Positions 1 through 64,000 of a stretch of 64,000 nucleotides of DNA are shown piece after piece. Made by a program: the position numbers and the translations under genes. The DNA comes from Rhodopseudomonas boonkerdii (GTDB lineage: Bacteria > Pseudomonadota > Alphaproteobacteria > Rhizobiales > Xanthobacteraceae), in NCBI RefSeq assembly GCF_021184025.1, contig NZ_CP036537.1:2418001-2482000 (forward strand). The letters are read 5' to 3'. The notes under the pieces are model-generated. The model did no database searches and had not been told where the DNA came from. It saw nothing but the letters and a program-made list of their open reading frames with translations. The stretch's first letter is position 1. Every line of letters begins with the position of its first letter.

Positions 1-196
1 AGGCGCAGCGTCCGGCAGTCTCATCCTTTAGTTCCCCCAAATCACGACAAGCAAATGCGAATTCGGCTGCTCTGGCAAGGGCTTGACGCGCATCGCCGAA
101 GCGCGCGGGGGTGGATTTCCAACTGGCGGAGCGTATATGACCCATGTATAACGCGGCCTCCGCAGCCATAACGCGCGGTTTTCAGGAGACAATTCA

Positions 197-1585
197 ATGT
201 CCGAGCGGTGGACACCCGAGAGCTGGCGGGGCAAGCCCGTCATGCAGATGCCGGAATATCCGGATGCCAAGGCCTTGGCCGATGTCGAGGCGCAGCTCGC
301 AACGTTTCCGCCGCTCGTTTTTGCGGGTGAGGCCCGCAACCTGAAGAAGCAGCTCGCCAGAGTGGCCAATGGCGAGGCTTTCCTCCTGCAGGGCGGTGAT
401 TGCGCCGAGTCCTTTGCCGAGCATGGCGCGAACAACATCCGCGACTTCTTCCGCGCCTTCCTGCAGATGTCGGTGGTGCTCACCTATGCCGGCGCGCTGC
501 CGGTGGTGAAGGTCGGCCGCATCGCCGGCCAGTTCGCCAAACCGCGCTCCTCGCCGATCGAGAAGGCGAACGGGCAGGAGCTGCCGAGCTATCGCGGCGA
601 CATCATCAACGACATCGCCTTCACGGCGGAATCCCGCGTGCCGGATCCGCAGCGCCAGCTAATGGCCTATCGCCAGTCGGCCGCGACGCTGAACCTCTTG
701 CGCGCCTTCGCCTCGGGCGGCTTCGCCAATCTCGGCAGCGTGCATCAGTGGATGCTCGGCTTCCTCAAGGATTCGCAGCAGTCGCGCCGTTACAAGGAAT
801 TGGCGGACCGCATCTCCGACGCGCTGAATTTCATGCGCGCCTGCGGCCTCGATCTCGAAGCCCATCCGGAGCTGCGCTCGACGGATTTCTACACCAGCCA
901 CGAAGCGCTGCTGCTCGGCTACGAGCAGGCTTTCACCCGCGTGGATTCCACGACGGGCGACTGGTACGCGACCTCCGGGCACATGCTGTGGATCGGCGAT
1001 CGCACGCGCCAGCTCGACCATGCGCATGTCGAATACTTCCGCGGCATCAGGAATCCGATCGGTCTCAAATGTGGCCCGTCGCTGAAGCCGGATGAGCTGC
1101 TGAAGCTGATCGATGTCCTCAACCCGGACAACGAGGCCGGCCGCCTGACGCTGATCGGCCGCTTCGGCCATGAGAAGGTCGGCGAGCATCTGCCGGGCTT
1201 TATCCGCGCCGTGCAGAAGGAAGGCCGCAAGGTGGTGTGGTCGTGCGATCCCATGCACGGCAACACGATCACGTCGAATTCGGGCTACAAGACCCGTCCG
1301 TTCGACCGCATCCTGTCCGAAGTGAAGTCGTTCTTCCAGATTCACCAGGCCGAAGGCACCCATGCCGGTGGCGTGCATCTGGAGATGACCGGTCAGAACG
1401 TCACCGAATGCACTGGCGGCGCCCGCGCGATCTCCGACGAGGATCTCAACGACCGCTATCACACGGTCTGCGATCCCCGCCTGAACGCCGAGCAGGCCAT
1501 CGATATGGCGTTCCTGATCGCCGAACTGCTGAAGACCGCGCGCGCCGACAAGGCCCAGCCGCTGCCGGCCGTCTCGGGTCTCTGA
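197..1585 (+). CDS. aroG: Class II 3-deoxy-7-phosphoheptulonate (DAHP) synthase
   Basis: Catalyses condensation of phosphoenolpyruvate and erythrose 4-phosphate, the first step of the shikimate pathway, in the cytosol. The 462-aa product has the plant-like class II layout: GGDCAESF near residue 67 with the metal-binding Cys at about 69, a GQFAKPRS stretch near 112, and CDPMHGNT near 350. Length is normal for the class. ATG 197 is preceded by AGGAGA eight bases upstream, which fixes the start. The gene is monocistronic-looking: a palindromic repeat follows its stop before dgkA. Class II enzymes are usually feedback regulated by aromatic amino acids; nothing in the sequence shows the mode here. 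The symbol is the customary one for this class, and other symbols are in use. Confidence 0.95.
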
Positions 1586-1590
1586 TTGCG

Positions 1591-1638
1591 TGTCCCGGCT
1601 CTGCGAAGCGGCACCTCGTGCCGCATCGCGTCCCGGAC
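1591..1638. repeat. Short palindromic intergenic repeat (GTCCCGG family)
   Basis: Imperfect inverted repeat running from GTCCCGGCTC to GCGTCCCGGAC with an inner GCGGCACCTCGTGCCGC hairpin. Related elements occur at 13038, 24291 and 29343. It lies directly after the aroG stop and could act as a transcript end or stabiliser. It also argues that the next gene starts downstream of 1638. Confidence 0.6.
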
Positions 1639-1653
1639 AGGGCGGGATGGTTC

Positions 1654-2028
1654 GTGTCGGGATCTGGTTTCGGATTGCATCGGCTCTGGCGGGCCACCGT
1701 CAATTCCTGGAATGGCCTGCGTTCCGGCATCAGATCGGAGCAGGCCATTCGTGAGGAGTTGGTGGCGCTTGCCCTCGCGCTCCCGCTGGCATTCCTGATC
1801 GGCACCAGCATGGCCCGGCGTTTGGAAATGATCGCGGTGGTGATGCTCGTCCTCACCGTCGAACTCCTCAACACCGCCATCGAGAAACTGGCTGACCGCG
1901 TCACGCTGGAACACGATTCACAGATTGGTCGTGTGAAGGATCTAGGCTCGGCGGCGGTGGGCGTCGCGCTGCTGATTGCGGGAATGGTGTGGCTGTTCGC
2001 GCTGGGTGAGCGGGTGGGGATGTTTTGA
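1654..2028 (+). CDS. dgkA: Diacylglycerol kinase (prokaryotic DgkA type)
   Basis: Small integral membrane kinase that recycles diacylglycerol to phosphatidic acid in the inner membrane. The 124-aa product from GTG 1654 has the family layout: an amphipathic N-terminus with RATVNSWNGLRSG, three membrane helices, and the conserved ELLNTAIEKLADRV motif, which contains the catalytic/metal Glu and Asn of the family, followed by KDLGSAAV. The frame stays open upstream into aroG, but the repeat at 1591-1638 and the usual family length (about 120 aa) favour GTG 1654. A TTG at 1675 is an alternative. The start is therefore uncertain; the family call is firm. Confidence 0.85.
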   Translation: MSGSGFGLHRLWRATVNSWNGLRSGIRSEQAIREELVALALALPLAFLIGTSMARRLEMIAVVMLVLTVELLNTAIEKLADRVTLEHDSQIGRVKDLGSAAVGVALLIAGMVWLFALGERVGMF

Positions 2029-2055
2029 GAATAACGGAAGCATCGAAACTCCGTC

Positions 2056-2158
2056 TGTCATCGCCCGCGAAAGCGGGCGATCCAGTATGCGGGGACTTCT
2101 CGGTTCTATTTCGTCCGACAGTGTTTACTGGATCGCCCGGTCAAGCCGGGCGATGACA
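2056..2158. repeat. Bipartite palindromic repeat (TGTCATCGCCCG family)
   Basis: Two hairpins, ATCGCCCG-CGAAAG-CGGGCGAT and ATCGCCCGG-TCAAG-CCGGGCGAT, lie about 50 bases apart and are themselves in inverted orientation, with TGTCAT at the left end and ATGACA at the right. A second copy is at 48314-48414. It separates dgkA from nadE. Confidence 0.75.
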
Positions 2159-2220
2159 GTGGAGGTGCGTTGCGATCCCAGGCGGTTGCAACGCTTCAGC
2201 CCAAAGGCTTGAATGACGCC

Positions 2221-3972
2221 ATGACAGATTCAAAGCGCTTCACCATCACGCTGGCCCAGCTCAATCCAACCGTCGGCGACATCGCCGGCAATGCCGACAA
2301 GGCCCGTCGCGCGCGTGCCCGGGCTGCCGCCGACGGCGCCGACGTGGTCGTGCTGCCCGAACTCTTCCTTGCGGGCTATCCCCCCGAAGACCTCGTGCTC
2401 AAGCCCGCTTTCCAGATGGCCTGCCGCGCTGAAGTGGAGGCGCTCGCCCGCGAGACCGCGGACGGCGGCCCAGCCATGCTCGTCGGCACCCCCTGGGTCG
2501 ATGGTGGCAAGCTCTACAATGCCTGCGCGCTGCTCGACGGCGGCCGCATCGCCGCCATTCGCTTCAAGGTCAACCTGCCGAATTACGGCGTGTTCGACGA
2601 GAAGCGCGTATTCGCCCGCGGCACGGTCGGCGGTCCCATCACCATCCGCGGCCTGCGCGTCGGCGTGCCGATCTGCGAAGACACCTGGATGGAAGAGTCC
2701 GCCGATTACGAGGACGTGGTCGAGACCCTGGCCGAGACCGGTGCCGAAATCCTGATCGTGCCGAACGGCTCGCCCTATGCCCGCGGCAAGCACGATCTGC
2801 GCATGAATGTGCAGGTCGCCCGCGTCACCGAGAGCCATCTGCCGATGGTCTATCTCAATCAGGTCGGCGGCCAGGACGAACTGGTGTTCGATGGCGCCAG
2901 CTTCGTGCTCAATGCCGATCGCTCGCTCGGCGCACAGCTGCCGTCCTTCGCCGAAAACATCACGACGCTGATATTCGAGAAGGCGGGTGGCGCATGGCGT
3001 TGCAACGGCCCTGTCGCCAAGGTGCCGGAGGGCGATGAGGGCGACTACGCCGCCTGCGTGCTCGGCTTGCGCGATTACGTCAACAAGAACGGTTTTCCCG
3101 GCGTGCTGATGGGTATTTCCGGCGGCATCGACAGCGCGCTCTGCGCCGCGATTGCCGTGGATGCGCTTGGCGCCGACCGCGTGCGCGGCATCATGCTGCC
3201 GTTCCGCTACACCGCGCAGGTATCGCTCGACGACGCCGACAAGCTCGCCAAGGCGCTCGGCTTTCGCTACGAAATCCTGCCCATCGCCGATGCCGTGAAC
3301 GGCTTCGAAAACATCCTCGCGGACACCTTCAAGGGCTTCGCCCGCGACATCACCGAAGAAAACCTGCAGGCGCGCACGCGTGGCACGCTGCTGATGGCGG
3401 TATCCAACAAGACCGGCGCCATGGTGGTGACGACAGGCAACAAGTCAGAAATGTCGGTGGGCTACGCCACGCTCTATGGCGACATGAATGGCGGCTTCAA
3501 TCCGATCAAGGATCTCTACAAGACCCAGGTGTTCCGCATCTCGACCTTGCGCAATTCATGGAAGCCCGAAGGCGCCATGGGGCCGGAGGGTGAGGTGATC
3601 CCGAACAACATCATCATCCGGCCTCCCACGGCGGAATTGCGCGAGAATCAGACCGATCAGGACTCGCTGCCGCCTTACGATATTCTGGACGCGATCCTCG
3701 AACGCCTCGTCGAGCGCGAGCAGCCGCTGTCGGAGATCATCGCCGATGGTTTCGACAAGGATACGGTGCTGCGCATCGATCGCCTGCTCAACATCGCCGA
3801 ATACAAGCGCCGTCAGGCTGCCCCGGGGGTGAAGGTGACGCGCAAGAACTTTGGCCGCGACCGCCGCTATCCCATCACCAACCGTTTTCGCGATCAGGCA
3901 AAGCCATTGCCGAAGCCCGATGAGGACTTGGTAACGCGTCCCGGCAAAGGCACGAGCGAGGCGTTCGATTGA
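2221..3972 (+). CDS. nadE: Glutamine-dependent NAD(+) synthetase
   Basis: Last step of NAD synthesis: amidates deamido-NAD using glutamine and ATP. The 583-aa two-domain protein begins with a nitrilase-type glutaminase domain carrying a Glu-Lys-Cys triad (LPELFLAGY near 46, RFKVNLPNYG near 116, VPICEDTW near 151). The C-terminal synthetase domain has the ATP-binding loop SGGIDSAL near 300 and a second ATP/NAD-binding segment, TTGNKSEMSVGY. Two-domain length is normal for the glutamine-using form, as opposed to the short ammonia-dependent one. ATG 2221 is chosen over an in-frame TTG at 2170, because the family begins close to the first beta strand of the nitrilase fold. Confidence 0.95.
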   Translation: MTDSKRFTITLAQLNPTVGDIAGNADKARRARARAAADGADVVVLPELFLAGYPPEDLVLKPAFQMACRAEVEALARETADGGPAMLVGTPWVDGGKLYNACALLDGGRIAAIRFKVNLPNYGVFDEKRVFARGTVGGPITIRGLRVGVPICEDTWMEESADYEDVVETLAETGAEILIVPNGSPYARGKHDLRMNVQVARVTESHLPMVYLNQVGGQDELVFDGASFVLNADRSLGAQLPSFAENITTLIFEKAGGAWRCNGPVAKVPEGDEGDYAACVLGLRDYVNKNGFPGVLMGISGGIDSALCAAIAVDALGADRVRGIMLPFRYTAQVSLDDADKLAKALGFRYEILPIADAVNGFENILADTFKGFARDITEENLQARTRGTLLMAVSNKTGAMVVTTGNKSEMSVGYATLYGDMNGGFNPIKDLYKTQVFRISTLRNSWKPEGAMGPEGEVIPNNIIIRPPTAELRENQTDQDSLPPYDILDAILERLVEREQPLSEIIADGFDKDTVLRIDRLLNIAEYKRRQAAPGVKVTRKNFGRDRRYPITNRFRDQAKPLPKPDEDLVTRPGKGTSEAFD

Positions 3973-3982
3973 CCCGGTAATT

Positions 3983-4073
3983 CGTAGGGCGGATGAGGCG
4001 AACCCGGAATCCGCCGCTAACGCGCCAAAAGGATAGACCGCGGCGGATTACTCTGCGCTAATCCGCCCTACGG
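3983..4073. repeat. Palindromic intergenic repeat (CGTAGGGCGGAT family)
   Basis: The ends are inverted: CGTAGGGCGGAT at the left and ATCCGCCCTACG at the right, with internal AATCCGCCGC / GCGGCGGATT. It lies between nadE and the VOC gene. A looser relative with the same CGTAGG...CCTACG ends is at 12485-12626. Confidence 0.7.
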
Positions 4074-4102
4074 TCGTTGACGCCAGCTCTGAAGGAGAGC
4101 GC

Positions 4103-4483
4103 ATGCTCACCGATGTTTCCGTTGGCGCCTTTGCCATCGTGCCGAGCAACGACCTTAAAGCGTCCATCGCATTCTGGGAACGACTGGGCTTCACACGCAC
4201 AGGCGGCGAGGGCGACTATGTCGTCATGACCGGCTGGAATTGCGAAGTGCATGTGACGCAGGCGGGCGAAGGCCCGTGGCGCGTGCCGGAAGCCAACCCG
4301 TTCGGCATTTTCATTCGCACGCCCGATGTCGATGCCATCGCTGCGCGGGTGGACGATCTGATCGTCCGCCCCGGCGGCATCCTGCGCCATCGCGAATGGG
4401 GCATGTATGAGGTCGGCATCAACGGCCCGGATGGCTTGCTGGTCCGCATCGGATGGCCATCCCGCTTGATGAAAGCGGAATAG
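4103..4483 (+). CDS. VOC superfamily protein (glyoxalase/bleomycin-resistance fold)
   Basis: A 126-aa single-module VOC protein with the typical start (VPSNDLKASIAFWERLGF) and a C-terminal beta strand ending in GPDGLLVRIGW. Small proteins of this fold bind antibiotics or act as metal-dependent isomerases or dioxygenases. Substrate cannot be told from sequence, and the usual metal-binding His/Glu positions are not obvious. The bleomycin-type subgroup often sequesters drugs rather than catalysing. ATG 4103 follows GAAGGAG at good spacing. It converges on the marR-like gene with adjacent stops and no gap. Confidence 0.8.
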   Translation: MLTDVSVGAFAIVPSNDLKASIAFWERLGFTRTGGEGDYVVMTGWNCEVHVTQAGEGPWRVPEANPFGIFIRTPDVDAIAARVDDLIVRPGGILRHREWGMYEVGINGPDGLLVRIGWPSRLMKAE

Positions 4484-4972
4484 CTACTTCTGCGATGCCA
4501 ACAGCTTCGCCAGCAACCCCGATAACTGACTCTGCTCGCGTGCGTTAAGGCCGCTCACGATGGCCTGCTGGTTCGCCACATGCGCATCGATCACGCGATC
4601 GATCAGAGCGAGCCCTTGCACCGTGAGCCCCACCAATGTGCCGCGTTTGTCGGCCGGGTTCGGTTTGCGCATGACAAAACCGACCTTTTCCAGCCGATCG
4701 ATCCGGTTGGTCATGCTACCGGACGAGATCATCGCAGCTTCATAGAGTTCGGTCGGTGTCAGCGCATGCGGCTTGCCGCTTCGCCGCAGCGTCGCCAGCA
4801 CGTCGAATTCCCCGGGCTGCAGATCGAAGCGTGCGAACAGCGGATTGAGTCTGTCGCGCGAAATCACCAGCGCGGCCTCGGCCAGCCGGCCGAGCAGCAC
4901 CATCGCTCCCGTGTCGATCTCCGGCCGCTCGCGGGCCCATTGCTCGGCGGCACTCTCGGCTCTGTCCATCAC
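4484..4972 (-). CDS. MarR-family transcriptional regulator
   Basis: A 162-aa winged-helix regulator. The HTH region reads LTPTELYEAAMISSGSMTNR, followed by the wing IDRLEKVGFVMRKPNPADKR, which is diagnostic of MarR. It should bind as a dimer to a palindrome and release on binding a small phenolic or lipophilic ligand. It starts at GTG 4972 (or ATG 4969) and is divergent from the MFS exporter at 5067. The 32-bp palindrome in the gap is the probable shared operator, so autoregulation and control of the exporter are expected. Ligand unknown. Confidence 0.92.
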   Translation of the reverse strand: MMDRAESAAEQWARERPEIDTGAMVLLGRLAEAALVISRDRLNPLFARFDLQPGEFDVLATLRRSGKPHALTPTELYEAAMISSGSMTNRIDRLEKVGFVMRKPNPADKRGTLVGLTVQGLALIDRVIDAHVANQQAIVSGLNAREQSQLSGLLAKLLASQK

Positions 4973-4984
4973 AATCGTCTGTCT

Positions 4985-5016
4985 TGACGTCGAGACATAA
5001 TTGTCTCTACGTCAAG
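4985..5016. promoter_or_regulatory. Probable MarR operator palindrome
   Basis: TTGACGTCGAGACA and TGTCTCTACGTCAA are separated by TAAT; 13 of 14 positions are complementary. It sits 12 bases upstream of the marR-like start and 50 bases upstream of the MFS start, where one dimer could block both promoters. Assignment to this regulator is inferred from position and symmetry. Confidence 0.8.
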
Positions 5017-5066
5017 ATATATGAAGGCGCCCGCGAACGCAATCGGAAGGTGCCGATGGAGTCGTC

Positions 5067-6233
5067 ATGTCTCGTTTTTCTTCCCGGCTGCTGTTTCCGG
5101 CGGCCGTCATCATCGTCGGCATCAATTTGCGTCCGGCGCTGGCTGCAGTCGGCCCGCTGCTCGATGCGATCCAGCGCGACACCGGTCTCGGCGATACCGG
5201 CGCCAGTCTGCTGACCACGCTGCCGGTGGTGCTGATGGGCGTGTGCCTGTTCGGCGCGGCGTGGCTGCGGCGTCTGTTCGGCGAGCGCGGCGGCATCGCG
5301 CTCGGCGCGGTGCTGATCGTGCTGGCCTGCGCCATGCGCTGGTGGTTTCCCGACCTGTCCACCTTGCTGTTGACTGCCGTGCTCGGCGGCATCGGTATCG
5401 CCATCGTGCAGGCGCTGATGCCGTCAGTGATCCGTGCGCAGGCCGGGGGAAGCGCGGCGCGGCTGATGGGACTGTATTCGACGGCGATCATGGGAGGCGC
5501 GCTTATTGCGAGTACGCTGAGCCCTTGGATCGCACGCAGCGTAAGCTGGCCTGCGGCGCTCGGCATCTGGGCCGTGCCGGCGCTCGTCGGGCTTGCCGCA
5601 TGGTGGAAGGTGATGGATCGCCCCGACACTGCCACAAGCGGCTCTGCGCATCGTGCCATCTATCGCTTTCCGCGCGCATGGGTTCTGCTCGCCTTCTTCG
5701 GCCTTGGCACCGGCGCCTATACGCTGGTGCTGGCGTGGCTGCCGCCGTTCTACACCCGGTTCGGATGGACCGCGGAGGCGGCCGGGGCGTTGCTTGGTCT
5801 CGTGACCCTTGCCGAGGTGGTTTCGGGAATCGCGGTATCGCTCTGGATCAACCGTTTGCCGGATCGTCGCCCTGCGCTCCTGGTTGCGATCGGCGCGCTG
5901 CTTGTCGGCTTGCTCTGCCTGTGTCTTGCGCCGCTATCGCTCGCTTGGCCGGCAGCACTGTTCGCCGGACTCGGCATCGGCGCGCTGTTTCCGTTGTCGC
6001 TGATCGTATCGATGGATCACGCCGGGGATGCCGGCGAGGCCGGTGCCATCGTCGGCTTCGTGCAGGGCGGCGGCTATGTGCTCGCAGCCTTGCTGCCTTT
6101 CATTGCAGGGCTGTTGCGCCAGCATCTCTCGGATCTCACGCCGGCCTGGTGGCTGATGGCGCTACTCTGCGTCGTGATGGCCGGAATTGCAGTGCGGCTA
6201 CGTCCCGAATGTCGCCTGTTATGTGACGTTTAG
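5067..6233 (+). CDS. MFS transporter, CynX/NimT (cyanate/nitroimidazole) type
   Basis: A 388-aa twelve-helix inner-membrane transporter. The opening GINLRPALAAVGPLLDAIQ, with Arg in the first helix and a short second loop, is typical of the CynX/NimT/YycB branch. Members move cyanate, 2-nitroimidazole or other small organics; the substrate here is not deducible. ATG 5067 has GGAG about seven bases upstream. It is divergent from a MarR regulator with a strong operator palindrome between them, so export induced by a toxic or signalling compound is the likely role. Confidence 0.88.
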   Translation: MSRFSSRLLFPAAVIIVGINLRPALAAVGPLLDAIQRDTGLGDTGASLLTTLPVVLMGVCLFGAAWLRRLFGERGGIALGAVLIVLACAMRWWFPDLSTLLLTAVLGGIGIAIVQALMPSVIRAQAGGSAARLMGLYSTAIMGGALIASTLSPWIARSVSWPAALGIWAVPALVGLAAWWKVMDRPDTATSGSAHRAIYRFPRAWVLLAFFGLGTGAYTLVLAWLPPFYTRFGWTAEAAGALLGLVTLAEVVSGIAVSLWINRLPDRRPALLVAIGALLVGLLCLCLAPLSLAWPAALFAGLGIGALFPLSLIVSMDHAGDAGEAGAIVGFVQGGGYVLAALLPFIAGLLRQHLSDLTPAWWLMALLCVVMAGIAVRLRPECRLLCDV

Positions 6234-6246
6234 AGCTGTAAGGGTG

Positions 6247-8304
6247 TCACCGCGCCGTCTTCGCCACTGCGGCAAAGGCCGTATTACTCAGCAACCCGCC
6301 GCCTTGGTAAAGGGTGATCACCGGTGAGGATGCGACACCGGTGCCGTTCTTGATGTCATACAGCGCCGAGAAACGGTTCAGCAGCTTCGCGAGTTTGGCG
6401 GGGTCGGCGAGGTCCTTCAGGTTGAGGTGTTTTTCAACCACCTTGGCCTGCTGGTCGATATCCATGGCACCGACCTCGTCGGGCAGGCCGAAGGTGGTGC
6501 GGAATACTTCCGCCAGCGCCTTGTCGGCGAGCAGGTCATAGGCCGAAGTGATGCCCGGCGCCTTGCGCTCGAAATAAAGCGCGAGCCGGACGCCCGGATT
6601 GGTCTCACCCTGCTGCGTTTCCAGCGTCTGCTGCAGATACTTGCGCTGGGTTTCCATAAACTGGTCGCGGGTCTGCGGTCCGAATTTCGGCAACCGGGCG
6701 ACCTCGCCGTCGTTGTCGAAATTGAACGAAGCCACCAGCTCCGCGAAGCGCGGATCGGTCTGGGTGTTGACGAAACTCTTGGGGTCTGTGAGGTCCGAGT
6801 CGAACATCTTGCGCAGGTCGGCGGTCGTCACCTTGGCGGGATCGAGACCCCTGGCGACGAGCGCGATGTCCATCAGCTTCCTGTCGGCGAGCAGCTCCTT
6901 CACGCTTCCGATATTGGCGATGGTGTTCTGATAGTAAACGGCGTCCTTGTCGGCGGCCTTGCGCAGCTCGGCCTGTTCCTTGTCCTTCGTGAAGCGCGTC
7001 TTGGCGATGATGTAGTCCTTCATCACCAGCTTCACTTCCGCGCCGTCCTGCGCCACCACTGGTGTGGTGACATTGCCGCTGCTGTCGAAATTGAACGCGC
7101 GCGCAAGCTGGACGAAGCGATCATCCTTCAGCTTGTTGACATAACTCTTCGGATCGTTCGGATCGCTCTTGAGTACATTCTTGATGATGGTCGGCGACAC
7201 CGTCTCCGGATCGATTCCGAATGATTTCAGCGCGAAATTGAAAACGTTTGGCGTCTTCAGGAACTGGTCGACGGTCGTCACCTTGGCGAGGCCCGCGCGA
7301 TACTGCTTGATCAACGATTCGGAATAGCTCGGGTCCGCCGCGAGATAGACCGCGCCCTGGCTGTTGACATATTTGGCATGGGTGTCGCTCTGCTGGGCAG
7401 CCGTCTGCGGGTCGGTGCCGGCAGGTAATGTCCCGTCCGATGCGAACTGAAAGGCGCTGGCAAGCGCGACATAGCTGTCGATCGTTTCGAGCGCCTTTCG
7501 GTAGCTGACGATGCTGATCTCGTTCATCGAACCGCGCGCGCGTTCCAGATCGATCTTGCGGCGCAGATCGGCCATATCGGCGCCGGGCTCCTTGAGTTGC
7601 GCCGTATAGGCGTCGATCTTGCTGGCGGCGTCGGCCATCGCCGCCTGCGCCTTGGTGATGTTGGCGTTGATGTCGTCTTTCTGCGACACCCAGACGGAAT
7701 TGACATAACTGTTCGGATCGGATGGGTCGCTGCCCAGCACCTTGCTGATCGTGTCGTGCGACCAGTTGCTCTTGTCGATTCCGTAAGCCGAGAAGACGTA
7801 GTCCCGCAGTTTGTCGTCGGCGAGCAGGGCATTGACGTTGGTGATCTTGCCGATCGTCAGATTGTAGTAGTTCTTGTTCGCGTCCAGCGCATCCACGCCG
7901 CGTTTCGCCACTGCCGTATACAGGCCGATCATGTCGTCGATCTGGTTCGCGGACTGGGCGGTCTTGGTGTCGGCGCTGGCCGTGCCGAATGGGAAGGCAG
8001 CCGCGAATTCCCGGTAGCGCTTGTCGCTCAGCTTGTTGGCAAAGCTGTTGGCATCGGAGAGGTTGCTCTCCAGCACCTTGCGGATGAAGGCCTTGGCATA
8101 GGCCATATCCTCCAGGCCATAGGCCTTGGTGGCGTAGGTGTAGAGTCGATGGTCGTTCAGGAGATCGTCGACGCTCGTTACCTTGCCGATATTGGCTTTG
8201 TAGTAAGCGCTGTCCTTGCTCACTGCGGCCTGCTGCGAGACTTTTGTCATCGACTTCTGCAGGTCGCGCGAGACCAGATTGTAGTTGATATAGGTCGACA
8301 CCAT
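6247..8304 (-). CDS. DUF1217 protein with five tandem repeats
   Basis: A 685-aa protein starting MVSTYINYNLVSRDL. It is built from five copies of a roughly 75-residue unit near residues 33, 145, 331, 456 and 575. Each unit has the order YY-x4-IG-x-V-x2-LL, a helix ending in YG/FG/RGLD, D/NP-x-SYVN or SFVN, and a terminal AxAFxF segment. DUF1217 proteins are encoded in rhizobial flagellar regions, which makes a flagellum-associated role likely, but no flagellar gene is adjacent here; the nearest motility genes are motA/motB at 18.5 kb. There is no signal peptide or membrane helix. Molecular function is unknown. Confidence 0.85.
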   Translation of the reverse strand: MVSTYINYNLVSRDLQKSMTKVSQQAAVSKDSAYYKANIGKVTSVDDLLNDHRLYTYATKAYGLEDMAYAKAFIRKVLESNLSDANSFANKLSDKRYREFAAAFPFGTASADTKTAQSANQIDDMIGLYTAVAKRGVDALDANKNYYNLTIGKITNVNALLADDKLRDYVFSAYGIDKSNWSHDTISKVLGSDPSDPNSYVNSVWVSQKDDINANITKAQAAMADAASKIDAYTAQLKEPGADMADLRRKIDLERARGSMNEISIVSYRKALETIDSYVALASAFQFASDGTLPAGTDPQTAAQQSDTHAKYVNSQGAVYLAADPSYSESLIKQYRAGLAKVTTVDQFLKTPNVFNFALKSFGIDPETVSPTIIKNVLKSDPNDPKSYVNKLKDDRFVQLARAFNFDSSGNVTTPVVAQDGAEVKLVMKDYIIAKTRFTKDKEQAELRKAADKDAVYYQNTIANIGSVKELLADRKLMDIALVARGLDPAKVTTADLRKMFDSDLTDPKSFVNTQTDPRFAELVASFNFDNDGEVARLPKFGPQTRDQFMETQRKYLQQTLETQQGETNPGVRLALYFERKAPGITSAYDLLADKALAEVFRTTFGLPDEVGAMDIDQQAKVVEKHLNLKDLADPAKLAKLLNRFSALYDIKNGTGVASSPVITLYQGGGLLSNTAFAAVAKTAR

Positions 8305-8489
8305 CGGACAGCGCCTTTCGGATTATTCCGATGATATTGCCGCGAGGTTATCCGAAGCTTGCGCGATTGCAGCCAACTGTCGCGATCGCGGTTGTCGCCC
8401 GAACGGTACGCAAGGCGAACGGATCGCCGGGATAGGCTGCAATTGTCCGCCAGGCGAGCGATGACGGATTTGGCGCGTCGCGATCTCGA

Positions 8490-9656
8490 CTATTGCTTTG
8501 CGTTGTTCGGCAAGAATTGCGGGCCGACCTGACGGATCTGGCCAGGATTGCTCGGCGCCGCCGGCTGCTGTGCGGGTGCGGGCGATGAATCCGGCGTCGG
8601 GTTCTTTTTCAGTGCGGCCGGCGTGCCCTTTTGAGGCTGCGACAATCGCTTGGCGCGCTCTTCGGTGACGATGATGTCGCCATTTTCCGCCGCGGCCTTG
8701 TCGTCGATGGTCTTCAGCGCATCCGCCCAGGTCTGGCCCTGCGCCTTGCAGGAGCACGACGGATTGAACTCGGTGCGATACTTGAACGCGTTTGGCGACG
8801 ATGAATAAGGCTGACCGGCGATCGATACCGCCGCATTCATGTCCTCGCCGGGATTGCGATAGGTGTAGAGATTGGCATCCGTGGCCGGGCACTGCGCCTT
8901 GCAGGCGCGCTCGTCATCGGCGAAGCGGGCAGGGACGGTCGTGAACGAGATCGGGAAGTAATACCCGTCGCAGGTGCGCACGCAGACGGTGCGATAGGTG
9001 CCCTGCGGGACATTGCTCATCATCGCGTCGCCGGCCGGCGGGATTTCGCCAGGGCTGGATTCGTTGTTACCGAACAGGTTGCTGAGGAAGCCGCCGGGGC
9101 CGGAATTCTGCTGCGCGCTGCGCGCTGCGGCGGCATATTGTGGACCGCAGCCGTTCTGCGCGAGTGCCAGCAGCACGGACCGGCGCTGGCTGTCGCGGTC
9201 CGACAGTCCCGGCGTGCCGACGCGCAGACGCTCGAGACTGTTGGTCATCTGATCGAGATTGCCGCGCATCTGCTGGATCTGGTTGTTGACCGGACCGCAT
9301 TGCGCCGACTGGCCGGAGAACAGCGAGAAGAAGCCGGATGAATCGCAGCCCATCCGCCGCGCCTGCTGCGAGACGCGATCGAGCTCGGCCTGCTGGCGAC
9401 TGATGGAATCTTCATAGCGCCTGATCTGATCGGCGCGCGCGGGGTCAATGCCGTTGCCGCGATCGATGGTGGCGAGCTGCGCCTCAAGCCGGCCGCACAT
9501 CGGATTGGCGGATTGCTGCTGCTGCGCCTGGCCCGGCGGATAGACCTGCGCAGGATATCCCTGCGCGTATGCGTCACCATGAAATGCAGAGGCGCCGATC
9601 AGCGCGGCGCAGGCGAGGGCCCAGCGGAAAAAAGTGGCAGTCACAGGTACAGACAT
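8490..9656 (-). CDS. DUF2865 secreted protein
   Basis: A 388-aa protein with a signal peptide ending near SAFHGDAYAQG, then a Gln-rich segment, coiled-coil-like helices and paired Cys. The C-terminal DUF2865 core includes CVRTCDGYYFPISF, ACKAQCPA and SCSCKAQGQTWADALK. Its Cys content and export signal suggest a disulfide-bonded periplasmic or cell-surface protein; function is unknown for the family. The frame is open upstream to 9692, but the start at ATG 9656 places the hydrophobic signal at the N-terminus. The tail is Pro/Ala/Gln rich and probably disordered. Confidence 0.85.
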   Translation of the reverse strand: MSVPVTATFFRWALACAALIGASAFHGDAYAQGYPAQVYPPGQAQQQQSANPMCGRLEAQLATIDRGNGIDPARADQIRRYEDSISRQQAELDRVSQQARRMGCDSSGFFSLFSGQSAQCGPVNNQIQQMRGNLDQMTNSLERLRVGTPGLSDRDSQRRSVLLALAQNGCGPQYAAAARSAQQNSGPGGFLSNLFGNNESSPGEIPPAGDAMMSNVPQGTYRTVCVRTCDGYYFPISFTTVPARFADDERACKAQCPATDANLYTYRNPGEDMNAAVSIAGQPYSSSPNAFKYRTEFNPSCSCKAQGQTWADALKTIDDKAAAENGDIIVTEERAKRLSQPQKGTPAALKKNPTPDSSPAPAQQPAAPSNPGQIRQVGPQFLPNNAKQ

Positions 9657-9867
9657 ATCCGGCCGATGAACGAGGAACGGTCGGGTGCGCAATCAGCCGC
9701 GACCCGGGCCGTCATTGCCATATGCACGCGATGAAATTGCGGCGATGAACGCGTCTCATAGCCGCTTCTCAGGGCCGGGTCACGTCGAATTCCGGTGCCG
9801 CAAAGCCGCCGCAACGCGGCCTCCAGACTGCCGCACCGAACAGGTGCAAAAGCTGCAGAAAGAGGCG

Positions 9868-10173
9868 TTATCGCTGGCAGGTGATGGCGACGAATTCGTC
9901 GCATTTGCCGGACTTGCAGGCGCCGGTGCTCGACGAAATCGAGCCGGTCACTTCATCGGGATCGACCCGGCGATAGGCCACCGCCTGAGTGAATTCGCGC
10001 GACCTGCAATAGGATAGCGCAGCCGGCGCGCCGCATTTCTCGCCCTTGGCCAGACACTGGTCGATGCCATAGCCGTCGGACTGGTTGGCGACGATGAAAA
10101 CGCGGGAATCGGCTGAGGCAGCCGAGGAGACGACCGCAAATGCCGCGGTCAGAGCAGCAAAAATGACTTTCAT
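9868..10173 (-). CDS. Small secreted Cys-rich hypothetical protein
   Basis: A 101-aa protein with a clear signal peptide (MKVIFAALTAAFAVVSSAAS, cleavage after ASA) and a mature part with five to six Cys (DQCLAKGEKC, SYCRSREF, GACKSGKCDEF, ITCQR), so a disulfide-stabilised periplasmic protein is likely. ATG 10173 is preferred over an upstream in-frame start at 10230, because the latter would bury the signal peptide. No domain recognised. It lies upstream of, and on the same strand as, the DUF2865 gene, about 210 bases away, so co-transcription is possible but unproven. Confidence 0.7.
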   Translation of the reverse strand: MKVIFAALTAAFAVVSSAASADSRVFIVANQSDGYGIDQCLAKGEKCGAPAALSYCRSREFTQAVAYRRVDPDEVTGSISSSTGACKSGKCDEFVAITCQR

Positions 10174-10484
10174 AACCCACCAGGCAGATGAGGAACCGAG
10201 TTCCACTCGATAAACCTCAATGGTTAACAAGGGTTAACCGTGACGGCCGGGTACGCACCGATTGCGGCTGAAATGTGCCGTCCTTGCGGGTTTCCAGAGG
10301 CGGATGCGGCACCTCGGTGGCGCTTGACGGTGAAACCGTGCTGCCCCATGGTGCCCGCATGAACGGTTTCCTCGCCATTTGCGGCATTTGCCGCGAGATT
10401 ATGCGCTAGCGATTCGCTGGCTGAGGCCGTCTTTTTCTCATCCGAGATCACCGGACGCCCGGCCGCCAAGCCGACGGACATCCT

Positions 10485-11879
10485 ATGGAACTGCGCCTCT
10501 ACGACACCCTGACCCGCGAGAAACGGGTTTTTACGCCGATCGATGCGAACAACGTTCGGATGTATGTCTGCGGCCCAACGGTCTACGATTTCGCCCATAT
10601 CGGCAATGCGCGGCCGGTGATCGTGTTCGACGTGCTGTTCCGCCTGCTGCGGCACATCTACGGCGAAAATCACGTCACTTATGTTCGCAACATCACCGAC
10701 GTTGACGACAAGATCAACAACCGTGCGCTACGCGACTATCCCGGCTTGCCGCTCAACGAGGCGATCCGCAAGGTCACGGAGAAGACCGCCGATCAATTCC
10801 AAGCCGACGTGAAAGCACTCGGCTGCCTGCCGCCGACGGTGCAGCCGCGCGCGACCGAATTCGTGCTGCCGCGGCCCGATGGCAAGACCGATATGGTGAC
10901 GTTGATCAAGGAGTTGATCGCGCGCGGTCACGCTTATGAAGCGGCGGGCGAAGTGCTGTTCGACACGCAGTCGATGCCGGATTACGGCGCGCTGTCGGGC
11001 CGCAAACTCGAGGACCAGCAGGCCGGCGCACGCGTCGCCGTGGACGCGCACAAGAAGCATCCGACCGATTTCGTGCTGTGGAAGCAGTCGTCACCGGAGG
11101 AGCCCGGCTGGGACTCGCCATGGGGCAGAGGCCGGCCCGGCTGGCACATCGAATGCTCGGCGATGTCAGCCGCCTATCTCGGCACGACTTTCGATATCCA
11201 TGGCGGGGGGCTCGATCTGATCTTCCCGCATCATGAAAACGAGATCGCGCAATCGCGCTGCGCCCATGGCACGCATGCCATGGCGAATTACTGGATGCAT
11301 AACGGCTTTCTGCAGGTGGAAGGCGAGAAGATGTCGAAGAGCCTCGGCAACTTCTTCACCATCCGCGAATTGCTCGATGACTGGCCGGGCGAAGTGCTGC
11401 GCCTGAACATGCTGAAGACCCAGTATCGCTCTCCGGTCGACTGGACGGTGAAGGGCCTCGAGGAAAGCGCAAAGACACTCGACGACTGGTATGCCGTGGC
11501 TGCCGATCATGCTGGTGGCGAGGTGTCGCCGAAGGTTATCGAAGCGCTGTATGACGATCTGAACACGCCGTTGCTTGTGGCGGCTTTGCATGGCCTGCGC
11601 AACAGCGCAGCCGCGGGCAGTGAGGCTGATCGAGCGACGTTTGCAGCATCGATGCGCATGCTTGGTTTCCTATTGGATTCAGCTTCAGCGTGGAACGATC
11701 GCAAGCAGCAAGCGAGTGGTATCGATGCAGCAAAGGTCGATGCGTTGATTATCGAACGCACCGCTGCCCGTGCTCGCAAAGACTTCAAGGAATCGGATCG
11801 CCTTCGCGACGAACTCGCTGCGATGGGCATTGTGATCAAGGACTCCAAGGAAGGCACCACTTGGGAGGTCGCGCGATGA
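10485..11879 (+). CDS. cysS: Cysteinyl-tRNA synthetase
   Basis: Charges tRNA-Cys. The 464-aa class I synthetase has the HIGH-type motif AHIGNARP near residue 38, zinc-binding Cys/His positions ([10 protein letters not shown] near 26, WHIECSAMS near 222, HHENEIAQ near 248) and the KMSKSLGN loop near 281. Length and order match the family. Its stop overlaps the start of a 37-aa membrane peptide gene in an ATGA junction, and a GNAT gene follows, so the three are probably one operon. Confidence 0.97.
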
Positions 11880-11989
11880 GCCGTCCTGACACGCCGTTTC
11901 CAAAGCACTGGAAATACTACATCGCCATCAAATGGGCGCTCATCATCGGCGCCATCGCGCTGGCGCTGAAGCTCGTCGATTACTGGTGA
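11876..11989 (+). CDS. 37-aa single-helix membrane microprotein
   Basis: A short open frame begins on the ATG of the ATGA overlap with the cysS stop and ends in TGA 11987-11989, six bases before the next start. The product has a polar, aromatic N-terminus ([20 protein letters not shown]) and one hydrophobic helix ([13 protein letters not shown]) ending VDYW. Translational coupling geometry, tight packing between two genes and a clean transmembrane profile support a real gene. Function unknown; no family recognised. Confidence 0.65.
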
Positions 11990-11994
11990 GACCG

Positions 11995-12489
11995 ATGGCT
12001 GCATCGAACGCCAAGCCGGGCCTGCGTCCGTTTCTTCCCGAAGACACCGCGATTGCCGCGGCGATCTATGTTGCGTCGATCGCGGAATTGACCGGTGACG
12101 ATTACAGCGAGGCGCAGCAAGAGGCCTGGGCGCAGGCCGGCGATGACGAGGAGCGGTTCGGCAAACGCCTCGCCTCGCAGCTCACGCTGATCGCGACGCT
12201 CGATGGGATTCCGGTGGGATTCGCTTCACTGAAGGGCGCCGATCATATCGATCTGCTCTATGTGCATCCGAATGCGGTGCTGAAGGGGGTGGCTTCCACA
12301 TTGATCGACGCGCTGGAGAAACTGGCTGGTGCGCGCGGTGCGACGGCGCTCACGGTGGATGCGAGCGACACTGCGCTCGAATTCTTCATGAAGCGCGGTT
12401 ATGTGGCGACCCAGCGCAACAGCGTGCCGGTTCATGACGAGTGGCTGGCGAATACGACGATGAAGAAGGCACTCGCGGCAAATGCGTAG
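11995..12489 (+). CDS. GNAT-family N-acetyltransferase
   Basis: A 164-aa acetyltransferase. The acetyl-CoA-binding region is IDLLYVHPNAVLKGVASTLI, followed by the fourth-strand and tail pattern LTVDASDTALEFFMKRGYV typical of GNAT enzymes. Substrate unknown. ATG 11995 lies six bases after the microprotein stop, indicating an operon with cysS. The glycine-rich loop reads NAVLKGVAS rather than the canonical Q/RxxGxG/A, a mild deviation. Confidence 0.85.
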   Translation: MAASNAKPGLRPFLPEDTAIAAAIYVASIAELTGDDYSEAQQEAWAQAGDDEERFGKRLASQLTLIATLDGIPVGFASLKGADHIDLLYVHPNAVLKGVASTLIDALEKLAGARGATALTVDASDTALEFFMKRGYVATQRNSVPVHDEWLANTTMKKALAANA

Positions 12490-12626
12490 GATGGGTAGAG
12501 CGCAGGCGCGATAGCGCCGGAGTGAAACCCATCGGCCGAGTTTGCCGCAACGACGGAATGATGGGTTTCGCGGAGTTTATCATCGGGCGCGCTTCGCGCG
12601 ACCCGTTGGCTCCACCGATCCTACGG
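12485..12626. repeat. Palindromic intergenic repeat (CGTAGG...CCTACG type)
   Basis: Begins CGTAGGATGGGT and ends CCGATCCTACGG, with ATGGGTTTCGC / GTGAAACCCAT and GCGCGCTTCGCGCG inner hairpins. It abuts the GNAT stop codon and is related in its ends to 3983-4073. Confidence 0.65.
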
Positions 12627-12645
12627 TTCGGAGTTGGAGGCGAAC

Positions 12646-13035
12646 ATGATCGATCACGTCTCGATTGCCGTCAGCGACCTCGATCGCGCTGTCCCGTTCT
12701 ATGAACGAGTCTTCGCACCGCTGGGCATGACCCGCCTGGTGACGAGGCCGAGCATGGTCGGCTTCGGCAAAACCTATCCGGAGGTGTGGATCAATCTTCG
12801 CGTCGGGATGGCGCCGCTATCACCAAGCAGCGGCGCGCATCTGTGCCTGCGCGCTAAGACGGCGACAGAGATCGACGCGTTTTATGCGGCTGCGATGCAA
12901 GCGGGCGCGGTCTCCGAAAGTGGGCCATCGATCCGGCCGCACGACCGTGTGCGCTACTACGCGGCCTTCATCGCTGATGCCGATGGCAATCGAATCGAAG
13001 CGGTGACGTTTCCGCAGGACGAGATGTCTCACTGA
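12646..13035 (+). CDS. VOC-family glyoxalase-like protein
   Basis: A 129-aa single-domain VOC protein beginning MIDHVSIAVSDLDRAVPFYE, the classic first strand with a metal-type His at position 4, and ending ADADGNRIEAVTF, which supplies the usual C-terminal Glu. Such proteins act as isomerases, dioxygenases or fosfomycin/lyase-type enzymes; substrate unknown. ATG 12646 has GGAGGCGA directly upstream and is preferred to the in-frame TTG 12634. It is isolated between two palindromic repeats. Confidence 0.85.
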   Translation: MIDHVSIAVSDLDRAVPFYERVFAPLGMTRLVTRPSMVGFGKTYPEVWINLRVGMAPLSPSSGAHLCLRAKTATEIDAFYAAAMQAGAVSESGPSIRPHDRVRYYAAFIADADGNRIEAVTFPQDEMSH

Positions 13036-13037
13036 CC

Positions 13038-13097
13038 GTGTCCCGGGCGCGATGCAGCGCTGCGGAGCGACACTGCATGCTGCGCCGCGTCCGGGAT
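13038..13097. repeat. Palindromic repeat (TCCCGG family)
   Basis: GTGTCCCGGGCGCGATGCAG at the left pairs with CTGCGCCGCGTCCGGGATA at the right over an imperfect stem with an inner GATGCAGCGC/ACTGCATG region. It lies between the convergent VOC and LOG genes and may serve as a bidirectional terminator. Confidence 0.6.
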
Positions 13098-13104
13098 ATA
13101 GACG

Positions 13105-13710
13105 TCAGAGACGCGCCGCGACGTCCGGGGCGAGCTTCTTGCCTTCATCCGGCGTCTTGGCAGCGGCCGCGCGCAGGCGGGGCAGGATGTCTTCGGTCTG
13201 ATCGGCGGTGAGCACGTCGAGCGGCAGCGTCGGGCGGATGAAGGCCGTGGTGCGCATATGGATCAACAGCGTCAGCAGCGGCTCCCAGAAGCCGTCGATA
13301 TTCGCCAGCAGAATGGGTTTGCTGTGGCGGCCTAGCTGCTGCCAGGTGAGCTGTTCGACCAGTTCCTCCAGCGTGCCGATACCGCCGGGCAGAGCGACGA
13401 AGGCGTCCGAGCGCTCGAACATCAGGCGCTTGCGCTCGTGCATGTCGTGGGTGACGATCAGCTCCTGCGCACCGACCAGCGCATTTTCGCGTTTGGTGAG
13501 GAATTCAGGGATGATGCCGGTGACGTGGCCCCCATGCTCCAGCACGGACTTCGCAACTGCACCCATCAAACCGATGGAGCCGCCGCCATAGACGAGACCG
13601 ATACCGTTCTCGGCCATGATCTTTCCGAGGTGGACCGCCGATTGGATGAAGTGGGGATTGGTACCGGGGCCGGAGCCGCAATAGACGCAGATTGTTTTGA
13701 TAGTGTTCAT
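13105..13710 (-). CDS. TIGR00730 / LOG-family Rossmann-fold protein
   Basis: Family enzymes release the base from nucleoside 5'-monophosphates; plant and bacterial homologues include cytokinin riboside 5'-monophosphate phosphoribohydrolase. The 201-aa product starts MNTIKTICVYCGSGPG and carries the defining loop PGGIGTLEE near residue 98, plus GLVYGGGSIGLMG near 42. Start ATG 13710 matches family N-termini; ATG 13719 (MPD extension) is possible, and the longer open frame to 13947 is not credible. Whether it makes cytokinin or has a housekeeping nucleotide-salvage role cannot be told. Confidence 0.88.
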   Translation of the reverse strand: MNTIKTICVYCGSGPGTNPHFIQSAVHLGKIMAENGIGLVYGGGSIGLMGAVAKSVLEHGGHVTGIIPEFLTKRENALVGAQELIVTHDMHERKRLMFERSDAFVALPGGIGTLEELVEQLTWQQLGRHSKPILLANIDGFWEPLLTLLIHMRTTAFIRPTLPLDVLTADQTEDILPRLRAAAAKTPDEGKKLAPDVAARL

Positions 13711-13912
13711 GTCGGGCATGTGGCATCGCCATATGACATGGTCAAGACGCTCTGAACGCATAGCGGGAAAATGATCCCCGATGCAGTCCGCCAACGGTAA
13801 ATGATTCTTCGCAAGGGTGCGACAACGCGTCAAAGCTCCTATATGACGGCGATGACAATGACGTTTCCTGCGCGGCCCGGCGCCGCTGCTCGTCTTCTGC
13901 CGGGTGCGATCG

Positions 13913-15877
13913 ATGACCGACAACTCTTCCAATAAGATGCCGAACAAGGTTCCAGCCGATCAGCTGGGGCAGGCGACACTGCTCGGCACGCTCAGACATC
14001 TGTGGCCCTATATCTGGCCGAGCGATCGCGCTGATCTGAAGCGCCGTGTCGTATGGTCGATGGTGCTGCTGCTGGTCGCCAAGCTTGCCACGTTGATCGT
14101 GCCTTTCACCTTCAAATGGGCGACCGACGCGCTCAGCGGCACCGGTTCGGCGCCGATTGCGCCATCGAACTGGATGCTGTGGCTGATCGCTTCGCCACTG
14201 GCGATGACGGCGAGCTACGGGCTGGTGCGCATCTTGATGGCGCTGTTTACGCAATGGCGCGATGGCATCTTCGCCAGCGTCGCCATGCATGCGGTACGCA
14301 AACTTGCCTATCTGACATTCGTGCATATGCACGAGCTGTCGCTGCGTTTCCATCTGGAGCGCAAGACTGGCGGCCTGACGCGCGTGCTCGAGCGCGGACG
14401 CGAGGGTATCGAGGTCATCGTCCGCATGGTTATCCTGCAGGCGATTCCTACGGTGGTCGAACTCGCGCTGGTGATGGCGGTGCTGGTCTGGCAGTTCGAC
14501 TGGCGCTATGTCGTCGTGGTGGCTCTGACGGTGGTTGTCTATTGCTCGTTCACCTATGTCGCCACCGAGTGGCGCATCGGCATCCGTCGCCGCATGAACG
14601 AGTCTGACAGCGAGGCGAATACCAAGGCGATCGACTCGCTGCTGAACTACGAGACGGTAAAGTATTTCAGCGCCGAGGCGCGCGAGGCCGAACGGTACGA
14701 TCGCAGCGTCGAGCGCTTCGAGCGCGCCAGCGTGAAGACCTATACGTCGCTCGCCGTGCTCAATGCCGGGCAGGCTGTCATCTTCACCATCGGCCTGACG
14801 CTGACCATGGTCCTGTGCGCCATCGGCGTCCGTGACGGTACGCATACGGTGGGCGATTTCGTCATGGTCAACGCGATGATGATTCAGCTCTATCAGCCTT
14901 TGAATCTCGTCGGCATGATGTATCGCGAGATCAAGCAGGCGATCATCGACCTGGAGAAGATGTTCGGCGTGCTGAATCGAGATGCCGAGGTGAAGGATCG
15001 CATCGGCGCCGCGCCGTTGGTGGTGACGTCCGGAGCGATCCGCTTCGACGATGTGCGTTTTGCTTACGATCCGGAACGGCCGATCCTGAAAGGCCTGAGC
15101 TTCGAAGTGCCGGCCGGCAAAACGGTCGCCGTGGTCGGCCCGTCCGGCGCCGGCAAGTCGACGATCTCGCGGCTGCTGTTTCGTCTGTATGACGTCTCAG
15201 GCGGACGCATTACCATCGACGGTCAGGACATTCGCGACGTCACGCAGTCGTCGCTGCGCGCGAGCATCGGCATGGTGCCGCAGGACACCGTACTGTTCAA
15301 CGACACCATCCGTTACAACATCCGTTATGGCCGCTGGGATGCGACCGATGCCGAGGTGGAGGAGGCGGCGCGGATGGCGCAGATCGATCCGTTCATTCGC
15401 ATGGCTCCAAAGGGTTACGAGACCGAGGTAGGCGAACGTGGCCTCAAGCTTTCGGGCGGCGAGAAACAGCGCGTGGCGATCGCGCGCACCGTGCTGAAGG
15501 CGCCGCCCATCCTGCTGCTGGACGAGGCGACATCGGCACTCGACAGTCACACCGAGCAGGAGATTCAAGATGCGCTGGAAAAGGTCTCGCGGGGCCGTAC
15601 CTCGCTGGTGATCGCGCATCGGCTGTCCACCATCGTCGGCGCCGACGAGATCATCGTGCTCGAGCAGGGCCGCATCGCCGAACGTGGTACACATGAGCAG
15701 CTTATGGTGGCCGACGGCCTTTATGCCAGCATGTGGAACCGGCAGCGCGAGGCGGAAGCCGCCCGCGAGCGGCTGGCCCAGATCGATGACGAGGATGCGG
15801 CGCCCAACCGCCGTCCGCCGCTGGTGGCGGAAGAGGGAGAAGGGGAGGCCGTCGCAAGACATGACGCGGCGGAATAA
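13913..15877 (+). CDS. Atm1/HMT1-type ABC exporter (fused membrane and ATPase domains)
   Basis: A 654-aa half-transporter: six membrane helices over residues 40-330, then an ATPase domain with Walker [10 protein letters not shown] near 408, signature LSGGEKQR near 512 and Walker [33 protein letters not shown] and the loop preceding it are characteristic of the Atm1/HMT1 branch, which exports glutathione-linked or sulfur-containing compounds and confers heavy-metal tolerance. It should function as a homodimer in the inner membrane. ATG 13913 is taken as start; GTG 13904 is an alternative. No iron-sulfur assembly genes are nearby. Confidence 0.92.
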
Positions 15878-15927
15878 TCTCTGCTAAAGCAGACGCAGAT
15901 TTTTCTGAACACAGGTCCCAAGCACTC

Positions 15928-16626
15928 ATGTCCATCGCCAATTCCATCCGTGGCCAGATTCCCCCGATCCACAAGGAGGGCTATCCGTTCATCGGCATTT
16001 TCGCGCTGGCGAGCCTGGTTCTGTTCTGGATCTGGACGCCGCTCGGCTGGATCGGTACCGGCCTGACCGTCTGGTGCGCGCTGTTCTTCCGCGATCCGGT
16101 TCGCGTCACCCCCATCCGCGAAGGCGTCGTTGTGTCGCCGGCCGACGGCAAGGTGTCGATGGTGCAGCCGGTGCTGCCGCCGGCCGAGCTCGGTCTTGGC
16201 GATCAGCCGCTGTTGCGCATTTCGGTGTTCATGAGCGTGTTCAACGTGCACGTGAACCGCAGCCCGGTGGCCGGGCGGATCGAGCGCATCGCCTATCGGC
16301 CCGGAAAGTTCATCAATGCCGAGCTGGACAAGGCCAGCGAGGACAACGAGCGCAATTCGCTGGTTATCTCGACCCCGGGCGGCCGCATCGGCGTGGTGCA
16401 GATCGCCGGTCTGGTGGCGCGGCGAATCGTCTCCTTCGTGCGCGAGGGGCAGGTGCTGGAGGCCGGCGAGCGCTTCGGCCTGATCCGCTTCGGGTCCCGC
16501 CTCGACATCTATCTTCCGGAAGGCAGCAAGGCGTTGGTCGCGGTGGGGCAGACGGCGATCGCCGGCGAGACGGTGCTCGCGGACTTCCGCATCGGCGACG
16601 GCGGACGCACCTACCGGACCGATTAA
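15928..16626 (+). CDS. psd: Phosphatidylserine decarboxylase (short, archaeal-type)
   Basis: Converts phosphatidylserine to phosphatidylethanolamine at the inner membrane. The 232-aa proenzyme has an N-terminal membrane hairpin (residues 20-55), the active core with SPADGKV near 70 and [16 protein letters not shown] near 98, and the self-cleavage site FGSR near 190, where the Ser becomes the pyruvoyl cofactor. The short form with GSR rather than LGST is usual in alphaproteobacteria. Followed 74 bases later by pssA, the preceding enzyme of the same pathway. Confidence 0.95.
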
Positions 16627-16700
16627 CCGCATTGGCGGGCCTGCCACGGCCCGCGGGTGCCGTCATGGCGGACCCAGGTGGGGTCTGCTAAGGTCGGTTC

Positions 16701-17558
16701 ATGGAAATGCCTGACACTCCCCAAATCCCCGAAACCCGTCGCCGCCGGTTCCGCACCATCCCGATCCGGATGCTGGTGCCGAATCTCATCACCTTGCTGG
16801 CAATCTGCGCCGGCCTGACCGCGATCCGGCTGTCCACGGAAGGCCGGATGGAGCTTGCGGTGGCCGCCATCGTGTTTGCCGCGGTGCTGGACGGCGTCGA
16901 TGGCCGCATCGCGAGGATGATCAAGGGCCAGTCGAAATTCGGCGCCGAGCTGGATAGTTTGGCCGATTTCGTCAATTTTGGCGTGGCGCCGGGGCTGATC
17001 CTGTATTTCTGGCTGCTGCACGACCTCAACAATGTCGGCTGGATCGCTTCGATGGTGTTTGCCATCGCCGGCTCCCTGCGGCTGGCGCGCTTCAACGCCA
17101 CCATGGACGATCCGGACAAGCCGGCTTTTGCCGCCAACTATTTCACAGGCATGCCGGCGCCGCTCGGTGCGATCACGGTGATGCTGCCGGTCTATCTGTC
17201 GTTCCTTGACGTGCCGACGCCTCCGGCCGTGATCACCACTGCCTATGTGCTCGTGATCGGTTTCCTGATGGTGTCGCGCCTGCCGGTGTTCTCCGGCAAA
17301 GCCGTGAACATGCGGGTGCCGCGCGAACTGGTGCTGCTGATCTCCGCATCGGTAGTGCTCTTCGTGGCGCTGCTCATCGGTTACCCCTGGCATATGCTCT
17401 CGCTGATCTCGATCGGCTATTTGGCCAGCCTGCCATTCGGCTGGAAGTCCTATCGCGAGCAGGAGCGCGCGCTGGCAGCGCAGACGGAGGCAAGCGGGCA
17501 GGCACAGGGTGCGGAGCCGCTGCCATCATCCGACGACCCGCTGCCGCCTTTGCCTTGA
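16701..17558 (+). CDS. pssA: CDP-diacylglycerol-serine O-phosphatidyltransferase
   Basis: Makes phosphatidylserine from CDP-diacylglycerol and serine. The 285-aa membrane protein carries the complete CDP-alcohol phosphatidyltransferase motif DG-x2-AR-x8-G-x3-D-x3-D (from DGRIARMIKGQ to ELDSLAD, near residues 72-94), preceded by PNLITLLAICAGL. Eight or so hydrophobic helices follow. The charged C-terminal tail is low complexity. Co-oriented with and just after psd, giving a two-gene phosphatidylethanolamine operon. Confidence 0.95.
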   Translation: MEMPDTPQIPETRRRRFRTIPIRMLVPNLITLLAICAGLTAIRLSTEGRMELAVAAIVFAAVLDGVDGRIARMIKGQSKFGAELDSLADFVNFGVAPGLILYFWLLHDLNNVGWIASMVFAIAGSLRLARFNATMDDPDKPAFAANYFTGMPAPLGAITVMLPVYLSFLDVPTPPAVITTAYVLVIGFLMVSRLPVFSGKAVNMRVPRELVLLISASVVLFVALLIGYPWHMLSLISIGYLASLPFGWKSYREQERALAAQTEASGQAQGAEPLPSSDDPLPPLP

Positions 17559-17618
17559 CTGGCGGCGATAAGATCCCCGGCAACGACCGGGTAAAATCAT
17601 CAAAAGGGAGAAAACACC

Positions 17619-18335
17619 GTGACGAAGCCCGATACCCTGCTGCCCGCATCCGTGCTCGAGGCGCTCCGCCGCTACGATACGCCGACGATCTGCAACGCGC
17701 TGGAGATCGTGGCGCCGGAGCGCCGCCTGATCGGCTACACCACGCGGCCGCTGGTCTGCCCGTTCCCCAACCTGCCGCCGATCGTGGGCTATGCGCGAAC
17801 CGCCACCATCCGCGCCACGGTGGCATCCGGTCTGCCTGCGGCGGAGCAGAAGGCGCGGCGTCTGGCCTATTACGAATATGTCGGCAGCGGCCCCGGACCG
17901 CAGATCAGCGTCATCCAGGATATCGACGGGCCGGATGCCGGTTATGGCGCATTCTGGGGCGAGGTGAACAGCGCAGTGCATAAAGCGCTCGGATGCCTCG
18001 GCGTCATCACCGACGGTTCGATCCGCGATATTCCGCAATGGGCCGACGGCTTCCAGGCGCTGGCGGGATCGATCGGTCCGTCCCATGCACATGTTCATGT
18101 CACCGACTTCGGCCATGAAGTGAGGGTTGCCGGCATGACGGTCGCCTCCGGCGATTTGATCCACGCGGACAGTCACGGCGCAGTCGTGATTCCGCCGGAT
18201 GTGGCAGCCAAGCTGCCGGACGCCGCCGAGCTTTGCGCACGACGCGAGGAGCCGATTCTGGCCGTCGCACGCGATCCGTCTTTCTCGCTGGCCAAGCTGC
18301 GCGATGCGATGGCGAAGGCTTCGGAGATTCACTGA
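17619..18335 (+). CDS. RraA-family protein (HMG aldolase/RraA-like)
   Basis: A 238-aa protein of the RraA/MenG-like fold. Visible features are YDTPTICNALEIV near residue 14, ATIRATVASG, the GAFWGEV loop in place of the usual Gly-rich phosphate-binding turn, GVITDGSIRDIPQW near 128, and GDLIHADSHGAVVIP near 175, where Asp/His ligate metal. Family members include 4-hydroxy-4-methyl-2-oxoglutarate/oxaloacetate aldolases and RNase E inhibitors; the specific activity is not deducible. GTG 17619 has AAAGGGAG upstream. Followed by a terminator-like hairpin. Confidence 0.85.
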   Translation: MTKPDTLLPASVLEALRRYDTPTICNALEIVAPERRLIGYTTRPLVCPFPNLPPIVGYARTATIRATVASGLPAAEQKARRLAYYEYVGSGPGPQISVIQDIDGPDAGYGAFWGEVNSAVHKALGCLGVITDGSIRDIPQWADGFQALAGSIGPSHAHVHVTDFGHEVRVAGMTVASGDLIHADSHGAVVIPPDVAAKLPDAAELCARREEPILAVARDPSFSLAKLRDAMAKASEIH

Positions 18336-18352
18336 CGCAAAACGCGGGCGAC

Positions 18353-18382
18353 ATGCGGAGGCGGAAACATCTCCGCATTTTC
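18353..18382 (+). terminator. Rho-independent terminator after the RraA-like gene
   Basis: ATGCGGAG and CTCCGCAT form a perfect 8-bp stem around a 10-base loop, followed by TTTTC. It ends the unit before the motA promoter region. Confidence 0.6.
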
Positions 18383-18542
18383 GTTCCGGCCAGCGCCGTT
18401 CCGACGTTAAGCCATCGTTAATGCGAGGTGAACGGTAACCCGTCTTTAATCGTAGTATCGCTAAGTTGCCTCCGTGCGCTCGATGGGAGCGCGCCGCCGT
18501 CCAGGACGGACGAGAGTCGGTACGCGTAGCGTCGGAGCTGTC

Positions 18543-19316
18543 ATGGATATCACAACACTGCTCGGTTTTGTCGCCGGTGTCATCGTGTTGGTCACCCTCG
18601 TCCTGATGGGCGGCAGCTTCGGGATGTTCTACGACGTCCACGCCGTCATCATCATTTTCGGCGGTTCGTTTGCTGCCACGCTCATCCGCTTTCCGCTCTC
18701 GTCGATCCTTCATGGCATGCCGCTCGGCGCCAAATTCGCGTTCACGCTCAGCCGTCTGAACGCCCGCGATCTCGTCGACGAACTCGCCCGCATCGCTGAG
18801 ATCGCGCGCAAGCAGGGGCCGGTCGGTCTGGAGAAGGTCGAGACTGCCGATCCGTTTCTTGCCAAGGGCATTCGCTTCGTGGCCGACGGTTACGACCTCG
18901 AATTCATTCGCGACAATCTTGAGCGCGACCGCGATAATTTCCTCATGCATCTCGACGAAGGCTCGAAGATCTATCGTGCGATCGGCGATTGTGCTCCGGC
19001 CTTCGGAATGATCGGCACGCTGATCGGCATGGTGCAGATGTTCTCGAACATGTCGGATCCCTCGAAGCTCGGCCCGTTCATGGCGGTCGCGCTGCTGGCA
19101 ACGCTCTATGGCGCCATCGTCGGCAATCTCGTCTGCCTGCCGATCGCCGACAAGCTGCACGTCAAGGTGCTGGACGAGGAGACCAACCGCACGCTGATCA
19201 TCGACGGCATTCTGATGATCCGCGATTCCAAGAGCCCGGCGCTGGTGCGAGAAATGCTGCTGGCCTATCTGCCGGAGAAGCATCGACACGAAGAGGGTGA
19301 GCCGGTCCCGGCATAG
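18543..19316 (+). CDS. motA: Flagellar motor stator protein MotA/PomA type
   Basis: A 257-aa inner-membrane protein. It has two N-terminal helices (LLGFVAGVIVLVTLVLMGG and VHAVIIIFGGSFAATLI), a cytoplasmic loop with torque-type charged residues (LARIAEIARKQG, YDLEFIRDNLERDRD), and two C-terminal helices (CAPAFGMIGTLIGMVQMF, LATLYGAIVGNLVCLPIADK). This short form is the PomA/sodium-type or MotP-like arrangement; the coupling ion cannot be fixed. It pairs with the motB-like gene 29 bases downstream to form the stator. The start at ATG 18543 removes a charged, non-conserved upstream extension. Confidence 0.9.
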   Translation: MDITTLLGFVAGVIVLVTLVLMGGSFGMFYDVHAVIIIFGGSFAATLIRFPLSSILHGMPLGAKFAFTLSRLNARDLVDELARIAEIARKQGPVGLEKVETADPFLAKGIRFVADGYDLEFIRDNLERDRDNFLMHLDEGSKIYRAIGDCAPAFGMIGTLIGMVQMFSNMSDPSKLGPFMAVALLATLYGAIVGNLVCLPIADKLHVKVLDEETNRTLIIDGILMIRDSKSPALVREMLLAYLPEKHRHEEGEPVPA

Positions 19317-19345
19317 TGGCTGCTGGATCTGCGGAGTAGCGGCAG

Positions 19346-20176
19346 ATGGCCAAGAAAAAGCGCGGCGCGGCACATGGCGGTCACGGCTGGTTCGTGACCT
19401 TTGCCGACCTGATGGCGTTGCTCATGAGTTTCTTCGTGATGCTCGTGGCGTTCTCGACGCAGGACTCGGCAAAGCTCAAAATCGTCGCCGGTTCGATGCG
19501 CGAGGCGTTCGGCGTACAGACCGACGCCCGCTATTCCGGCATCATCGAATCCGACGGTCTGCCCACGCGCGGCCTGGCCAAGAACAAAGATCATGTTTCG
19601 CCGCAGGATGCCTCCAACGTCACTACCCCTGACGAAAAGTCGGCCACTGCGCGTGCGTCCGGTGCGAGGCTGAAGCTGGACCGCGAATTCGCGCTGGCCT
19701 CGGCTTCGCTGCGGCAAGCGCTGCAGGACATGCCCGAGATCACCGAAATCTCCAAGAACATCATGTTCGAGGAAACCAAGGAGGGTCTCAATCTCGAAAT
19801 CATCGACCAGAACGGCCGCTCGATGTTTGCTGAAGGTTCGAAGGTTCCGTATGAGCGTACCCGGCAGTTGCTGCAAAAACTGGCGGTTCCGCTAAAAGCC
19901 ACACCATTGCGGGTGGCGATCGTCGGCCACACAGCCGCGGGCTTCGTGCCGTCGCGGAACGATTACGATGCGTTCGATCTGTCATCGGATCGCGCCAATG
20001 TCGTCCGCCAGATCCTCGAACGGGAAGGGTTGCCGCCGTCGCATATCTTCTCGGTGTCCGGTAAAGCCGACAGCCAACCGCTGTTCCCGGACGATCCGAC
20101 AATGGCGGCCAATCGGCGCGTGACCATCACGCTGATGCGGGAAGACCCGCCACTCCCGCCGAACCTCAAACCGTAG
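19346..20176 (+). CDS. motB: Flagellar motor protein MotB/OmpA family
   Basis: A 276-aa partner of the preceding MotA. The single N-terminal helix [20 protein letters not shown] contains the proton/ion-binding Asp of the family at about residue 21, followed by a periplasmic linker and a peptidoglycan-binding OmpA domain ([42 protein letters not shown]). It anchors the stator to the wall. The basic N-terminus [15 protein letters not shown] is typical. Confidence 0.92.
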
Positions 20177-20327
20177 TGCAGTCAAATCCTTTTTTTGCTG
20201 CTCCACGCCCTTTTTGCCATGTCCCGGGAGAGGCATCTGGCAGCGGGATCGGCTAGGCTGGCGGTTGACTGGCATGGTCCGGCACGCCATAGCGGGCGCC
20301 GGATTATTCTTAGGCGTTACCACCGGC

Positions 20328-22232
20328 ATGGCTGTCACGGAAACAACAGGCGAGGTTACGACCGAAGCTCCGGCGGCGCAGGCCAGTTTCTGGTCCCTCA
20401 TGGTCGGCAGCATCGGTGTCGTGTTCGGCGACATCGGAACCTCGCCACTCTACGCATTTCGCGAAGCGGTTCACGGCGCCACTCATGGTGGTCCTCCGAC
20501 GCCTGTCATCGTGCTCGGGGTCCTGTCGCTGATCCTGTGGGCGCTGTTCATCGTCGTCACCGTCAAATACGTGCTGTTCCTGTTGCGCGCCGACAATAAC
20601 GGCGAGGGAGGAACATTGTCGCTGATGGCGCTCGGTCAACGCGCGCTCGGTCGTCAGAGCTGGATTTTGCTTGCGCTTGGCGTGCTTGGCGCCTCGATGT
20701 TCATCGGTGATTCCATGATTACGCCGGCGATCTCCGTGTTGTCGGCAGTCGAGGGGCTCAAGCTCAAGGCTCCGGCACTCGAGCCCTATGTCGTTCCGAT
20801 CACCATCATCATCCTCGTTGCGCTTTTCTCGGTGCAGCGGATCGGCACAGCCAAAGTAGCCTCCGCTTTCGGCCCGATCATGATCGTCTGGTTTTCCGCA
20901 CTCGCATTGATGGGAGCTTCGCATATTTCAGACGACCCGACGGTGCTGAAGGCAATCAATCCGTACTATGCGGTGCAGTTCATGCTTACGCATGGCACGA
21001 TCGGTCTGGTAACGCTCGGTGCAGTGTTCCTGGCGGTGACTGGCGGCGAGGCGCTCTATGCCGATCTCGGCCATTTCGGTCGCAGGCCGATCCAGTATGG
21101 CTGGTTCTTCTTCGTGCTGCCGGCGTTGCTGATCAATTATTTCGGGCAGGGTGCGCTCGTGCTGTCCAATCCGATGGCCATCGAAAATCCATTCTATCGC
21201 ATGGCACCGGAAGCGATGCTGATTCCGCTGGTCGTGCTTGCCACCGCAGCCACCGTCATCGCCAGCCAGGCTGTGATCACCGGCGCCTATTCGCTGGTTC
21301 GCCAGGCGGTGCAACTCGGTCTGCTGCCTCGCTTCGAGGTCCGCTTCACTTCGGAAACGCATGCCGGGCAGATTTATCTGCCGCGCGTCAATCGCCTGCT
21401 CCTGATCGGCGTCGTGCTGCTGGTGCTAATGTTCAAGTCATCGAGCGGGTTGGCTTCGGCCTATGGCATCGCTGTGTCCACCACGATGGTTGTGGATGGC
21501 ATCATGGGTTTCGTGGTGATCTGGAAGTTGTGGAACTGGAAGGCAGCGACAGCCTTCGCGCTGATCGCGCCACTGGTCTTCGTCGATCTGACCTTCCTGA
21601 GCGCCAATCTTCTGAAACTGCTCGAAGGCGGTTGGGTGCCGCTGCTGTTCGGTCTGCTGGTCGCCGGTATGATCTGGACGTGGCGGCGTGGCGCCGCGAT
21701 CCTGATCCTCAAGACCCGTCGCACCGAAGTGCCGTTGCGCGATCTCATCAAAAGTCTCGAGAAGCGCCCGCCGCATATCGTGAAAGGCACTGCGGTATTT
21801 CTCACCAGCGATCCCGAATTTGTGCCGACGGCGCTGCTGCATAATCTGAAGCACAACAAGGTGCTGCACGAGCATAATGTCATCCTGACCATCGAGACCG
21901 CGCAGACTCCGAAGGTCGATCTAACCGAGCGCGTGCGGATGGAGAACATCAGCGACAAGTTCTCAATGGTGAAGCTGCGCTTCGGCTTCATGGAACAGCC
22001 GAATGTGCCGAAAGCGCTCGTCATCGCGCGAAAACTCGGCTGGCAGTTCGACATCATGGCGACGTCCTTCTTCGTGTCGCGGCGTTCGCTGAAGCCGTCG
22101 GCGCAATCGGGGATGCCGCTGTGGCAGGACCACATCTTCATTGCGCTCAGCCGCTCGGCCAACGATGCCACCGACTACTTCCAGATCCCGACCGGCCGTG
22201 TCGTGGAAGTTGGTACTCAGGTAACGATCTAG
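20328..22232 (+). CDS. kup: Kup-family potassium uptake transporter (copy 1)
   Basis: Low-affinity proton-coupled K+ importer of the inner membrane. The 634-aa protein has the Kup hallmark [19 protein letters not shown] near residue 30, about twelve hydrophobic helices to residue 430, and a cytoplasmic tail containing [10 protein letters not shown] and ending in [12 protein letters not shown]. The start at ATG 20328 ([10 protein letters not shown]) is preferred; a longer frame to 20214 would add a non-family extension. A second kup with the same layout follows 126 bases downstream on the same strand, a tandem duplication. Confidence 0.93.
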
Positions 22233-22358
22233 CGGCCGCCTTTTGTCGTTTGCGGTTCGCGGATTTGCGCTAGACTGAGGGAGATCATCGGGGCCGGGAA
22301 AGGCCTCGCTGCCCCGTTGTTCAGATGCCCGTACAGACAGCTGCCCGAGGCCATTTCC

Positions 22359-24281
22359 ATGACAAGCGATAATGCCACTCCCGCCGTGGACCCCCCGGCG
22401 GATGCGGGCCATGGCCATTCCACGGCGAGTTTCGGCTCGCTGATCCTGGGCTGCATCGGCGTGGTCTATGGCGACATCGGCACCAGCCCGCTTTATGCAT
22501 TTCGTGAGGCCATCATCGCCGCAGGCGGGCATAAGGCGCCGGGCGTGGGCAATGAGGCCATCCTCGGCGTTCTCTCACTGATCCTGTGGGCGCTGATTAT
22601 CGTGGTCACGCTCAAATATGTCGTGATCCTGCTGCGTGCCGACAATAACGGGGAGGGCGGACCGCTGGCTTTGATGGCGCTCGCGCAACGTGCCATCGGA
22701 TCGCGGGGGACGACGATCGCAATGCTCGGCATCATCAGCGCGGCGTTGTTCTATGGCGATGCAGTGATTACACCGGCGCTGTCGGTGCTGTCGGCGATCG
22801 AGGGCGTCAAGCTCGTGACCTCGGCCTTCGATCCCTATGTGGTACCGATCACCATCGTTATTCTGGTGGCGCTGTTTGCCGTGCAGTCGCGCGGCACCGC
22901 GAGGGTAGCAACCTTCTTCGGTCCGATCATGGTGCTGTGGTTCACCGTCATCGCCGCTGCCGCGATTCCGCAGATCGTCCAGCATCCCGAAGTGCTCGCG
23001 GCGCTCAATCCCTGGCATGCGATCTACTTCATGTTTCATCACGGCATCGTTGCCTTCGTGACGCTGGGTGCGGTGTTCCTGGCGGTCACCGGGGCTGAGG
23101 CGCTGTATGCCGATCTCGGCCATTTCGGCAAGAAGCCGATCCGGCTCGCCTGGCTGTTCCTCGTCCTGCCGTCGCTGGCGCTGAACTATTTCGGGCAGGC
23201 GGCGCTGGTAATGCATGATCCGACCGCGCTGGAGAATCCGTTCTATCTGATGTTCCCCGATTGGGCGCTGATCCCGATGGTGATCCTGGCGGCCACCGCT
23301 ACGGTGATCGCCAGCCAGGCCGTCATCACCGGCGCTTATTCGCTGACACGGCAGGCGATCCAGCTCGGCCTGCTGCCGCGCTTCGAAATCCGCCATACGT
23401 CGGAGTCGCATTCCGGCCAAATCTATATTCCGCGCGTCAACATGCTGCTGTTGATCGTCGTGATCGTGCTGGTGGTGATGTTCAAATCATCGAGTTCGCT
23501 GGCGTCGGCTTACGGCATCTCGGTTACCGGAACGATGGTTGTGACTGCGATGATGGGCTTCGTGGTGATCTGGCGCGGCTGGAAGTGGTCGGCGATCGCG
23601 GCGGGGGCGCTCATCGTGCCGTTCCTGGTCATCGATCTCACCTTCCTGACGGCCAACCTGTTGAAGGTTTTCGACGGCGGCTGGGTGCCGTTGGCCATGG
23701 GCGGAGCCATCGTATTGCTGATGTATACGTGGCGACGGGGCAGCCGGCTGTTGTTCGAGAAGTCGCGAAAACTGGAGTTCCCGCTCGCTGATCTTGTCGC
23801 CATGCTGGAGAAGCGACCGCCGCAGCGCGTGCCCGGAACGGCGGTGTTTCTCACCAGCGATCCACTCAGCGCGCCGACCGCGCTGATGCATAGTCTGAAG
23901 CACTACAAGGTGCTGCATGAGAAGAACGTTATTCTCACGATCGAGACAGCGCCGACACCGAAGGTGGATATTGCCGAGCGCGTGCGCATGGAGGAGATCA
24001 GTGCGACCTTCTCGAAGATCACGCTGCGTTTCGGTTTCATGGAATCGCCGAATGTACCCAAAGCCCTCGCCATCGCGCGGAAAACGGGATGGCAGTTCGA
24101 CATCATGGCAACCTCGTTTTTCCTGTCGCGGCGTGCGCTGAAGCCGGCCGCGCATTCCGGCATGCCGCGCTGGCAGGATCATTTGTTCATCGGTCTCAGC
24201 CGCACGGCCAATGACGCCACCGACTACTTCTCGATCCCGACGGGCAGGGTGGTCGAGGTGGGCACCCAGGTGACGATTTAG
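22359..24281 (+). CDS. kup: Kup-family potassium uptake transporter (copy 2)
   Basis: A 640-aa paralogue of the preceding gene, closely similar throughout: [19 protein letters not shown] near residue 37, [14 protein letters not shown] third helix, and the same C-terminal [12 protein letters not shown]. Differences are concentrated in the N-terminal tail, extracellular loops and the [11 protein letters not shown] region. Start ATG 22359 ([10 protein letters not shown]). The neighbouring copy and separate leader region suggest independent expression of two K+ uptake systems. Confidence 0.93.
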
Positions 24282-24290
24282 ACTTCCTTG

Positions 24291-24413
24291 TATCCCGGAC
24301 GCGGCGCAGCGTGTAACGCTGCTCCGCAGAGCCGGGATCGCCACGAACGCCGGCGTTCGTTAGGGCCCCGGTTCTGCGAAGCAATGCTTGGCATTGCATC
24401 GCGCCCGGGGCAC
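24291..24413. repeat. Palindromic repeat (TCCCGGACGCGGC family)
   Basis: ATCCCGGACGCGGCGCAGCG and CATCGCGCCCGGGGC flank two inner palindromes; the centre GCCACGAACGCCGGCGTTCG is also partly symmetrical. It shares the central GCCGGGA-xC-x-x-CACGAAC-x-CCGGCG block with 29343-29462. Confidence 0.65.
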
Positions 24414-24473
24414 GGATGCCCGATTTATTCGTCTCTTTGCGAGCTTGATTTTCGGCCTCCAAAGCGCGAGTTT

Positions 24474-24508
24474 GGCCCCCGAAAACAGGGGCCGATCCGG
24501 CCCCTTCT
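24474..24508 (+). terminator. Overlapping hairpins upstream of the rhodanese gene
   Basis: GGCCCCC and GGGGCC form one hairpin (24474-24493). GGGGCCG and CGGCCCC form a second, 7 bp perfect, around ATC (24488-24504), followed by TTCTGATTT. The shared GGGGCC arm means the two cannot form together. It may terminate kup transcription or act as an attenuator; the T-tract is weak. Confidence 0.4.
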
Positions 24509-24544
24509 GATTTGCTCCGGACGCCGGAGTACAGGAGGTTTGTG

Positions 24545-24865
24545 GTGGCAGGCGAAGTTCAGGATTTGACGCCAGAGGAAGTCGCACAGGGCATCAAGGA
24601 CGGCAGGTATCTGCTGGTCGATGTGCGCGAGCCGAACGAGGTCGAAGTCGAAGCCTATCCGGATTCCGTGGTGGTGCCGCTCTCGACCTTCGACCCCGCG
24701 CAGATTCCCGATCCGGCCGGCAAAGAGGTCGTGTTCGCGTGCCGCTCGGGTAAACGCTCGGTGACTGCCTCGCTCGCGGCGCAGGCTGCGGGTCTCGCTT
24801 ACGACAAGCACCTTGCCGGTGGCATCATTGGCTGGAAAGCCGCGGGCCTGCCGACGAAAGCCTGA
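24545..24865 (+). CDS. Rhodanese-like sulfurtransferase domain protein
   Basis: A 106-aa single rhodanese domain with LLVDVREPNEVEVEAY near residue 24 and the active loop FACRSGKRS near 62, in which Cys is the persulfide-carrying residue. It probably moves sulfane sulfur in the cytosol; partner unknown. GTG 24545 is chosen because AGGAGG lies seven bases upstream; GTG 24542 would be too close. The aminotransferase gene starts eight bases after its stop, so the two are co-transcribed. Confidence 0.88.
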   Translation: MAGEVQDLTPEEVAQGIKDGRYLLVDVREPNEVEVEAYPDSVVVPLSTFDPAQIPDPAGKEVVFACRSGKRSVTASLAAQAAGLAYDKHLAGGIIGWKAAGLPTKA

Positions 24866-24872
24866 TCCTTCG

Positions 24873-26027
24873 ATGAACAAGATTTTCTCGGAGCTGCCCG
24901 TCACCGTCTTCGAGGCGATGTCGCAGCTCGCTCGCGACAATAACGCCATCAATCTCGGCCAGGGTTTTCCCGATCATCCCGGTCCCGACGACATCCGTCA
25001 GGCCGCAGCAGACGCCACTATTCACGGCTACAACCAGTATCCGTCGATGATGGGTATCCCAGAGCTGCGTCAGGCCATCGCTACGCATTATCAGCACTGG
25101 CACAAGCTGGCGCTGGATCCGATGACCGAGGTGATGGTGACGTCGGGTGGCACCGAAGCGCTGACCTCCTCGATCCTGGCCGTGGTGCAGCCGGGCGATG
25201 AAGTGGTGGTGTTCCAGCCTGTCTACGACAGCTATCTGCCGATCATCCGGCAGGCTGGCGGCATTCCGCGACTTGTCAGCTTGAAGCCTCCGCACTGGCG
25301 GCTAACGGAGGAGGATCTGCGTGCCGTCTTCAATCACAAGACCCGCGCTGTCCTGTTCAATTCGCCGCTCAATCCGGCGGCGGTGGTTTATCCGCGCGAA
25401 GATCTCGAACTGCTGGCAAGGTTCTGCCAGGAGTTCGATGCCATTGCGATCTGCGATGAAGTGTGGGAGCACGTCACCTTCGACGGCCACGAGCACATCC
25501 CGCTGATCACCATTCCGGGCATGCGCGACCGTACCATCAAGGTCGGTTCGGCCGGCAAAATCTTCTCGCTGACCGGCTGGAAGATCGGCTTCGTCTGTGC
25601 CGCCCCGCATCTGCTCCGCGTCTGCGCCAAAGTGCATCAATTCCTGACCTTCACCACGGCGCCGAACCTGCAGGTGGCGGTAGCCTATGGGCTCGGCAAA
25701 CCGGACGAATACTTCAAGTCGATGCGCGCCGATCTCGCGCGCAGCCGCGATCGTCTGGCGGCAGGCCTCGAGCGGATCGGCTTTCCGGTGATCAGGTCGC
25801 AGGGGACATACTTCCTGACGGTCGATCTGTCGCCGCTTGGGCTCAACGAGACCGATGAGGATTTCTGCAAGCGCATCGTCACGCAATACAAGGTGGCGGG
25901 CATTCCGGTGTCGGCCTTCTATGAGCAGGACAAGGTGACCTCGGTAGTGCGCTTCTGTTTTGCGAAGAACGACGCGACGCTGGATGCTGCACTGGAACGG
26001 CTGTCGGACGCGGTGCATCGACGTTGA
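24873..26027 (+). CDS. Class I PLP aminotransferase (methionine/kynurenine type)
   Basis: A 384-aa fold-type I aminotransferase. It starts MNKIFSELPVTVFEAMSQLA with INLGQGFPD near 26, and the PLP Lys lies in GSAGKIFSLTGWKIGF near 231. NSPLNPAAVVY and CDEVWEHVTFDG supply the Asn and Asp/Tyr-type cofactor contacts. GQGFPD plus SAGKIFSLTGWK places it with the methionine (YbdL-like)/kynurenine aminotransferases; exact substrate uncertain. It sits in a short operon between a rhodanese and a polyamine-type binding protein. Confidence 0.9.
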   Translation: MNKIFSELPVTVFEAMSQLARDNNAINLGQGFPDHPGPDDIRQAAADATIHGYNQYPSMMGIPELRQAIATHYQHWHKLALDPMTEVMVTSGGTEALTSSILAVVQPGDEVVVFQPVYDSYLPIIRQAGGIPRLVSLKPPHWRLTEEDLRAVFNHKTRAVLFNSPLNPAAVVYPREDLELLARFCQEFDAIAICDEVWEHVTFDGHEHIPLITIPGMRDRTIKVGSAGKIFSLTGWKIGFVCAAPHLLRVCAKVHQFLTFTTAPNLQVAVAYGLGKPDEYFKSMRADLARSRDRLAAGLERIGFPVIRSQGTYFLTVDLSPLGLNETDEDFCKRIVTQYKVAGIPVSAFYEQDKVTSVVRFCFAKNDATLDAALERLSDAVHRR

Positions 26028-26038
26028 AGGAGATGACC

Positions 26039-27124
26039 ATGCGCAAGGCGGGACTGGCATTGGTTGCACTGTTGCTGGCCTCACCCGCAGGGGCGCAGCA
26101 GCGCGTGGTCAATTTTTACAACTGGTCGAACTATATGGCGCCGGGAGTCCTGGAGGACTTCACCAAAGAGACCGGCATCAAGGTCGTCTACGACACGTTC
26201 GACGCCAATGAGACGCTGGAGACGCGCTTACTCGCCGGCAAGTCCGGTTACGACGTCGTCGTGCCCACGGCCTATTTCCTGCAGCGTCAGATCAAGGCGA
26301 AGGTGTTTCAGCCGCTCGACAAGAGCAAGCTGCCGAATCTCGCCAACGCCTGGCCGGAAGTGACAAAACGCCTCGCGATCTATGATGCCGACAATGCGCA
26401 CGCCGCCAACTACATGTGGGGCACCACGGGGATCGGCTACAACGTCAAGCAGGTTGCCAAAATCCTCGGCCCGGATGCGAAGATCGATAGCTGGGATATC
26501 GTCTTCAAGCCGGAAAGCCTCGCAAGATTCAAGGATTGCGGCGTTCACATGCTGGACAGCGCTGATGACATCCTGCCGGCGGCGTTGAATTATCTCGGCC
26601 TCGATCCGAACTCGACCAAGCAGCCAGATCTTGAAAAGGCGGCGGATCTGATCGCGAAGATCAGGCCGAGCGTTCGGAAATTTCATTCGTCCGAATATCT
26701 GAATGGCCTGGCCACTGGCGAAATCTGCCTCGTGGTGGGGTGGTCCGGCGACATCATCCAGGCCAGAGCGCGGGCTGCCGAGGCCAGGAACGGCGTCGAG
26801 ATCGGCTATGCGATCCCGAAAGAGGGCGCGCAGATGTTTTTCGACAATTTCGCGATTCCGGCGGACGCGAACAATGTCGCCGAGGCTTACGAGCTGATCA
26901 ACTATCTCTATCGGCCGGAAGTCGCCGCGAAGAACTCGAATTTCCTCGGCTACGCCAATGGCAATCTGGCGAGCCAGAAGTTGGTGGATGCGAAGATCAT
27001 CGAAGACAAGACGATCTATCCGGACGAGGCGATGCTGGCGAAGCTGTTTATCATCACGGCACGCGATCCGCAGACGCAGCGCGTGATCAACCGGTTGTGG
27101 ACCAAGGTGAAGACGGGGAAGTGA
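26039..27124 (+). CDS. Polyamine-type ABC substrate-binding protein (PotD/PotF-like)
   Basis: A 361-aa periplasmic protein with signal peptide MRKAGLALVALLLASPAGA and the family opening VVNFYNWSNYMAPGVLEDF. Downstream YDTFDANETLETRLLAGKSG and the GYDVVVPTAYFLQ strand match the putrescine-binding PotF branch. ATG 26039 has GAAGGAG seven bases upstream. No permease or ATPase gene follows, so it must work with components encoded elsewhere, or serve as an orphan receptor. Confidence 0.9.
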   Translation: MRKAGLALVALLLASPAGAQQRVVNFYNWSNYMAPGVLEDFTKETGIKVVYDTFDANETLETRLLAGKSGYDVVVPTAYFLQRQIKAKVFQPLDKSKLPNLANAWPEVTKRLAIYDADNAHAANYMWGTTGIGYNVKQVAKILGPDAKIDSWDIVFKPESLARFKDCGVHMLDSADDILPAALNYLGLDPNSTKQPDLEKAADLIAKIRPSVRKFHSSEYLNGLATGEICLVVGWSGDIIQARARAAEARNGVEIGYAIPKEGAQMFFDNFAIPADANNVAEAYELINYLYRPEVAAKNSNFLGYANGNLASQKLVDAKIIEDKTIYPDEAMLAKLFIITARDPQTQRVINRLWTKVKTGK

Positions 27125-27146
27125 GCGACACCGTTAAGGCTCCGTT

Positions 27147-27253
27147 CTCATCCTGAGGAGCCGCGCAGCGGCGTCTCGAAGGATGGCCGCAACCGCAGAG
27201 CCAAGCCAACATGGTTCGAGACGGCGCCAAAAGGCGCCTCCTCACCATGAGGG
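27147..27253. repeat. CTCATCCTGAGGAG...CACCATGAGGG repeat, copy 1
   Basis: Left block: CTCATCCTGAGGAGC, a GCGCAGCGGC mini-hairpin and GTCTCGAAGGATGG. Right block: ATGGTTCGAGACGGC, GCC-AAAA-GGC, CTCCTCACCATGAGGG. The two blocks are imperfect inverted copies. Five copies occur in the window (27147, 49208, 57274, 58447, 59991). This one separates the convergent potF-like and lpxXL genes. Confidence 0.8.
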
Positions 27254-27279
27254 CGGAGTGGGCGGCAAGAGTGCCACAG

Positions 27280-28215
27280 CTAACGCCACCTTCTGTGCAG
27301 CCACAGCCACTGATCCGGATATTCGCGGATCCAGCCTTCCAGCACCGACGTCACTGCCTGCATGGTGCCTGCGATGTCGACCTTGCCGTCGGCCGTGCGC
27401 ACCGGCTTCACTTCCTCGGACAGCTCGATGCGGAAGCGATGGTTTGGCAAGCGGATCACGCGCACGCCATGGATCGGGCAATCGACCTGACGCAGCAGGC
27501 GCGGCAACATGGGATTGGCGCGTGTCTTGCGGCCGAAGAAATCCACCTCGGCGCCCTTGGTGAACCATTGGTCCACCAGCATCGCCACATGCTTGCCCTC
27601 GTCGAGCGCATGCGCGAGCTTTACCGGTGCATCGTGGCTGGCGGCGATCAGATGGCCCATGCTCACCGCCCGGATTTTTTTAATGGCACGGTCCGCCGCC
27701 GCGATGTTCGGTGGGCGATACAGCACTGCGGTATCGAGCCCATGTGCGACAGCGGCGAGGGCAGGAATCTCCCAATTGCCGAGATGGCTCGCAAAGATCA
27801 GCGCAGGCTTTCCGTCATCGCGGAGCTGATCGAAAATCTCGCCGGTGCGCGCCGAAAATTCGACATTGCTCGGCTTGTCGGGGTTAGCGGGGTCGTAATC
27901 CCAGATGCGATCGAGATGCGCGAATTCGGCGCCGATGCGGCCGACATTGTCCCATACGCCAGTGACAATCCTGTCGATTTCTTCCGGCGACTTCTCAGGG
28001 AAGGCGGCGGTGAGATTCGCGCGCGCGATCTTGTCTTCGCGGAACAAGGGACCGATACGGCGGGTGATCTTGCCGAACAGGTTGGCGGTCTTGATCGGAT
28101 CGAACCATCGCGTTGTGCGCAGCATGCCGATGGTCAGCGCGCCCACGGCAGCTTCGCCCGCTGGCTTCAGGGCGTCGCGGATGCGCGCCTTGGTGCGAAG
28201 CAGCAGGCGGAGCAT
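27280..28215 (-). CDS. lpxXL: Very-long-chain fatty acyltransferase of lipid A (LpxXL/HtrB family)
   Basis: A 311-aa membrane-associated acyltransferase of the HtrB/LpxL superfamily. The catalytic HxxxxE motif is in FASHLGNWEIPA near residue 143; a second conserved block is VDQWFTKGAEVDFFGRKTR. Context with acpXL, two ketosynthase-like genes and an alcohol dehydrogenase identifies it as the enzyme that places a very-long-chain hydroxy acid on lipid A, as established for rhizobia. Its ATG overlaps the stop of the dehydrogenase (ATGA), so translation is coupled; it is the last gene of the operon. Confidence 0.88.
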   Translation of the reverse strand: MLRLLLRTKARIRDALKPAGEAAVGALTIGMLRTTRWFDPIKTANLFGKITRRIGPLFREDKIARANLTAAFPEKSPEEIDRIVTGVWDNVGRIGAEFAHLDRIWDYDPANPDKPSNVEFSARTGEIFDQLRDDGKPALIFASHLGNWEIPALAAVAHGLDTAVLYRPPNIAAADRAIKKIRAVSMGHLIAASHDAPVKLAHALDEGKHVAMLVDQWFTKGAEVDFFGRKTRANPMLPRLLRQVDCPIHGVRVIRLPNHRFRIELSEEVKPVRTADGKVDIAGTMQAVTSVLEGWIREYPDQWLWLHRRWR

Positions 28216-29237
28216 CAGAAGTGGACGATGATCTTGCCGAACACCTGACGCGTCTCCATCCGCTTCAGCGCGGTGGCAACGTCATCAAGCGGCACTTCGG
28301 TGTCGATCACCGGCAGCATGCCGTCGGCCATCTTGTCGAGACTTTCGGCAATGTTGCGCATGGAGGCGCCGAAGGAGCCGAAGATGCGATATTGCTGCTG
28401 GAACAGCTGCATCAGATTGATGGTCGTCGACGGCCCCGAGGTCGAACCGCAGGTGACCAGACGACCGCCGCGCTTCATCACCAGCAGCGAGCCGTTGAAC
28501 GTGTCGGCACCGACATGCTCGAATACGACATCGACACCTTTCTTCTTGGTGATTTTGCGTGTTTCGCCCTCGAAGCGGTCCTTGCGGTAGTTGATCACAT
28601 GGTCGGCGCCGAGCTTCTTCACGCCTTCGATCTTGCTGTCGTCGCCCACGGTGGTGATGACAGTGCAGCCGATCTTTTTCGCCATCATGATGGCGACGGT
28701 ACCGATGCCGGAGCCGCCGGCATGGACGAGGATCGTCTCGCCCGGCTGCAGCTTGGCATTGTCGAACAGCATATGCTGCACGGTGGAGAAGGCGATCGGT
28801 GCGCAAGCGATATCGCGGAAGCTCAGGCTGTCAGGGGCGGGGATCACGAGCCGCGCCGGCATGTTCATCAGCTCCCGCGCAAAACCGTCGATGTGGAAGC
28901 CATAAAGGCCGCCGACGTTTTCACAGAAATTGTCACGGCCTTCCTGGCAGGCCTTGCAGTGGCCGCAGGTCAGCGCGCCATACATGGCGACCTTCTGGCC
29001 TGGCTTGAAATTGGTCACGCCCTCGCCGACCGCTGCAATCTCGCCGGACGCTTCGGCGCCGATGGTGATCGGCAGCTTGCGCTTGGCGAAGGCCATGCCG
29101 CGATAGCCCCAGACGTCGATATGGTTGAGGCCGACCGCCTTGACGCGGATCTGCACTTCGCCGGCTAGGGGCGGCGGGGGCGGGGGAACGTCGGCGGTGA
29201 TGAGCTCGCGTTCAGCAGCAAGATTGAGCGCACGCAT
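28215..29237 (-). CDS. adhXL: Zinc-type alcohol dehydrogenase of the VLCFA cluster
   Basis: A 340-aa medium-chain dehydrogenase. N-terminal GroES-like domain with structural zinc Cys cluster (CGHCKACQEGRDNFC near 92-106), then a Rossmann domain with ILVHAGGSGIGTVAIMMAKK near 168, typical of quinone-reductase-like MDR members. In rhizobia the gene between fabF1XL and lpxXL is called adh2XL, and its reaction in very-long-chain acyl synthesis or modification is not settled. Overlaps lpxXL by an ATGA. Confidence 0.88.
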   Translation of the reverse strand: MRALNLAAERELITADVPPPPPPLAGEVQIRVKAVGLNHIDVWGYRGMAFAKRKLPITIGAEASGEIAAVGEGVTNFKPGQKVAMYGALTCGHCKACQEGRDNFCENVGGLYGFHIDGFARELMNMPARLVIPAPDSLSFRDIACAPIAFSTVQHMLFDNAKLQPGETILVHAGGSGIGTVAIMMAKKIGCTVITTVGDDSKIEGVKKLGADHVINYRKDRFEGETRKITKKKGVDVVFEHVGADTFNGSLLVMKRGGRLVTCGSTSGPSTTINLMQLFQQQYRIFGSFGASMRNIAESLDKMADGMLPVIDTEVPLDDVATALKRMETRQVFGKIIVHF

Positions 29238-29342
29238 AGGCCGCGTCTCCAGGGTCTAAGATGTTGATTTCTGAGGCCTGCGTATCGCCGGTTCACGCTG
29301 GCGCGTCAACCGGTTAGAGCCTTTGAACAGGTAGGTTTGGGG

Positions 29343-29462
29343 TCTTGGACGCCATGCGGCACGAAGTGCCGCTTCGCAGGGCCGGGACCATCACGAACTC
29401 CGGCGCATGGTACGGTTCCGGCCCCGCGGAGCGTTGCCAGGCCGTGCGCCGCGTTCGGGACA
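29343..29462. repeat. Palindromic repeat (TCTTGGACGC...GCGTTCGGGAC)
   Basis: Shares the central GCCGGGACCATCACGAACTC block with 24291-24413 and has GCGGCACGAAGTGCCGC as a perfect inner hairpin. It lies between the fabF1XL stop and adhXL, so it interrupts the otherwise compact operon. Confidence 0.6.
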
Positions 29463-29469
29463 TGAAATC

Positions 29470-30750
29470 TTAAACCGGTTCGCCGGTGAGGATCAGGGAG
29501 GCGTTCTGGCCGCCGAATCCGAACGAATTCGACATCACCGCCGTGACGCGGGCGTCGCGGGCGGTGTTGGGAACCACGTCGAACGGAATTGCCGGATCCG
29601 GAACATCGTAGTTGATGGTCGGCGGAATCCGCTGGTGTTCCAGCGTCAGCAGCGAGAACACCGCCTCGACGGCGCCGGCAGCCGATAGAGTGTGTCCGAC
29701 CATCGACTTGTTCGACGACACCGGAATGGTCTTGGCGAGCTCACCGAACACGGTGGAGATGCCGAGATATTCCATCTTGTCGTTTTCCGGCGTGCCGGTG
29801 CCGTGGGCGTTGATGTAATCGATCTTGTCCACGGTCATGCCGGCATCGATCAGCGCGTTCTTCACGCAACCGATGATCGGCTTGCCGTCGGGGCTCGATC
29901 GGGTGCGGTGGAAACTGTCGGCGAGTTCGCCGCAGCCGGCAACGATGCCGAGGATCTTTGCGCCGCGCGCTTTGGCAGCCTCGAGGCTTTCCAGCACCAG
30001 CGCGCCGGCACCCTCGGCCATCACAAAGCCCTCGCGGTTCTTGGCGAAAGGACGGGAGGCCTTGGAGGGCGTCTCGTTGTTGGTCGAGAGCGCCGAGAGC
30101 AGCGAGAAGCGGATCAGCGCTTCCGGATTGACCGAGCCGTCGGTGCCGACACACAGAGCCGCATCGGCCTCGCCGCGGCGGATCGCCTCGACGCCGAGCT
30201 GGATCGCGGTCGCGCCGGAGGCGCAAGCGGTCGAGAGCGAGATCGGCGAACCCTTGGTGCCGAACGTATCGGCGAGGGTGTCAGCGACGGAGCCGAACAG
30301 GAAGCGGCGGTGATATTCGGTGAAGTTGCCGGAACCGGCAGCGCGCAGCAGTGTGTCGTAATTGATATCGGAGTTCGCGCCGCCGGCCTTGGCGAGCGCC
30401 TGGCGTTGCGGCCATTCCACCTCGACTGGGGCTACGGCCAGGAACAGCGGGCCGGGAAAGTCCCCTTTGGCGCCGATACCGGCCTGGGCGATGGCTTCCT
30501 CGGCGACGAGTTCGCCGAGCTTCTCGCAGAGATCAGTGGAGGAGAACGGATCGACATTCAGGAAATCGACCGTGCCGGCCATCGTGGTCTTCATGCCGTC
30601 GATGGGGAAGCGCGTGATGGTGCGGATACCGGATTCGCCGGCGGTCAGTTTATTCCAGTTGTCGGTCTTGCCGGCGCCGAGCGAAGTGGCAACGCCCATA
30701 CCAGTGACGACGACGATCGGTCGGCCGAATTTATCGCGCGTTGCTGACAT
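29470..30750 (-). CDS. fabF1XL: Beta-ketoacyl-ACP synthase, VLCFA type (FabF1XL)
   Basis: A 426-aa condensing enzyme with an intact Cys-His-His triad: STACASGAT (Cys 176), NAHGTGTPEND (His 316) and VGHTLSAAGAVEA (His 353). It elongates acyl chains on AcpXL with malonyl-ACP in the cytosol. Forms a block with the ketosynthase-like gene 39 bases upstream, which lacks the Cys; together they resemble a KS/chain-length-factor pair. Length is normal for FabF. Confidence 0.93.
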   Translation of the reverse strand: MSATRDKFGRPIVVVTGMGVATSLGAGKTDNWNKLTAGESGIRTITRFPIDGMKTTMAGTVDFLNVDPFSSTDLCEKLGELVAEEAIAQAGIGAKGDFPGPLFLAVAPVEVEWPQRQALAKAGGANSDINYDTLLRAAGSGNFTEYHRRFLFGSVADTLADTFGTKGSPISLSTACASGATAIQLGVEAIRRGEADAALCVGTDGSVNPEALIRFSLLSALSTNNETPSKASRPFAKNREGFVMAEGAGALVLESLEAAKARGAKILGIVAGCGELADSFHRTRSSPDGKPIIGCVKNALIDAGMTVDKIDYINAHGTGTPENDKMEYLGISTVFGELAKTIPVSSNKSMVGHTLSAAGAVEAVFSLLTLEHQRIPPTINYDVPDPAIPFDVVPNTARDARVTAVMSNSFGFGGQNASLILTGEPV

Positions 30751-30789
30751 GTGTTCTCCGTTGCCCGTGCGGACCGCTTAACTCGACAA

Positions 30790-31995
30790 TCAAATCGCTT
30801 CGACCAGCGCCATGCCTTCGCCGCGCCAGTGGCCGGTCCCGATCACGACAATCTGGGAGGGCGCCTTCGACATTTCAATCTCAAGGCCGGTGGAATCGTT
30901 GGGCGCATAGAGCGCCCCGCGCGAGAGCGATAGTGCCGCGAGGCCGATGCCGAGCGGAAACTGTGTTTCAACCGCATGACCGAAGGACGAGCCTGTCGCG
31001 CGCACCGGCACGTTCGCATGCTTCTTCAGGAAGCTCAGCTCCTCCGAAGTTGCCGGCTCGGCGCCGGTGGCGCCGGTGATGATCGCTGTGTTCTGCTCGC
31101 CCGCGCCGATATTGCTCCACAACCCGTCGAGCGATGCGGTAATCTCGCCGCCGCCCTTGCGACGCGCACGATCGGCGACCACCGTCTTCAGCCGTGCGAA
31201 TGGCTTGGCGCCGCGCGCTTCCGCATGGGCCTTCGACTCGATCACGAGGAAGGCGCCGCCGGAGCCAAGTGCAAAACCGCTGTTGTTCTTGCGATCCCAT
31301 ACCGGCGAATATTTGTCGCGCAGATTGAAGTTGTCGAATTCGTACAGCAGCAGCATGTCCTTGCGCTCGCCATTATGGCCGGCGCCGACAAGGGTGATGT
31401 CGCTCTGACCATCGGCAATACGTGCGAGCGCGATACGCACGGCGTCCACACCGGCAGCTTCCTCTCCCATGAAGGTGCGGGACGAACCGGTGACGCCATG
31501 CACGATAGCGATATTGCCCGCCAGCAGGTTGGAGAGCTGCGCGAGAAAGAGGGTGGGGCGAAGATCGTTGAGCAGCTTCTCGTTCAGATAGTTCGGCGTT
31601 GCCGAGCCATAGGCTTCGGCGTTGAGAATGCTGGAGTCGACATTGAGATCGCGTTCGCCGCCGCCGGCCGCGACGATCATGTCCATCTTCGACAGGATGT
31701 CCTTGTTGCCCTTTACGCCGGCGGAATCGAGCGCAAGACCGGCTGCGTAGGTGCCGATGCGCTGCCAAGCTTCCATCTGGCGCTGATCGCCCTTCTTGGG
31801 AATCTGGGCGTCGTAACTGACCGGAGAGAGCGGATGCACGACATAGGGCGCGAACGTCGTCTCGTCGACATTGACGCGCTTGCCGTTCAGCGCATCCCAA
31901 TGCGCGTCAGGCCCTTCGCCGAGCGACGACACGATGCCGATGCCGGTGATCCATGCTTCGACGGGCTCGGATGCGACAGGACGGGTTTCAGCCAT
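30790..31995 (-). CDS. fabF2XL: Ketosynthase-like protein lacking the active Cys (FabF2XL)
   Basis: A 401-aa thiolase-fold protein. KS folds are recognisable (WITGIGIVSSLGEG at the N-terminus, EQNTAIITGATG and GSSFGHAVETQFPLGIGL near the C-terminus). The nucleophile elbow reads TFMGEEAAGVDAV near 175-186, so the Cys position is Glu 179 by counting to the downstream conserved Gly. The first catalytic His is also missing (ITGATG where NAHGTG is expected); the second (GHAVE) is kept. This pattern matches chain-length factors, which carry Gln at the same place. It probably pairs with FabF1XL rather than condensing alone. Confidence 0.88.
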   Translation of the reverse strand: MAETRPVASEPVEAWITGIGIVSSLGEGPDAHWDALNGKRVNVDETTFAPYVVHPLSPVSYDAQIPKKGDQRQMEAWQRIGTYAAGLALDSAGVKGNKDILSKMDMIVAAGGGERDLNVDSSILNAEAYGSATPNYLNEKLLNDLRPTLFLAQLSNLLAGNIAIVHGVTGSSRTFMGEEAAGVDAVRIALARIADGQSDITLVGAGHNGERKDMLLLYEFDNFNLRDKYSPVWDRKNNSGFALGSGGAFLVIESKAHAEARGAKPFARLKTVVADRARRKGGGEITASLDGLWSNIGAGEQNTAIITGATGAEPATSEELSFLKKHANVPVRATGSSFGHAVETQFPLGIGLAALSLSRGALYAPNDSTGLEIEMSKAPSQIVVIGTGHWRGEGMALVEAI

Positions 31996-32088
31996 TGGAC
32001 GGTACCTTAGAGGATGCCTGGGACTGTGCCTTTAAGGGACATGGCCGCAAGCGGGAAGCGCAGGCGCTTCACCATGGTGTCCATACGC

Positions 32089-32119
32089 CCGCACCGATCC
32101 CGTTGAAAGGTCGGTGCGG
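32089..32119. other. Intercistronic hairpin between acpXL and fabF2XL
   Basis: CCGCACCGA and TCGGTGCGG form a perfect 9-bp stem with a 13-base loop in the 152-base gap. There is no T-tract, so it looks like a processing or mRNA-stability element that could let the carrier protein be made in excess. Confidence 0.4.
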
Positions 32120-32147
32120 CCTTGAACGCTATCAAAAGCAGGAAGCG

Positions 32148-32429
32148 TTATGCGCCCTTGGCAGCAACCAGCTCATCGATGCGGGCGCTGAGATTCTTCA
32201 GGACGAAGTACTGTTCGGTGGTCGCCTTGCCGTCGTTGACTTCCTGGGTCCACTTTTCCAGCGGCAGCTTGATCCCGAATGCCTTGTCGATCGCGAAAGC
32301 GATGTCGAGGAAGTCGAGGCTGTCGATGCCCAGATCGTCGATGGCGTGGCTTTCCGGCGTGATCGTGTCGCGCGGGATGTCGCAGGTTTCCGCGATGATG
32401 GTGGCGACCTGATCGAATGTGGAGGACAT
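32148..32429 (-). CDS. acpXL: Specialised acyl carrier protein AcpXL
   Basis: A 93-aa acyl carrier protein with the phosphopantetheine site [12 protein letters not shown] (Ser 37). It is longer than housekeeping AcpP (about 78 aa), having a C-terminal extension [16 protein letters not shown]. The [14 protein letters not shown] segment is typical of AcpXL, the carrier of very-long-chain acyl groups for lipid A. First gene of the minus-strand cluster, with start ATG 32429 preceded by a normal leader. Confidence 0.92.
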
Positions 32430-32619
32430 TACTAAGCCTTTGATATATTGAAGATAATTTCATTCTGCGCGCGCAAAGGCTAGGCTTCGCCCCGGTTTGG
32501 GCCGGTTCGCCGCAGGGAGTCGTTTGCCCGTATATCGGAGCGGGGGCAGTAGTTCAATGCAGTTGAGCGGTCGCTCACCAACGTGTTGGGGCGGTGGAAA
32601 GACACCTGGGGGACGGCCG

Positions 32620-32955
32620 TCAAGGGTGCTGGATGGCGATACGGGCGCAGTCGCGGCGGCCCATGAGGACGCAATCCTGGGTTTTACGGAGATCGGCGAG
32701 GGTCACGGCGAGCCAGATGCCGGCCCCGACCAGCAGGGCTGTGAAGGCAAAGGCAGCGGCATTCGCGAGCATGCGGTGGCGGAAGTCGTCGGGCTCGGGC
32801 TTCTGCTGATAGTGCGAGAGATCGCCTGCGGGCTTGAGTGCGGTGCGGGAGGCGGGAATAGCCGGGTGGTCTGGCAGCGTGCTCGACGTACGTGGCACGA
32901 AACGCAACACGCGGTGCTCGTCGTCGTCCCGGATGATCGGCTGCTGCGTTTTCAT
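32620..32955 (-). CDS. Conserved-looking hypothetical membrane protein
   Basis: A 111-aa protein with a polar basic N-terminal half and a single membrane helix (ANAAAFAFTALLVGAGIWLAV, residues 65-85) followed by a short tail with two Cys (DCVLMGRRDCARI). No domain recognised. Reading-frame length, start and hydrophobicity are convincing, but function is unknown. It precedes the acpXL cluster on the same strand, with 190 bases between. Confidence 0.6.
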   Translation of the reverse strand: MKTQQPIIRDDDEHRVLRFVPRTSSTLPDHPAIPASRTALKPAGDLSHYQQKPEPDDFRHRMLANAAAFAFTALLVGAGIWLAVTLADLRKTQDCVLMGRRDCARIAIQHP

Positions 32956-33126
32956 GATCGGTCGTCAGCGATACAGATAGCTGACGGTAGCATGGCGGTG
33001 CAGTGTTGAGTCGGTGAAAGTCGCATAACCGCAATGTCGTGATGTCGCGTGATGACGTGGAACTGATCGCTCTTTGCGGGAACGCTATGTCATAGTCGCT
33101 ATGGAAACCCGTCCACGGAGCCTGAC

Positions 33127-33753
33127 ATGTCGAACATCCGAGAACCGATCCTCCAGCCGGTCCCGATATTGTCGCTGCGTCCCACGCAGATGACGGTCGG
33201 CATGCGCGAGGTAAAGGAAAAGCGGAAACGCTGGCGCCAGCACAAATCGGCACGCAAGCAATCCGAATTGCTCGGTAAACATATGATCCCGGTGGTGCTG
33301 GGTCCGGACAAGCGGTACTATGTCGTCGACCATCATCATCTGGCTCGCGCGCTGCACGACGAGGGCGTCAAGGACGTTCTGGTTACCGTGATCGCCGATC
33401 TCACCATGGTCGACAAGGATGCTTTCTGGAGCGTGCTGGATCATCGCCGCTGGGCCTACCCCTATGACGCCAAGGGCGAACGACGGCACTTCCGGGATAT
33501 CCCGAAATCGGTGACCGGGCTGAAGGACGACCCTTATCGCAGCCTGGCCGGCGAGATTCGCCGTGCCGGCGGCTATGCCAAGGATACCACGCCGTTCAGC
33601 GAATTCCTGTGGGCGGATCTGTTTCGTCGGCGGATCGCGCGCAAGGCCGTCGAAGCGGATTTCGCCGCTGCGATCGAGAAAGCGCTGGCGATCGCCAAGA
33701 GCAAGGACGCGATCTATTTGCCGGGCTGGTGCGGCCCGTCATCGGATAGCTGA
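33127..33753 (+). CDS. ParB/Srx N-terminal domain protein
   Basis: A 208-aa protein with ParB/sulfiredoxin-type fold. The opening PILSLRPTQMTVGMREVKEK matches the ParB N-terminal strand, and HMIPVVLGPDKRYYVVDHHH (to residue 71) corresponds to the ParB box, with DHHH in place of GERR. There is no HTH domain or CTP-type C-terminus as in true partition ParB. Family members are widespread in proteobacteria, sometimes annotated as ParB-like nuclease. Role unknown; it is not next to parA. The 3' end overlaps the convergent mgtC gene by 40 bases. Confidence 0.85.
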   Translation: MSNIREPILQPVPILSLRPTQMTVGMREVKEKRKRWRQHKSARKQSELLGKHMIPVVLGPDKRYYVVDHHHLARALHDEGVKDVLVTVIADLTMVDKDAFWSVLDHRRWAYPYDAKGERRHFRDIPKSVTGLKDDPYRSLAGEIRRAGGYAKDTTPFSEFLWADLFRRRIARKAVEADFAAAIEKALAIAKSKDAIYLPGWCGPSSDS

Positions 33754-34229
33754 GAGTCGTCTATCGGCTCCGAGGCCGGATCGCCCTTGCCGCCGAGGAT
33801 GCGATGCAGGAAGCGTTCGACCGTGCCTCCAAACAGCAGAACCACAAAGGTCACGGCGAGTGACACCGAGACCAGGCGCCAGTGGCCGGCACCGCACATG
33901 ATGCCAATACAGGCGGTGAGCCAGACGCAGGCGGCACTGGTGAGGCCTCGGACGCGGAAGTGCCGTTCGGAGTGAACGATGACGCCAGCGCCGAGAAAGC
34001 CGATGCCGGTGACGATGCCTTGTACGATACGGCTGCCGCCATCGGTGAAGCCACCCTGGCGGAGCGGATCGGCGAGCGTCGTCAGCATCGAGGTAGCAAG
34101 GCTGACGAGGGCGAGGGTACGCACGCCCACTGGCTTGCCACGCAGGTCACGATTGAGTCCGACGGCGCCTCCGGCAAGGGTGGCAATGCCCAGACGCAGG
34201 ATAATCTCCGACCAGTCGAGCACTGGCAC
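33714..34229 (-). CDS. MgtC/SapB family membrane protein
   Basis: A 171-aa inner-membrane protein with the MgtC N-terminal block LRLGIATLAGGAVGLNRDLR, then GVRTLALVSLATSM, GIGFLGAGVIVHSERHFRVR and GLTSAACVWLTA. MgtC supports survival at low magnesium and in host cells by modulating ATP synthase or ion balance. This version lacks the long MgtC C-terminal domain and ends in a disordered tail, so it resembles SapB/YhiD-type proteins. GTG 34229 is the longest start; GTG 34223 has better spacing to the GAAGGAG sequence. Confidence 0.88.
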   Translation of the reverse strand: MPVLDWSEIILRLGIATLAGGAVGLNRDLRGKPVGVRTLALVSLATSMLTTLADPLRQGGFTDGGSRIVQGIVTGIGFLGAGVIVHSERHFRVRGLTSAACVWLTACIGIMCGAGHWRLVSVSLAVTFVVLLFGGTVERFLHRILGGKGDPASEPIDDSQLSDDGPHQPGK

Positions 34230-34311
34230 GCTCCTTCGCTGCTGTTACTTCGGCGGGCGTCTCATCAAGGGATGATGATAGGCGATGACGTCGCTGGCGC
34301 AAAGCTGTCGC

Positions 34312-36075
34312 CTAACGCAGCGGCTTCTTCAGCAACGAGAAGCGGTCGGGGTCGAGGCCGAGCGAGGGCTGAAGAAGCGGCGTATCGACCATGCGCGGTT
34401 GCGGCGGCGGGATCGGACGCTCGCTGAAGCCAGGATCGTTCGGTACATCGCGGCTCGAAGTGGCACCGCGCCAGCGCTCCAGCACGGCAGCGACGAAGTT
34501 CATGTCGTGGCCGGCTGCCACCGACGGTACGGTGGCGATGGCGGCCTCCGAGCGCGGCAATTGATGTGGAGGCACTTCCTTGAAGCGCAGGCGTGTCGGC
34601 AGCGCGACGCCTTCGCCGAATGCCAGGACTTCCCGTGTGCCCAGCGAGGGCACGAAAGAGAGCAGGTTGGCTGCCGCATCCGAGACGGCAGAACGCAGCA
34701 GCGCCTGGTCGCGGTCATTGGCGAGACGCATCGCGAACAGCGTGTTGCACTGGGAGATGATGGTGGCGTCGAGCTCGGCCGGACGCTGGGTCACGAGGCC
34801 GAGATAGACGCCGTATTTGCGGCCTTCCTTGGCGATGCGCGACACCGCCTTGCGGGTCGGGCCGAAGCCGATATTGCGATCCGCTGCGGCGTAACGATGC
34901 GCTTCCTCGCAGACGAACAGCAGCGGTGAGACGCCGTCGCTCCACAGACCGAAATCGAACGCCATGCGGCACAGCACCGATACCACGGAATCGACGACTT
35001 CCGCAGGGAAGCCGGCGAGTTGCATGATGGTCATCGGCTTGCCATTGGCGGGCAGGCGGAACAGATGGCTGATCACTTCAGCCATGGTGTCGCCGCCGAC
35101 ATTGGCGTTGTCGAACATGAAAGCGTAGCGCGGATCGTTCTTGACAGCGTCGATGCGCGACAGCAGCTTGTGATACTGTATGCGCGACGAGCGGTTCTCC
35201 AGCTTGCCCATACGCTCGTCGATCAGTGAGATCAGGTCCACGAGACGATATGGGACGGGCGTATCCACCGTGTAGCCGACGGTCTTCGGATCGATCCGCT
35301 TGAGGCCGATGCGCTCGGCGTTCTGGTATTGTGTATAGATGCCCTTGGCGAGCGGGATGACTTCCGTGAGAATTTCGAGTTCTTCCGGTATGCCGGGCCG
35401 GCCGGCGAACAACACATCGACGATCTCTTCGAAATTGAACAACCAGAATGGCAGTTTCAGATTGCGCGGATTGAGTACCAACGCCTTGTCGCCGAAACAG
35501 CGGCCATATTCGTTGTGCACGTCGAGCAGGAAGATGCGCAGGTTCGGGCGGACGAGCAGGATTTCGTTGATCAGCAGGGATACACCCGACGATTTGCCGA
35601 CGCCGGTGGAGCCGAGTACGGCGAAATGCTTGCTGAGCATTTCCTCGACATCGACATAGGCGGTGACCGAGCGATCCTGCTGCAGCGCGCCGACATTGAT
35701 CTGGTCGGAGCCGGATGGCGCATAGATCGTGCGCAGGTCGGTGGTGCTGATCAGCTCGACGGTGTCGCCGATGGTCGGATAGTTGGTGACGCCGCGTTGG
35801 AATTTTGGACGATCGAGGGGGCCGGTTATCTCACCCAGCAGATCTACTGATGCGCTGGCGACATAGATGTCCGACCTGTTCATGTCTTCCGACGAAACTT
35901 CCGTGATCATGGCGACGATGGTCGAAGTCGAGCAGCGAATGCTGACGAAGCGGCCGACCGTGCCGCGCATCTCGGCGGGGGTCATCGGATTGACGGCCAG
36001 AAGACCGACGCGTGCCAGTGATCCGCGCACTGAAATGATGCGTCCGAACGACGCTGCCATACTCATGGTATCCAT
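34312..36075 (-). CDS. HerA/DUF87-type ATPase (ATP-binding protein)
   Basis: A roughly 587-aa protein with a beta-barrel-like N-terminal HAS domain (FGRIISVRGSLARVGLLA near residue 10), Walker A GSTGVGKSS near 155, a helicase-like NEYG motif after LRIFLLDVH, Walker B LLFVCEEAHRY near 400 and the arginine-finger region RPAELDATIISQCNTLFAMR. This is the HerA-type hexameric translocase family. In bacteria, lone HerA-like ATPases have poorly defined roles in DNA handling. The partner nuclease NurA is not seen nearby. The start is uncertain among ATG 36075, 36066 and GTG 36114. Confidence 0.85.
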   Translation of the reverse strand: MDTMSMAASFGRIISVRGSLARVGLLAVNPMTPAEMRGTVGRFVSIRCSTSTIVAMITEVSSEDMNRSDIYVASASVDLLGEITGPLDRPKFQRGVTNYPTIGDTVELISTTDLRTIYAPSGSDQINVGALQQDRSVTAYVDVEEMLSKHFAVLGSTGVGKSSGVSLLINEILLVRPNLRIFLLDVHNEYGRCFGDKALVLNPRNLKLPFWLFNFEEIVDVLFAGRPGIPEELEILTEVIPLAKGIYTQYQNAERIGLKRIDPKTVGYTVDTPVPYRLVDLISLIDERMGKLENRSSRIQYHKLLSRIDAVKNDPRYAFMFDNANVGGDTMAEVISHLFRLPANGKPMTIMQLAGFPAEVVDSVVSVLCRMAFDFGLWSDGVSPLLFVCEEAHRYAAADRNIGFGPTRKAVSRIAKEGRKYGVYLGLVTQRPAELDATIISQCNTLFAMRLANDRDQALLRSAVSDAAANLLSFVPSLGTREVLAFGEGVALPTRLRFKEVPPHQLPRSEAAIATVPSVAAGHDMNFVAAVLERWRGATSSRDVPNDPGFSERPIPPPQPRMVDTPLLQPSLGLDPDRFSLLKKPLR

Positions 36076-36305
36076 ATCCGAATTGGTGTTCTGCACGCAG
36101 ATTTCACGGGCCACTATGAGGCGCAGGGACTGGAAAAACGGTTAAGGCGAAGCGGTAGATTGAGCCGGAGCGCCATTGCGAATCCGACTGCGCAAAATGC
36201 GGTAATCGAGACGCAAAAACTTGTGCTAAAATACCGGCAGTCACCTTATGGGCTGCGGAACTTAGTTGGCTTCAACCAACGGCGAAATGCATCCGAGCGT
36301 GCGTG

Positions 36306-36379
36306 TGGCTGGGGAACCTGGATTCGAACCAAGACAAACAGAGTCAGAGTCTGTTGTGCTACCGTTACACCATTCCCCA
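36306..36379 (-). tRNA. tRNA-Gln (anticodon CTG)
   Basis: On the minus strand a 71-base cloverleaf plus encoded CCA. Acceptor stem TGGGGAA/TTCCCCA with discriminator G; D-arm GTGTAACGGTAGCAC; anticodon stem ACAGA/TCTGT around loop CTCTGAC, giving anticodon CTG; T-arm ending in GGTTCGAATCC. Short D-arm and 3' CAGCCA are usual for bacterial Gln tRNAs. It decodes CAG. Confidence 0.95.
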
Positions 36380-37077
36380 ACGGATTCAGACAATCGAAGG
36401 GGCCTTGAGGCCACGGTCTGGAATCGGTTGGCCGAGAGATCCTCTCGACGGAGGGCCTTCTAGCCCGTCCGCCTCGTTAAGCGCAAGAGCTTCGCATGGA
36501 TATCGTCGCAATAGCGGCTGATCCCTGTGGAACTATCGTCCGAACGCTATCGGAGTGGCGATCAGCTTGCTTGCTGTGTACGGGGGCGACCGTGGGAGAT
36601 GGTACGGCGTGAGTCGTGGTTGCACTTAAGCGATGGCATGAGGCTATGCCTCCGCCCACCGTTTTGGCCGTCCGCAAGCGGCCCCGGCAAGTCTTCGACT
36701 CTGCATTAGCCGTAAAGACCTGGCATTGCGCGCGGGTGTCGCTGCTCATACTGTCTTTGTTCCGTGAATTTATATTCAACTGTTCGCTGGGCGTACAGCT
36801 TGACATCTAAATACACGCAAAGATTGCGCGGGATGCTGGAGCGCAATGTCTGCTAAGGATTTGATTTTCTTAGTGGGTAAGAAAAGCGCTCGGGATTCAT
36901 TTTTGTCGGTCAGATTGTCGCATCCTTTACCAGCGGTTTACATAATACCCCCAAATTGAATGTGTGGGGTTTGCAGTGGGATCGCTGCAAGGCTCGCGTC
37001 TACCGATCTGTCACGCATTCCAGCTGACCAAACCTACACTCCCCACCAGCGGTCATATACCGAGGGAACCCTTCGTC
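36380..37077. other. 698-base gap between tRNA-Gln and the first chemoreceptor gene
   Basis: No gene recognised. Possible reading frames on both strands (for example 36477-36806 minus) lack family features and have poor composition. The right third is visibly more AT-rich than the flanks and probably contains the promoter of the chemoreceptor. No tRNA 3'-end repeat that would mark an integrated element was found within the window. Confidence 0.5.
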
Positions 37078-38769
37078 ATGCTTGCTCGTATGTCTATCCG
37101 CGCCAAGATTTCAATCGTTGTGACGTTCCTTCTGCTGTCCATGGGCGGGCTCGGGATGCTCGCCATCGCGAAGATGCGGTCGATCAACGCGAATACAGTG
37201 GATATCCAGACCAACTGGCTGCCGAGCGTTCGGGTGCTGGGCGAGCTGCGGGCGGGGGTGACCACTTATCGCAATGTGATCCGCCAACACATGCTCGCAG
37301 AGTCGTTGGAGGAAAAGCTGGCCAACGAGAAGACGCTTGAGACGGTGGTGGCCAACAACATGCGCCTGCGTGCGAACTATGAGAAGCTCATCACGTCGCC
37401 CGCAGAGCGTGCCCTTTACGAAGAATGGGGCCGGGTGTGGGACACCTACAAGCAAGGGACGCTCGAGGTGATGGAGCTTTCGCGCAAGGCTGCCGGTAAG
37501 ATGCCGCAAGAAGCCAACGCGCTGAATACCAAGACCGTCAATCCGATTGGCCTCAAAGCCGATGAGCTGCTCATCAAGGACATTGAACTGAACACCAAAG
37601 GCTCTGACGCCGCTGGCTTGGAGGCGGAGGCGAGCTATAACAGCGCGTTCATGCTTGTTATGACCATCCTTGCCATCGCAGCCGTGGTCGGCATTGGCAT
37701 CAGCGTCTATCTCGTGCGTGACGTGGCCAGCGGCATCTCCTCGATCGTGAGGCCGATGCAGGCGCTTGGTGCTGGCGATCTGGACGCGCATGTGCCGCAT
37801 CAGGGCATGAAGACCGAGATGGGCACCATGGGCGACGCATTGCAGGTGTTCAAGCAGGCGTTGATCGACAAGCGCGCCGCAGATCAGGCGGCTGCAGCCG
37901 ATGCCGAGGCCAAGATCGAGCGCGGTCGCCGCGTCGATCAGATCACCCGCGACTTCGAGGCGATGATTGGCGAGGTCGTCGAGACCGTCTCTTCGGCATC
38001 GACAGAACTCGAGGCTTCGGCCGGAACGTTGACGGCGACGGCTGAACGCGCGCAGGAACTGACCACGTCGGTTGCCGCTGCATCGGAACAGGCGTCCACC
38101 AATGTTCAGTCGGTGGCTTCGGCAACTGAGGAAATGGCGTCGTCGATCAACGAGATCAGCCGCCAGGTGCAGGAGTCGGCCAACATTGCGGGACAGGCTG
38201 TGGATCAGGCGCGACAGACCAACGATCGCGTCAGTGAACTGGCCACGGCCGCAGCGCGCATCGGCGATGTGGTCGAGCTGATCAACAATATCGCCGGGCA
38301 GACCAATTTGCTGGCCCTCAACGCCACGATTGAAGCGGCCCGTGCTGGGGAGGCCGGCCGCGGCTTCGCAGTGGTGGCGTCGGAAGTGAAGGCGCTGGCC
38401 GAGCAGACCGCCAAGGCGACCGGCGAAATCTCGACCCAGATCGCGGGTATCCAGGCAGCAACGCAAGAGTCGGTCGGCGCCATCAAGGAGATTGGCGACA
38501 CCATCGGACGCATGTCCGAGATCGCCTCGACCATTGCCTCGGCCGTTGAAGAGCAAGGGGCGGCCACGCAGGAGATCTCGCGGAACGTTCAGCAGGCGGC
38601 GCAGGGGACGATGCAGGTATCGTCCAACATCACCGACGTGCAGCGCGGCGCCAGTGAGACAGGCTCTGCCTCGTCGCAAGTTCTCTCGGCGGCGCAGTCG
38701 CTGTCTTCGGACAGCACCCGGCTGAAGGTTGAGGTCAGCAACTTCCTGAATGCTGTCCGCGCCGCCTGA
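37078..38769 (+). CDS. Methyl-accepting chemotaxis protein (copy 1)
   Basis: A 563-aa chemoreceptor. N-terminal helix ([20 protein letters not shown]), a periplasmic four-helix-bundle-type sensor to about residue 190, a second membrane helix ([20 protein letters not shown] near 198), HAMP ([16 protein letters not shown]), then the signalling domain with the hairpin tip [20 protein letters not shown]. It reports to CheA/CheW in the inner membrane. The ATG 37078 start gives [13 protein letters not shown]; the longer frame to 36964 is not credible. The 3' 1.1 kb is nearly identical to the next gene. Ligand unknown. Confidence 0.92.
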
Positions 38770-38820
38770 TCCGCGCCATCCTCCGCTATGACATCACAGC
38801 CGGCGCATCAGCGCCGGCTT
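37703..38820 (+). repeat. 1.1-kb near-identical direct repeat, copy A (MCP signalling domain plus terminator)
   Basis: From GCGTCTATCTCGTG to GCGCCGGCTT it matches 39677-40794 at a constant offset of 1974 bases with no indels. It covers HAMP, signalling domain, stop and terminator stem. Divergence is concentrated in about 100 bases near 38173-38274. Confidence 0.92.
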
Positions 38821-38823
38821 TTT
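38798..38823 (+). terminator. Rho-independent terminator of the first chemoreceptor gene
   Basis: AGCCGGCGC-ATCA-GCGCCGGCT followed by TTTT: a perfect 9-bp GC-rich stem with tetraloop and T-tract, 29 bases after the stop. Confidence 0.9.
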
Positions 38824-39048
38824 CATGCGCGACCAAATTACGCATGTCTGGAGATGGGCTGGATACGGCGCCGCCGGTTTCATTCCACCTTTCCTTAACC
38901 ATGACTGATATCAATGGGTGGAGCGCGAAGGCTCCGCATGATGCGGCCAGCTCCGCACAGATCAGCGTTATCAACGCGGCTGCGCTTATTTGAGACGAAA
39001 ATCACCGTCGATCTTGCCAACGATCTTTAGTCGAAGGAACGATGACTC

Positions 39049-40743
39049 ATGTTTGCTCGCTTTTCCATTCGCAATAAAATCACCATCGTCATTTCGCTGC
39101 TTCTAGTGGCCATAATCGGCATGGGCCTGCTTGCCGTCGCCAAGATGCGTGCCATCAACGTCAAAACCGTCGAAATCCAGGCTGGTTGGCTACCGAGTGT
39201 ACGTGCGCTCGGTGAGTTGCACGCCGCCGCCAGCAATTATCGCGGTACGTTGCGCGGTCATCTGCTGTCAGACACCGTCGAAGGAAAGGAATCTTTCGAA
39301 CAGCGCATGCAGACGCAGATGGATCGGGTCAACGAGATCCGGCAAACTTATCAGAAGCTCATCACGTCTCCGGAGAAGCGCGCGATGTACGATGAATGGG
39401 CGCGCGAATGGGAGGAGTACACCGGGATTGCACGAGAGGTGATTGCGCTGTCTCGTAAATACAAGGCTGGTGAATTTCCCGCCGATGCGATCAGACTGAA
39501 TGAGACCAGAGGAATTCCTCAGGGCCGGAAGGCCGATGAACTGCTGAGCAAGAATGTCGAGATGAACAATACGGGCGCGGACAAGGCGGGAGCCGACGCT
39601 GACCAGACCTTTGACGGCGCGTTGCTTGTCATTGTCGCGATCCTCGCCGTTTCGGTTGTTCTAAGTCTTAGCTTAGGCGTCTATCTCGTGCGTGACGTGG
39701 CCAGCGGCATCTCCTCGATCGTGAGGCCGATGCAGGCGCTTGGTGCTGGCGATCTGGACGCGCATGTGCCGCATCAGGGCATGAAGACCGAGATGGGCAC
39801 CATGGGCGACGCATTGCAGGTGTTCAAGCAGGCGTTGATCGACAAGCGCGCCGCAGATCAGGCGGCTGCAGCCGATGCCGAGGCCAAGATCGAGCGCGGT
39901 CGCCGCGTCGATCAGATCACCCGCGACTTCGAGGCGATGATTGGTGAGGTCGTCGAGACCGTATCCTCGGCATCGACAGAACTCGAGGCTTCGGCCGGAA
40001 CGTTGACGGCGACGGCTGAACGCGCGCAGGAACTGACCACGTCGGTTGCCGCTGCATCGGAACAGGCGTCCACCAATGTTCAGTCGGTGGCTTCGGCAAC
40101 CGAGGAAATGGCGTCGTCGATCAACGAGATCAGCCGCCAGGTGCAGGATTCCGCGAACATTGCGGGGCAGGCTGTGCAGCAAGCGCGCATCACCAATGAC
40201 CGTGTCAGCGATTTGGCGAGTGCGGCCGCGCGGATCGGAGATGTGGTGGAGCTGATCAACAATATCGCCGGGCAGACCAATTTGCTGGCCCTCAACGCCA
40301 CGATTGAAGCGGCCCGTGCTGGGGAGGCCGGCCGCGGCTTCGCAGTGGTGGCGTCGGAAGTGAAGGCACTGGCCGAGCAGACCGCCAAGGCGACTGGCGA
40401 AATCTCGACCCAGATCGCGGATATCCAGGCAGCGACGCAGGAGTCCGTCGGTGCCATCAAGGAGATTGGCGACACCATCGGACGCATGTCCGAGATCGCC
40501 TCGACCATTGCCTCGGCCGTTGAAGAGCAAGGGGCGGCCACGCAGGAGATCTCGCGCAATGTTCAGCAGGCGGCGCAGGGGACGATGCAGGTATCGTCCA
40601 ACATTGCCCATGTCCAGCGCGGCGCCAGCGAGACAGGCTCTGCCTCGTCGCAAGTTCTCTCGGCGGCGCAGTCGCTGTCTTCGGACAGCACCCGGCTGAA
40701 GGTTGAGGTCAGCAACTTCCTGAACGCTGTCCGCGCCGCCTGA
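39049..40743 (+). CDS. Methyl-accepting chemotaxis protein (copy 2)
   Basis: A 564-aa chemoreceptor with the same plan as copy 1. Membrane helix [20 protein letters not shown], a diverged periplasmic sensor ([37 protein letters not shown]), second helix [20 protein letters not shown], then HAMP and the signalling region, which are virtually identical to copy 1. Different sensors on a shared output imply two ligands feeding one chemotaxis pathway. ATG 39049 follows CGAAGGAACG. The gene ends in a copy of the neighbour's terminator stem without the T-tract. Confidence 0.92.
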
Positions 40744-40794
40744 TCCGCGCCATCCTCCGCTATGACATCACAGCCGGCGCATCAGCGCCGGCTT
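39677..40794 (+). repeat. 1.1-kb near-identical direct repeat, copy B
   Basis: Partner of 37703-38820. The identity stops at 40794 in the middle of the terminator T-run, which shows where the duplicated or converted tract ended. Confidence 0.92.
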
Positions 40795-40932
40795 GTGGGC
40801 TCGATCGAAGGCCTGAATCTGAAAGAAGTCATCCTGCTGCTGTTGTCGACCGGTTGCGAACCGGTCTGGATCAATAATGCCCAGATTGACATCCGGTTGA
40901 TCGGCATCAAAGGCAGCACCAGGGAAGCCTGA
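40795..40932 (+). other. Possible truncated reading frame at the repeat junction
   Basis: GTG 40795 opens a 45-codon frame ending TGA 40932 (VGSIEGLNLKEVILLLLSTG then CEPVWINNAQIDIRL). About three quarters of third positions are G or C. It starts exactly where the duplicated chemoreceptor tract ends, so it could be the remaining 3' end of a gene overwritten by the duplication. No family recognised; may be chance. Confidence 0.2.
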
Positions 40933-40969
40933 TGCGCGAGGCGACAGCGCAATGGTCAAGGTCTGAACG

Positions 40970-43900
40970 TCATTCCGCAGCCTGTTTGGCGAGACGGTCC
41001 TCAACCTGCGGGGGAGGCTTGGTGGTTGGGCCGCGGCTCCAGTCGGACATCGCGTTCGCGAGCTTGTCGAGATAGACATACACCACCGGGGTCGTGAAAA
41101 GCGTCAGGGCTTGGCTCACGATCAAGCCGCCGACCATGGCATAGCCGAGTGGCTGCCGGATCTCGGAGCCGGTGCCGGTACCTAGCATCAGCGGCACCCC
41201 GCCGAGCAGCGCCGCCATCGTCGTCATCATAATCGGACGAAAGCGTAGCAACGCCGCCTTGCGGATCGCCGCTTCCGCTTCGATATGTTCGTCGCGTTCA
41301 GCGACAATTGCGAAATCCACCAGCATGATGCCGTTCTTCTTCACGATACCGATCAGCAGAATGATTCCGATCAGCGCGATCAGGCTGAAATCGAAGCCGA
41401 ATGCCATCAGGATCGCCAGCGCACCCACTCCAGCCGAGGGCAGGGTTGAGAGGATGGTCAGCGGATGGATATAGCTCTCGTAGAGAATGCCGAGGATCAG
41501 ATAGACCACGATCAGGGCCGCGACGATCAGTAGCGGTACCGTGGACAGCGACTGCTGAAACGCCTGTGCTGTGCCCTGGAAAGTCCCCCGCAGCGTGGCT
41601 GGGGCATTTAGCTCCTGCATCGCGGCCTGTACGGCGTCGGTCGCCTGGCCGAGTGCCACGCCTTGAGCGAGATTGAAGCTGATGGTAATGGCCGGGAACT
41701 GGCCCTGATGGCTGATCGAGAGAGGTCGCACCGGGACTGTCGTCCATTTGACGAAAGCGGAGAGCGGCACTTGGTCGCCGGTGGTCGGCGACTTGATGTA
41801 GATTTTATCGAGCGTATCGAGCTTGCCTTGCAGCTCCGGCAGGATTTCCAAGATGACATGATAGCTGTTCAGCTGCGTGAAGAACTGTGCGATCTGCCGC
41901 TGACCGAATGAATCATAAAGCGTGTCATCGATCAGCTGCGGCGAGATACCGAAGCGCGAGGCGTTGTCGCGATCTATGCTGAGCGTCAGCGTCGTGCCTT
42001 TGGTTTGCTGGTCGGTGGCGACGTCACGCAATTCCGGCAAGGTCTGCATCTTGGCGAGGATCTTTGGCGCCCATTCGTTCAGCTCGGCGAGATTGGAGTC
42101 TTGCAGTGTATATTCGAACTGTGTGCGGGTTGCGCGACCGCCGAGGCGAACATCTTGTGCCGCTTGCATAAACAGCCTTGCACCTTCGACTTTCTCGAGC
42201 TGGGGTCTCAGCCGCGCGATGATCTGCTGCGCCGAGGCTGAGCGCTCGTCGCGGGGTTTGAGCGTGATGAACATCCGGCCGGTATTGAGTGCGCCGTTAT
42301 TGCCGCCGATCGCCATGGCGACGGTGGCGACATCGGGATCGGCCTGCACGATCTTGCCGAGCTCTTCCTGATGTTTGCGCATATCGGCGAACGAGATGTC
42401 CTGCGCGGCCTCCGACGATGCGGTGATCAGGCCCGTATCCTGCTGCGGGAAGAACCCTTTCGGGATGATGACGAATAGATAGACGGACAGCGCCACCGTG
42501 GCGAAGAACACCATCAGCGTGGTCAGCCGCCAGCGCAACACGATGTCGAGCCCGCGTTCATAGGCACGCAGCATGGCATCGAACACATTCTCGCTCATCT
42601 GGTAGAAGCGGCCGTGTCTGGCGTGCTTTTCGTCGCGCAGGAAGCGCGAGGCCATCATTGGGGTCAGGGTCAGCGAGACGACCAGCGACACGAAGATCGC
42701 CATGGTCAGGGTGATGGCGAATTCGCGGAAAAGGCGGCCGATGATGCCGCCCATCAGAAGCAGCGGAATTAGCACGGCGACGAGCGAGATGGATATCGAT
42801 ACGATGGTGAATCCGATCTCGCCGGCTCCCTTGAGGGCAGCAGCCATGGGCGTCTCGCCTTCCTCGATATAGCGGGTGATGTTTTCCAGCATCACGATGG
42901 CATCGTCGACCACGAAACCGACGGAGATAGTGAGGGCCATCAGCGAGAGATTGTCGAGCGTATAGCCGAACACCCACATCAGCGCGCATGCGCCGAGCAG
43001 CGCCAGTGGCACCGTGATGCTGGGAATGATGGTCGCCCAGACATTGCGCAGAAAGATGAAGATCACCATCACCACGAGGGCAATGGTGAGCATCAATGTG
43101 AACTGCACATCCTGCACCGCGGCTCGGATGGTCTCGGTACGATCGCTCAGTACCTTGATCTTCACCGCCGGAGGGATCGCCGCGACGAGACGCGGCAGTT
43201 CGGCCTTGATCTTGTCGACGGTGTCGATGACGTTGGCGCCGGGTTGCTTGAAGATCACCAGGAACACGCCGCGCTTGCCATTGGCCCAGGCCGCCTGCTT
43301 GGCATCCTCGGGGCCGGTCACCGCGTGGCCGATATCGCGGACGCGCAGCGGACCGCCATTGCGATAAGCGATGATAACGTCGTTCCAGTCTTTCGACTCC
43401 GGCAACTGGTCGTTGGCATAAATCGTATAACTGCGCGTGGCGCCGTCGATATTGCCCTTCGGGCTATCGACTGTCGTGACGGCCAGCTGGGTGCGGATGT
43501 CTTCGAGGCCGAGGCCTTTGGTGACGAGTTTGGCAGGATCGATCTGGATACGGATCGCCGGTTTCTGTTGACCGCCGATGGTCACCTGGGCCACGCCATT
43601 GATCTGGCTGATCTGTTGGGCGAGCTGCGCATCGACGCTGTCGCTCACGGTCGTGATCGGCAGCGTGTCGGATGTCGCCGATAGCAGCATGATCGGCGAG
43701 TCCGCGGGGTTCACCTTGCGATATGTCGGCGGCAAGGGGAGGCTCTTCGGCAATTGGCCGCTGGCGGCATTGATGGCGGCCTGCACGTCATTGGCGGCGC
43801 CGTCGATGGAACGGCTGAGATCGAACTGGATCGTCACCGCCGCTGTGCCGAGCGAACTGGTGGACGTCATCTGCGCCACACCGGGGATTTGCGCGAATTG

Positions 43901-44113
43901 CCGTTCAAGCGGCTGCGCCACGGACGATGCCATGGTCTCGGGGCTGGCGCCGGGCAGCGTGGCCGAAATCTGGATGGTCGGGAAATCCACTTGCGGCAGC
44001 GGTGCCACCGGGAGCATGGGATAGGAGACGAGGCCAACGAACAGGATGCCGGCCATCAGGAGCGATGTGGCGATCGGGTAGCGGATGAACGGTGTTGAGA
44101 TGCCCCCGTTCAT
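40970..44113 (-). CDS. RND-family multidrug efflux permease (MdtB/AcrB-like)
   Basis: A 1047-aa proton-driven efflux pump of the inner membrane. It has the full HAE-1 plan: start FIRYPIATSLLMAGILFVGL, two large periplasmic loops, the Asp-Asp pair in GFVVDDAIVMLENITR near 405, and the relay Lys in VKKNGIMLVDFAIV near 937. Substrates are unknown; the sequence is closer to the MdtBC/heteromeric branch than to AcrB by its SPTTGDQVPLSAF and LNNPATLRG-like loops, which is a judgment. It overlaps nothing and starts three bases after the adaptor gene on the minus strand. Confidence 0.93.
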   Translation of the reverse strand: MNGGISTPFIRYPIATSLLMAGILFVGLVSYPMLPVAPLPQVDFPTIQISATLPGASPETMASSVAQPLERQFAQIPGVAQMTSTSSLGTAAVTIQFDLSRSIDGAANDVQAAINAASGQLPKSLPLPPTYRKVNPADSPIMLLSATSDTLPITTVSDSVDAQLAQQISQINGVAQVTIGGQQKPAIRIQIDPAKLVTKGLGLEDIRTQLAVTTVDSPKGNIDGATRSYTIYANDQLPESKDWNDVIIAYRNGGPLRVRDIGHAVTGPEDAKQAAWANGKRGVFLVIFKQPGANVIDTVDKIKAELPRLVAAIPPAVKIKVLSDRTETIRAAVQDVQFTLMLTIALVVMVIFIFLRNVWATIIPSITVPLALLGACALMWVFGYTLDNLSLMALTISVGFVVDDAIVMLENITRYIEEGETPMAAALKGAGEIGFTIVSISISLVAVLIPLLLMGGIIGRLFREFAITLTMAIFVSLVVSLTLTPMMASRFLRDEKHARHGRFYQMSENVFDAMLRAYERGLDIVLRWRLTTLMVFFATVALSVYLFVIIPKGFFPQQDTGLITASSEAAQDISFADMRKHQEELGKIVQADPDVATVAMAIGGNNGALNTGRMFITLKPRDERSASAQQIIARLRPQLEKVEGARLFMQAAQDVRLGGRATRTQFEYTLQDSNLAELNEWAPKILAKMQTLPELRDVATDQQTKGTTLTLSIDRDNASRFGISPQLIDDTLYDSFGQRQIAQFFTQLNSYHVILEILPELQGKLDTLDKIYIKSPTTGDQVPLSAFVKWTTVPVRPLSISHQGQFPAITISFNLAQGVALGQATDAVQAAMQELNAPATLRGTFQGTAQAFQQSLSTVPLLIVAALIVVYLILGILYESYIHPLTILSTLPSAGVGALAILMAFGFDFSLIALIGIILLIGIVKKNGIMLVDFAIVAERDEHIEAEAAIRKAALLRFRPIMMTTMAALLGGVPLMLGTGTGSEIRQPLGYAMVGGLIVSQALTLFTTPVVYVYLDKLANAMSDWSRGPTTKPPPQVEDRLAKQAAE

Positions 44114-44116
44114 GGC

Positions 44117-45274
44117 TCACTGCTCCTTCGCGACATCGGCGGATGCCACAGCAGACGCGACCACCGAGCCCGGCTGCACTTTGTATTGGCCGGCAACGAT
44201 CACGCGGTCGCCGGGGGCTAGACCCTCGTCGATGACCGTGCGGCCATCGATGGAGCGGCCGACCTTGATCTTGCGGACCTCGGCCTTGCTGTTGGTGCCG
44301 ACCGCGAAGGCATAAAGGCCGTCGGGGCCGTGCTGCACGGCATCGTCCGGTACGACGGTGGCATTCTGAAGCGTTGTTACCAGCAGACGTGTGGAGACCG
44401 AAAGGCCGGGCCACAACACATGATCCTTGTTGTCGAACACTGCCTTCAGACGGATCGTCCCGCTGGTCGTATCGACCTGATTGTTGACGACGGCGAGCGT
44501 GCCCTTCGACAGCAACCGCTTGCCGTCGCTTGTATAGGCATCGACTTCCAACGGATGCGCGGCAAGCTGCGCGTTGATATCAACGAGATGTTGCTCGGGC
44601 GCGGTAAAGATCACCGCGATCGGTTCGATCTGCGCGATGGTGACAATGCCTGTCTGGGTCGAGGCGTTGACGATGTTGCCTTTGTCGACCTGGCGGAAGC
44701 CGACGACACCGGCAATCGGCGCTTTCACGGTCGTATAGTCGAGTTGCGTTTGCGCATTGGCAATCGCGGCTTCATCCGCCGCGATCTGCGCAGTCAGCTG
44801 CTGCACCGTGGAACGCTGGGTGTCGGTCTGCTGCTTCGTCGCGAATTCGCCGAGTTTTGTATAGCGCTGCAGATCGAGATTGGCATTGGCGAGATTGGCT
44901 TCGTCCTGTGCTTTCTTCGCCTTGGCTTGATCCAGCGTGGCCTGGAAGGGGCGGGGATCGATCTGCGCGAGCAAATCACCTTCCTTGACGATCTGCCCCT
45001 CGGTGAAAGCGATGCGGTCAATCTGGCCATCGACGCGCGTCCGCACAACGACGGTGTTGAAGCCTTGCACGGTGCCGAGCCCGGTCAGATAGACGGGGAA
45101 ATCCGATCTTTCGACTGACGCGATCTTGACCGGAATGGGCGCAGGGCCGCGGCGTTTGTCCGCCTGTGCCTGCGCGCTGCTGCCATTGTAATGCCGCAAG
45201 GCCGCGTAGCCGCCCCCGGCCAAAACGGCCAGCAAAATCAGGCTGATCCAGCGAAAGCGGGGGCGCATGGTCAT
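44117..45274 (-). CDS. RND efflux periplasmic adaptor (MdtA-like membrane fusion protein)
   Basis: A 385-aa adaptor with an N-terminal membrane anchor (FRWISLILLAVLAGGGYAAL), a beta-barrel/lipoyl region (VVRTRVDGQIDRIAFTEGQI, LAQIDPRPFQATLDQAKAKK), an alpha hairpin, and TVKAPIAGVVGFRQVDKGNI on return. It bridges the pump to an outer-membrane channel; no channel gene is adjacent. First gene of the pump operon, followed after three bases by the permease. No regulator is adjacent. Confidence 0.93.
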   Translation of the reverse strand: MTMRPRFRWISLILLAVLAGGGYAALRHYNGSSAQAQADKRRGPAPIPVKIASVERSDFPVYLTGLGTVQGFNTVVVRTRVDGQIDRIAFTEGQIVKEGDLLAQIDPRPFQATLDQAKAKKAQDEANLANANLDLQRYTKLGEFATKQQTDTQRSTVQQLTAQIAADEAAIANAQTQLDYTTVKAPIAGVVGFRQVDKGNIVNASTQTGIVTIAQIEPIAVIFTAPEQHLVDINAQLAAHPLEVDAYTSDGKRLLSKGTLAVVNNQVDTTSGTIRLKAVFDNKDHVLWPGLSVSTRLLVTTLQNATVVPDDAVQHGPDGLYAFAVGTNSKAEVRKIKVGRSIDGRTVIDEGLAPGDRVIVAGQYKVQPGSVVASAVASADVAKEQ

Positions 45275-46080
45275 AAGCGGCTCTTTCGGCTTGCGGCAAC
45301 TGTGCGGCGCGGATCATTTTACCCGGTCCGGTTGCAGCTTCGGAGCCAGTTAAAAACCCGGTTCAATTCTGTAAACACACGACCGCTTGAGAATGTTCAT
45401 CATTGCAAAAACTTCATGTATTCAAGTGTTTCTGCATATTTCCGCCGCTGACAATCGGGGTCGTATGATCTGGCATGACGATGCGGAATGCTGCGCGGCC
45501 AGCCTTGGACTGAGCAATCGTCAATTGACCGCACTTGCGCGTTTTTTGCGCGCAATGCCCCGAAAACGATGCGGCGTCCTTGCGGTGCTCCAGTGGCGTT
45601 CTTGAGGCAGCCGAAAGAGGCGCGCGCAGTTTAGAATGATTTTGATCTGGAGCTATTCAAGCGGAATTGAGTCCATTGGTGTGGGCAAACGACCCACGAT
45701 GCAGTTAAGGACATGACGGGTTCGCAGTCGCGGTATTGCCGTGAGCGCATCACAAGCCATTTCTGGGTCACGCAGCCTTATGACGATGCCCGTTACAGTT
45801 ACATGTTCAGCTTCGTCACCGGGTGACGGCGTAGGTGAGGATGCTTACGCGAGCTTAGCCTGGACTGCTTTGGGACCGCGGTTCGTGAAGGCTGTGAAAG
45901 CAGCCATGCACGACGCGGCTTCTGTGAGCGGGCGCGCTGTGATACGGCATGAATACCCACGGCGCGCGTTCTCTGGGGATGGCGGCGCGCTGCGCTTGCG
46001 TGCCGGACGCGGCGAACCTGAAACGGCCGCATTGGCCGTGTTGATCGACATTCCGTCTGCTACTGGGCCGAGGTATCATC
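45275..46080. other. 806-base divergent intergenic region (efflux operon / exbB)
   Basis: Contains the promoters of the minus-strand efflux operon and of the plus-strand exbB operon. The single protein-like short frame is at 45713-45826 (described separately). A TTTAGAA half-site lies at 45630. The longer frames over 45741-46088 on both strands show no family features and are not believed. Confidence 0.5.
45713..45826 (+). CDS. Possible 37-aa small protein
   Basis: ATG 45713 to TGA 45826 encodes a 37-aa peptide starting MTGSQSRYCRERITSHFWV and ending SYMFSFVTG, rich in aromatic residues, with G/C-ending codons in about 70% of positions. It precedes exbB by 255 bases. No Shine-Dalgarno match of note and no recognised family, including the small HmuP proteins that sometimes accompany haem uptake genes. 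Confidence 0.3.
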   Translation: MTGSQSRYCRERITSHFWVTQPYDDARYSYMFSFVTG

Positions 46081-46965
46081 TTGTTTAGAAACGTTCTTAA
46101 GTTGCTGGCGCTGCTAGCGACGGTCTGGTTCGCATCACCGCTCATCGCGCAGCAGGCGACACCGCCTGCGGCTCCGTCAACGACTGCGCCGGTCACGTCG
46201 AATGCTCCGTCAGCGCCGGCGCTCGCGGGCCCGGCAGCAGCAGAGATCGCCAAAGCGCCGGTGGCGACCGGCGAGCACGATCTGTCCCCATGGGCGATGT
46301 TCATGGGCGCCGATATCATCGTCAAGGCCGTCATGGTCGGTCTCGCGCTTGCCTCGGTGCTCACCTGGACGGTCGGCATCTTCAAGTTCATGGAGCTGAC
46401 CTATTCGACCAACCGCCTGAAGAGCGCGCTCCGCAAGATCGGCGAGTCGCGTTCGCTCGCGGAAGCGCAGATGGCGCTCGGCGACAGGGGGACAGTGCTG
46501 TCGCGTCTGCTCGCCGCTGCGATGCGCGAAGGCAAGATGTCGGCCGGCATTTCCAGTGACGAGGGCATCAAGGAACGCGCGGCGTCGAGCTTCGGCGAAA
46601 TCGTACGCGCCGAGGGCCGCAAGGTCCGCACCGGCATGGGCGCGCTCGCGACCATCGGCGCGATCTCGCCTTTCGTCGGACTGTTCGGCACCGTCTGGGG
46701 CATCATGAACAGTTTTATCGGCATCTCGAAGTCGCAGACGACAAACCTTGCCGTGGTTGCGCCCGGCATTGCCGAAGCGCTGCTCGCCACCGCGATCGGT
46801 CTCGTCGCGGCGATCCCGGCGGTAATCATCTACAATCACTTTGCCCGCGTGACGAGGAACTACATGGAAATCGTCGGCCGCGCGCAGGGCGCCTCGGCGC
46901 GTCTGCTCTCGCGTGATCTCGATCGCACCCATTCCAGCGCTCACATGCGCGCAGCGGCTGAATAA
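46081..46965 (+). CDS. exbB: ExbB, TonB-system energy-transduction protein
   Basis: A 294-aa inner-membrane protein with a signal-like N-terminus (FRNVLKLLALLATVWFASPL), a Pro/Ala-rich periplasmic segment, and three ExbB helices including WAMFMGADIIVKAVMVGLAL, SPFVGLFGTVWGIMNSFIGI and APGIAEALLATAIGLVAAIP. It forms the proton-channel complex with ExbD that powers TonB. TTG 46081 is used: GAGG lies seven bases upstream and no other start is in frame before the upstream stop at 46042. A candidate iron-control palindrome overlaps the first codons. Confidence 0.9.
   Translation: MFRNVLKLLALLATVWFASPLIAQQATPPAAPSTTAPVTSNAPSAPALAGPAAAEIAKAPVATGEHDLSPWAMFMGADIIVKAVMVGLALASVLTWTVGIFKFMELTYSTNRLKSALRKIGESRSLAEAQMALGDRGTVLSRLLAAAMREGKMSAGISSDEGIKERAASSFGEIVRAEGRKVRTGMGALATIGAISPFVGLFGTVWGIMNSFIGISKSQTTNLAVVAPGIAEALLATAIGLVAAIPAVIIYNHFARVTRNYMEIVGRAQGASARLLSRDLDRTHSSAHMRAAAE
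46084..46100. promoter_or_regulatory. Candidate iron control element (Irr box-like palindrome)
   Basis: TTTAGAA-ACG-TTCTTAA, with 6 of 7 symmetric positions. It resembles the TTTAGAA-N3-TTCTAAA pattern bound by Irr in rhizobia and lies over codons 2-7 of exbB. Iron control of exbBD-tonB would be expected for siderophore or haem uptake. Inferred. Confidence 0.45.
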
Positions 46966-46967
46966 TC

Positions 46968-47450
46968 ATGGGTATGTCGCTTTCGGAAGGTTCCGGTGAC
47001 GACGATTTCGAGGAAAACCACGAAATCAACGTTACCCCCTTCATCGACGTCATTCTGGTGCTGCTGATCATCTTCATGGTGGCGGCGCCGCTGTCGACCG
47101 TGGACCTGCCGATCAACCTGCCGACCTCCACCGTGGCGCCGCAGAAGAAGCCGGACAAGCCGACCTATGTCAGCATCAAGCCGGATCTCGCGGTCGCCAT
47201 CGGCGAGGACATGGTTCGCCGTGTCGATCTGGTCAGCCGTCTCGATGCCATGGATAACGGCAACAAGGACCGGCCGATCTTTCTGCGTGTCGATCGTGCG
47301 GTGCCCTACGGCGAGTTCTTCGACGTGATGGAGCGCCTGCGCGCGGGCGGTTATACCAAGACCAAACTCGTCGCGCTGGAAGGCGTGGCTGCCACGCCGG
47401 GCGCAGCGCCCGCGTCGGGAGCGACGCCGCCGGCCGCGTCGCAGCCCTGA
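46968..47450 (+). CDS. exbD: ExbD
   Basis: A 160-aa membrane-anchored periplasmic protein with the motif VTPFIDVILVLLIIFMVAAP, in which the Asp is the proton-carrying residue, followed by a periplasmic domain. It starts two bases after the exbB stop, so the two are translationally coupled. The C-terminal AAPASGATPPAASQP tail is low complexity and probably disordered. Confidence 0.93.
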   Translation: MGMSLSEGSGDDDFEENHEINVTPFIDVILVLLIIFMVAAPLSTVDLPINLPTSTVAPQKKPDKPTYVSIKPDLAVAIGEDMVRRVDLVSRLDAMDNGNKDRPIFLRVDRAVPYGEFFDVMERLRAGGYTKTKLVALEGVAATPGAAPASGATPPAASQP

Positions 47451-47463
47451 CGTCGGAACGGTT

Positions 47464-48249
47464 ATGTCGGAGCTCGATCGAAACACCTCCTGGCGCATGT
47501 GGCTGATCGCGGCGGTCTGTGCCGTGACGCTGCATGTCGGCGGCATTGCCGCCGCCGTCTATGAGATGCAGCAGGACGCGGACGACGACGGTCTCGGCGC
47601 CAATGCCATCGAAGTCGGCATGGAGATGGTGTCGCCGGACGTCGAGCAGACCGATCTGCCGCAGGGGCCGGACTCCGAAGCTTCGGCAGCTTCTCCTGCG
47701 GTGCAGGAGCAGAAGGCTGTCGAGAAGGAAAGCGACCTTCCTAAGGAAACGCCGCACGAGAGTGAAGAGCCGGATATGGCTGTCACCGAGAACAAGGCGA
47801 ACAAACCCGAGGAAGAGACACCGGAGAAGGCTCAGAAGCAGCAGCAGGCCTCGCAGGAATCCGTGGCATCGGAAGCCGCCGCCCAGCAGAAGCTCGATGA
47901 GTCGAAGACCGGCGAGAAGGCACAAGCCGTCAATGCCGGCATGGGTACGGACAAGAAGCGCCTGTCCACCGTCTGGGCCAAGCAGCTCAGCGCCTATCTC
48001 GAGAAGAACAAGCGTTATCCCGCGGAACGCCAGCAGAAGGCGGCCGAGGTGATGGTGAATTTCGAGATCGACCGCGTCGGCAAGGTTCTGGCGGTTCGCG
48101 TGGTGAAGGGCTCCGGCGATGCCGCCTTCGATGAGGCGGCCGTCGCGATGGTCCGTCGCTCCGACCCGCTGCCGCCGCCGCCGGCTCTGATCGCCGATGA
48201 CGGGCTGAGCTTTACGGTGCCGGTGATCTTCCGGGTGAAGAAGGGGTAG
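47464..48249 (+). CDS. tonB: TonB-family energy transducer
   Basis: A 261-aa protein. N-terminal membrane anchor (RMWLIAAVCAVTLHVGGIAA), a long acidic, Glu/Lys/Gln-rich periplasmic spacer (residues 60-165) instead of the usual Pro-rich one, and the C-terminal TonB domain with LEKNKRYPAERQQKAAEVMV, ending in SFTVPVIFRVKKG. It transmits energy to outer-membrane receptors. It follows exbD by 13 bases in one operon. No receptor gene is in the window. Confidence 0.92.
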   Translation: MSELDRNTSWRMWLIAAVCAVTLHVGGIAAAVYEMQQDADDDGLGANAIEVGMEMVSPDVEQTDLPQGPDSEASAASPAVQEQKAVEKESDLPKETPHESEEPDMAVTENKANKPEEETPEKAQKQQQASQESVASEAAAQQKLDESKTGEKAQAVNAGMGTDKKRLSTVWAKQLSAYLEKNKRYPAERQQKAAEVMVNFEIDRVGKVLAVRVVKGSGDAAFDEAAVAMVRRSDPLPPPPALIADDGLSFTVPVIFRVKKG

Positions 48250-48313
48250 GGCTGGACGGTATCTCTTGTTGCCGATCTGTACCGCAGCTCTTGATCTGAG
48301 CAACTCGCTCCAT

Positions 48314-48414
48314 TGTCATCGCCCGGCTTGACCGGGCGATCCAGCAGACACCGATATTTGTGATGATGCCGCAACGCTTGCGTTGACTGGATCCCCACTT
48401 TCGCGGGGATGACA
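48314..48414. repeat. Bipartite palindromic repeat (TGTCATCGCCCG family), copy 2
   Basis: TGTCATCGCCCGG at the left and GGGGATGACA at the right flank two hairpins (GCCCGGCTTGACCGGGC and ATCCCCACTTTCGCGGGGAT), as at 2056-2158. The second hairpin has a different loop and stem composition. It separates the convergent tonB and SDR genes. Confidence 0.75.
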
Positions 48415-48433
48415 GTCGGGAGCGTAGACGGTC

Positions 48434-49180
48434 TCAATACGTCGCGCGGCCGCCCGAGATATCGAACACGGCGCCCGTCGAGAACGCGCAGTCTTCGGAC
48501 GCCAGCCATGCCGCCATTGCGGCGAGTTCCTGTACCAGCACGAAGCGGCCTTTCGGAATCTTCGACAGCATGAAGTTGATGTGCTGTTCGGTCATCTGAT
48601 CGAAGATCGCCGTCTTCGCTGCTGCCGGCGTGATTGCATTCACATTGATCTCGGTGCTGGCCAGCTCCTTGCCGAGCGATTTTGTCAGAGCGATCAGACC
48701 CGCCTTCGATGCCGAGTAATGCGAGGCGTTGGGGTTGCCTTCCTTGCCGGCGATGGAGGCGATGTTGACGATGCGGCCGTAATTCTGTTTCAACATCACC
48801 GGCACCACGGCCTTGCAGCACAGGAACGGGCCGTCGAGATTGATGCGCATCACTTTGCGCCAGTCGTCGTAATCGATCTCCCACACCGGCTTGTTGAAGC
48901 CGGTGATGCCCGCATTGTTGACCAGGATGTCGATCTGGCCGAATTCCTGCAGGGTCGCATCGCGGCCTGCATCGATCGAGGCGGTGTCGGTTACGTCGAC
49001 CTTGAGGGCGATGACGGCGTCGCCGATCTCGCGGGCAGTCTTCACCGCGAGATCGATGTCATGATCCCAGATCGCGACCTTGGCGCCGGAGGCGACGAAG
49101 CGTTCGGTGACGGCGCGGCCAAAGCCCTGGGCGCCGCCGGTGACCACGGCACAGCGGCCGGAGAGGTCGATCTTGTTCAT
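48434..49180 (-). CDS. SDR-family sugar/3-oxoacyl-type dehydrogenase (first)
   Basis: A 248-aa classical short-chain dehydrogenase: NAD(P) loop TGGAQGFGRA near residue 14, NNAG near 87, catalytic Ser in NIASIAG near 138 and Tyr-x3-Lys in HYSASKAG near 151-155. A helical sugar-dehydrogenase-like C-terminus with SGGRATY closes the protein. Together with the dehydratase, kinase and aldolase genes nearby, it is likely a sugar or sugar-acid dehydrogenase; substrate not deducible. It is divergent from nothing and ends beside a palindromic repeat. Confidence 0.9.
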   Translation of the reverse strand: MNKIDLSGRCAVVTGGAQGFGRAVTERFVASGAKVAIWDHDIDLAVKTAREIGDAVIALKVDVTDTASIDAGRDATLQEFGQIDILVNNAGITGFNKPVWEIDYDDWRKVMRINLDGPFLCCKAVVPVMLKQNYGRIVNIASIAGKEGNPNASHYSASKAGLIALTKSLGKELASTEINVNAITPAAAKTAIFDQMTEQHINFMLSKIPKGRFVLVQELAAMAAWLASEDCAFSTGAVFDISGGRATY

Positions 49181-49207
49181 GAGGCGATATCCTGTTCTGA
49201 TCTGGTG

Positions 49208-49350
49208 TCCCTCATGGTGAGGAGGCGCGACTTGTCCGCCGAAGCTCGAAGAGCGAAGGCGGAAGCGCCGTCTCGAACCATGAGCTGGTTAGGCTCTGAG
49301 TACCCGGCCATCCTTCGAGACGCCGCTGTGCGGCTCCTCAGGATGAGGGA
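49208..49350. repeat. CTCATCCTGAGGAG family repeat, copy 2 (inverted)
   Basis: Reverse orientation relative to copy 1: CCCTCATGGTGAGGAGG ... GTCTCGAACCATGAG ... CCATCCTTCGAGACGCCGC ... CTCAGGATGAGGG. It occupies the space between the two SDR genes. Confidence 0.8.
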
Positions 49351-49383
49351 TGGAGTGTGTTGTCCGCTCCTCAAGTTTCGAAG

Positions 49384-50118
49384 TTACAGCGTCCAGCCGC
49401 CGTCGATGATGTGAGCGACTCCGGTGGTGAAGGCGCTTTCGTCGCTGGCGAGATAGAGCGCGAGATTGGCGATCTCGTCTGCGGTGCCGAGACGGCCCAT
49501 GGGCTGGCGGCTCACAAACATCTCGCGCCCGTTCGGACCTGCGGCGGCGGCGCGGTCGAGCATCGACGGGGTCTCGATGGTGCCGGGGCAGATGGCGTTA
49601 CAGCGGATGCCCTTGGTGATGTAGTCCACCGCGACCGCGCGGGTGAGGGCGGCGACGGCAGCTTTGGTGGCGCCATAGACGTAGCGATTCGGCGCGGCCT
49701 TGAAGACACCGGCGGCGGAGGAGATGTTGACGATCGAGCCACGGCCACGCGCGAGCATGCCGGGCAGGAAGGCCCGGATGGTCCGGTGCATCGACTTGAC
49801 GTTCAGGTCGAAGGAGAAATCCCAGTCGGCATCGGAACAGTTCAACGCATCGCCATGATGCACGAAGCCGGCGGCGTTGAGCAGGATGTCGATGTCGCCG
49901 ACCTTCTTGGCCATGGCTTCGACGGCGGCCGTGTCGCGGACGTCGAGCTTGGCGGTCTCTGCGACGCCGTCCTTTGTGAGGAGTGCGACGCCTTTCTCAT
50001 CGATATCGGTGGCGATGACGGTGGCGCCTTCCCGCGTGAAAGCGAGAGCACAGGCGCGGCCGATGCCGACGGCGCCCGCCGTGACGAAGGCGCGTTTGCC
50101 CTTGAGGCGGTTGGACAT
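49384..50118 (-). CDS. SDR dehydrogenase of the DHRS6/BDH2-like group
   Basis: A 244-aa SDR with cofactor loop TAGAVGIGRA near residue 14, NAAGFVHHG near 79, Ser in NISSAAG and Tyr-x3-Lys in YVYGATKAAV near 147-151. GFVHHG, DWDFSFDLNVKSM, KGIRCNAICPGTIETPS and the ending DGGWTL are shared with the DHRS6/BDH2 group, whose bacterial members include 2-keto-3-deoxy-L-fuconate dehydrogenases. That function fits the sugar-acid locus but the substrate is inferred. ATG 50118 is chosen; the open frame to 50307 runs into a repeat. Confidence 0.9.
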   Translation of the reverse strand: MSNRLKGKRAFVTAGAVGIGRACALAFTREGATVIATDIDEKGVALLTKDGVAETAKLDVRDTAAVEAMAKKVGDIDILLNAAGFVHHGDALNCSDADWDFSFDLNVKSMHRTIRAFLPGMLARGRGSIVNISSAAGVFKAAPNRYVYGATKAAVAALTRAVAVDYITKGIRCNAICPGTIETPSMLDRAAAAGPNGREMFVSRQPMGRLGTADEIANLALYLASDESAFTTGVAHIIDGGWTL

Positions 50119-50175
50119 GGGTGGTCTCCCTGAGGATGTTGTCTGTTTCTTGCTAGTGTTTTGCGCCGATCTCTC

Positions 50176-50319
50176 GCTCCCTCGCCCCGCACTTGCGGGG
50201 AGAGGGCGGGGTGAGGGGCTCTTGCTTTCTTTTTCGAAGCGTCGTTGAGGCTCCCCCTCACCCGACTTCCGCGCGCTGCGCGCACTCCAGTCGACCTCTC
50301 CCCGCAAGCGGGGAGAGGT
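50176..50319. repeat. GCTCCCTCGCCCC...GGGGAGAGG intergenic repeat
   Basis: Left hairpin CCCCGC-ACTT-GCGGGG with AGAGGGCGGGGTGAGG; right CTCTCCCCGC-AAGC-GGGGAGAG; the middle contains GCGCGCTGCGCGC. The parts flank the gap between the SDR and dehydratase genes. A different family from the CTCATCCTG elements. Confidence 0.6.
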
Positions 50320-50324
50320 TAAGA

Positions 50325-52151
50325 TCAGTGATTATGCCGGGCCGTGCCGACCTTGCCGGCGATATCCCGATAGCGCGTGGCGAGTTCGAGGCATGCACCG
50401 GTGGATTGCTGGCCGACGGTGTTGCGATAGAGTTCCTGCCACGGCGTCTGATGCGCGGGATACTTGAAACCACCCTTGGCCATCAGCTCCGCACGGCGAC
50501 GCTTCAGCTCCTCATCGGAGATCAGGATGTTCGCGCTGCCCTTGTTGAGGTCGATGCGCACCTTGTCGCCGGTTTGCAGGATGGCGAGACCGCCATTGGC
50601 CGCCGCTTCCGGCGAGGCGTTGAGGATCGACGGCGAGCCTGACGTGCCCGACTGGCGGCCGTCTCCGATGCATGGCAAGGAGAGAATGCCGCGTTTGATC
50701 AGCGCGGCCGGCGGCTGCATGTTCACCACTTCGGCGCCGCCGGGATAGCCGATCGGGCCGGTGCCGCGCACGAACAGGATGCAATGTTCGTCGATGTTCA
50801 GCGAGGCATCGTCGATGCGGTCATGATAGTCCTCCGGGCCCTCGAACACGATGGCGCGGCCCTCGAAGGCGTTGGGGTCCTTCGGATTGACCAGATAGCG
50901 CTCGCGGAATTCCTTGGAGATCACCGAGGTCTTCATGATGGCGGAATCAAAGAGATTGCCGCGCAGAACCAGGAAGCCCGCATCGGGAACGAGCGGCTTG
51001 TCGTAGGTCCAGATCACATCCTTGTCCGGCGCGGGCGCAGCGGCGCAGTTCTCGCCCATGGTCTTGCCATTGACCGTAATCGCATCCTCATGGATGCGCT
51101 TGTGCTTCATCAGTTCGCGCACCACCGCGGGCACGCCGCCGGCACGGTGATATTCCTCGCCGAGATAGAAGCCGGCGGGCTGCATGTTCACAAGCAGCGG
51201 CACATCATGGCCAACCTTCTGCCAGTCGTCGATATCGAGCTCGACGCCGATATGACGTGCCAGCGCGTTGATATGGATCGGCGCATTGGTAGAGCCGCCG
51301 ATGGCGGAATTCACCACGATGCAGTTCTCGAACGCTTGTCGTGTGAGAATGTCGGAGGGTTTCAGATCTTCCCAAACCATGTCGACGATGCGCTGGCCGG
51401 TTTCATAGGCGATCTGGCCGCGCTCGCGATACGGGGCGGGAATGGCGGCGCAGCCGGGCAGCGACATGCCGAGTGCTTCCGCCAGCGAATTCATGGTCGA
51501 GGCGGTGCCCATGGTGTTGCAGTGACCGACCGACGGCGCCGACGACGCCACCAGCGTCATGAATTCCTCATAGTCGATCTCGCCAGCGGCAAGACGTTCG
51601 CGCGACTTCCACACCACGGTGCCGGAGCCGGTGCGCTGGCCGTCGTGCCAGCCATTCAGCATCGGGCCGCCGGAGAGCACGATGGCGGGCAGATTGACCG
51701 TCGCCGCCGCCATCAGGCAGGCCGGGGTGGTCTTGTCGCAGCCCGTGGTGAGCACGACGCCATCGAGCGGATAGCCGAACAGGACTTCCACAAGGCCGAG
51801 ATAGGCAAGATTGCGATCAAGTGCCGCAGTGGGGCGCTTGCCGGTTTCCTGAATCGGATGCACCGGGAATTCCATCACCAGGCCGCCGGCCGCGGTGATG
51901 CCTTCGCGAACGCGCTTTGCCAGCTCGATATGATGGCGATTGCAGGGCGACAGGTCATTGCCGGTCTGGGCGATGCCGATGATCGGTTTGCCGGATTGTA
52001 GTTCGTGCCGCGTCAGGCCGTAATTGAGATAGCGCTCAAGATAGAGTGCCGTCATGCCGGGATTGTGGGGATCGTTGAACCATTCGCTCGAACGAAGTTT
52101 GCGCTTGGTTACCCCTGAAGTCGGCGAGGATGCAGTCGGCTTGGTCATCAT
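50325..52151 (-). CDS. IlvD/Edd-family sugar-acid dehydratase
   Basis: A 608-aa dehydratase that removes water from a sugar acid to give a 2-keto-3-deoxy acid. Iron-sulfur ligands appear in [11 protein letters not shown] near residue 137 and [11 protein letters not shown] near 210, with MGENCAAA and GSGTVVWK in the substrate region. Length and motif set place it with arabinonate/xylonate/gluconate-type enzymes rather than biosynthetic IlvD; specificity is not resolved. Start ATG 52151. It is divergent from the ABC transporter, sharing a 247-base promoter region with a palindrome at 52276-52306. Confidence 0.92.
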
Positions 52152-52275
52152 TTCTCCCGCAGCGCACACATTTGTGATGTGTGCGTCGTCTCTTGATTGA
52201 TCGCGAATGTTTGCACGGCATTGGATGCTGCGCAATGTTTGCATCCGCGAGATTTTTCTACGACTATGATCCAAC

Positions 52276-52306
52276 GACATTCTACCAGAAATGCTGGTAG
52301 GATGTC
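52276..52306. promoter_or_regulatory. Strong operator palindrome in the divergent sugar-locus promoter
   Basis: GACATTCTACCAG and CTGGTAGGATGTC flank AAATG; 12 of 13 positions are complementary. Between the dehydratase and the ABC ATPase gene, it should bind a dimeric repressor such as a GntR, IclR or LacI regulator encoded elsewhere. The TACCAG/CTGGTA core resembles some GntR/FadR-type sites, an inference. Confidence 0.7.
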
Positions 52307-52398
52307 TGACAAGTAAGAACAGGCGCCCCAGTTGTTCATCCTTTCTGGATGTTCATCGAAGGGTGTATCCCGCAGCGGGACTTTTGGGAGGGAAGTGT

Positions 52399-53463
52399 AT
52401 GGCGTCCGTGCAGATTCACGACGTGCGTAAGTCTTTTGGCGGTTTTGAAGTGCTTCATGGCGTGTCCGTCCCGATCGAGGACGGCGAGTTTGTGGTGCTG
52501 GTCGGCCCGTCCGGCTGCGGGAAATCCACCTTGCTGCGCATGCTTGCGGGTCTGGAAAAGATCACCTCGGGCACCATTTCCATCGGGGACCGCGTCGTGA
52601 ACGATGTCCAGCCGAAGGAGCGCGACATCGCCATGGTGTTCCAGAACTACGCGCTCTATCCGCATATGACGGTTGCCCAGAATATGGGCTTTTCGCTGAA
52701 GCTGCGCGGCGCCAGGCAGAGCGAGATCGACGAGAAGGTCAATCGTGCGGCAGATATTCTCGATCTGAAGCGTCTGCTCGATCGTTATCCCCGGCAGCTG
52801 TCGGGCGGCCAGCGCCAGCGCGTCGCCATGGGCCGCGCCATCGTGCGCGATCCCCAGGTGTTCCTGTTCGACGAGCCGCTGTCGAACCTCGATGCAAAGC
52901 TCCGCGTCGCCATGCGCGCGGAAATCAAGGAGTTGCATCAGCGGCTCAAGACCACGACCGTTTACGTGACCCACGACCAGATCGAGGCCATGACCATGGC
53001 CGATAAAATTGTGGTGATGCAGGACGGCATCGTCGAGCAGATGGGCGCACCGCTCGAACTCTACGATCATCCCGAGAACAAGTTCGTGGCCGGCTTTATC
53101 GGATCGCCGGCGATGAACTTCCTCGAGGGGACCCTGAAGGTGAATGGCAGCGCCTGGGTTGAGACGGCCAATGGCGCCAAGCTGCCGCTCGCCGGCACGC
53201 CGACGACCGCCGATGGCAAGACCGTGACCTATGGCATCCGCCCCGAACATCTCGAATTCGGCGATGACGGCATCGAGGCCGAGGTGGTGGTGGTGGAGCC
53301 GATGGGCTCGGAGACGCAGGTGGTGGCGCGCATCGGCACCCAGGACATCATCGCGATCTTCAGGGATCGTCGTCCTGTCGCGCCCGGCGACAAGATCCAC
53401 CTGAAGCCGCGCGCGAATTCCGCGCACCTGTTCGACAAGGAGACGGGCAAGCGCGTCAACTGA
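52399..53463 (+). CDS. CUT1-type sugar ABC transporter ATPase (UgpC/MalK-like)
   Basis: A 354-aa ATPase: Walker A GPSGCGKST near residue 35, signature LSGGQRQR near 134, Walker B FLFDEPLSNLDA near 155, then the regulatory TOBE-like domain (FIGSPAMNFLEGTLKVNGSA, TYGIRPEHLEFGDDGIEAEV). Drives import by the permease pair downstream. ATG 52399 follows GGGAGGGAAG; the frame upstream to 52291 is spurious. First gene of the transporter operon. Confidence 0.95.
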   Translation: MASVQIHDVRKSFGGFEVLHGVSVPIEDGEFVVLVGPSGCGKSTLLRMLAGLEKITSGTISIGDRVVNDVQPKERDIAMVFQNYALYPHMTVAQNMGFSLKLRGARQSEIDEKVNRAADILDLKRLLDRYPRQLSGGQRQRVAMGRAIVRDPQVFLFDEPLSNLDAKLRVAMRAEIKELHQRLKTTTVYVTHDQIEAMTMADKIVVMQDGIVEQMGAPLELYDHPENKFVAGFIGSPAMNFLEGTLKVNGSAWVETANGAKLPLAGTPTTADGKTVTYGIRPEHLEFGDDGIEAEVVVVEPMGSETQVVARIGTQDIIAIFRDRRPVAPGDKIHLKPRANSAHLFDKETGKRVN

Positions 53464-53538
53464 CGCGCATCTGCCTGCACGTGATTTTCAAGAACATTGG
53501 TCGATCAACGAACCAATATAACAGGGAGAAGACGCAAG

Positions 53539-54861
53539 ATGACTGGATTTACCCCGGATCGCCGATCTCTGCTCAAAGGCGGCGCGGTCACGCTGGCCGC
53601 GGCGGCGACGATGTCGGCCGACCAGTTGCTCGGCTACGCCAAGGCGTGGGCGCAGGCTTCGCAGTGGAAGCCGGAAGCGGGCGCCAAGATCAATCTGCTG
53701 CGCTGGAAGCGCTTCGTCGAAGCCGAAGACGCCGCTTTCATGAAGATGGTCGATGCCTTCCAGAAGGCCACCGGCGTCACCGTCACCGTGTCCAACGAAT
53801 CCTATGACGACATCCAGCCGAAAGCCTCGGTCGCCGCCAATACGGGACAGGGTCTCGACATGGTGTGGGGGCTGTACTCGCTGCCCTTCCTGTTCCCGAC
53901 CAAATGTCTCGACGTCACCGATGTCGCCACCTATCTCGGCAACAAGGCCGGCGGCTGGGCGGAGTCCGGCAAGCAGTACGGCATGTATAACGGCAAGTGG
54001 ATCGGCTTGCCCGTCGCGGCCACCGGCGGTCTGGTCAACTACCGCGTCGCCGCGGCCGAGAAGGCCGGCCACAAAACCTTCCCGGAAGATCTCGCCGGGT
54101 TCCAGGATCTCGTCAAAGGCCTGAACAAGAACGGCACCCCGGCCGGCATGGCGCTCGGCCACGCCTCGGGCGACGCCAATGGCTGGGTGCATTGGGCGCT
54201 CTGGGCCCATGGCGGCAAGATGATCGACAAGAACAACAAGGTGACGATCAACTCGCCGGAAACCGCCAAATCGCTGGAATATGTGAAGTCGCTCTATGAC
54301 AACTTCATCCCCGGCACGGCGTCGTGGAACGATAGCTCGAACAACAAGGCCTTTCTCGCCGGTCAGCTGCATCTGACCACCAACGGCATCTCGGTCTATG
54401 TGACCGCGAAGAAGGAAGCTCCGCAGATTGCCGAGGACATGAACCACGCGCATCTGCCCAAGGGCATCGACGGCAAGCGCCGCGAACTGCATCTCGGTTT
54501 CCCTGTGCTGATCTTCACCTTCAGCAAGTTCCCGCAGGCCTGTAAGGCGCTGGCGGCGTTCATGATGGAGCCGGATCAGTTCAATCCGTGGGTGGAAGCG
54601 GCCCAGGGCTATCTGTCGCCGTTCCTGCTCGCTTATGAGAAGAACCCGATCTGGACCGCCGATCCGAAGAACACGCCCTATCGCGATGTGGCCTCGACGG
54701 CATCGACCCCGGCGGGCGAGGCGCAGATGAGCGAGAACGCGGCAGCCGCGATCGCCGACTTCGTGCTCGTCGACATGTACGCCAATTACTGCACGGGCCG
54801 TGAGGACGTGAAGACCGCGATGGCGTCGGCCGAGCGGGCTGCGAAGCGCATCTTCCGCTGA
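53539..54861 (+). CDS. Sugar ABC transporter substrate-binding protein (Tat-exported)
   Basis: A 440-aa periplasmic binding protein of the CUT1 family. The N-terminus (DRRSLLKGGAVTLAAAATM) is a twin-arginine signal, implying that it folds before export. Core features: NLLRWKRFVEAEDAAFMKMV, GLDMVWGLYSLPFLFPTKCL, EDLAGFQDLVKGLNKNGTPA. Ligand probably a sugar or sugar acid used by the neighbouring enzymes. ATG 53539 is preferred over 53497, after GGGAGAAG. Confidence 0.93.
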   Translation: MTGFTPDRRSLLKGGAVTLAAAATMSADQLLGYAKAWAQASQWKPEAGAKINLLRWKRFVEAEDAAFMKMVDAFQKATGVTVTVSNESYDDIQPKASVAANTGQGLDMVWGLYSLPFLFPTKCLDVTDVATYLGNKAGGWAESGKQYGMYNGKWIGLPVAATGGLVNYRVAAAEKAGHKTFPEDLAGFQDLVKGLNKNGTPAGMALGHASGDANGWVHWALWAHGGKMIDKNNKVTINSPETAKSLEYVKSLYDNFIPGTASWNDSSNNKAFLAGQLHLTTNGISVYVTAKKEAPQIAEDMNHAHLPKGIDGKRRELHLGFPVLIFTFSKFPQACKALAAFMMEPDQFNPWVEAAQGYLSPFLLAYEKNPIWTADPKNTPYRDVASTASTPAGEAQMSENAAAAIADFVLVDMYANYCTGREDVKTAMASAERAAKRIFR

Positions 54862-54930
54862 GTACGGTTGCCGGCGCGGAGCGACCCGCGCCGGCCACTT
54901 TTCTGCAGCCGGCACAAGCCGGCCTGAACA

Positions 54931-55359
54931 ATGATGGGAATGGGAATGCCGGAGATCGACTACAAGACCATTTTGCCCGACGGCTGGAGCCGGCCCCGCG
55001 GTTTTGCGCATGCGGTGGTATGCGGTGGCACGCGCAGCGTCCGTATCTCCGGACAGCTCGGCAAGAAGGACGGACAGGGCGACGTCGCCGCGTCCTCGGA
55101 TTTCGGCACGCAATGGCGTTACGCCATGGAAAACCTCGTTACCGTGCTGAAGGCCGCGGGCGGCGAGCCCAAGCAGATCGTGATGCTGCGCGCCTATGTC
55201 ACCGATATCGAAGCCTTCAAGTCCTCCGGCGCCGCCATCGGCGAGGCCTGGGGCGCGACGCTCGGCAAGCATTTTCCGGCGATGACGCTGGTGCAGGTCT
55301 CCGCGCTGATCGATCCGCACGCACGTGTCGAGATCGAAGGCGAAGCGATCCTGCCGTAA
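54931..55359 (+). CDS. RidA-family (YjgF/YER057c) protein
   Basis: A 142-aa trimer-forming fold with the GxxxxRIGxQxG-type block VCGGTRSVRISGQLGKKDGQ, QWRYAMENLVTVLKAAGGEP, and the C-terminal catalytic-type segment LGKHFPAMTLVQVSALIDPH with ARVEIEGEAIL. RidA deaminates reactive enamines/imines. The typical Arg in the active site is replaced or shifted (LIDPHARVEIE retains Arg). It lies between the binding protein and the first permease, an unusual place; initial ATG 54931 or 54946. Confidence 0.88.
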   Translation: MMGMGMPEIDYKTILPDGWSRPRGFAHAVVCGGTRSVRISGQLGKKDGQGDVAASSDFGTQWRYAMENLVTVLKAAGGEPKQIVMLRAYVTDIEAFKSSGAAIGEAWGATLGKHFPAMTLVQVSALIDPHARVEIEGEAILP

Positions 55360-55382
55360 CATTCGACTGGAGCTTTCTGAGT

Positions 55383-56339
55383 ATGACGACGATCCAGACA
55401 TCGATGCCGGTGGGGAAGGTGATCCCCAAAACCTCGGCCTGGGACCGGCTGCGGGTCAACCGCAACTGGCTCGCCCTGTGGTTCATGTTGCCGGCCGCTG
55501 CGTTTCTGCTGCTGTTTCTCGCTTACCCGCTGTTTCTCGGCGTCTGGATGAGCTTTACCGACGACCGCATCGGTCGCGGCGGCGTCTTTGTCGGCCTCGA
55601 AAACTATGAGTGGCTGCGCGACGACTCGATCTTCTGGCTCTCGGTCTTCAACACGCTGCTCTATACGCTCGTGGCGTCGGCCATCAAATTCGCCGTTGGC
55701 CTCTATCTCGCGCTGCTGCTCAACCGGCACATGCCGTTCAAGGCGCTGATCCGCGCTGCCGTGCTGATCCCGTTCATCGTGCCGACGGTGCTGTCTGCCA
55801 TCGCCTTCTGGTGGATCTACGACTCGCAATTCTCGATCATCTCCTGGTCGCTGATCAAGCTCGGCATCATCGACAGCAACATCAATTTCCTCGGCGACAG
55901 CACCTGGGCGCGCGCCAGTGTGATCTTCGCCAACATCTGGCGCGGTGTGCCCTTCGTCGCCATCACGCTACTGGCCGGTCTGCAGACCGTGTCGCCCTCG
56001 CTCTACGAGGCCGCGGTGCTGGATGGCGCTACCTCGTGGCAGCGCTTTCGCTACATCACCTATCCCTTGCTGACCCCGATCATCGCCGTTGTGATGACCT
56101 TCTCGGTACTGTTTACCTTTACCGACTTCCAGCTGATCTGGGCGCTGACTCGCGGAGGTCCCGTCAATGCAACGCATCTGATGGCGACGCTCAGCTATCA
56201 GCGCGGCATTTTGTCGGGTCGTCTCGGCGAGGGGGCTGCGATCGCCACCGCCATGATCCCGTTCCTTCTGGCAGCCATCGCTATTTCGTGGTTCGGCATG
56301 CAGCGCCGCAAGTGGCAGCAGGGTACTGACAATGACTGA
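55383..56339 (+). CDS. Sugar ABC transporter permease (first, UgpA-like)
   Basis: A 318-aa membrane protein: LALWFMLPAAAFLLLFLAYP at the first helix, then five more helices, and the EAA-type loop LYEAAVLDGATSWQRFRYIT near 222 that docks on the ATPase. The start is ATG 55383; the in-frame extension to 55020 overlaps ridA and is spurious. Eight-base overlap with the next permease. Confidence 0.93.
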   Translation: MTTIQTSMPVGKVIPKTSAWDRLRVNRNWLALWFMLPAAAFLLLFLAYPLFLGVWMSFTDDRIGRGGVFVGLENYEWLRDDSIFWLSVFNTLLYTLVASAIKFAVGLYLALLLNRHMPFKALIRAAVLIPFIVPTVLSAIAFWWIYDSQFSIISWSLIKLGIIDSNINFLGDSTWARASVIFANIWRGVPFVAITLLAGLQTVSPSLYEAAVLDGATSWQRFRYITYPLLTPIIAVVMTFSVLFTFTDFQLIWALTRGGPVNATHLMATLSYQRGILSGRLGEGAAIATAMIPFLLAAIAISWFGMQRRKWQQGTDND

Positions 56340-57249
56340 TGCAATCGCAGATACCGCGCGCACGGCGCCGCTGAAGCTCGAGAAAGACGATCACACCGAG
56401 GGCATGGCCTATCTCGAATCCGTGCCACGCCGGATCGTCACGCTCTACATTCCGCTGTTCATCATCGTGGTGATCCTGCTGTTCCCGTTCTACTGGATGG
56501 CGCTCACCGCCATCAAACCGGACGAGCAGTTGATCGACATGGAGCGGTTCAATCCGTTCTGGGTGGTCAAGCCGACCTTCAAGCACATCCAGAAACTGCT
56601 GTTCGAGACCAATTATCCGCAGTGGCTCTGGAATACGATGTATGTGGCGGCGGCGGCGACCTTCCTGTCCATCGTCGCCAGCGTGCTGGCCGCCTATGCC
56701 ATCGTGCGGCTACGCTTCCGTGGCGCCGAGACAGTGGGCGCGTTGATCTTCATGGCCTATCTGGTGCCGCCGTCGATCCTGTTCATTCCGCTGGCCTCGG
56801 TGATCCAGGCCTACGGCCTGTTCGACTCGCCGCTGTCGCTGATCCTGGTCTATCCGACGCTCTTGATCCCGTTCTCGACATGGCTGCTGATGGGCTACTT
56901 CAAGACCATCCCGTTCGAGCTGGAAGAATGCGCCCTGATCGACGGCGCCTCGCGCTGGCAGATCCTGGTCAAGATCATCATTCCACTGGCGGTGCCCGGC
57001 CTGATCTCGGCCTTCATCTTCTCCTTCACGCTGTGCTGGAACGAGTTCATCTATGCGCTGACCTTCCTGCAATCGACCCAGAACAAGACGGTGCCGGTGG
57101 CGATCGTCAACGAGTTCGTCGATGGCGACATTTACAAATGGGGCTCGCTGATGGCCGGCGCACTGGTCGGCTCATTGCCGCTGGTGATCCTGTATGCTTT
57201 CTTCGTCGAGCACTATGTTTCGGCAATGACCGGCGCCGTGAAAGAGTAG
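56332..57249 (+). CDS. Sugar ABC transporter permease (second, UgpE-like)
   Basis: A 305-aa membrane protein with an N-terminal polar extension (MTDAIADTARTAPLKLEKDD), six helices and the EAA loop ELEECALIDGASRWQILVKI near residue 195. It pairs with the preceding permease to form the channel. A palindromic repeat follows its stop, before denD. Confidence 0.93.
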   Translation: MTDAIADTARTAPLKLEKDDHTEGMAYLESVPRRIVTLYIPLFIIVVILLFPFYWMALTAIKPDEQLIDMERFNPFWVVKPTFKHIQKLLFETNYPQWLWNTMYVAAAATFLSIVASVLAAYAIVRLRFRGAETVGALIFMAYLVPPSILFIPLASVIQAYGLFDSPLSLILVYPTLLIPFSTWLLMGYFKTIPFELEECALIDGASRWQILVKIIIPLAVPGLISAFIFSFTLCWNEFIYALTFLQSTQNKTVPVAIVNEFVDGDIYKWGSLMAGALVGSLPLVILYAFFVEHYVSAMTGAVKE

Positions 57250-57273
57250 GGTCACTTGCTCCATCACACATAA

Positions 57274-57378
57274 CCCTCATCCTGAGGAGCACGCGGAAGG
57301 CGTGCGTCTCGAAGGATGGCGGCGGAGTTCCCCATCTCATGGTTCGAGACGGCGCTTCGCGCCTCCTCACCATGAGGG
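57274..57378. repeat. CTCATCCTGAGGAG family repeat, copy 3
   Basis: CCCTCATCCTGAGGAGCACG ... GTCTCGAAGGATGG ... ATGGTTCGAGACGGCGC ... CTCCTCACCATGAGGG, same order as copy 1. Located between the second permease and denD, where it may uncouple the catabolic gene from the transporter. Confidence 0.8.
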
Positions 57379-57417
57379 GCCGAGTTTAGTTCAAGAACAA
57401 GAAACAGGGATAATCCG

Positions 57418-58404
57418 ATGCACATCCTCATTCTCGGCGCCGCCGGCATGGTCGGCCGCAAGCTTGCCGAACGTCTGGTGAAAGACGGCCGCCTCGGCAA
57501 CCGCGACATCACTCGCATGACCCTGCAGGATGTGGTGGCGCCGCAGAAGCCCGCAGGTGCCTCGATCCCTATCGAGCTGGTGACGTCGGACTTCGCCGAT
57601 CCCAACACCGCCGCGCCGTTGCTGACGCACAAGCCGGAAGTGATCTTCCATCTCGCGGCCATCGTATCGGGAGAGGCCGAGGCCGATTTCGACAAGGGCT
57701 ATCGCATCAATCTCGATGGGACCCGCTATCTGATCGACGCCATCCGCGCTGTTGGCGGTGGCTACAAGCCACGTCTCGTCTTCACCTCGTCCATCGCCGT
57801 GTTTGGTGCCCCGTTCCCGGAGAAGATTGGCGACGAGTTCTTCCACACGCCGCTGACGTCCTACGGCACCCAGAAATCGATCTGTGAAATGCTGATCGCC
57901 GACTACACCCGCAAGGGGCTGCTCGACGGCATCGGCATCCGCCTGCCGACCATCTGCGTGCGCCCGGGCGCACCCAACAAGGCGGCTTCCGGCTTCTTCT
58001 CCAACATCATCCGCGAGCCGCTGGCTGGCAAGGAGGCGATCCTGCCGGTGTCCGAGGATGTCCGTCACTGGCATGCATCGCCGCGTTCCGCTGTCGGCTT
58101 TCTCGTCCATGCCGGCAGTATGAATCTCGAAGCGATGGGCCCACGGCGCAATCTCTCGATGCCCGGCATGTCCGTCACCGTCGGCGAGCAGATCGCGGCG
58201 CTGCAGCGTGTTGCCGGCAAGAACGTGGTCGGCCGCATCAAGCGCGAGACCGATCCGATCATCACCGGTATCGTCTCCGGCTGGCCGCGCGATTTCGACA
58301 CTGCGCGGGCACTGAGCCTCGGCTTTACTACCGCCGAAAAGACCTTCGATGACATCATCCGCATCCATATCGAGGATGAACTCGGCGGAAAGTTCGTCGA
58401 TTGA
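57418..58404 (+). CDS. denD: D-erythronate dehydrogenase-like NAD-dependent epimerase/dehydratase
   Basis: A 328-aa extended SDR. The NAD loop is GAAGMVGRKLAERL near residue 7; the Tyr-x3-Lys pair sits in TSYGTQKSICEM near 145, with Ser in VFTSSIAVFG. It matches the DenD type by GASIPIELVTSDFADP, CVRPGAPNKAASGFFSNIIR and the C-terminal ELGGKFVD. DenD oxidises D-erythronate at C2 in tetronate catabolism. Together with the KDG kinase and KDPG aldolase downstream, a related sugar-acid substrate is also possible; family call firm, substrate less so. Confidence 0.85.
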   Translation: MHILILGAAGMVGRKLAERLVKDGRLGNRDITRMTLQDVVAPQKPAGASIPIELVTSDFADPNTAAPLLTHKPEVIFHLAAIVSGEAEADFDKGYRINLDGTRYLIDAIRAVGGGYKPRLVFTSSIAVFGAPFPEKIGDEFFHTPLTSYGTQKSICEMLIADYTRKGLLDGIGIRLPTICVRPGAPNKAASGFFSNIIREPLAGKEAILPVSEDVRHWHASPRSAVGFLVHAGSMNLEAMGPRRNLSMPGMSVTVGEQIAALQRVAGKNVVGRIKRETDPIITGIVSGWPRDFDTARALSLGFTTAEKTFDDIIRIHIEDELGGKFVD

Positions 58405-58738
58405 GGTCGGGACGTCGCTCCGCCTAGCGGCAGGGCTATTGGCCTGCATGGTTCGAGACGCCCGCTTTGCGGGCTCCTCACCATGAGGGTCTTCTACAGC
58501 GTCATACTCCGCCCTCATCCTGCGGAGCCGCGCAGCGGCGTCTCGAAGGATGGCTGCGGGATGCTTCTCCCGCAGCGACGTTTTCCGCCCCCCGAAATCA
58601 CAAGCGCCGTTCGGTGCCTGCTTGAACGGGATAGCCCTCATGCTCACGGAGCAGTGCATTCGGGGGGATTTTCCTGTAAGCGCTCACTTCACACGCTCAG
58701 CGTGGTCGACGTGGACGATCAAATAGCAGGAGGAATGT
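58405..58738. other. 334-base intergenic region after denD
   Basis: The left part holds the repeat at 58447-58553. The remaining 185 bases, with GGAGGAAT at 58730 as ribosome site, contain the probable leader and promoter of the CoA-transferase gene. No gene seen. Confidence 0.5.
58447..58553. repeat. CTCATCCTGAGGAG family repeat, copy 4 (halves in swapped order)
   Basis: Here the ATGGTTCGAGACGCCCGC ... CTCCTCACCATGAGGG half comes first, then GCCCTCATCCTGCGGAGCCG ... GTCTCGAAGGATGG. The order is the reverse of copies 1 and 3, as if recombination occurred between two neighbouring copies. Confidence 0.75.
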
Positions 58739-59962
58739 ATGCCGGCTCTGCCGCTCTCGGGCATCAAGGTTATCGATATGACTCGGGTGCTCGCCGGCCC
58801 GATCGCCGGTCAGATGCTTGGCGATTTCGGCGCCGAAGTCATCAAGATCGAACGCCCAGGAACCGGCGACGATTCCCGTGCATTCGGCCCTCCTTATCTG
58901 CACGACCCGGAAGGGAGCAGGCGAGACAATTCCTTCTATCTCTGCGCCAACCGCAACAAGAAGTCGGTCACGGTCAATGTGGCCAAGCCTGAAGGCCAGG
59001 AGATCATTCGCGAGCTCGTCAAGACGGCCGACGTGTTGCTGGAGAACTACAAGGTCGGCGACCTCAAGCGTTATGGCCTCGACTACGACACGATCAAAGC
59101 CATCAACCCGCGTATCGTCTACTGCTCGGTGACGGGCTTCGGACAAACCGGTCCCTATGCGACGCGCGCCGGCTATGATGCCATCCTGCAGGCAATGGGC
59201 GGTCTCATGAGCGTCACCGGCCACCTCGACGGCGAACCGGGAGAGGGGCCCATGAAGGTCGGTCCCTCGATCGTGGATTACATGACCGGCCTGAACGCCA
59301 CCATCGGCGTGATGTCGGCGCTCTATCACCGCGACGCCGGCGGCGGCGAGGGACAGCATATCGATGCCTGTCTCTTCGACACGGTGATTGCCTCCCTGTC
59401 GCACTGGCTGCAACCCTATCTCATCAGCGGCAAAGTTCCGCCGCGCCGCGGCACCTGGGGCAATGGCGGCATGCCCGCCGGTGTGTTCCGTTGTACCGAT
59501 GGCGAGATCATGATCGTCAATGGCAATGACGGCCAGTTTCAGCGGACATGCGAAGTGCTCGGAGAGCCGGATCTGGCCAAGGATCCGCGCTTCCTGAAGA
59601 ACAACGATCGTGTCCAGCATGGCAGGGAGATTATGGCCATCTTCGCCGGTCTTTTCCTGAAGCAACCCGTCGCCTATTGGCTGGAGCGTCTGGAGGCGGT
59701 CGGCGTACCATCCGGCCCGATCAACGATTTCGATCAGGTTTTCGCTGATCCTCATGTGAAGTCCCGCGGAATGCGGGTGAGCTCGAACCATCCCTTCGAG
59801 TCGGCCCTTCCGCTCATACGAAATCCGCTGATGTTTTCGGGCACGCCGGTTACCGAGTATCGCGCACCGCCGCTTCTCGGCTCCAATACGGACGAAATCC
59901 TGGCTGACATCGGCTATGACGGAGAACGGATCGGCGCGCTGAGGAAGATGGGCGTCGTCTAG
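58739..59962 (+). CDS. CaiB/BaiF-type (class III) CoA-transferase
   Basis: A 407-aa enzyme with the family opening LSGIKVIDMTRVLAGPIAGQ, GAEVIKIERPGTGDDSRAFG, and Asp in GMPAGVFRCTDGEIMIV-type context; the catalytic Asp is likely that in GPSIVDYMTGL near 180. It transfers CoA between organic acids. It is not an obvious step in sugar-acid breakdown, so either the locus handles a branched acid or the gene belongs with the thiolase and ligase at its right. GGAGGAAT precedes ATG 58739. Confidence 0.9.
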   Translation: MPALPLSGIKVIDMTRVLAGPIAGQMLGDFGAEVIKIERPGTGDDSRAFGPPYLHDPEGSRRDNSFYLCANRNKKSVTVNVAKPEGQEIIRELVKTADVLLENYKVGDLKRYGLDYDTIKAINPRIVYCSVTGFGQTGPYATRAGYDAILQAMGGLMSVTGHLDGEPGEGPMKVGPSIVDYMTGLNATIGVMSALYHRDAGGGEGQHIDACLFDTVIASLSHWLQPYLISGKVPPRRGTWGNGGMPAGVFRCTDGEIMIVNGNDGQFQRTCEVLGEPDLAKDPRFLKNNDRVQHGREIMAIFAGLFLKQPVAYWLERLEAVGVPSGPINDFDQVFADPHVKSRGMRVSSNHPFESALPLIRNPLMFSGTPVTEYRAPPLLGSNTDEILADIGYDGERIGALRKMGVV

Positions 59963-59990
59963 AGCGTTCTTATATTGAAGCGATCCACTG

Positions 59991-60132
59991 TCCTCATGGT
60001 GAGGAGCGCGCCGCTTGGCGCGCGTCTCGAACCATGAGATGTTCAGCTTCTGAGCGTGAGGCCATCCCTTGCGAATGGCTATGCCATTCGCTGGGAGACG
60101 CGGTCGAAAACGACCGCTCCTCAGCATGAGGG
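59991..60132. repeat. CTCATCCTGAGGAG family repeat, copy 5 (inverted, enlarged)
   Basis: CCTCATGGTGAGGAGCGCGC ... GTCTCGAACCATGAG, followed by a modified block GCGAATGGCTATGCCATTCGC and GGTCGAAAACGACC, then CTCCTCAGCATGAGGG. Inverted like copy 2. Between the CoA-transferase and KDG kinase genes. Confidence 0.75.
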
Positions 60133-60201
60133 CCGAGTGTAAGTTGCCGATTCATCTCAAAGTGAATTTGCTCTAGGCCAGTCACATTGATCGAGGTTTC
60201 G

Positions 60202-61119
60202 ATGCGGATCGCCAGCATCGGCGAATGCATGATCGAGCTACGTCAGATGCCCGGCGGGCACCTGACGCGGTCCTTTGGCGGCGACACGCTCAATACGTCC
60301 GTCTATCTGGCGCGGCTGGGCGCCAGCGTCGACTACGTCACCGCGCTCGGCGACGATCCCCTCAGCGACGAAATGATCGCAGGCTGGCGGGACGAGGGGA
60401 TCGGCACCGAACGCGTGCTACGCCTCCAGGGCAAGCTTCCCGGCCTTTACATGATCGAGACCAATGCAGCCGGTGAGCGCCGTTTCTATCACTGGCGCGA
60501 TGCTTCGGCGGTGCGCGGGTTGATGAACCGCCCGGAGACGGAGGCGCTGCTGGCCGCCCTCGCCAGATACGACCTCATCTATCTCTCGGCCATCACGCTG
60601 TCGCTGTTCGATGCGGCCGGACGCGATCGCCTGATCGCAGCGCTTCAGCATTGTCGTGCCTCGGGTGTCCGCGTCGCCTTCGATACCAATTTTAGGGCCC
60701 GTGGCTGGCCCGATCTCGATTTGGCGCGTAAGGCATTCGCGCGGGCCTTTGCCGCGTCGGATATCGTGCTCGCTTCGGTCGAGGATTTGTCCGTGCTGTA
60801 TCCGGATGACGGCGAGGACGCCTTGCTCGACCGGATCTATGCCGATGAGCTCGTGCTCAAGCTCGGGACGCCTGCGAGTGTCGTATGCATGAATGGCAAG
60901 GCGACGCGCGTCGAGGCGCAGCCGGTGACGGGCACGGTTGTCGATACCACAGCCGCGGGCGACAGTTTTGCGGCGGCCTATCTTCATGCGCGGCTGAACG
61001 GCTCCGAGCCGGTGGCCGCCGCAAAAGCTGGCCACTATCTTGCTGGCACGGTCGTCTGCCATCCCGGCGCGATCATCCCGCGCGCGGCGATGCCGGATAT
61101 GAGAGGGCTAACATCATGA
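60202..61119 (+). CDS. kdgK: 2-keto-3-deoxygluconate kinase (PfkB family)
   Basis: A 305-aa sugar kinase. It starts MRIASIGECMIELRQMPGG with the substrate loop SFGGDTLNTSVYLARLG near 31, KDG-kinase-type FDTNFRARGWPDLDLARKAF near 160, and the PfkB C-terminal signature DTTAAGDSFAAAYLHA near 250, whose Asp is the catalytic base. ATG 60202 is chosen over TTG 60187. The stop overlaps the start of the aldolase (ATGA). Confidence 0.92.
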   Translation: MRIASIGECMIELRQMPGGHLTRSFGGDTLNTSVYLARLGASVDYVTALGDDPLSDEMIAGWRDEGIGTERVLRLQGKLPGLYMIETNAAGERRFYHWRDASAVRGLMNRPETEALLAALARYDLIYLSAITLSLFDAAGRDRLIAALQHCRASGVRVAFDTNFRARGWPDLDLARKAFARAFAASDIVLASVEDLSVLYPDDGEDALLDRIYADELVLKLGTPASVVCMNGKATRVEAQPVTGTVVDTTAAGDSFAAAYLHARLNGSEPVAAAKAGHYLAGTVVCHPGAIIPRAAMPDMRGLTS

Positions 61120-61769
61120 CCGATATTGCCAGCCGTCAGGACGATCTGCGCAAGATGCTGACTGCCGCGAAGGTCATTCCGGTGCTGACAATCGAACGTG
61201 TCACCGACGCCGTGCCGCTCGCGCATGCGCTGGTCGCAGGCGGCGTACACACGTTGGAGATCACGCTGCGCACAGCTGCGGCGGTCGAAGCAGCGAAAGC
61301 GGTGATCGCCGAAGTGCCCGACGCCATCGTCGGCATAGGCACGGTACTCTCCGCCGCCGATTTTGAACGGGCGCAGAAGCTCGGCGCGCGTTTCACCGTC
61401 AGCCCGGGAGCGACGCCGGCTTTGCTCGAAGCGGCAGCCAAAAGCGATCTTCCACTGTTGCCTGGCGTCGCCACAGCCTCCGAAGTCATGCTGGCCCGTG
61501 ACTACGGTTTTGACACGCTCAAATTCTTCCCGGCCGAGCAGGCCGGCGGGCGCGCGATGCTGCGGGCATGGACGGGGCCTTTCCCCGATCTGCGGGTGTG
61601 TCCGACCGGCGGTATCACCGAGGCGAATGCGGCAGAATGGCTCGGCGAACCCCATGTGCTCGCGGTCGGCGGCTCCTGGATCTGCCCGGTGGCGTCCGTT
61701 CGGGCTGGGGACTGGGTGGGCATAACGGCCATGTGCGCGCGGACGATGAAAAGCCTGTCACCGCGCTGA
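61116..61769 (+). CDS. eda: 2-keto-3-deoxy-6-phosphogluconate (KDPG) aldolase
   Basis: A 217-aa class I aldolase giving pyruvate and glyceraldehyde 3-phosphate. The Schiff-base Lys is in TLKFFPAEQAGG near residue 137; Glu in THTLEITLRT-like LEITLRT near 48 and Arg in TPGA-type SPGATPAL near 92 complete the family pattern. The ATG of the ATGA junction with kdgK couples translation. Kinase and aldolase are the last two steps of the predicted sugar-acid pathway. Confidence 0.93.
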   Translation: MTDIASRQDDLRKMLTAAKVIPVLTIERVTDAVPLAHALVAGGVHTLEITLRTAAAVEAAKAVIAEVPDAIVGIGTVLSAADFERAQKLGARFTVSPGATPALLEAAAKSDLPLLPGVATASEVMLARDYGFDTLKFFPAEQAGGRAMLRAWTGPFPDLRVCPTGGITEANAAEWLGEPHVLAVGGSWICPVASVRAGDWVGITAMCARTMKSLSPR

Positions 61770-61819
61770 GGCCGCGCTATATCTATCGCAACTGCGAGAT
61801 CGAAACCGGGAGAGAATCC

Positions 61820-62989
61820 ATGACTGCCAGCATCGTAGGCTGGGCGCATATGCCCTTCGGAAAATTCGACGCCGAGACCGTGGAGAGCATGGTGGTGCGC
61901 GTTGCCACGGACGCGATGGCCGATGCCGGCATCTCGGCATCCGATGTCGATGAAATCGTGCTCGGTCATTTCAATGCTGGCTTCTCGCCGCAGGACTTTA
62001 CCGCCTCGCTGGTGCTGCAGGCGGATCCGGCGCTGCGCTTCAAGCCCGCCACCCGCGTCGAGAATGCCTGCGCCACCGGTTCCGCCGCCGTGCATCAGGG
62101 CATCAAGTCGATCGCCGCCGGCACCGCGAAGATCGTGCTGGTGGTCGGCGTCGAGCAGATGACGAAGACGCCGGGGCCCGAGATCGGCAAGAACCTGCTG
62201 CGCGCTTCATACCTCCCGGAAGACGGCGAGACACCGGCAGGCTTTGCCGGCGTGTTCGGCGGCATCGCGCAAAAATACTTCCAGAAATACGGCGACCAGT
62301 CCGACGCGCTGGCGATGATCGCTGCCAAGAACCACGCCAATGGCGTCCACAATCCGTATGCGCAGATGCGCAAGGACTTTGGCTTCGAATTCTGCCGTTC
62401 CGAGAGCGACAAGAACCCGTTCGTCGCCGGGCCCCTGAAGCGCACCGACTGCTCGCTGGTGTCGGACGGCGCCGCGGCGCTGGTGCTGACCGATGCAGAG
62501 ACGGCGAAGACCATGGGCAAGGCGGTGAATATCAAGGCCACCGGCCATGCGCAGGACTTCCTGCCGATGTCCAAGCGCGACATCCTCGCATTCGAGGGGT
62601 GCACCGTGGCGTGGCAGAAGGCGCTGAAGGCGGCCGGCGTCGAACTCGGCGATCTCTCGTTCGTCGAGACCCATGACTGCTTCACCGTCGCCGAACTGAT
62701 CGAATATGAAGCCATGGGCCTGACGCCGCGCGGGCAGGGCGCACGCGCCATCAAGGAAGGCTGGACCCAGAAGGACGGCAAGTTGCCGGTCAATCCGTCC
62801 GGCGGCCTCAAGGCCAAGGGCCATCCGATCGGCGCCACCGGCGTCTCCATGCATGTGCTGAGCGCCATGCAACTGCTGGATCAGGCGCCCGAGGGGATGC
62901 AGATCAAGAACGCAAAACTCGCCGGCATCTTCAATATGGGCGGTGCCGCGGTGGCGAATTACGTCTCGATCCTCGAGCCCGCGAAGTAA
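61820..62989 (+). CDS. Thiolase-family protein (acetyl-CoA acetyltransferase-like)
   Basis: A 389-aa thiolase-fold enzyme: nucleophile region ENACATGSAAVHQGI near residue 79-93 (Cys about 81) and the His/Cys region NPSGGLKAKGHPIGATGVSM near 317-336. Missing from the end is the GGGMG-type CXG loop of degradative thiolases; instead the tail reads IFNMGGAAVANYVSILE, so it resembles the SCP2/lipid-transfer-type or unclassified thiolases. Its partner may be a CoA-ligase just downstream. ATG 61820 follows GGGAGAG. Confidence 0.88.
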   Translation: MTASIVGWAHMPFGKFDAETVESMVVRVATDAMADAGISASDVDEIVLGHFNAGFSPQDFTASLVLQADPALRFKPATRVENACATGSAAVHQGIKSIAAGTAKIVLVVGVEQMTKTPGPEIGKNLLRASYLPEDGETPAGFAGVFGGIAQKYFQKYGDQSDALAMIAAKNHANGVHNPYAQMRKDFGFEFCRSESDKNPFVAGPLKRTDCSLVSDGAAALVLTDAETAKTMGKAVNIKATGHAQDFLPMSKRDILAFEGCTVAWQKALKAAGVELGDLSFVETHDCFTVAELIEYEAMGLTPRGQGARAIKEGWTQKDGKLPVNPSGGLKAKGHPIGATGVSMHVLSAMQLLDQAPEGMQIKNAKLAGIFNMGGAAVANYVSILEPAK

Positions 62990-62999
62990 CGCGGGCTCG
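62974..62999 (+). other. Hairpin spanning the thiolase stop codon
   Basis: CGAGCCCGCG and CGCGGGCTCG form a perfect 10-bp stem around AAGTAA, which contains the TAA stop. There is no T-tract. It probably modulates mRNA stability or coupling with the ligase gene six bases further on. Confidence 0.5.
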
Positions 63000-63004
63000 C
63001 CGGG

Positions 63005-64000
63005 ATGAATGTCGCACAATGGTTGGCGGCGTCGGCGCGTCTGCATCCGCAGGCGCCGGCGCTGCTGAGGGGGACCGCCGTCGAGGCCGACTACGCCACA
63101 TTCGCGCGCCGCGCTGCGGCGATCGGCGCGGGGCTTGCGCGCGACTACGACATCGAGCCCGGCGATCGTGTCGTGCTGTTCGCCTCGAACTGCACGCAAT
63201 ATCTCGAATGCCTCTATGCGGTGTGGTGGATCGGTGGCGTCGTCATCCCCATCAATGCCAAGCTGCATGGCCGCGAGGCGGCATGGATATCGGACAATGC
63301 CGGGGCGCGGCTCGCGATTGTCGATGACGATGGTCACGATGCGCTCGTCGCGGTGCAAGAAGACCTGCCGACATCAATGCAGATGTTGTCGGTGGAGAGC
63401 GAAACGTTTCGCGAACTGCAGCATGGCGAGCCGACCTCGATGGCGCCTCTTGCGCGTGAGGATAACGATCTTGCCTGGCTGTTCTACACATCGGGCACCA
63501 CAGGCCGGCCGAAGGGCGTGATGCTGAGCCATGGCAATCTCGTCGCCATGTCCATGTGCTATCTCGCCGATGTCGACCCCGTGCATCAGAAGGATGCCAT
63601 CCTCTATGCTGCGCCGATCTCGCACGGCGCCGGGCTCTACAATTTCATCCATGTCCGCATGGCCGCACGTCATGTCGTGCCGGAAAGCCAGGGCTTCGAG
63701 CCCGATGAAGTTCTGGTTATTGGCCGTGCGCTCGGCGATGTCGCGATGTTCGCTGCGCCAACCATGGTGCGCCGCCTCGTCGATGCCGCCAAGAAGCGTG
63801 GCGAGAGCGGCGACGGCATCCGCACCATCGTCTATGGCGGCGGGCCGATGTATCTCGCGGATATCCGCGATGCCATCGCGGTCATGGGGCAGCGCTTCGT
63901 GCAGATTTACGGTCAAGGCGAGTCGCCCATGACCATCACCTCTCTGTCGCGCGCGTTTCATGCGGATGTGGATCATCCGCGCTATCTCGAACGGCTGGCC
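63005..64000 (+). CDS. AMP-binding acyl-CoA ligase (5' part; continues past window)
   Basis: Open frame from ATG 63005 to the window end (332 codons so far). The AMP-binding signature YTSGTTGRPKGVMLSHGNL lies near residue 162, preceded by GDRVVLFASNCTQYLECLYA and GGVVIPINAKLHGREAAWIS, and followed by YGGGPMYLADIRDAI and IYGQGESPMTIT. The gene is truncated by the window, so substrate class (fatty, aromatic or other acid) is open. It starts 15 bases after the thiolase stop, so the two are probably co-transcribed. Confidence 0.9.
   Translation, partial: MNVAQWLAASARLHPQAPALLRGTAVEADYATFARRAAAIGAGLARDYDIEPGDRVVLFASNCTQYLECLYAVWWIGGVVIPINAKLHGREAAWISDNAGARLAIVDDDGHDALVAVQEDLPTSMQMLSVESETFRELQHGEPTSMAPLAREDNDLAWLFYTSGTTGRPKGVMLSHGNLVAMSMCYLADVDPVHQKDAILYAAPISHGAGLYNFIHVRMAARHVVPESQGFEPDEVLVIGRALGDVAMFAAPTMVRRLVDAAKKRGESGDGIRTIVYGGGPMYLADIRDAIAVMGQRFVQIYGQGESPMTITSLSRAFHADVDHPRYLERLA

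Follow-up and report, generated by a model that had tools for sequence, protein, structure and literature searches.

Evidence for FabF2XL as a proposed chain-length-factor-like partner of the ketosynthase FabF1XL in the acpXL-lpxXL cluster of Rhodopseudomonas boonkerdii

The FabF2XL protein of the acpXL-lpxXL cluster keeps a ketosynthase (KS) fold but has lost most of the residues with which ketosynthases condense, and it most likely serves as the non-catalytic member of a protein pair like those of the antibiotic-making polyketide synthases. We give a probability of about 0.7 to the reading that this degenerate protein and the active FabF1XL form a working heterodimer in which FabF2XL extends the acyl pocket to C26-C30. 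The window analysed is a 64,000 nt stretch of Rhodopseudomonas boonkerdii NZ_CP036537.1, and all positions are window coordinates. The features concerned are as follows.

32148..32429, minus strand: acpXL, the carrier protein special to the very-long-chain acyl group (NF005079, 182.7 bits, cut-off 83)
30790..31995, minus strand: fabF2XL, 401 aa, KS fold without catalytic residues, proposed chain-length-factor-like subunit (NF005084, 622.7 bits, cut-off 320; model; catalytic columns)
31648..31665, minus strand: GGGERD, FabF2XL residues 111-116, of which 112-116 are invariant in 18 rows
31459..31464, minus strand: codons of Glu178-Glu179 of FabF2XL, Glu179 being at the catalytic Cys position (alignments)
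30976..30978, minus strand: His340 of FabF2XL, the sole catalytic-type His retained (kept in 103/105 loci)
29470..30750, minus strand: fabF1XL, 426 aa, active ketosynthase subunit (NF005076, 776.4 bits, cut-off 629; intact triad)
30223..30225, minus strand: Cys176 of FabF1XL, nucleophile (alignment)
29803..29805, minus strand: His316 of FabF1XL (alignment)
29692..29694, minus strand: His353 of FabF1XL (alignment)
28215..29237, minus strand: adh2XL, medium-chain dehydrogenase/reductase, context gene
27280..28215, minus strand: lpxXL, the lipid A acyltransferase of the cluster, context gene (NF005120, 453.1 bits, cut-off 273)

The NCBIfam scores of acpXL, fabF2XL and fabF1XL all exceed their respective cut-offs, and FabF2XL was assigned to the acpXL-lpxXL cluster by its NF005084 score together with acpXL, fabF1XL and lpxXL alongside; adh2XL was present in 25/106 loci.

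Catalytic residues of FabF2XL and FabF1XL

The initial annotation had described Glu in place of the catalytic Cys of FabF2XL, within the motif TFMGEEAAG, and the loss of one His, and had proposed an alignment with chain-length factors (CLFs) and ketosynthases at the Cys position. The motif is present, and Glu179 falls on Cys163 of E. coli FabF, and thus on the catalytic Cys column, both in alignments to solved FabF chains and in those to FabF, CLFs and KSs. Across a set of 106 loci, whose counts are not independent because close kin dominate it (80 mostly close relatives, Bradyrhizobium and kin) and some species were perhaps entered twice, this position was Glu in 106/106 and Cys in 0/106, the first catalytic His was found in 0/105 and the second (His340) was retained in 103/105. 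Both descriptions were therefore borne out, and the loss goes further than had been noticed, as the active-site Lys (0/105) and the Phe gate (0/105, with Phe400 replaced by His in 100/105 and Asn404 by Glu in 105/105, so that the gating loop is lost) are also gone. More telling than these counts are 16 of the 18 genomes with FabF2XL, those that do not belong to the family of the window's own genome. Glu also stood at the Cys column throughout an 18-row FabF2XL alignment, in which the other 17 rows were 40-74% identical to the window protein, and its presence there is far beyond chance.

FabF1XL retains Cys176, His316, Lys348, His353 and the GFGG Phe412, with the Cys in 104/104 loci and both His, the Lys and GFGG in 103/103 (one further locus, L096, being cut), so the Cys-His-His triad that had been ascribed to it is confirmed. 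FabF1XL thus has the triad and GFGG gate of FabF/KAS II enzymes, both of which are missing from FabF2XL. A decayed pseudogene was considered for fabF2XL and ruled out, since the frame is open except in a locus cut by a contig end, the protein is conserved and its mutant has a phenotype (see below).

Linkage, conservation and predicted pairing

The fabF2XL and fabF1XL genes were adjacent, in the order F2-F1, in 105/106 loci, the exception stopping at a contig end. Among 385 alphaproteobacterial genomes, the window's own included, FabF2XL matches of at least 371 bits were found in 18 (next best among the matches listed, 94) and FabF1XL matches of at least 582 bits in 17 (next best among the matches listed, 323), although the curated NF005076 cut-off was reached by only 10 of the 17. 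All 17 FabF1XL genomes belong to the 18 with FabF2XL, at neighbouring coordinates (Fisher P = 1e-28, kinship ignored), and in the 18th, which lacks a FabF1XL match, FabF2XL is itself cut by a contig end. Gene neighbourhood and occurrence thus tie FabF2XL to FabF1XL.

Conservation was compared over 18 hand-picked diverse loci. FabF1XL had 5 invariant columns of 55 in the segment corresponding to FabF 104-162 and 55 of 153 in its C-terminal half, while FabF2XL had 21 of 71 and 9 of 129 respectively, so that conservation is split, lying in the catalytic half of FabF1XL and in the presumed dimer-interface segment of FabF2XL. The stretch matching FabF 106-145 (40 residues) is 33-38 residues long in FabF1XL and 46-55 in FabF2XL. 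Arg115 of the GGGERD motif lines up with the Phe in SGGFE, a motif of CLFs; we take this Phe to be the gatekeeper Phe109 of the act CLF.

AlphaFold modelled FabF2XL alone with a pLDDT of 90.0 and a pTM of 0.89, and this predicted model and its structure matches show an intact KS fold. A linked FabF2XL-FabF1XL model reached a pTM of 0.89 and a mean pLDDT of 83.6, although AlphaFold has been exposed to many KS homodimers and any two linked KS chains might dock alike; two of the five runs had lower pLDDT (73.1 and 70.2), and stretches of the FabF1XL half fell below 50 (model residues 460-473, 634-647 and 649-656). The top Foldseek match of the linked model was 6RIW, the PfaC KS-CLF (TMq 0.71, rmsd 6.6 Å, 943 columns), which was the only one among the best 50 matches listed to span both halves, the other 49 (TMq 0.42-0.44) covering one half. 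In the presence of FabF1XL the mean pLDDT of FabF2XL rose from 62 to 76 at residues 111-120 and from 69 to 82 at 121-130, with no gain over residues 131-160 (70 to 66, 62 to 62 and 76 to 76). The 50 matches listed by VIA-align 2 align about 385-403 residues, mostly of the FabF1XL half, and do not include 6RIW, a result which is neither for nor against the two-half match.

A metagenome protein of 818 aa, P0127, which stands for 3 member sequences, carries FabF2XL and FabF1XL in one chain with both residue sets present, but could stem from a stop-codon error. Nine further one-chain proteins of at least 640 aa match both FabF2XL and FabF1XL; these were not counted, as the five that were read by halves (P0123, P0124, P0126, P0131 and P0144) show an apparent frameshift at the joint or the end.

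A proposed heterodimer and its alternatives

Because of the residue loss, the linkage, the split conservation, the linked model with its 6RIW match and P0127, a KS/CLF-like heterodimer of FabF1XL and FabF2XL is the best reading. The initial annotation had already suggested such a dimer as the determinant of chain length; a FabF2XL without catalytic parts, its link to FabF1XL and a predicted pairing (pTM 0.89, 6RIW) all favour the dimer, while control of length stays at the level of proposal. FabF2XL, as a degenerate ketosynthase, would perform no condensation and is predicted to pair with FabF1XL through the interface that ketosynthase dimers normally use, making the working enzyme a heterodimer with a single live site. 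FabF2XL would line and extend the acyl pocket that begins at the live FabF1XL Cys, and FabF1XL may thereby accept chains of up to C26-C30 on AcpXL. Chains of C26-C30 are, to our knowledge, not among the products of ordinary homodimers of FabF or FabB.

In published work, a fabF2XL insertion mutant of Agrobacterium fabrum was deprived of VLCFA and plasmid-borne fabF2XL partly restored it (PMC11901934), which shows that FabF2XL is needed for VLCFA synthesis, not a change of length, and in Bradyrhizobium ORS278 mutants of acpXL, fabZXL, fabF1XL and fabF2XL were reported as unobtainable (PMC5613085). Open-access papers describing FabF2XL call it a synthase or an elongation protein in the passages seen. 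In the text available to our searches, with most subscription journals outside their scope, neither "chain length factor" nor "active site" was found in open-access papers naming fabF2XL, nor the former in PMC10315480.

The invariant Glu178, Glu179, Glu343 and Glu393, together with the retained His340, could point to a new activity instead of a dead site, and FabF2XL might then hold a new catalytic or ligand-binding centre (of these residues and Arg115-Asp116, for example), with FabF1XL as partner or not. All of the residues named except His340 (103/105) show no variation among the 18 diverse rows and are conserved in 97.5% or more of the 106 loci, but we consider such a centre unlikely, as the C-terminal half is the least conserved part of FabF2XL (9/129 columns) and the compared CLFs likewise keep substituted residues for which we know of no chemistry.

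Purely by inference, AcpXL-FabZXL-FabF2XL/FabF1XL-Adh2XL might even be a fully reducing KS/CLF synthase that works on its own and assembles the complete C26-C30 chain, starting from a hydroxy-acyl primer, 3-hydroxybutyryl-AcpXL for instance. The primer, rather than a hydroxylase, would then supply the (omega-1)-hydroxyl, and the invariant charged GGGERD, located where CLFs have their gate, would hold the hydroxyl end. We regard this as quite unlikely; the sole parallel seen is the mupirocin side chain, which is built from a 3-hydroxypropionate primer with MacpA, a carrier similar to AcpXL (PMC10098928).

A replaced Cys is also the mark of KSQ domains, and FabF2XL, with Glu for Gln and with His340 kept in 103/105 loci, might be a KSQ-like decarboxylase that turns malonyl-AcpXL into an acetyl primer or regulates flux. 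Decarboxylation by a KS requires His residues, however, and the first His, the Lys and the Phe gate are each found in 0/105 loci, making this very unlikely. FabF2XL might also be taken for a condensing enzyme in its own right, separate from FabF1XL and serving one elongation stage, since its KS fold is predicted to be intact, family models and databases label it "beta-ketoacyl-ACP synthase" or "synthase II", and a table in PMC7663294 also names it a synthase. This reading is hardly credible and already contradicted by the absence of Cys in 106/106 loci and the loss of three more catalytic elements.

Each of the fabF genes in the VLCFA cluster currently carries the name of a synthase. If the FabF1XL-FabF2XL heterodimer is correct and one of its subunits is silent, lipid A synthesis would include a KS/CLF-type enzyme encoded by this cluster, and both fabF genes would therefore be kept together. 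It would also open a direct route to the factor that determines the length of the C26-C30 acid, which stiffens the outer membrane of rhizobia and their kin.

Comparison with known ketosynthase-partner systems

Seven CLFs were compared (five annotated, two inferred from their position after a KS), with Gln at the Cys position in 5, Asp in 1 and Lys in 1, the second His replaced by Arg in 6/7 and the Lys kept in 7/7. The analogy with CLF Gln drawn at the outset is a loose one, as FabF2XL has Glu (106/106 loci), keeps the second His and loses the Lys. Like CLFs, FabF2XL has a KS fold without the nucleophilic Cys, and its gene lies beside that of an active KS (105/106 loci). The actinorhodin KS-CLF (1TQY) resembles the FabF pair in that an active KS stands beside a full-size KS-fold partner without the Cys, first His and gating Phe, and the AEQAGG of the act CLF aligns with GEEAAG of FabF2XL, substituted residue on substituted residue. 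Type II polyketide systems differ, besides these residues, in an interface segment of 40 residues against 52 for FabF2XL (100/106 loci), in the gene order KS-partner against partner-KS here, and in their product, which here is a fatty acid and no polyketide.

The best two-half match of the linked model, the PfaC KS-CLF didomain of a bacterial PUFA synthase (6RIW), is also from a fatty-acid maker, but its domains belong to a single megasynthase polypeptide whereas FabF2XL and FabF1XL are two genes, and the match, at 15% identity, is no evidence of descent. ApeO-ApeC of aryl polyene synthesis, a type II system of Gram-negative bacteria, likewise combines a KS with a partner that is inactive (PMC8358021). 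In E. coli CFT073 the aryl polyene CLF gene codes for a protein of 240 aa, whereas FabF2XL is full length. NF004798 was considered as a way to find further aryl-polyene CLFs but rejected, as its loci in the two genomes inspected hold VgrG-/PAAR-like type VI secretion genes (named by eye). FabF/KAS II enzymes share the fold of FabF2XL and give its best PDB sequence scores (FabF 47 bits, against 23 bits for the act CLF), but have the catalytic triad, Lys and GFGG gate that it lacks.

In a tree of 62 rows, from which the 240-aa E. coli CLF had been dropped beforehand, F2, F1, CLF and KSalpha each formed one side of a branch. F2 and CLF shared one side of a branch with support 100/99, but both are long branches (F2 1.7-2.5), tests rejected neither F1+F2 (P = 0.20) nor CLF+KSalpha (P = 0.23), and the tree gives FabF2XL no secure place with the CLFs. 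Reduced trees had 29 rows without CLFs and 27 without F2 (APE_KS2, CLF_L124 and KSa_L124 dropped from both; of the 20 F1 and 20 F2 rows, 8 were retained where used). Since Glu is not Gln and ancestry is not settled by the tree, we do not class FabF2XL as a chain-length factor.

Tandem pseudo-KS/KS proteins (P0186, P0187, P0189, P0194, P0207 and P0219) join a dead half with Glu at the Cys position (WEGQG) to an active KS, but differ from FabF2XL in being one polypeptide, in keeping the Lys and in having Asn or Asp for the second His, and are weak matches to it. Four of them are named Riflebacteria, Ozemobacteraceae or Phycisphaerae. If the proposed heterodimer is correct, FabF2XL and FabF1XL would be one more example of the live/dead ketosynthase pairs that have arisen repeatedly.

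Gene layout and co-occurrence of the pair

In the window, which belongs to a genome assembled as a single 5.63-Mb contig, the genes for synthesis of the very-long-chain fatty acid (VLCFA) of lipid A are arranged as follows:

32429-32148, minus strand, acpXL (carrier protein)
31995-30790, minus strand, fabF2XL (ketosynthase-fold protein without the catalytic Cys)
30750-29470, minus strand, fabF1XL (active ketosynthase, KS)
29237-28215, minus strand, adh2XL
28215-27280, minus strand, lpxXL

The closest named loci by FabF2XL identity are those of 'Bradyrhizobiaceae bacterium PARB1' (94%) and Tardiphaga robiniae (82%). Among 385 alphaproteobacterial genomes, 18 matched NF005084 (FabF2XL) with at least 371 bits (next match listed, 94) and 17 matched NF005076 (FabF1XL) with at least 582 bits (next match listed, 323), 10 of these 17 exceeding the curated NF005076 cut-off. 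The window's own genome was among the 18, with one other from its family and one from its order. All 17 FabF1XL genomes fell within the 18, with adjoining coordinates; the eighteenth, G227, had no FabF1XL match and its FabF2XL frame runs into a contig end. Of 299 genomes sampled across the phylum, 28 were over the NF005084 cut-off, all from the window's class. Across 106 loci (the window, 25 from the genome search and 80 from a related-locus scan that did not have the Glu motif among its patterns), FabF2XL directly precedes FabF1XL in 105, with a median spacing between aligned ends of 34 bases (range 4 to 237; 104 loci).

Between acpXL and fabF2XL, 102 of the 106 loci carry fabZXL, which is missing there in the window (31996-32147), in its nearest relative L041 and in L039; a fourth locus without it, L043, begins inside the cluster. 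When the whole window genome was searched for fabZXL, the only matches were FabA and the canonical FabZ encoded next to lpxD; these two may therefore take part in the VLCFA cycle. Within the gap, 24 residues weakly match the C-terminus of FabZXL and may be a remnant of the gene. adh2XL is present in only 25 of the 106 loci; an A. fabrum adh2XL mutant is reported to be without VLCFA (PMC11901934). Adh2XL is kin to alcohol dehydrogenases, quinone reductases and enoyl reductases, and could supply the enoyl reductase activity that the cycle needs.

Catalytic residues and the presumed interface segment

The initial annotation had placed a Glu at the catalytic Cys of FabF2XL, with one His lost, and an intact Cys-His-His triad in FabF1XL, and all of this was borne out. 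When FabF2XL was aligned by HMMER with FabF chains of solved structure, its Glu179 fell on Cys163 (E. coli FabF numbering for columns). A wider alignment combined 20 rows each of FabF2XL and FabF1XL with E. coli FabF and FabB, three window-genome KSs, seven KSalpha/chain-length factor (CLF) pairs from plasmid records and the aryl-polyene KS/CLF genes of E. coli CFT073. Here Cys163 was replaced by Glu in every FabF2XL row, His303 and Lys335 were each replaced by Gly, Ala or Ser, and position 400 never held Phe; His340 was kept except in L120. The catalytic residues of all FabF1XL rows were intact. Over the loci, FabF2XL has Glu at the Cys163 column in 106/106, His303 and Lys335 in 0/105 and His340 in 103/105 (Gln in L066, Thr in L120), while Phe400 (0/105) and Asp265 (0/106) are absent and Asn404 is replaced by Glu (105/105). 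FabF1XL has Cys in 104/104, and His303, His340, Lys335, GFGG and Asn404 in 103/103, counts which omit L019 (cut by a contig end) and L097 (two frames), L096 being cut after the Cys. The gate of elongating KSs, as described in PMC7138838, includes Asn404, Asp265 and the GFGG loop, in which Phe400 lies; FabF2XL has thus lost its gate along with its chemistry.

Conservation within the pair runs in opposite directions: among 18 diverse, hand-picked loci, with segment borders set after the alignment had been inspected, invariant columns of FabF1XL number 5/55 in the segment at FabF 104-162 against 55/153 in the C-terminal catalytic half (p 1e-4), and those of FabF2XL 21/71 against 9/129 (p 4e-5). 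We take this segment to be the KS dimer interface, also lining the acyl pocket of the partner. It measures 33-38 residues in FabF1XL, 46-55 in FabF2XL and 40 in FabF, and the lengthened FabF2XL form holds the motif GGGERD. Arg115 of FabF2XL aligns with the Phe of SGGFE, a CLF motif; this Phe is presumably the gatekeeper Phe109 of act CLF, and the alignment, next to the insertion, is of moderate certainty only.

Predicted dimer and published genetics

Modelled alone, FabF2XL took the full KS fold (pLDDT 90.0), its weakest part besides the N-terminus being residues 111-160. As fabF2XL and fabF1XL share a frame, reading both intervening stop codons as residues gave one linked chain of 841 residues, which was modelled with 28 homologues linked likewise. 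The linked model (pTM 0.89, pLDDT 83.6) was weaker in two of five runs, with parts of FabF1XL below pLDDT 50, and within residues 111-160 confidence gained from the partner at 111-130 only. Foldseek ranked 6RIW, the KS-CLF didomain of PfaC, first, with TMq 0.71 and TMt 0.66, an rmsd of 6.6 A, 943 columns and 15% identity; the remaining 49 matches listed, at TMq 0.42-0.44, correspond to one half. The modelling shows that a KS-type dimer of the two proteins is compatible and confidently predicted, and says nothing of specificity. A metagenome protein of 818 aa, P0127, joins FabF2XL and FabF1XL in unchanged order with both residue sets kept; it is 44% identical to the linked query and covers 97% of it.

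An A. fabrum fabF2XL insertion mutant is reported as VLCFA-deprived, and because plasmid-borne fabF2XL partially restored VLCFA (PMC11901934), polarity on fabF1XL is not the whole story. Mutants in acpXL, fabZXL, fabF1XL or fabF2XL were unobtainable in Bradyrhizobium ORS278 according to PMC5613085, whose authors refer to essentiality by Tn-seq in Rhodopseudomonas palustris; S. meliloti cluster mutants, including fabF1XL and fabF2XL, are described as viable with a growth disadvantage (PMC5539429). A table in PMC7663294 labels both proteins beta-ketoacyl-ACP synthase.

Relation to chain-length factors and other KS pairs

An acidic residue at the Cys position is not unique to FabF2XL, as L147, one of the seven CLFs compared (a CLF by its place), has Asp, and six tandem proteins have Glu (WEGQG) in the dead KS. 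These six (P0186, P0187, P0189, P0194, P0207 and P0219; 815-911 aa) have an N-terminal dead KS and a C-terminal active KS, and four are named Riflebacteria, Ozemobacteraceae or Phycisphaerae. In six other tandem KS proteins (P0161, P0164, P0177, P0181, P0209 and P0218) the live KS comes before the dead one; P0177 is from Paenibacillus larvae. On an Apilactobacillus plasmid (L124, 4254-5453), a KSalpha-like gene is followed by a CLF-like gene, annotated fabF, whose product has Lys in place of the Cys. Two genomes have KS-like proteins (NF004798; L125, L129, L138 and L139), about 350 aa in length and lacking the KS Cys motif, whose genes adjoin others that resemble the VgrG and PAAR-type genes of type VI secretion.

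FabF2XL is not filed here as a type II PKS CLF, because it has no Gln at the Cys position and a different pattern of kept residues, and because its sequence scores closer to FabF than to act CLF and trees do not place it securely among CLFs. On a less likely reading, the old active site may have taken on a new, Glu/His-based function. The CLF of a PKS is described as fixing chain length through pocket depth (PMC8358021); FabF2XL and FabF1XL, as a predicted heterodimer, are best read as working like a KS/CLF pair, in which we infer that FabF2XL would extend the pocket and control length.
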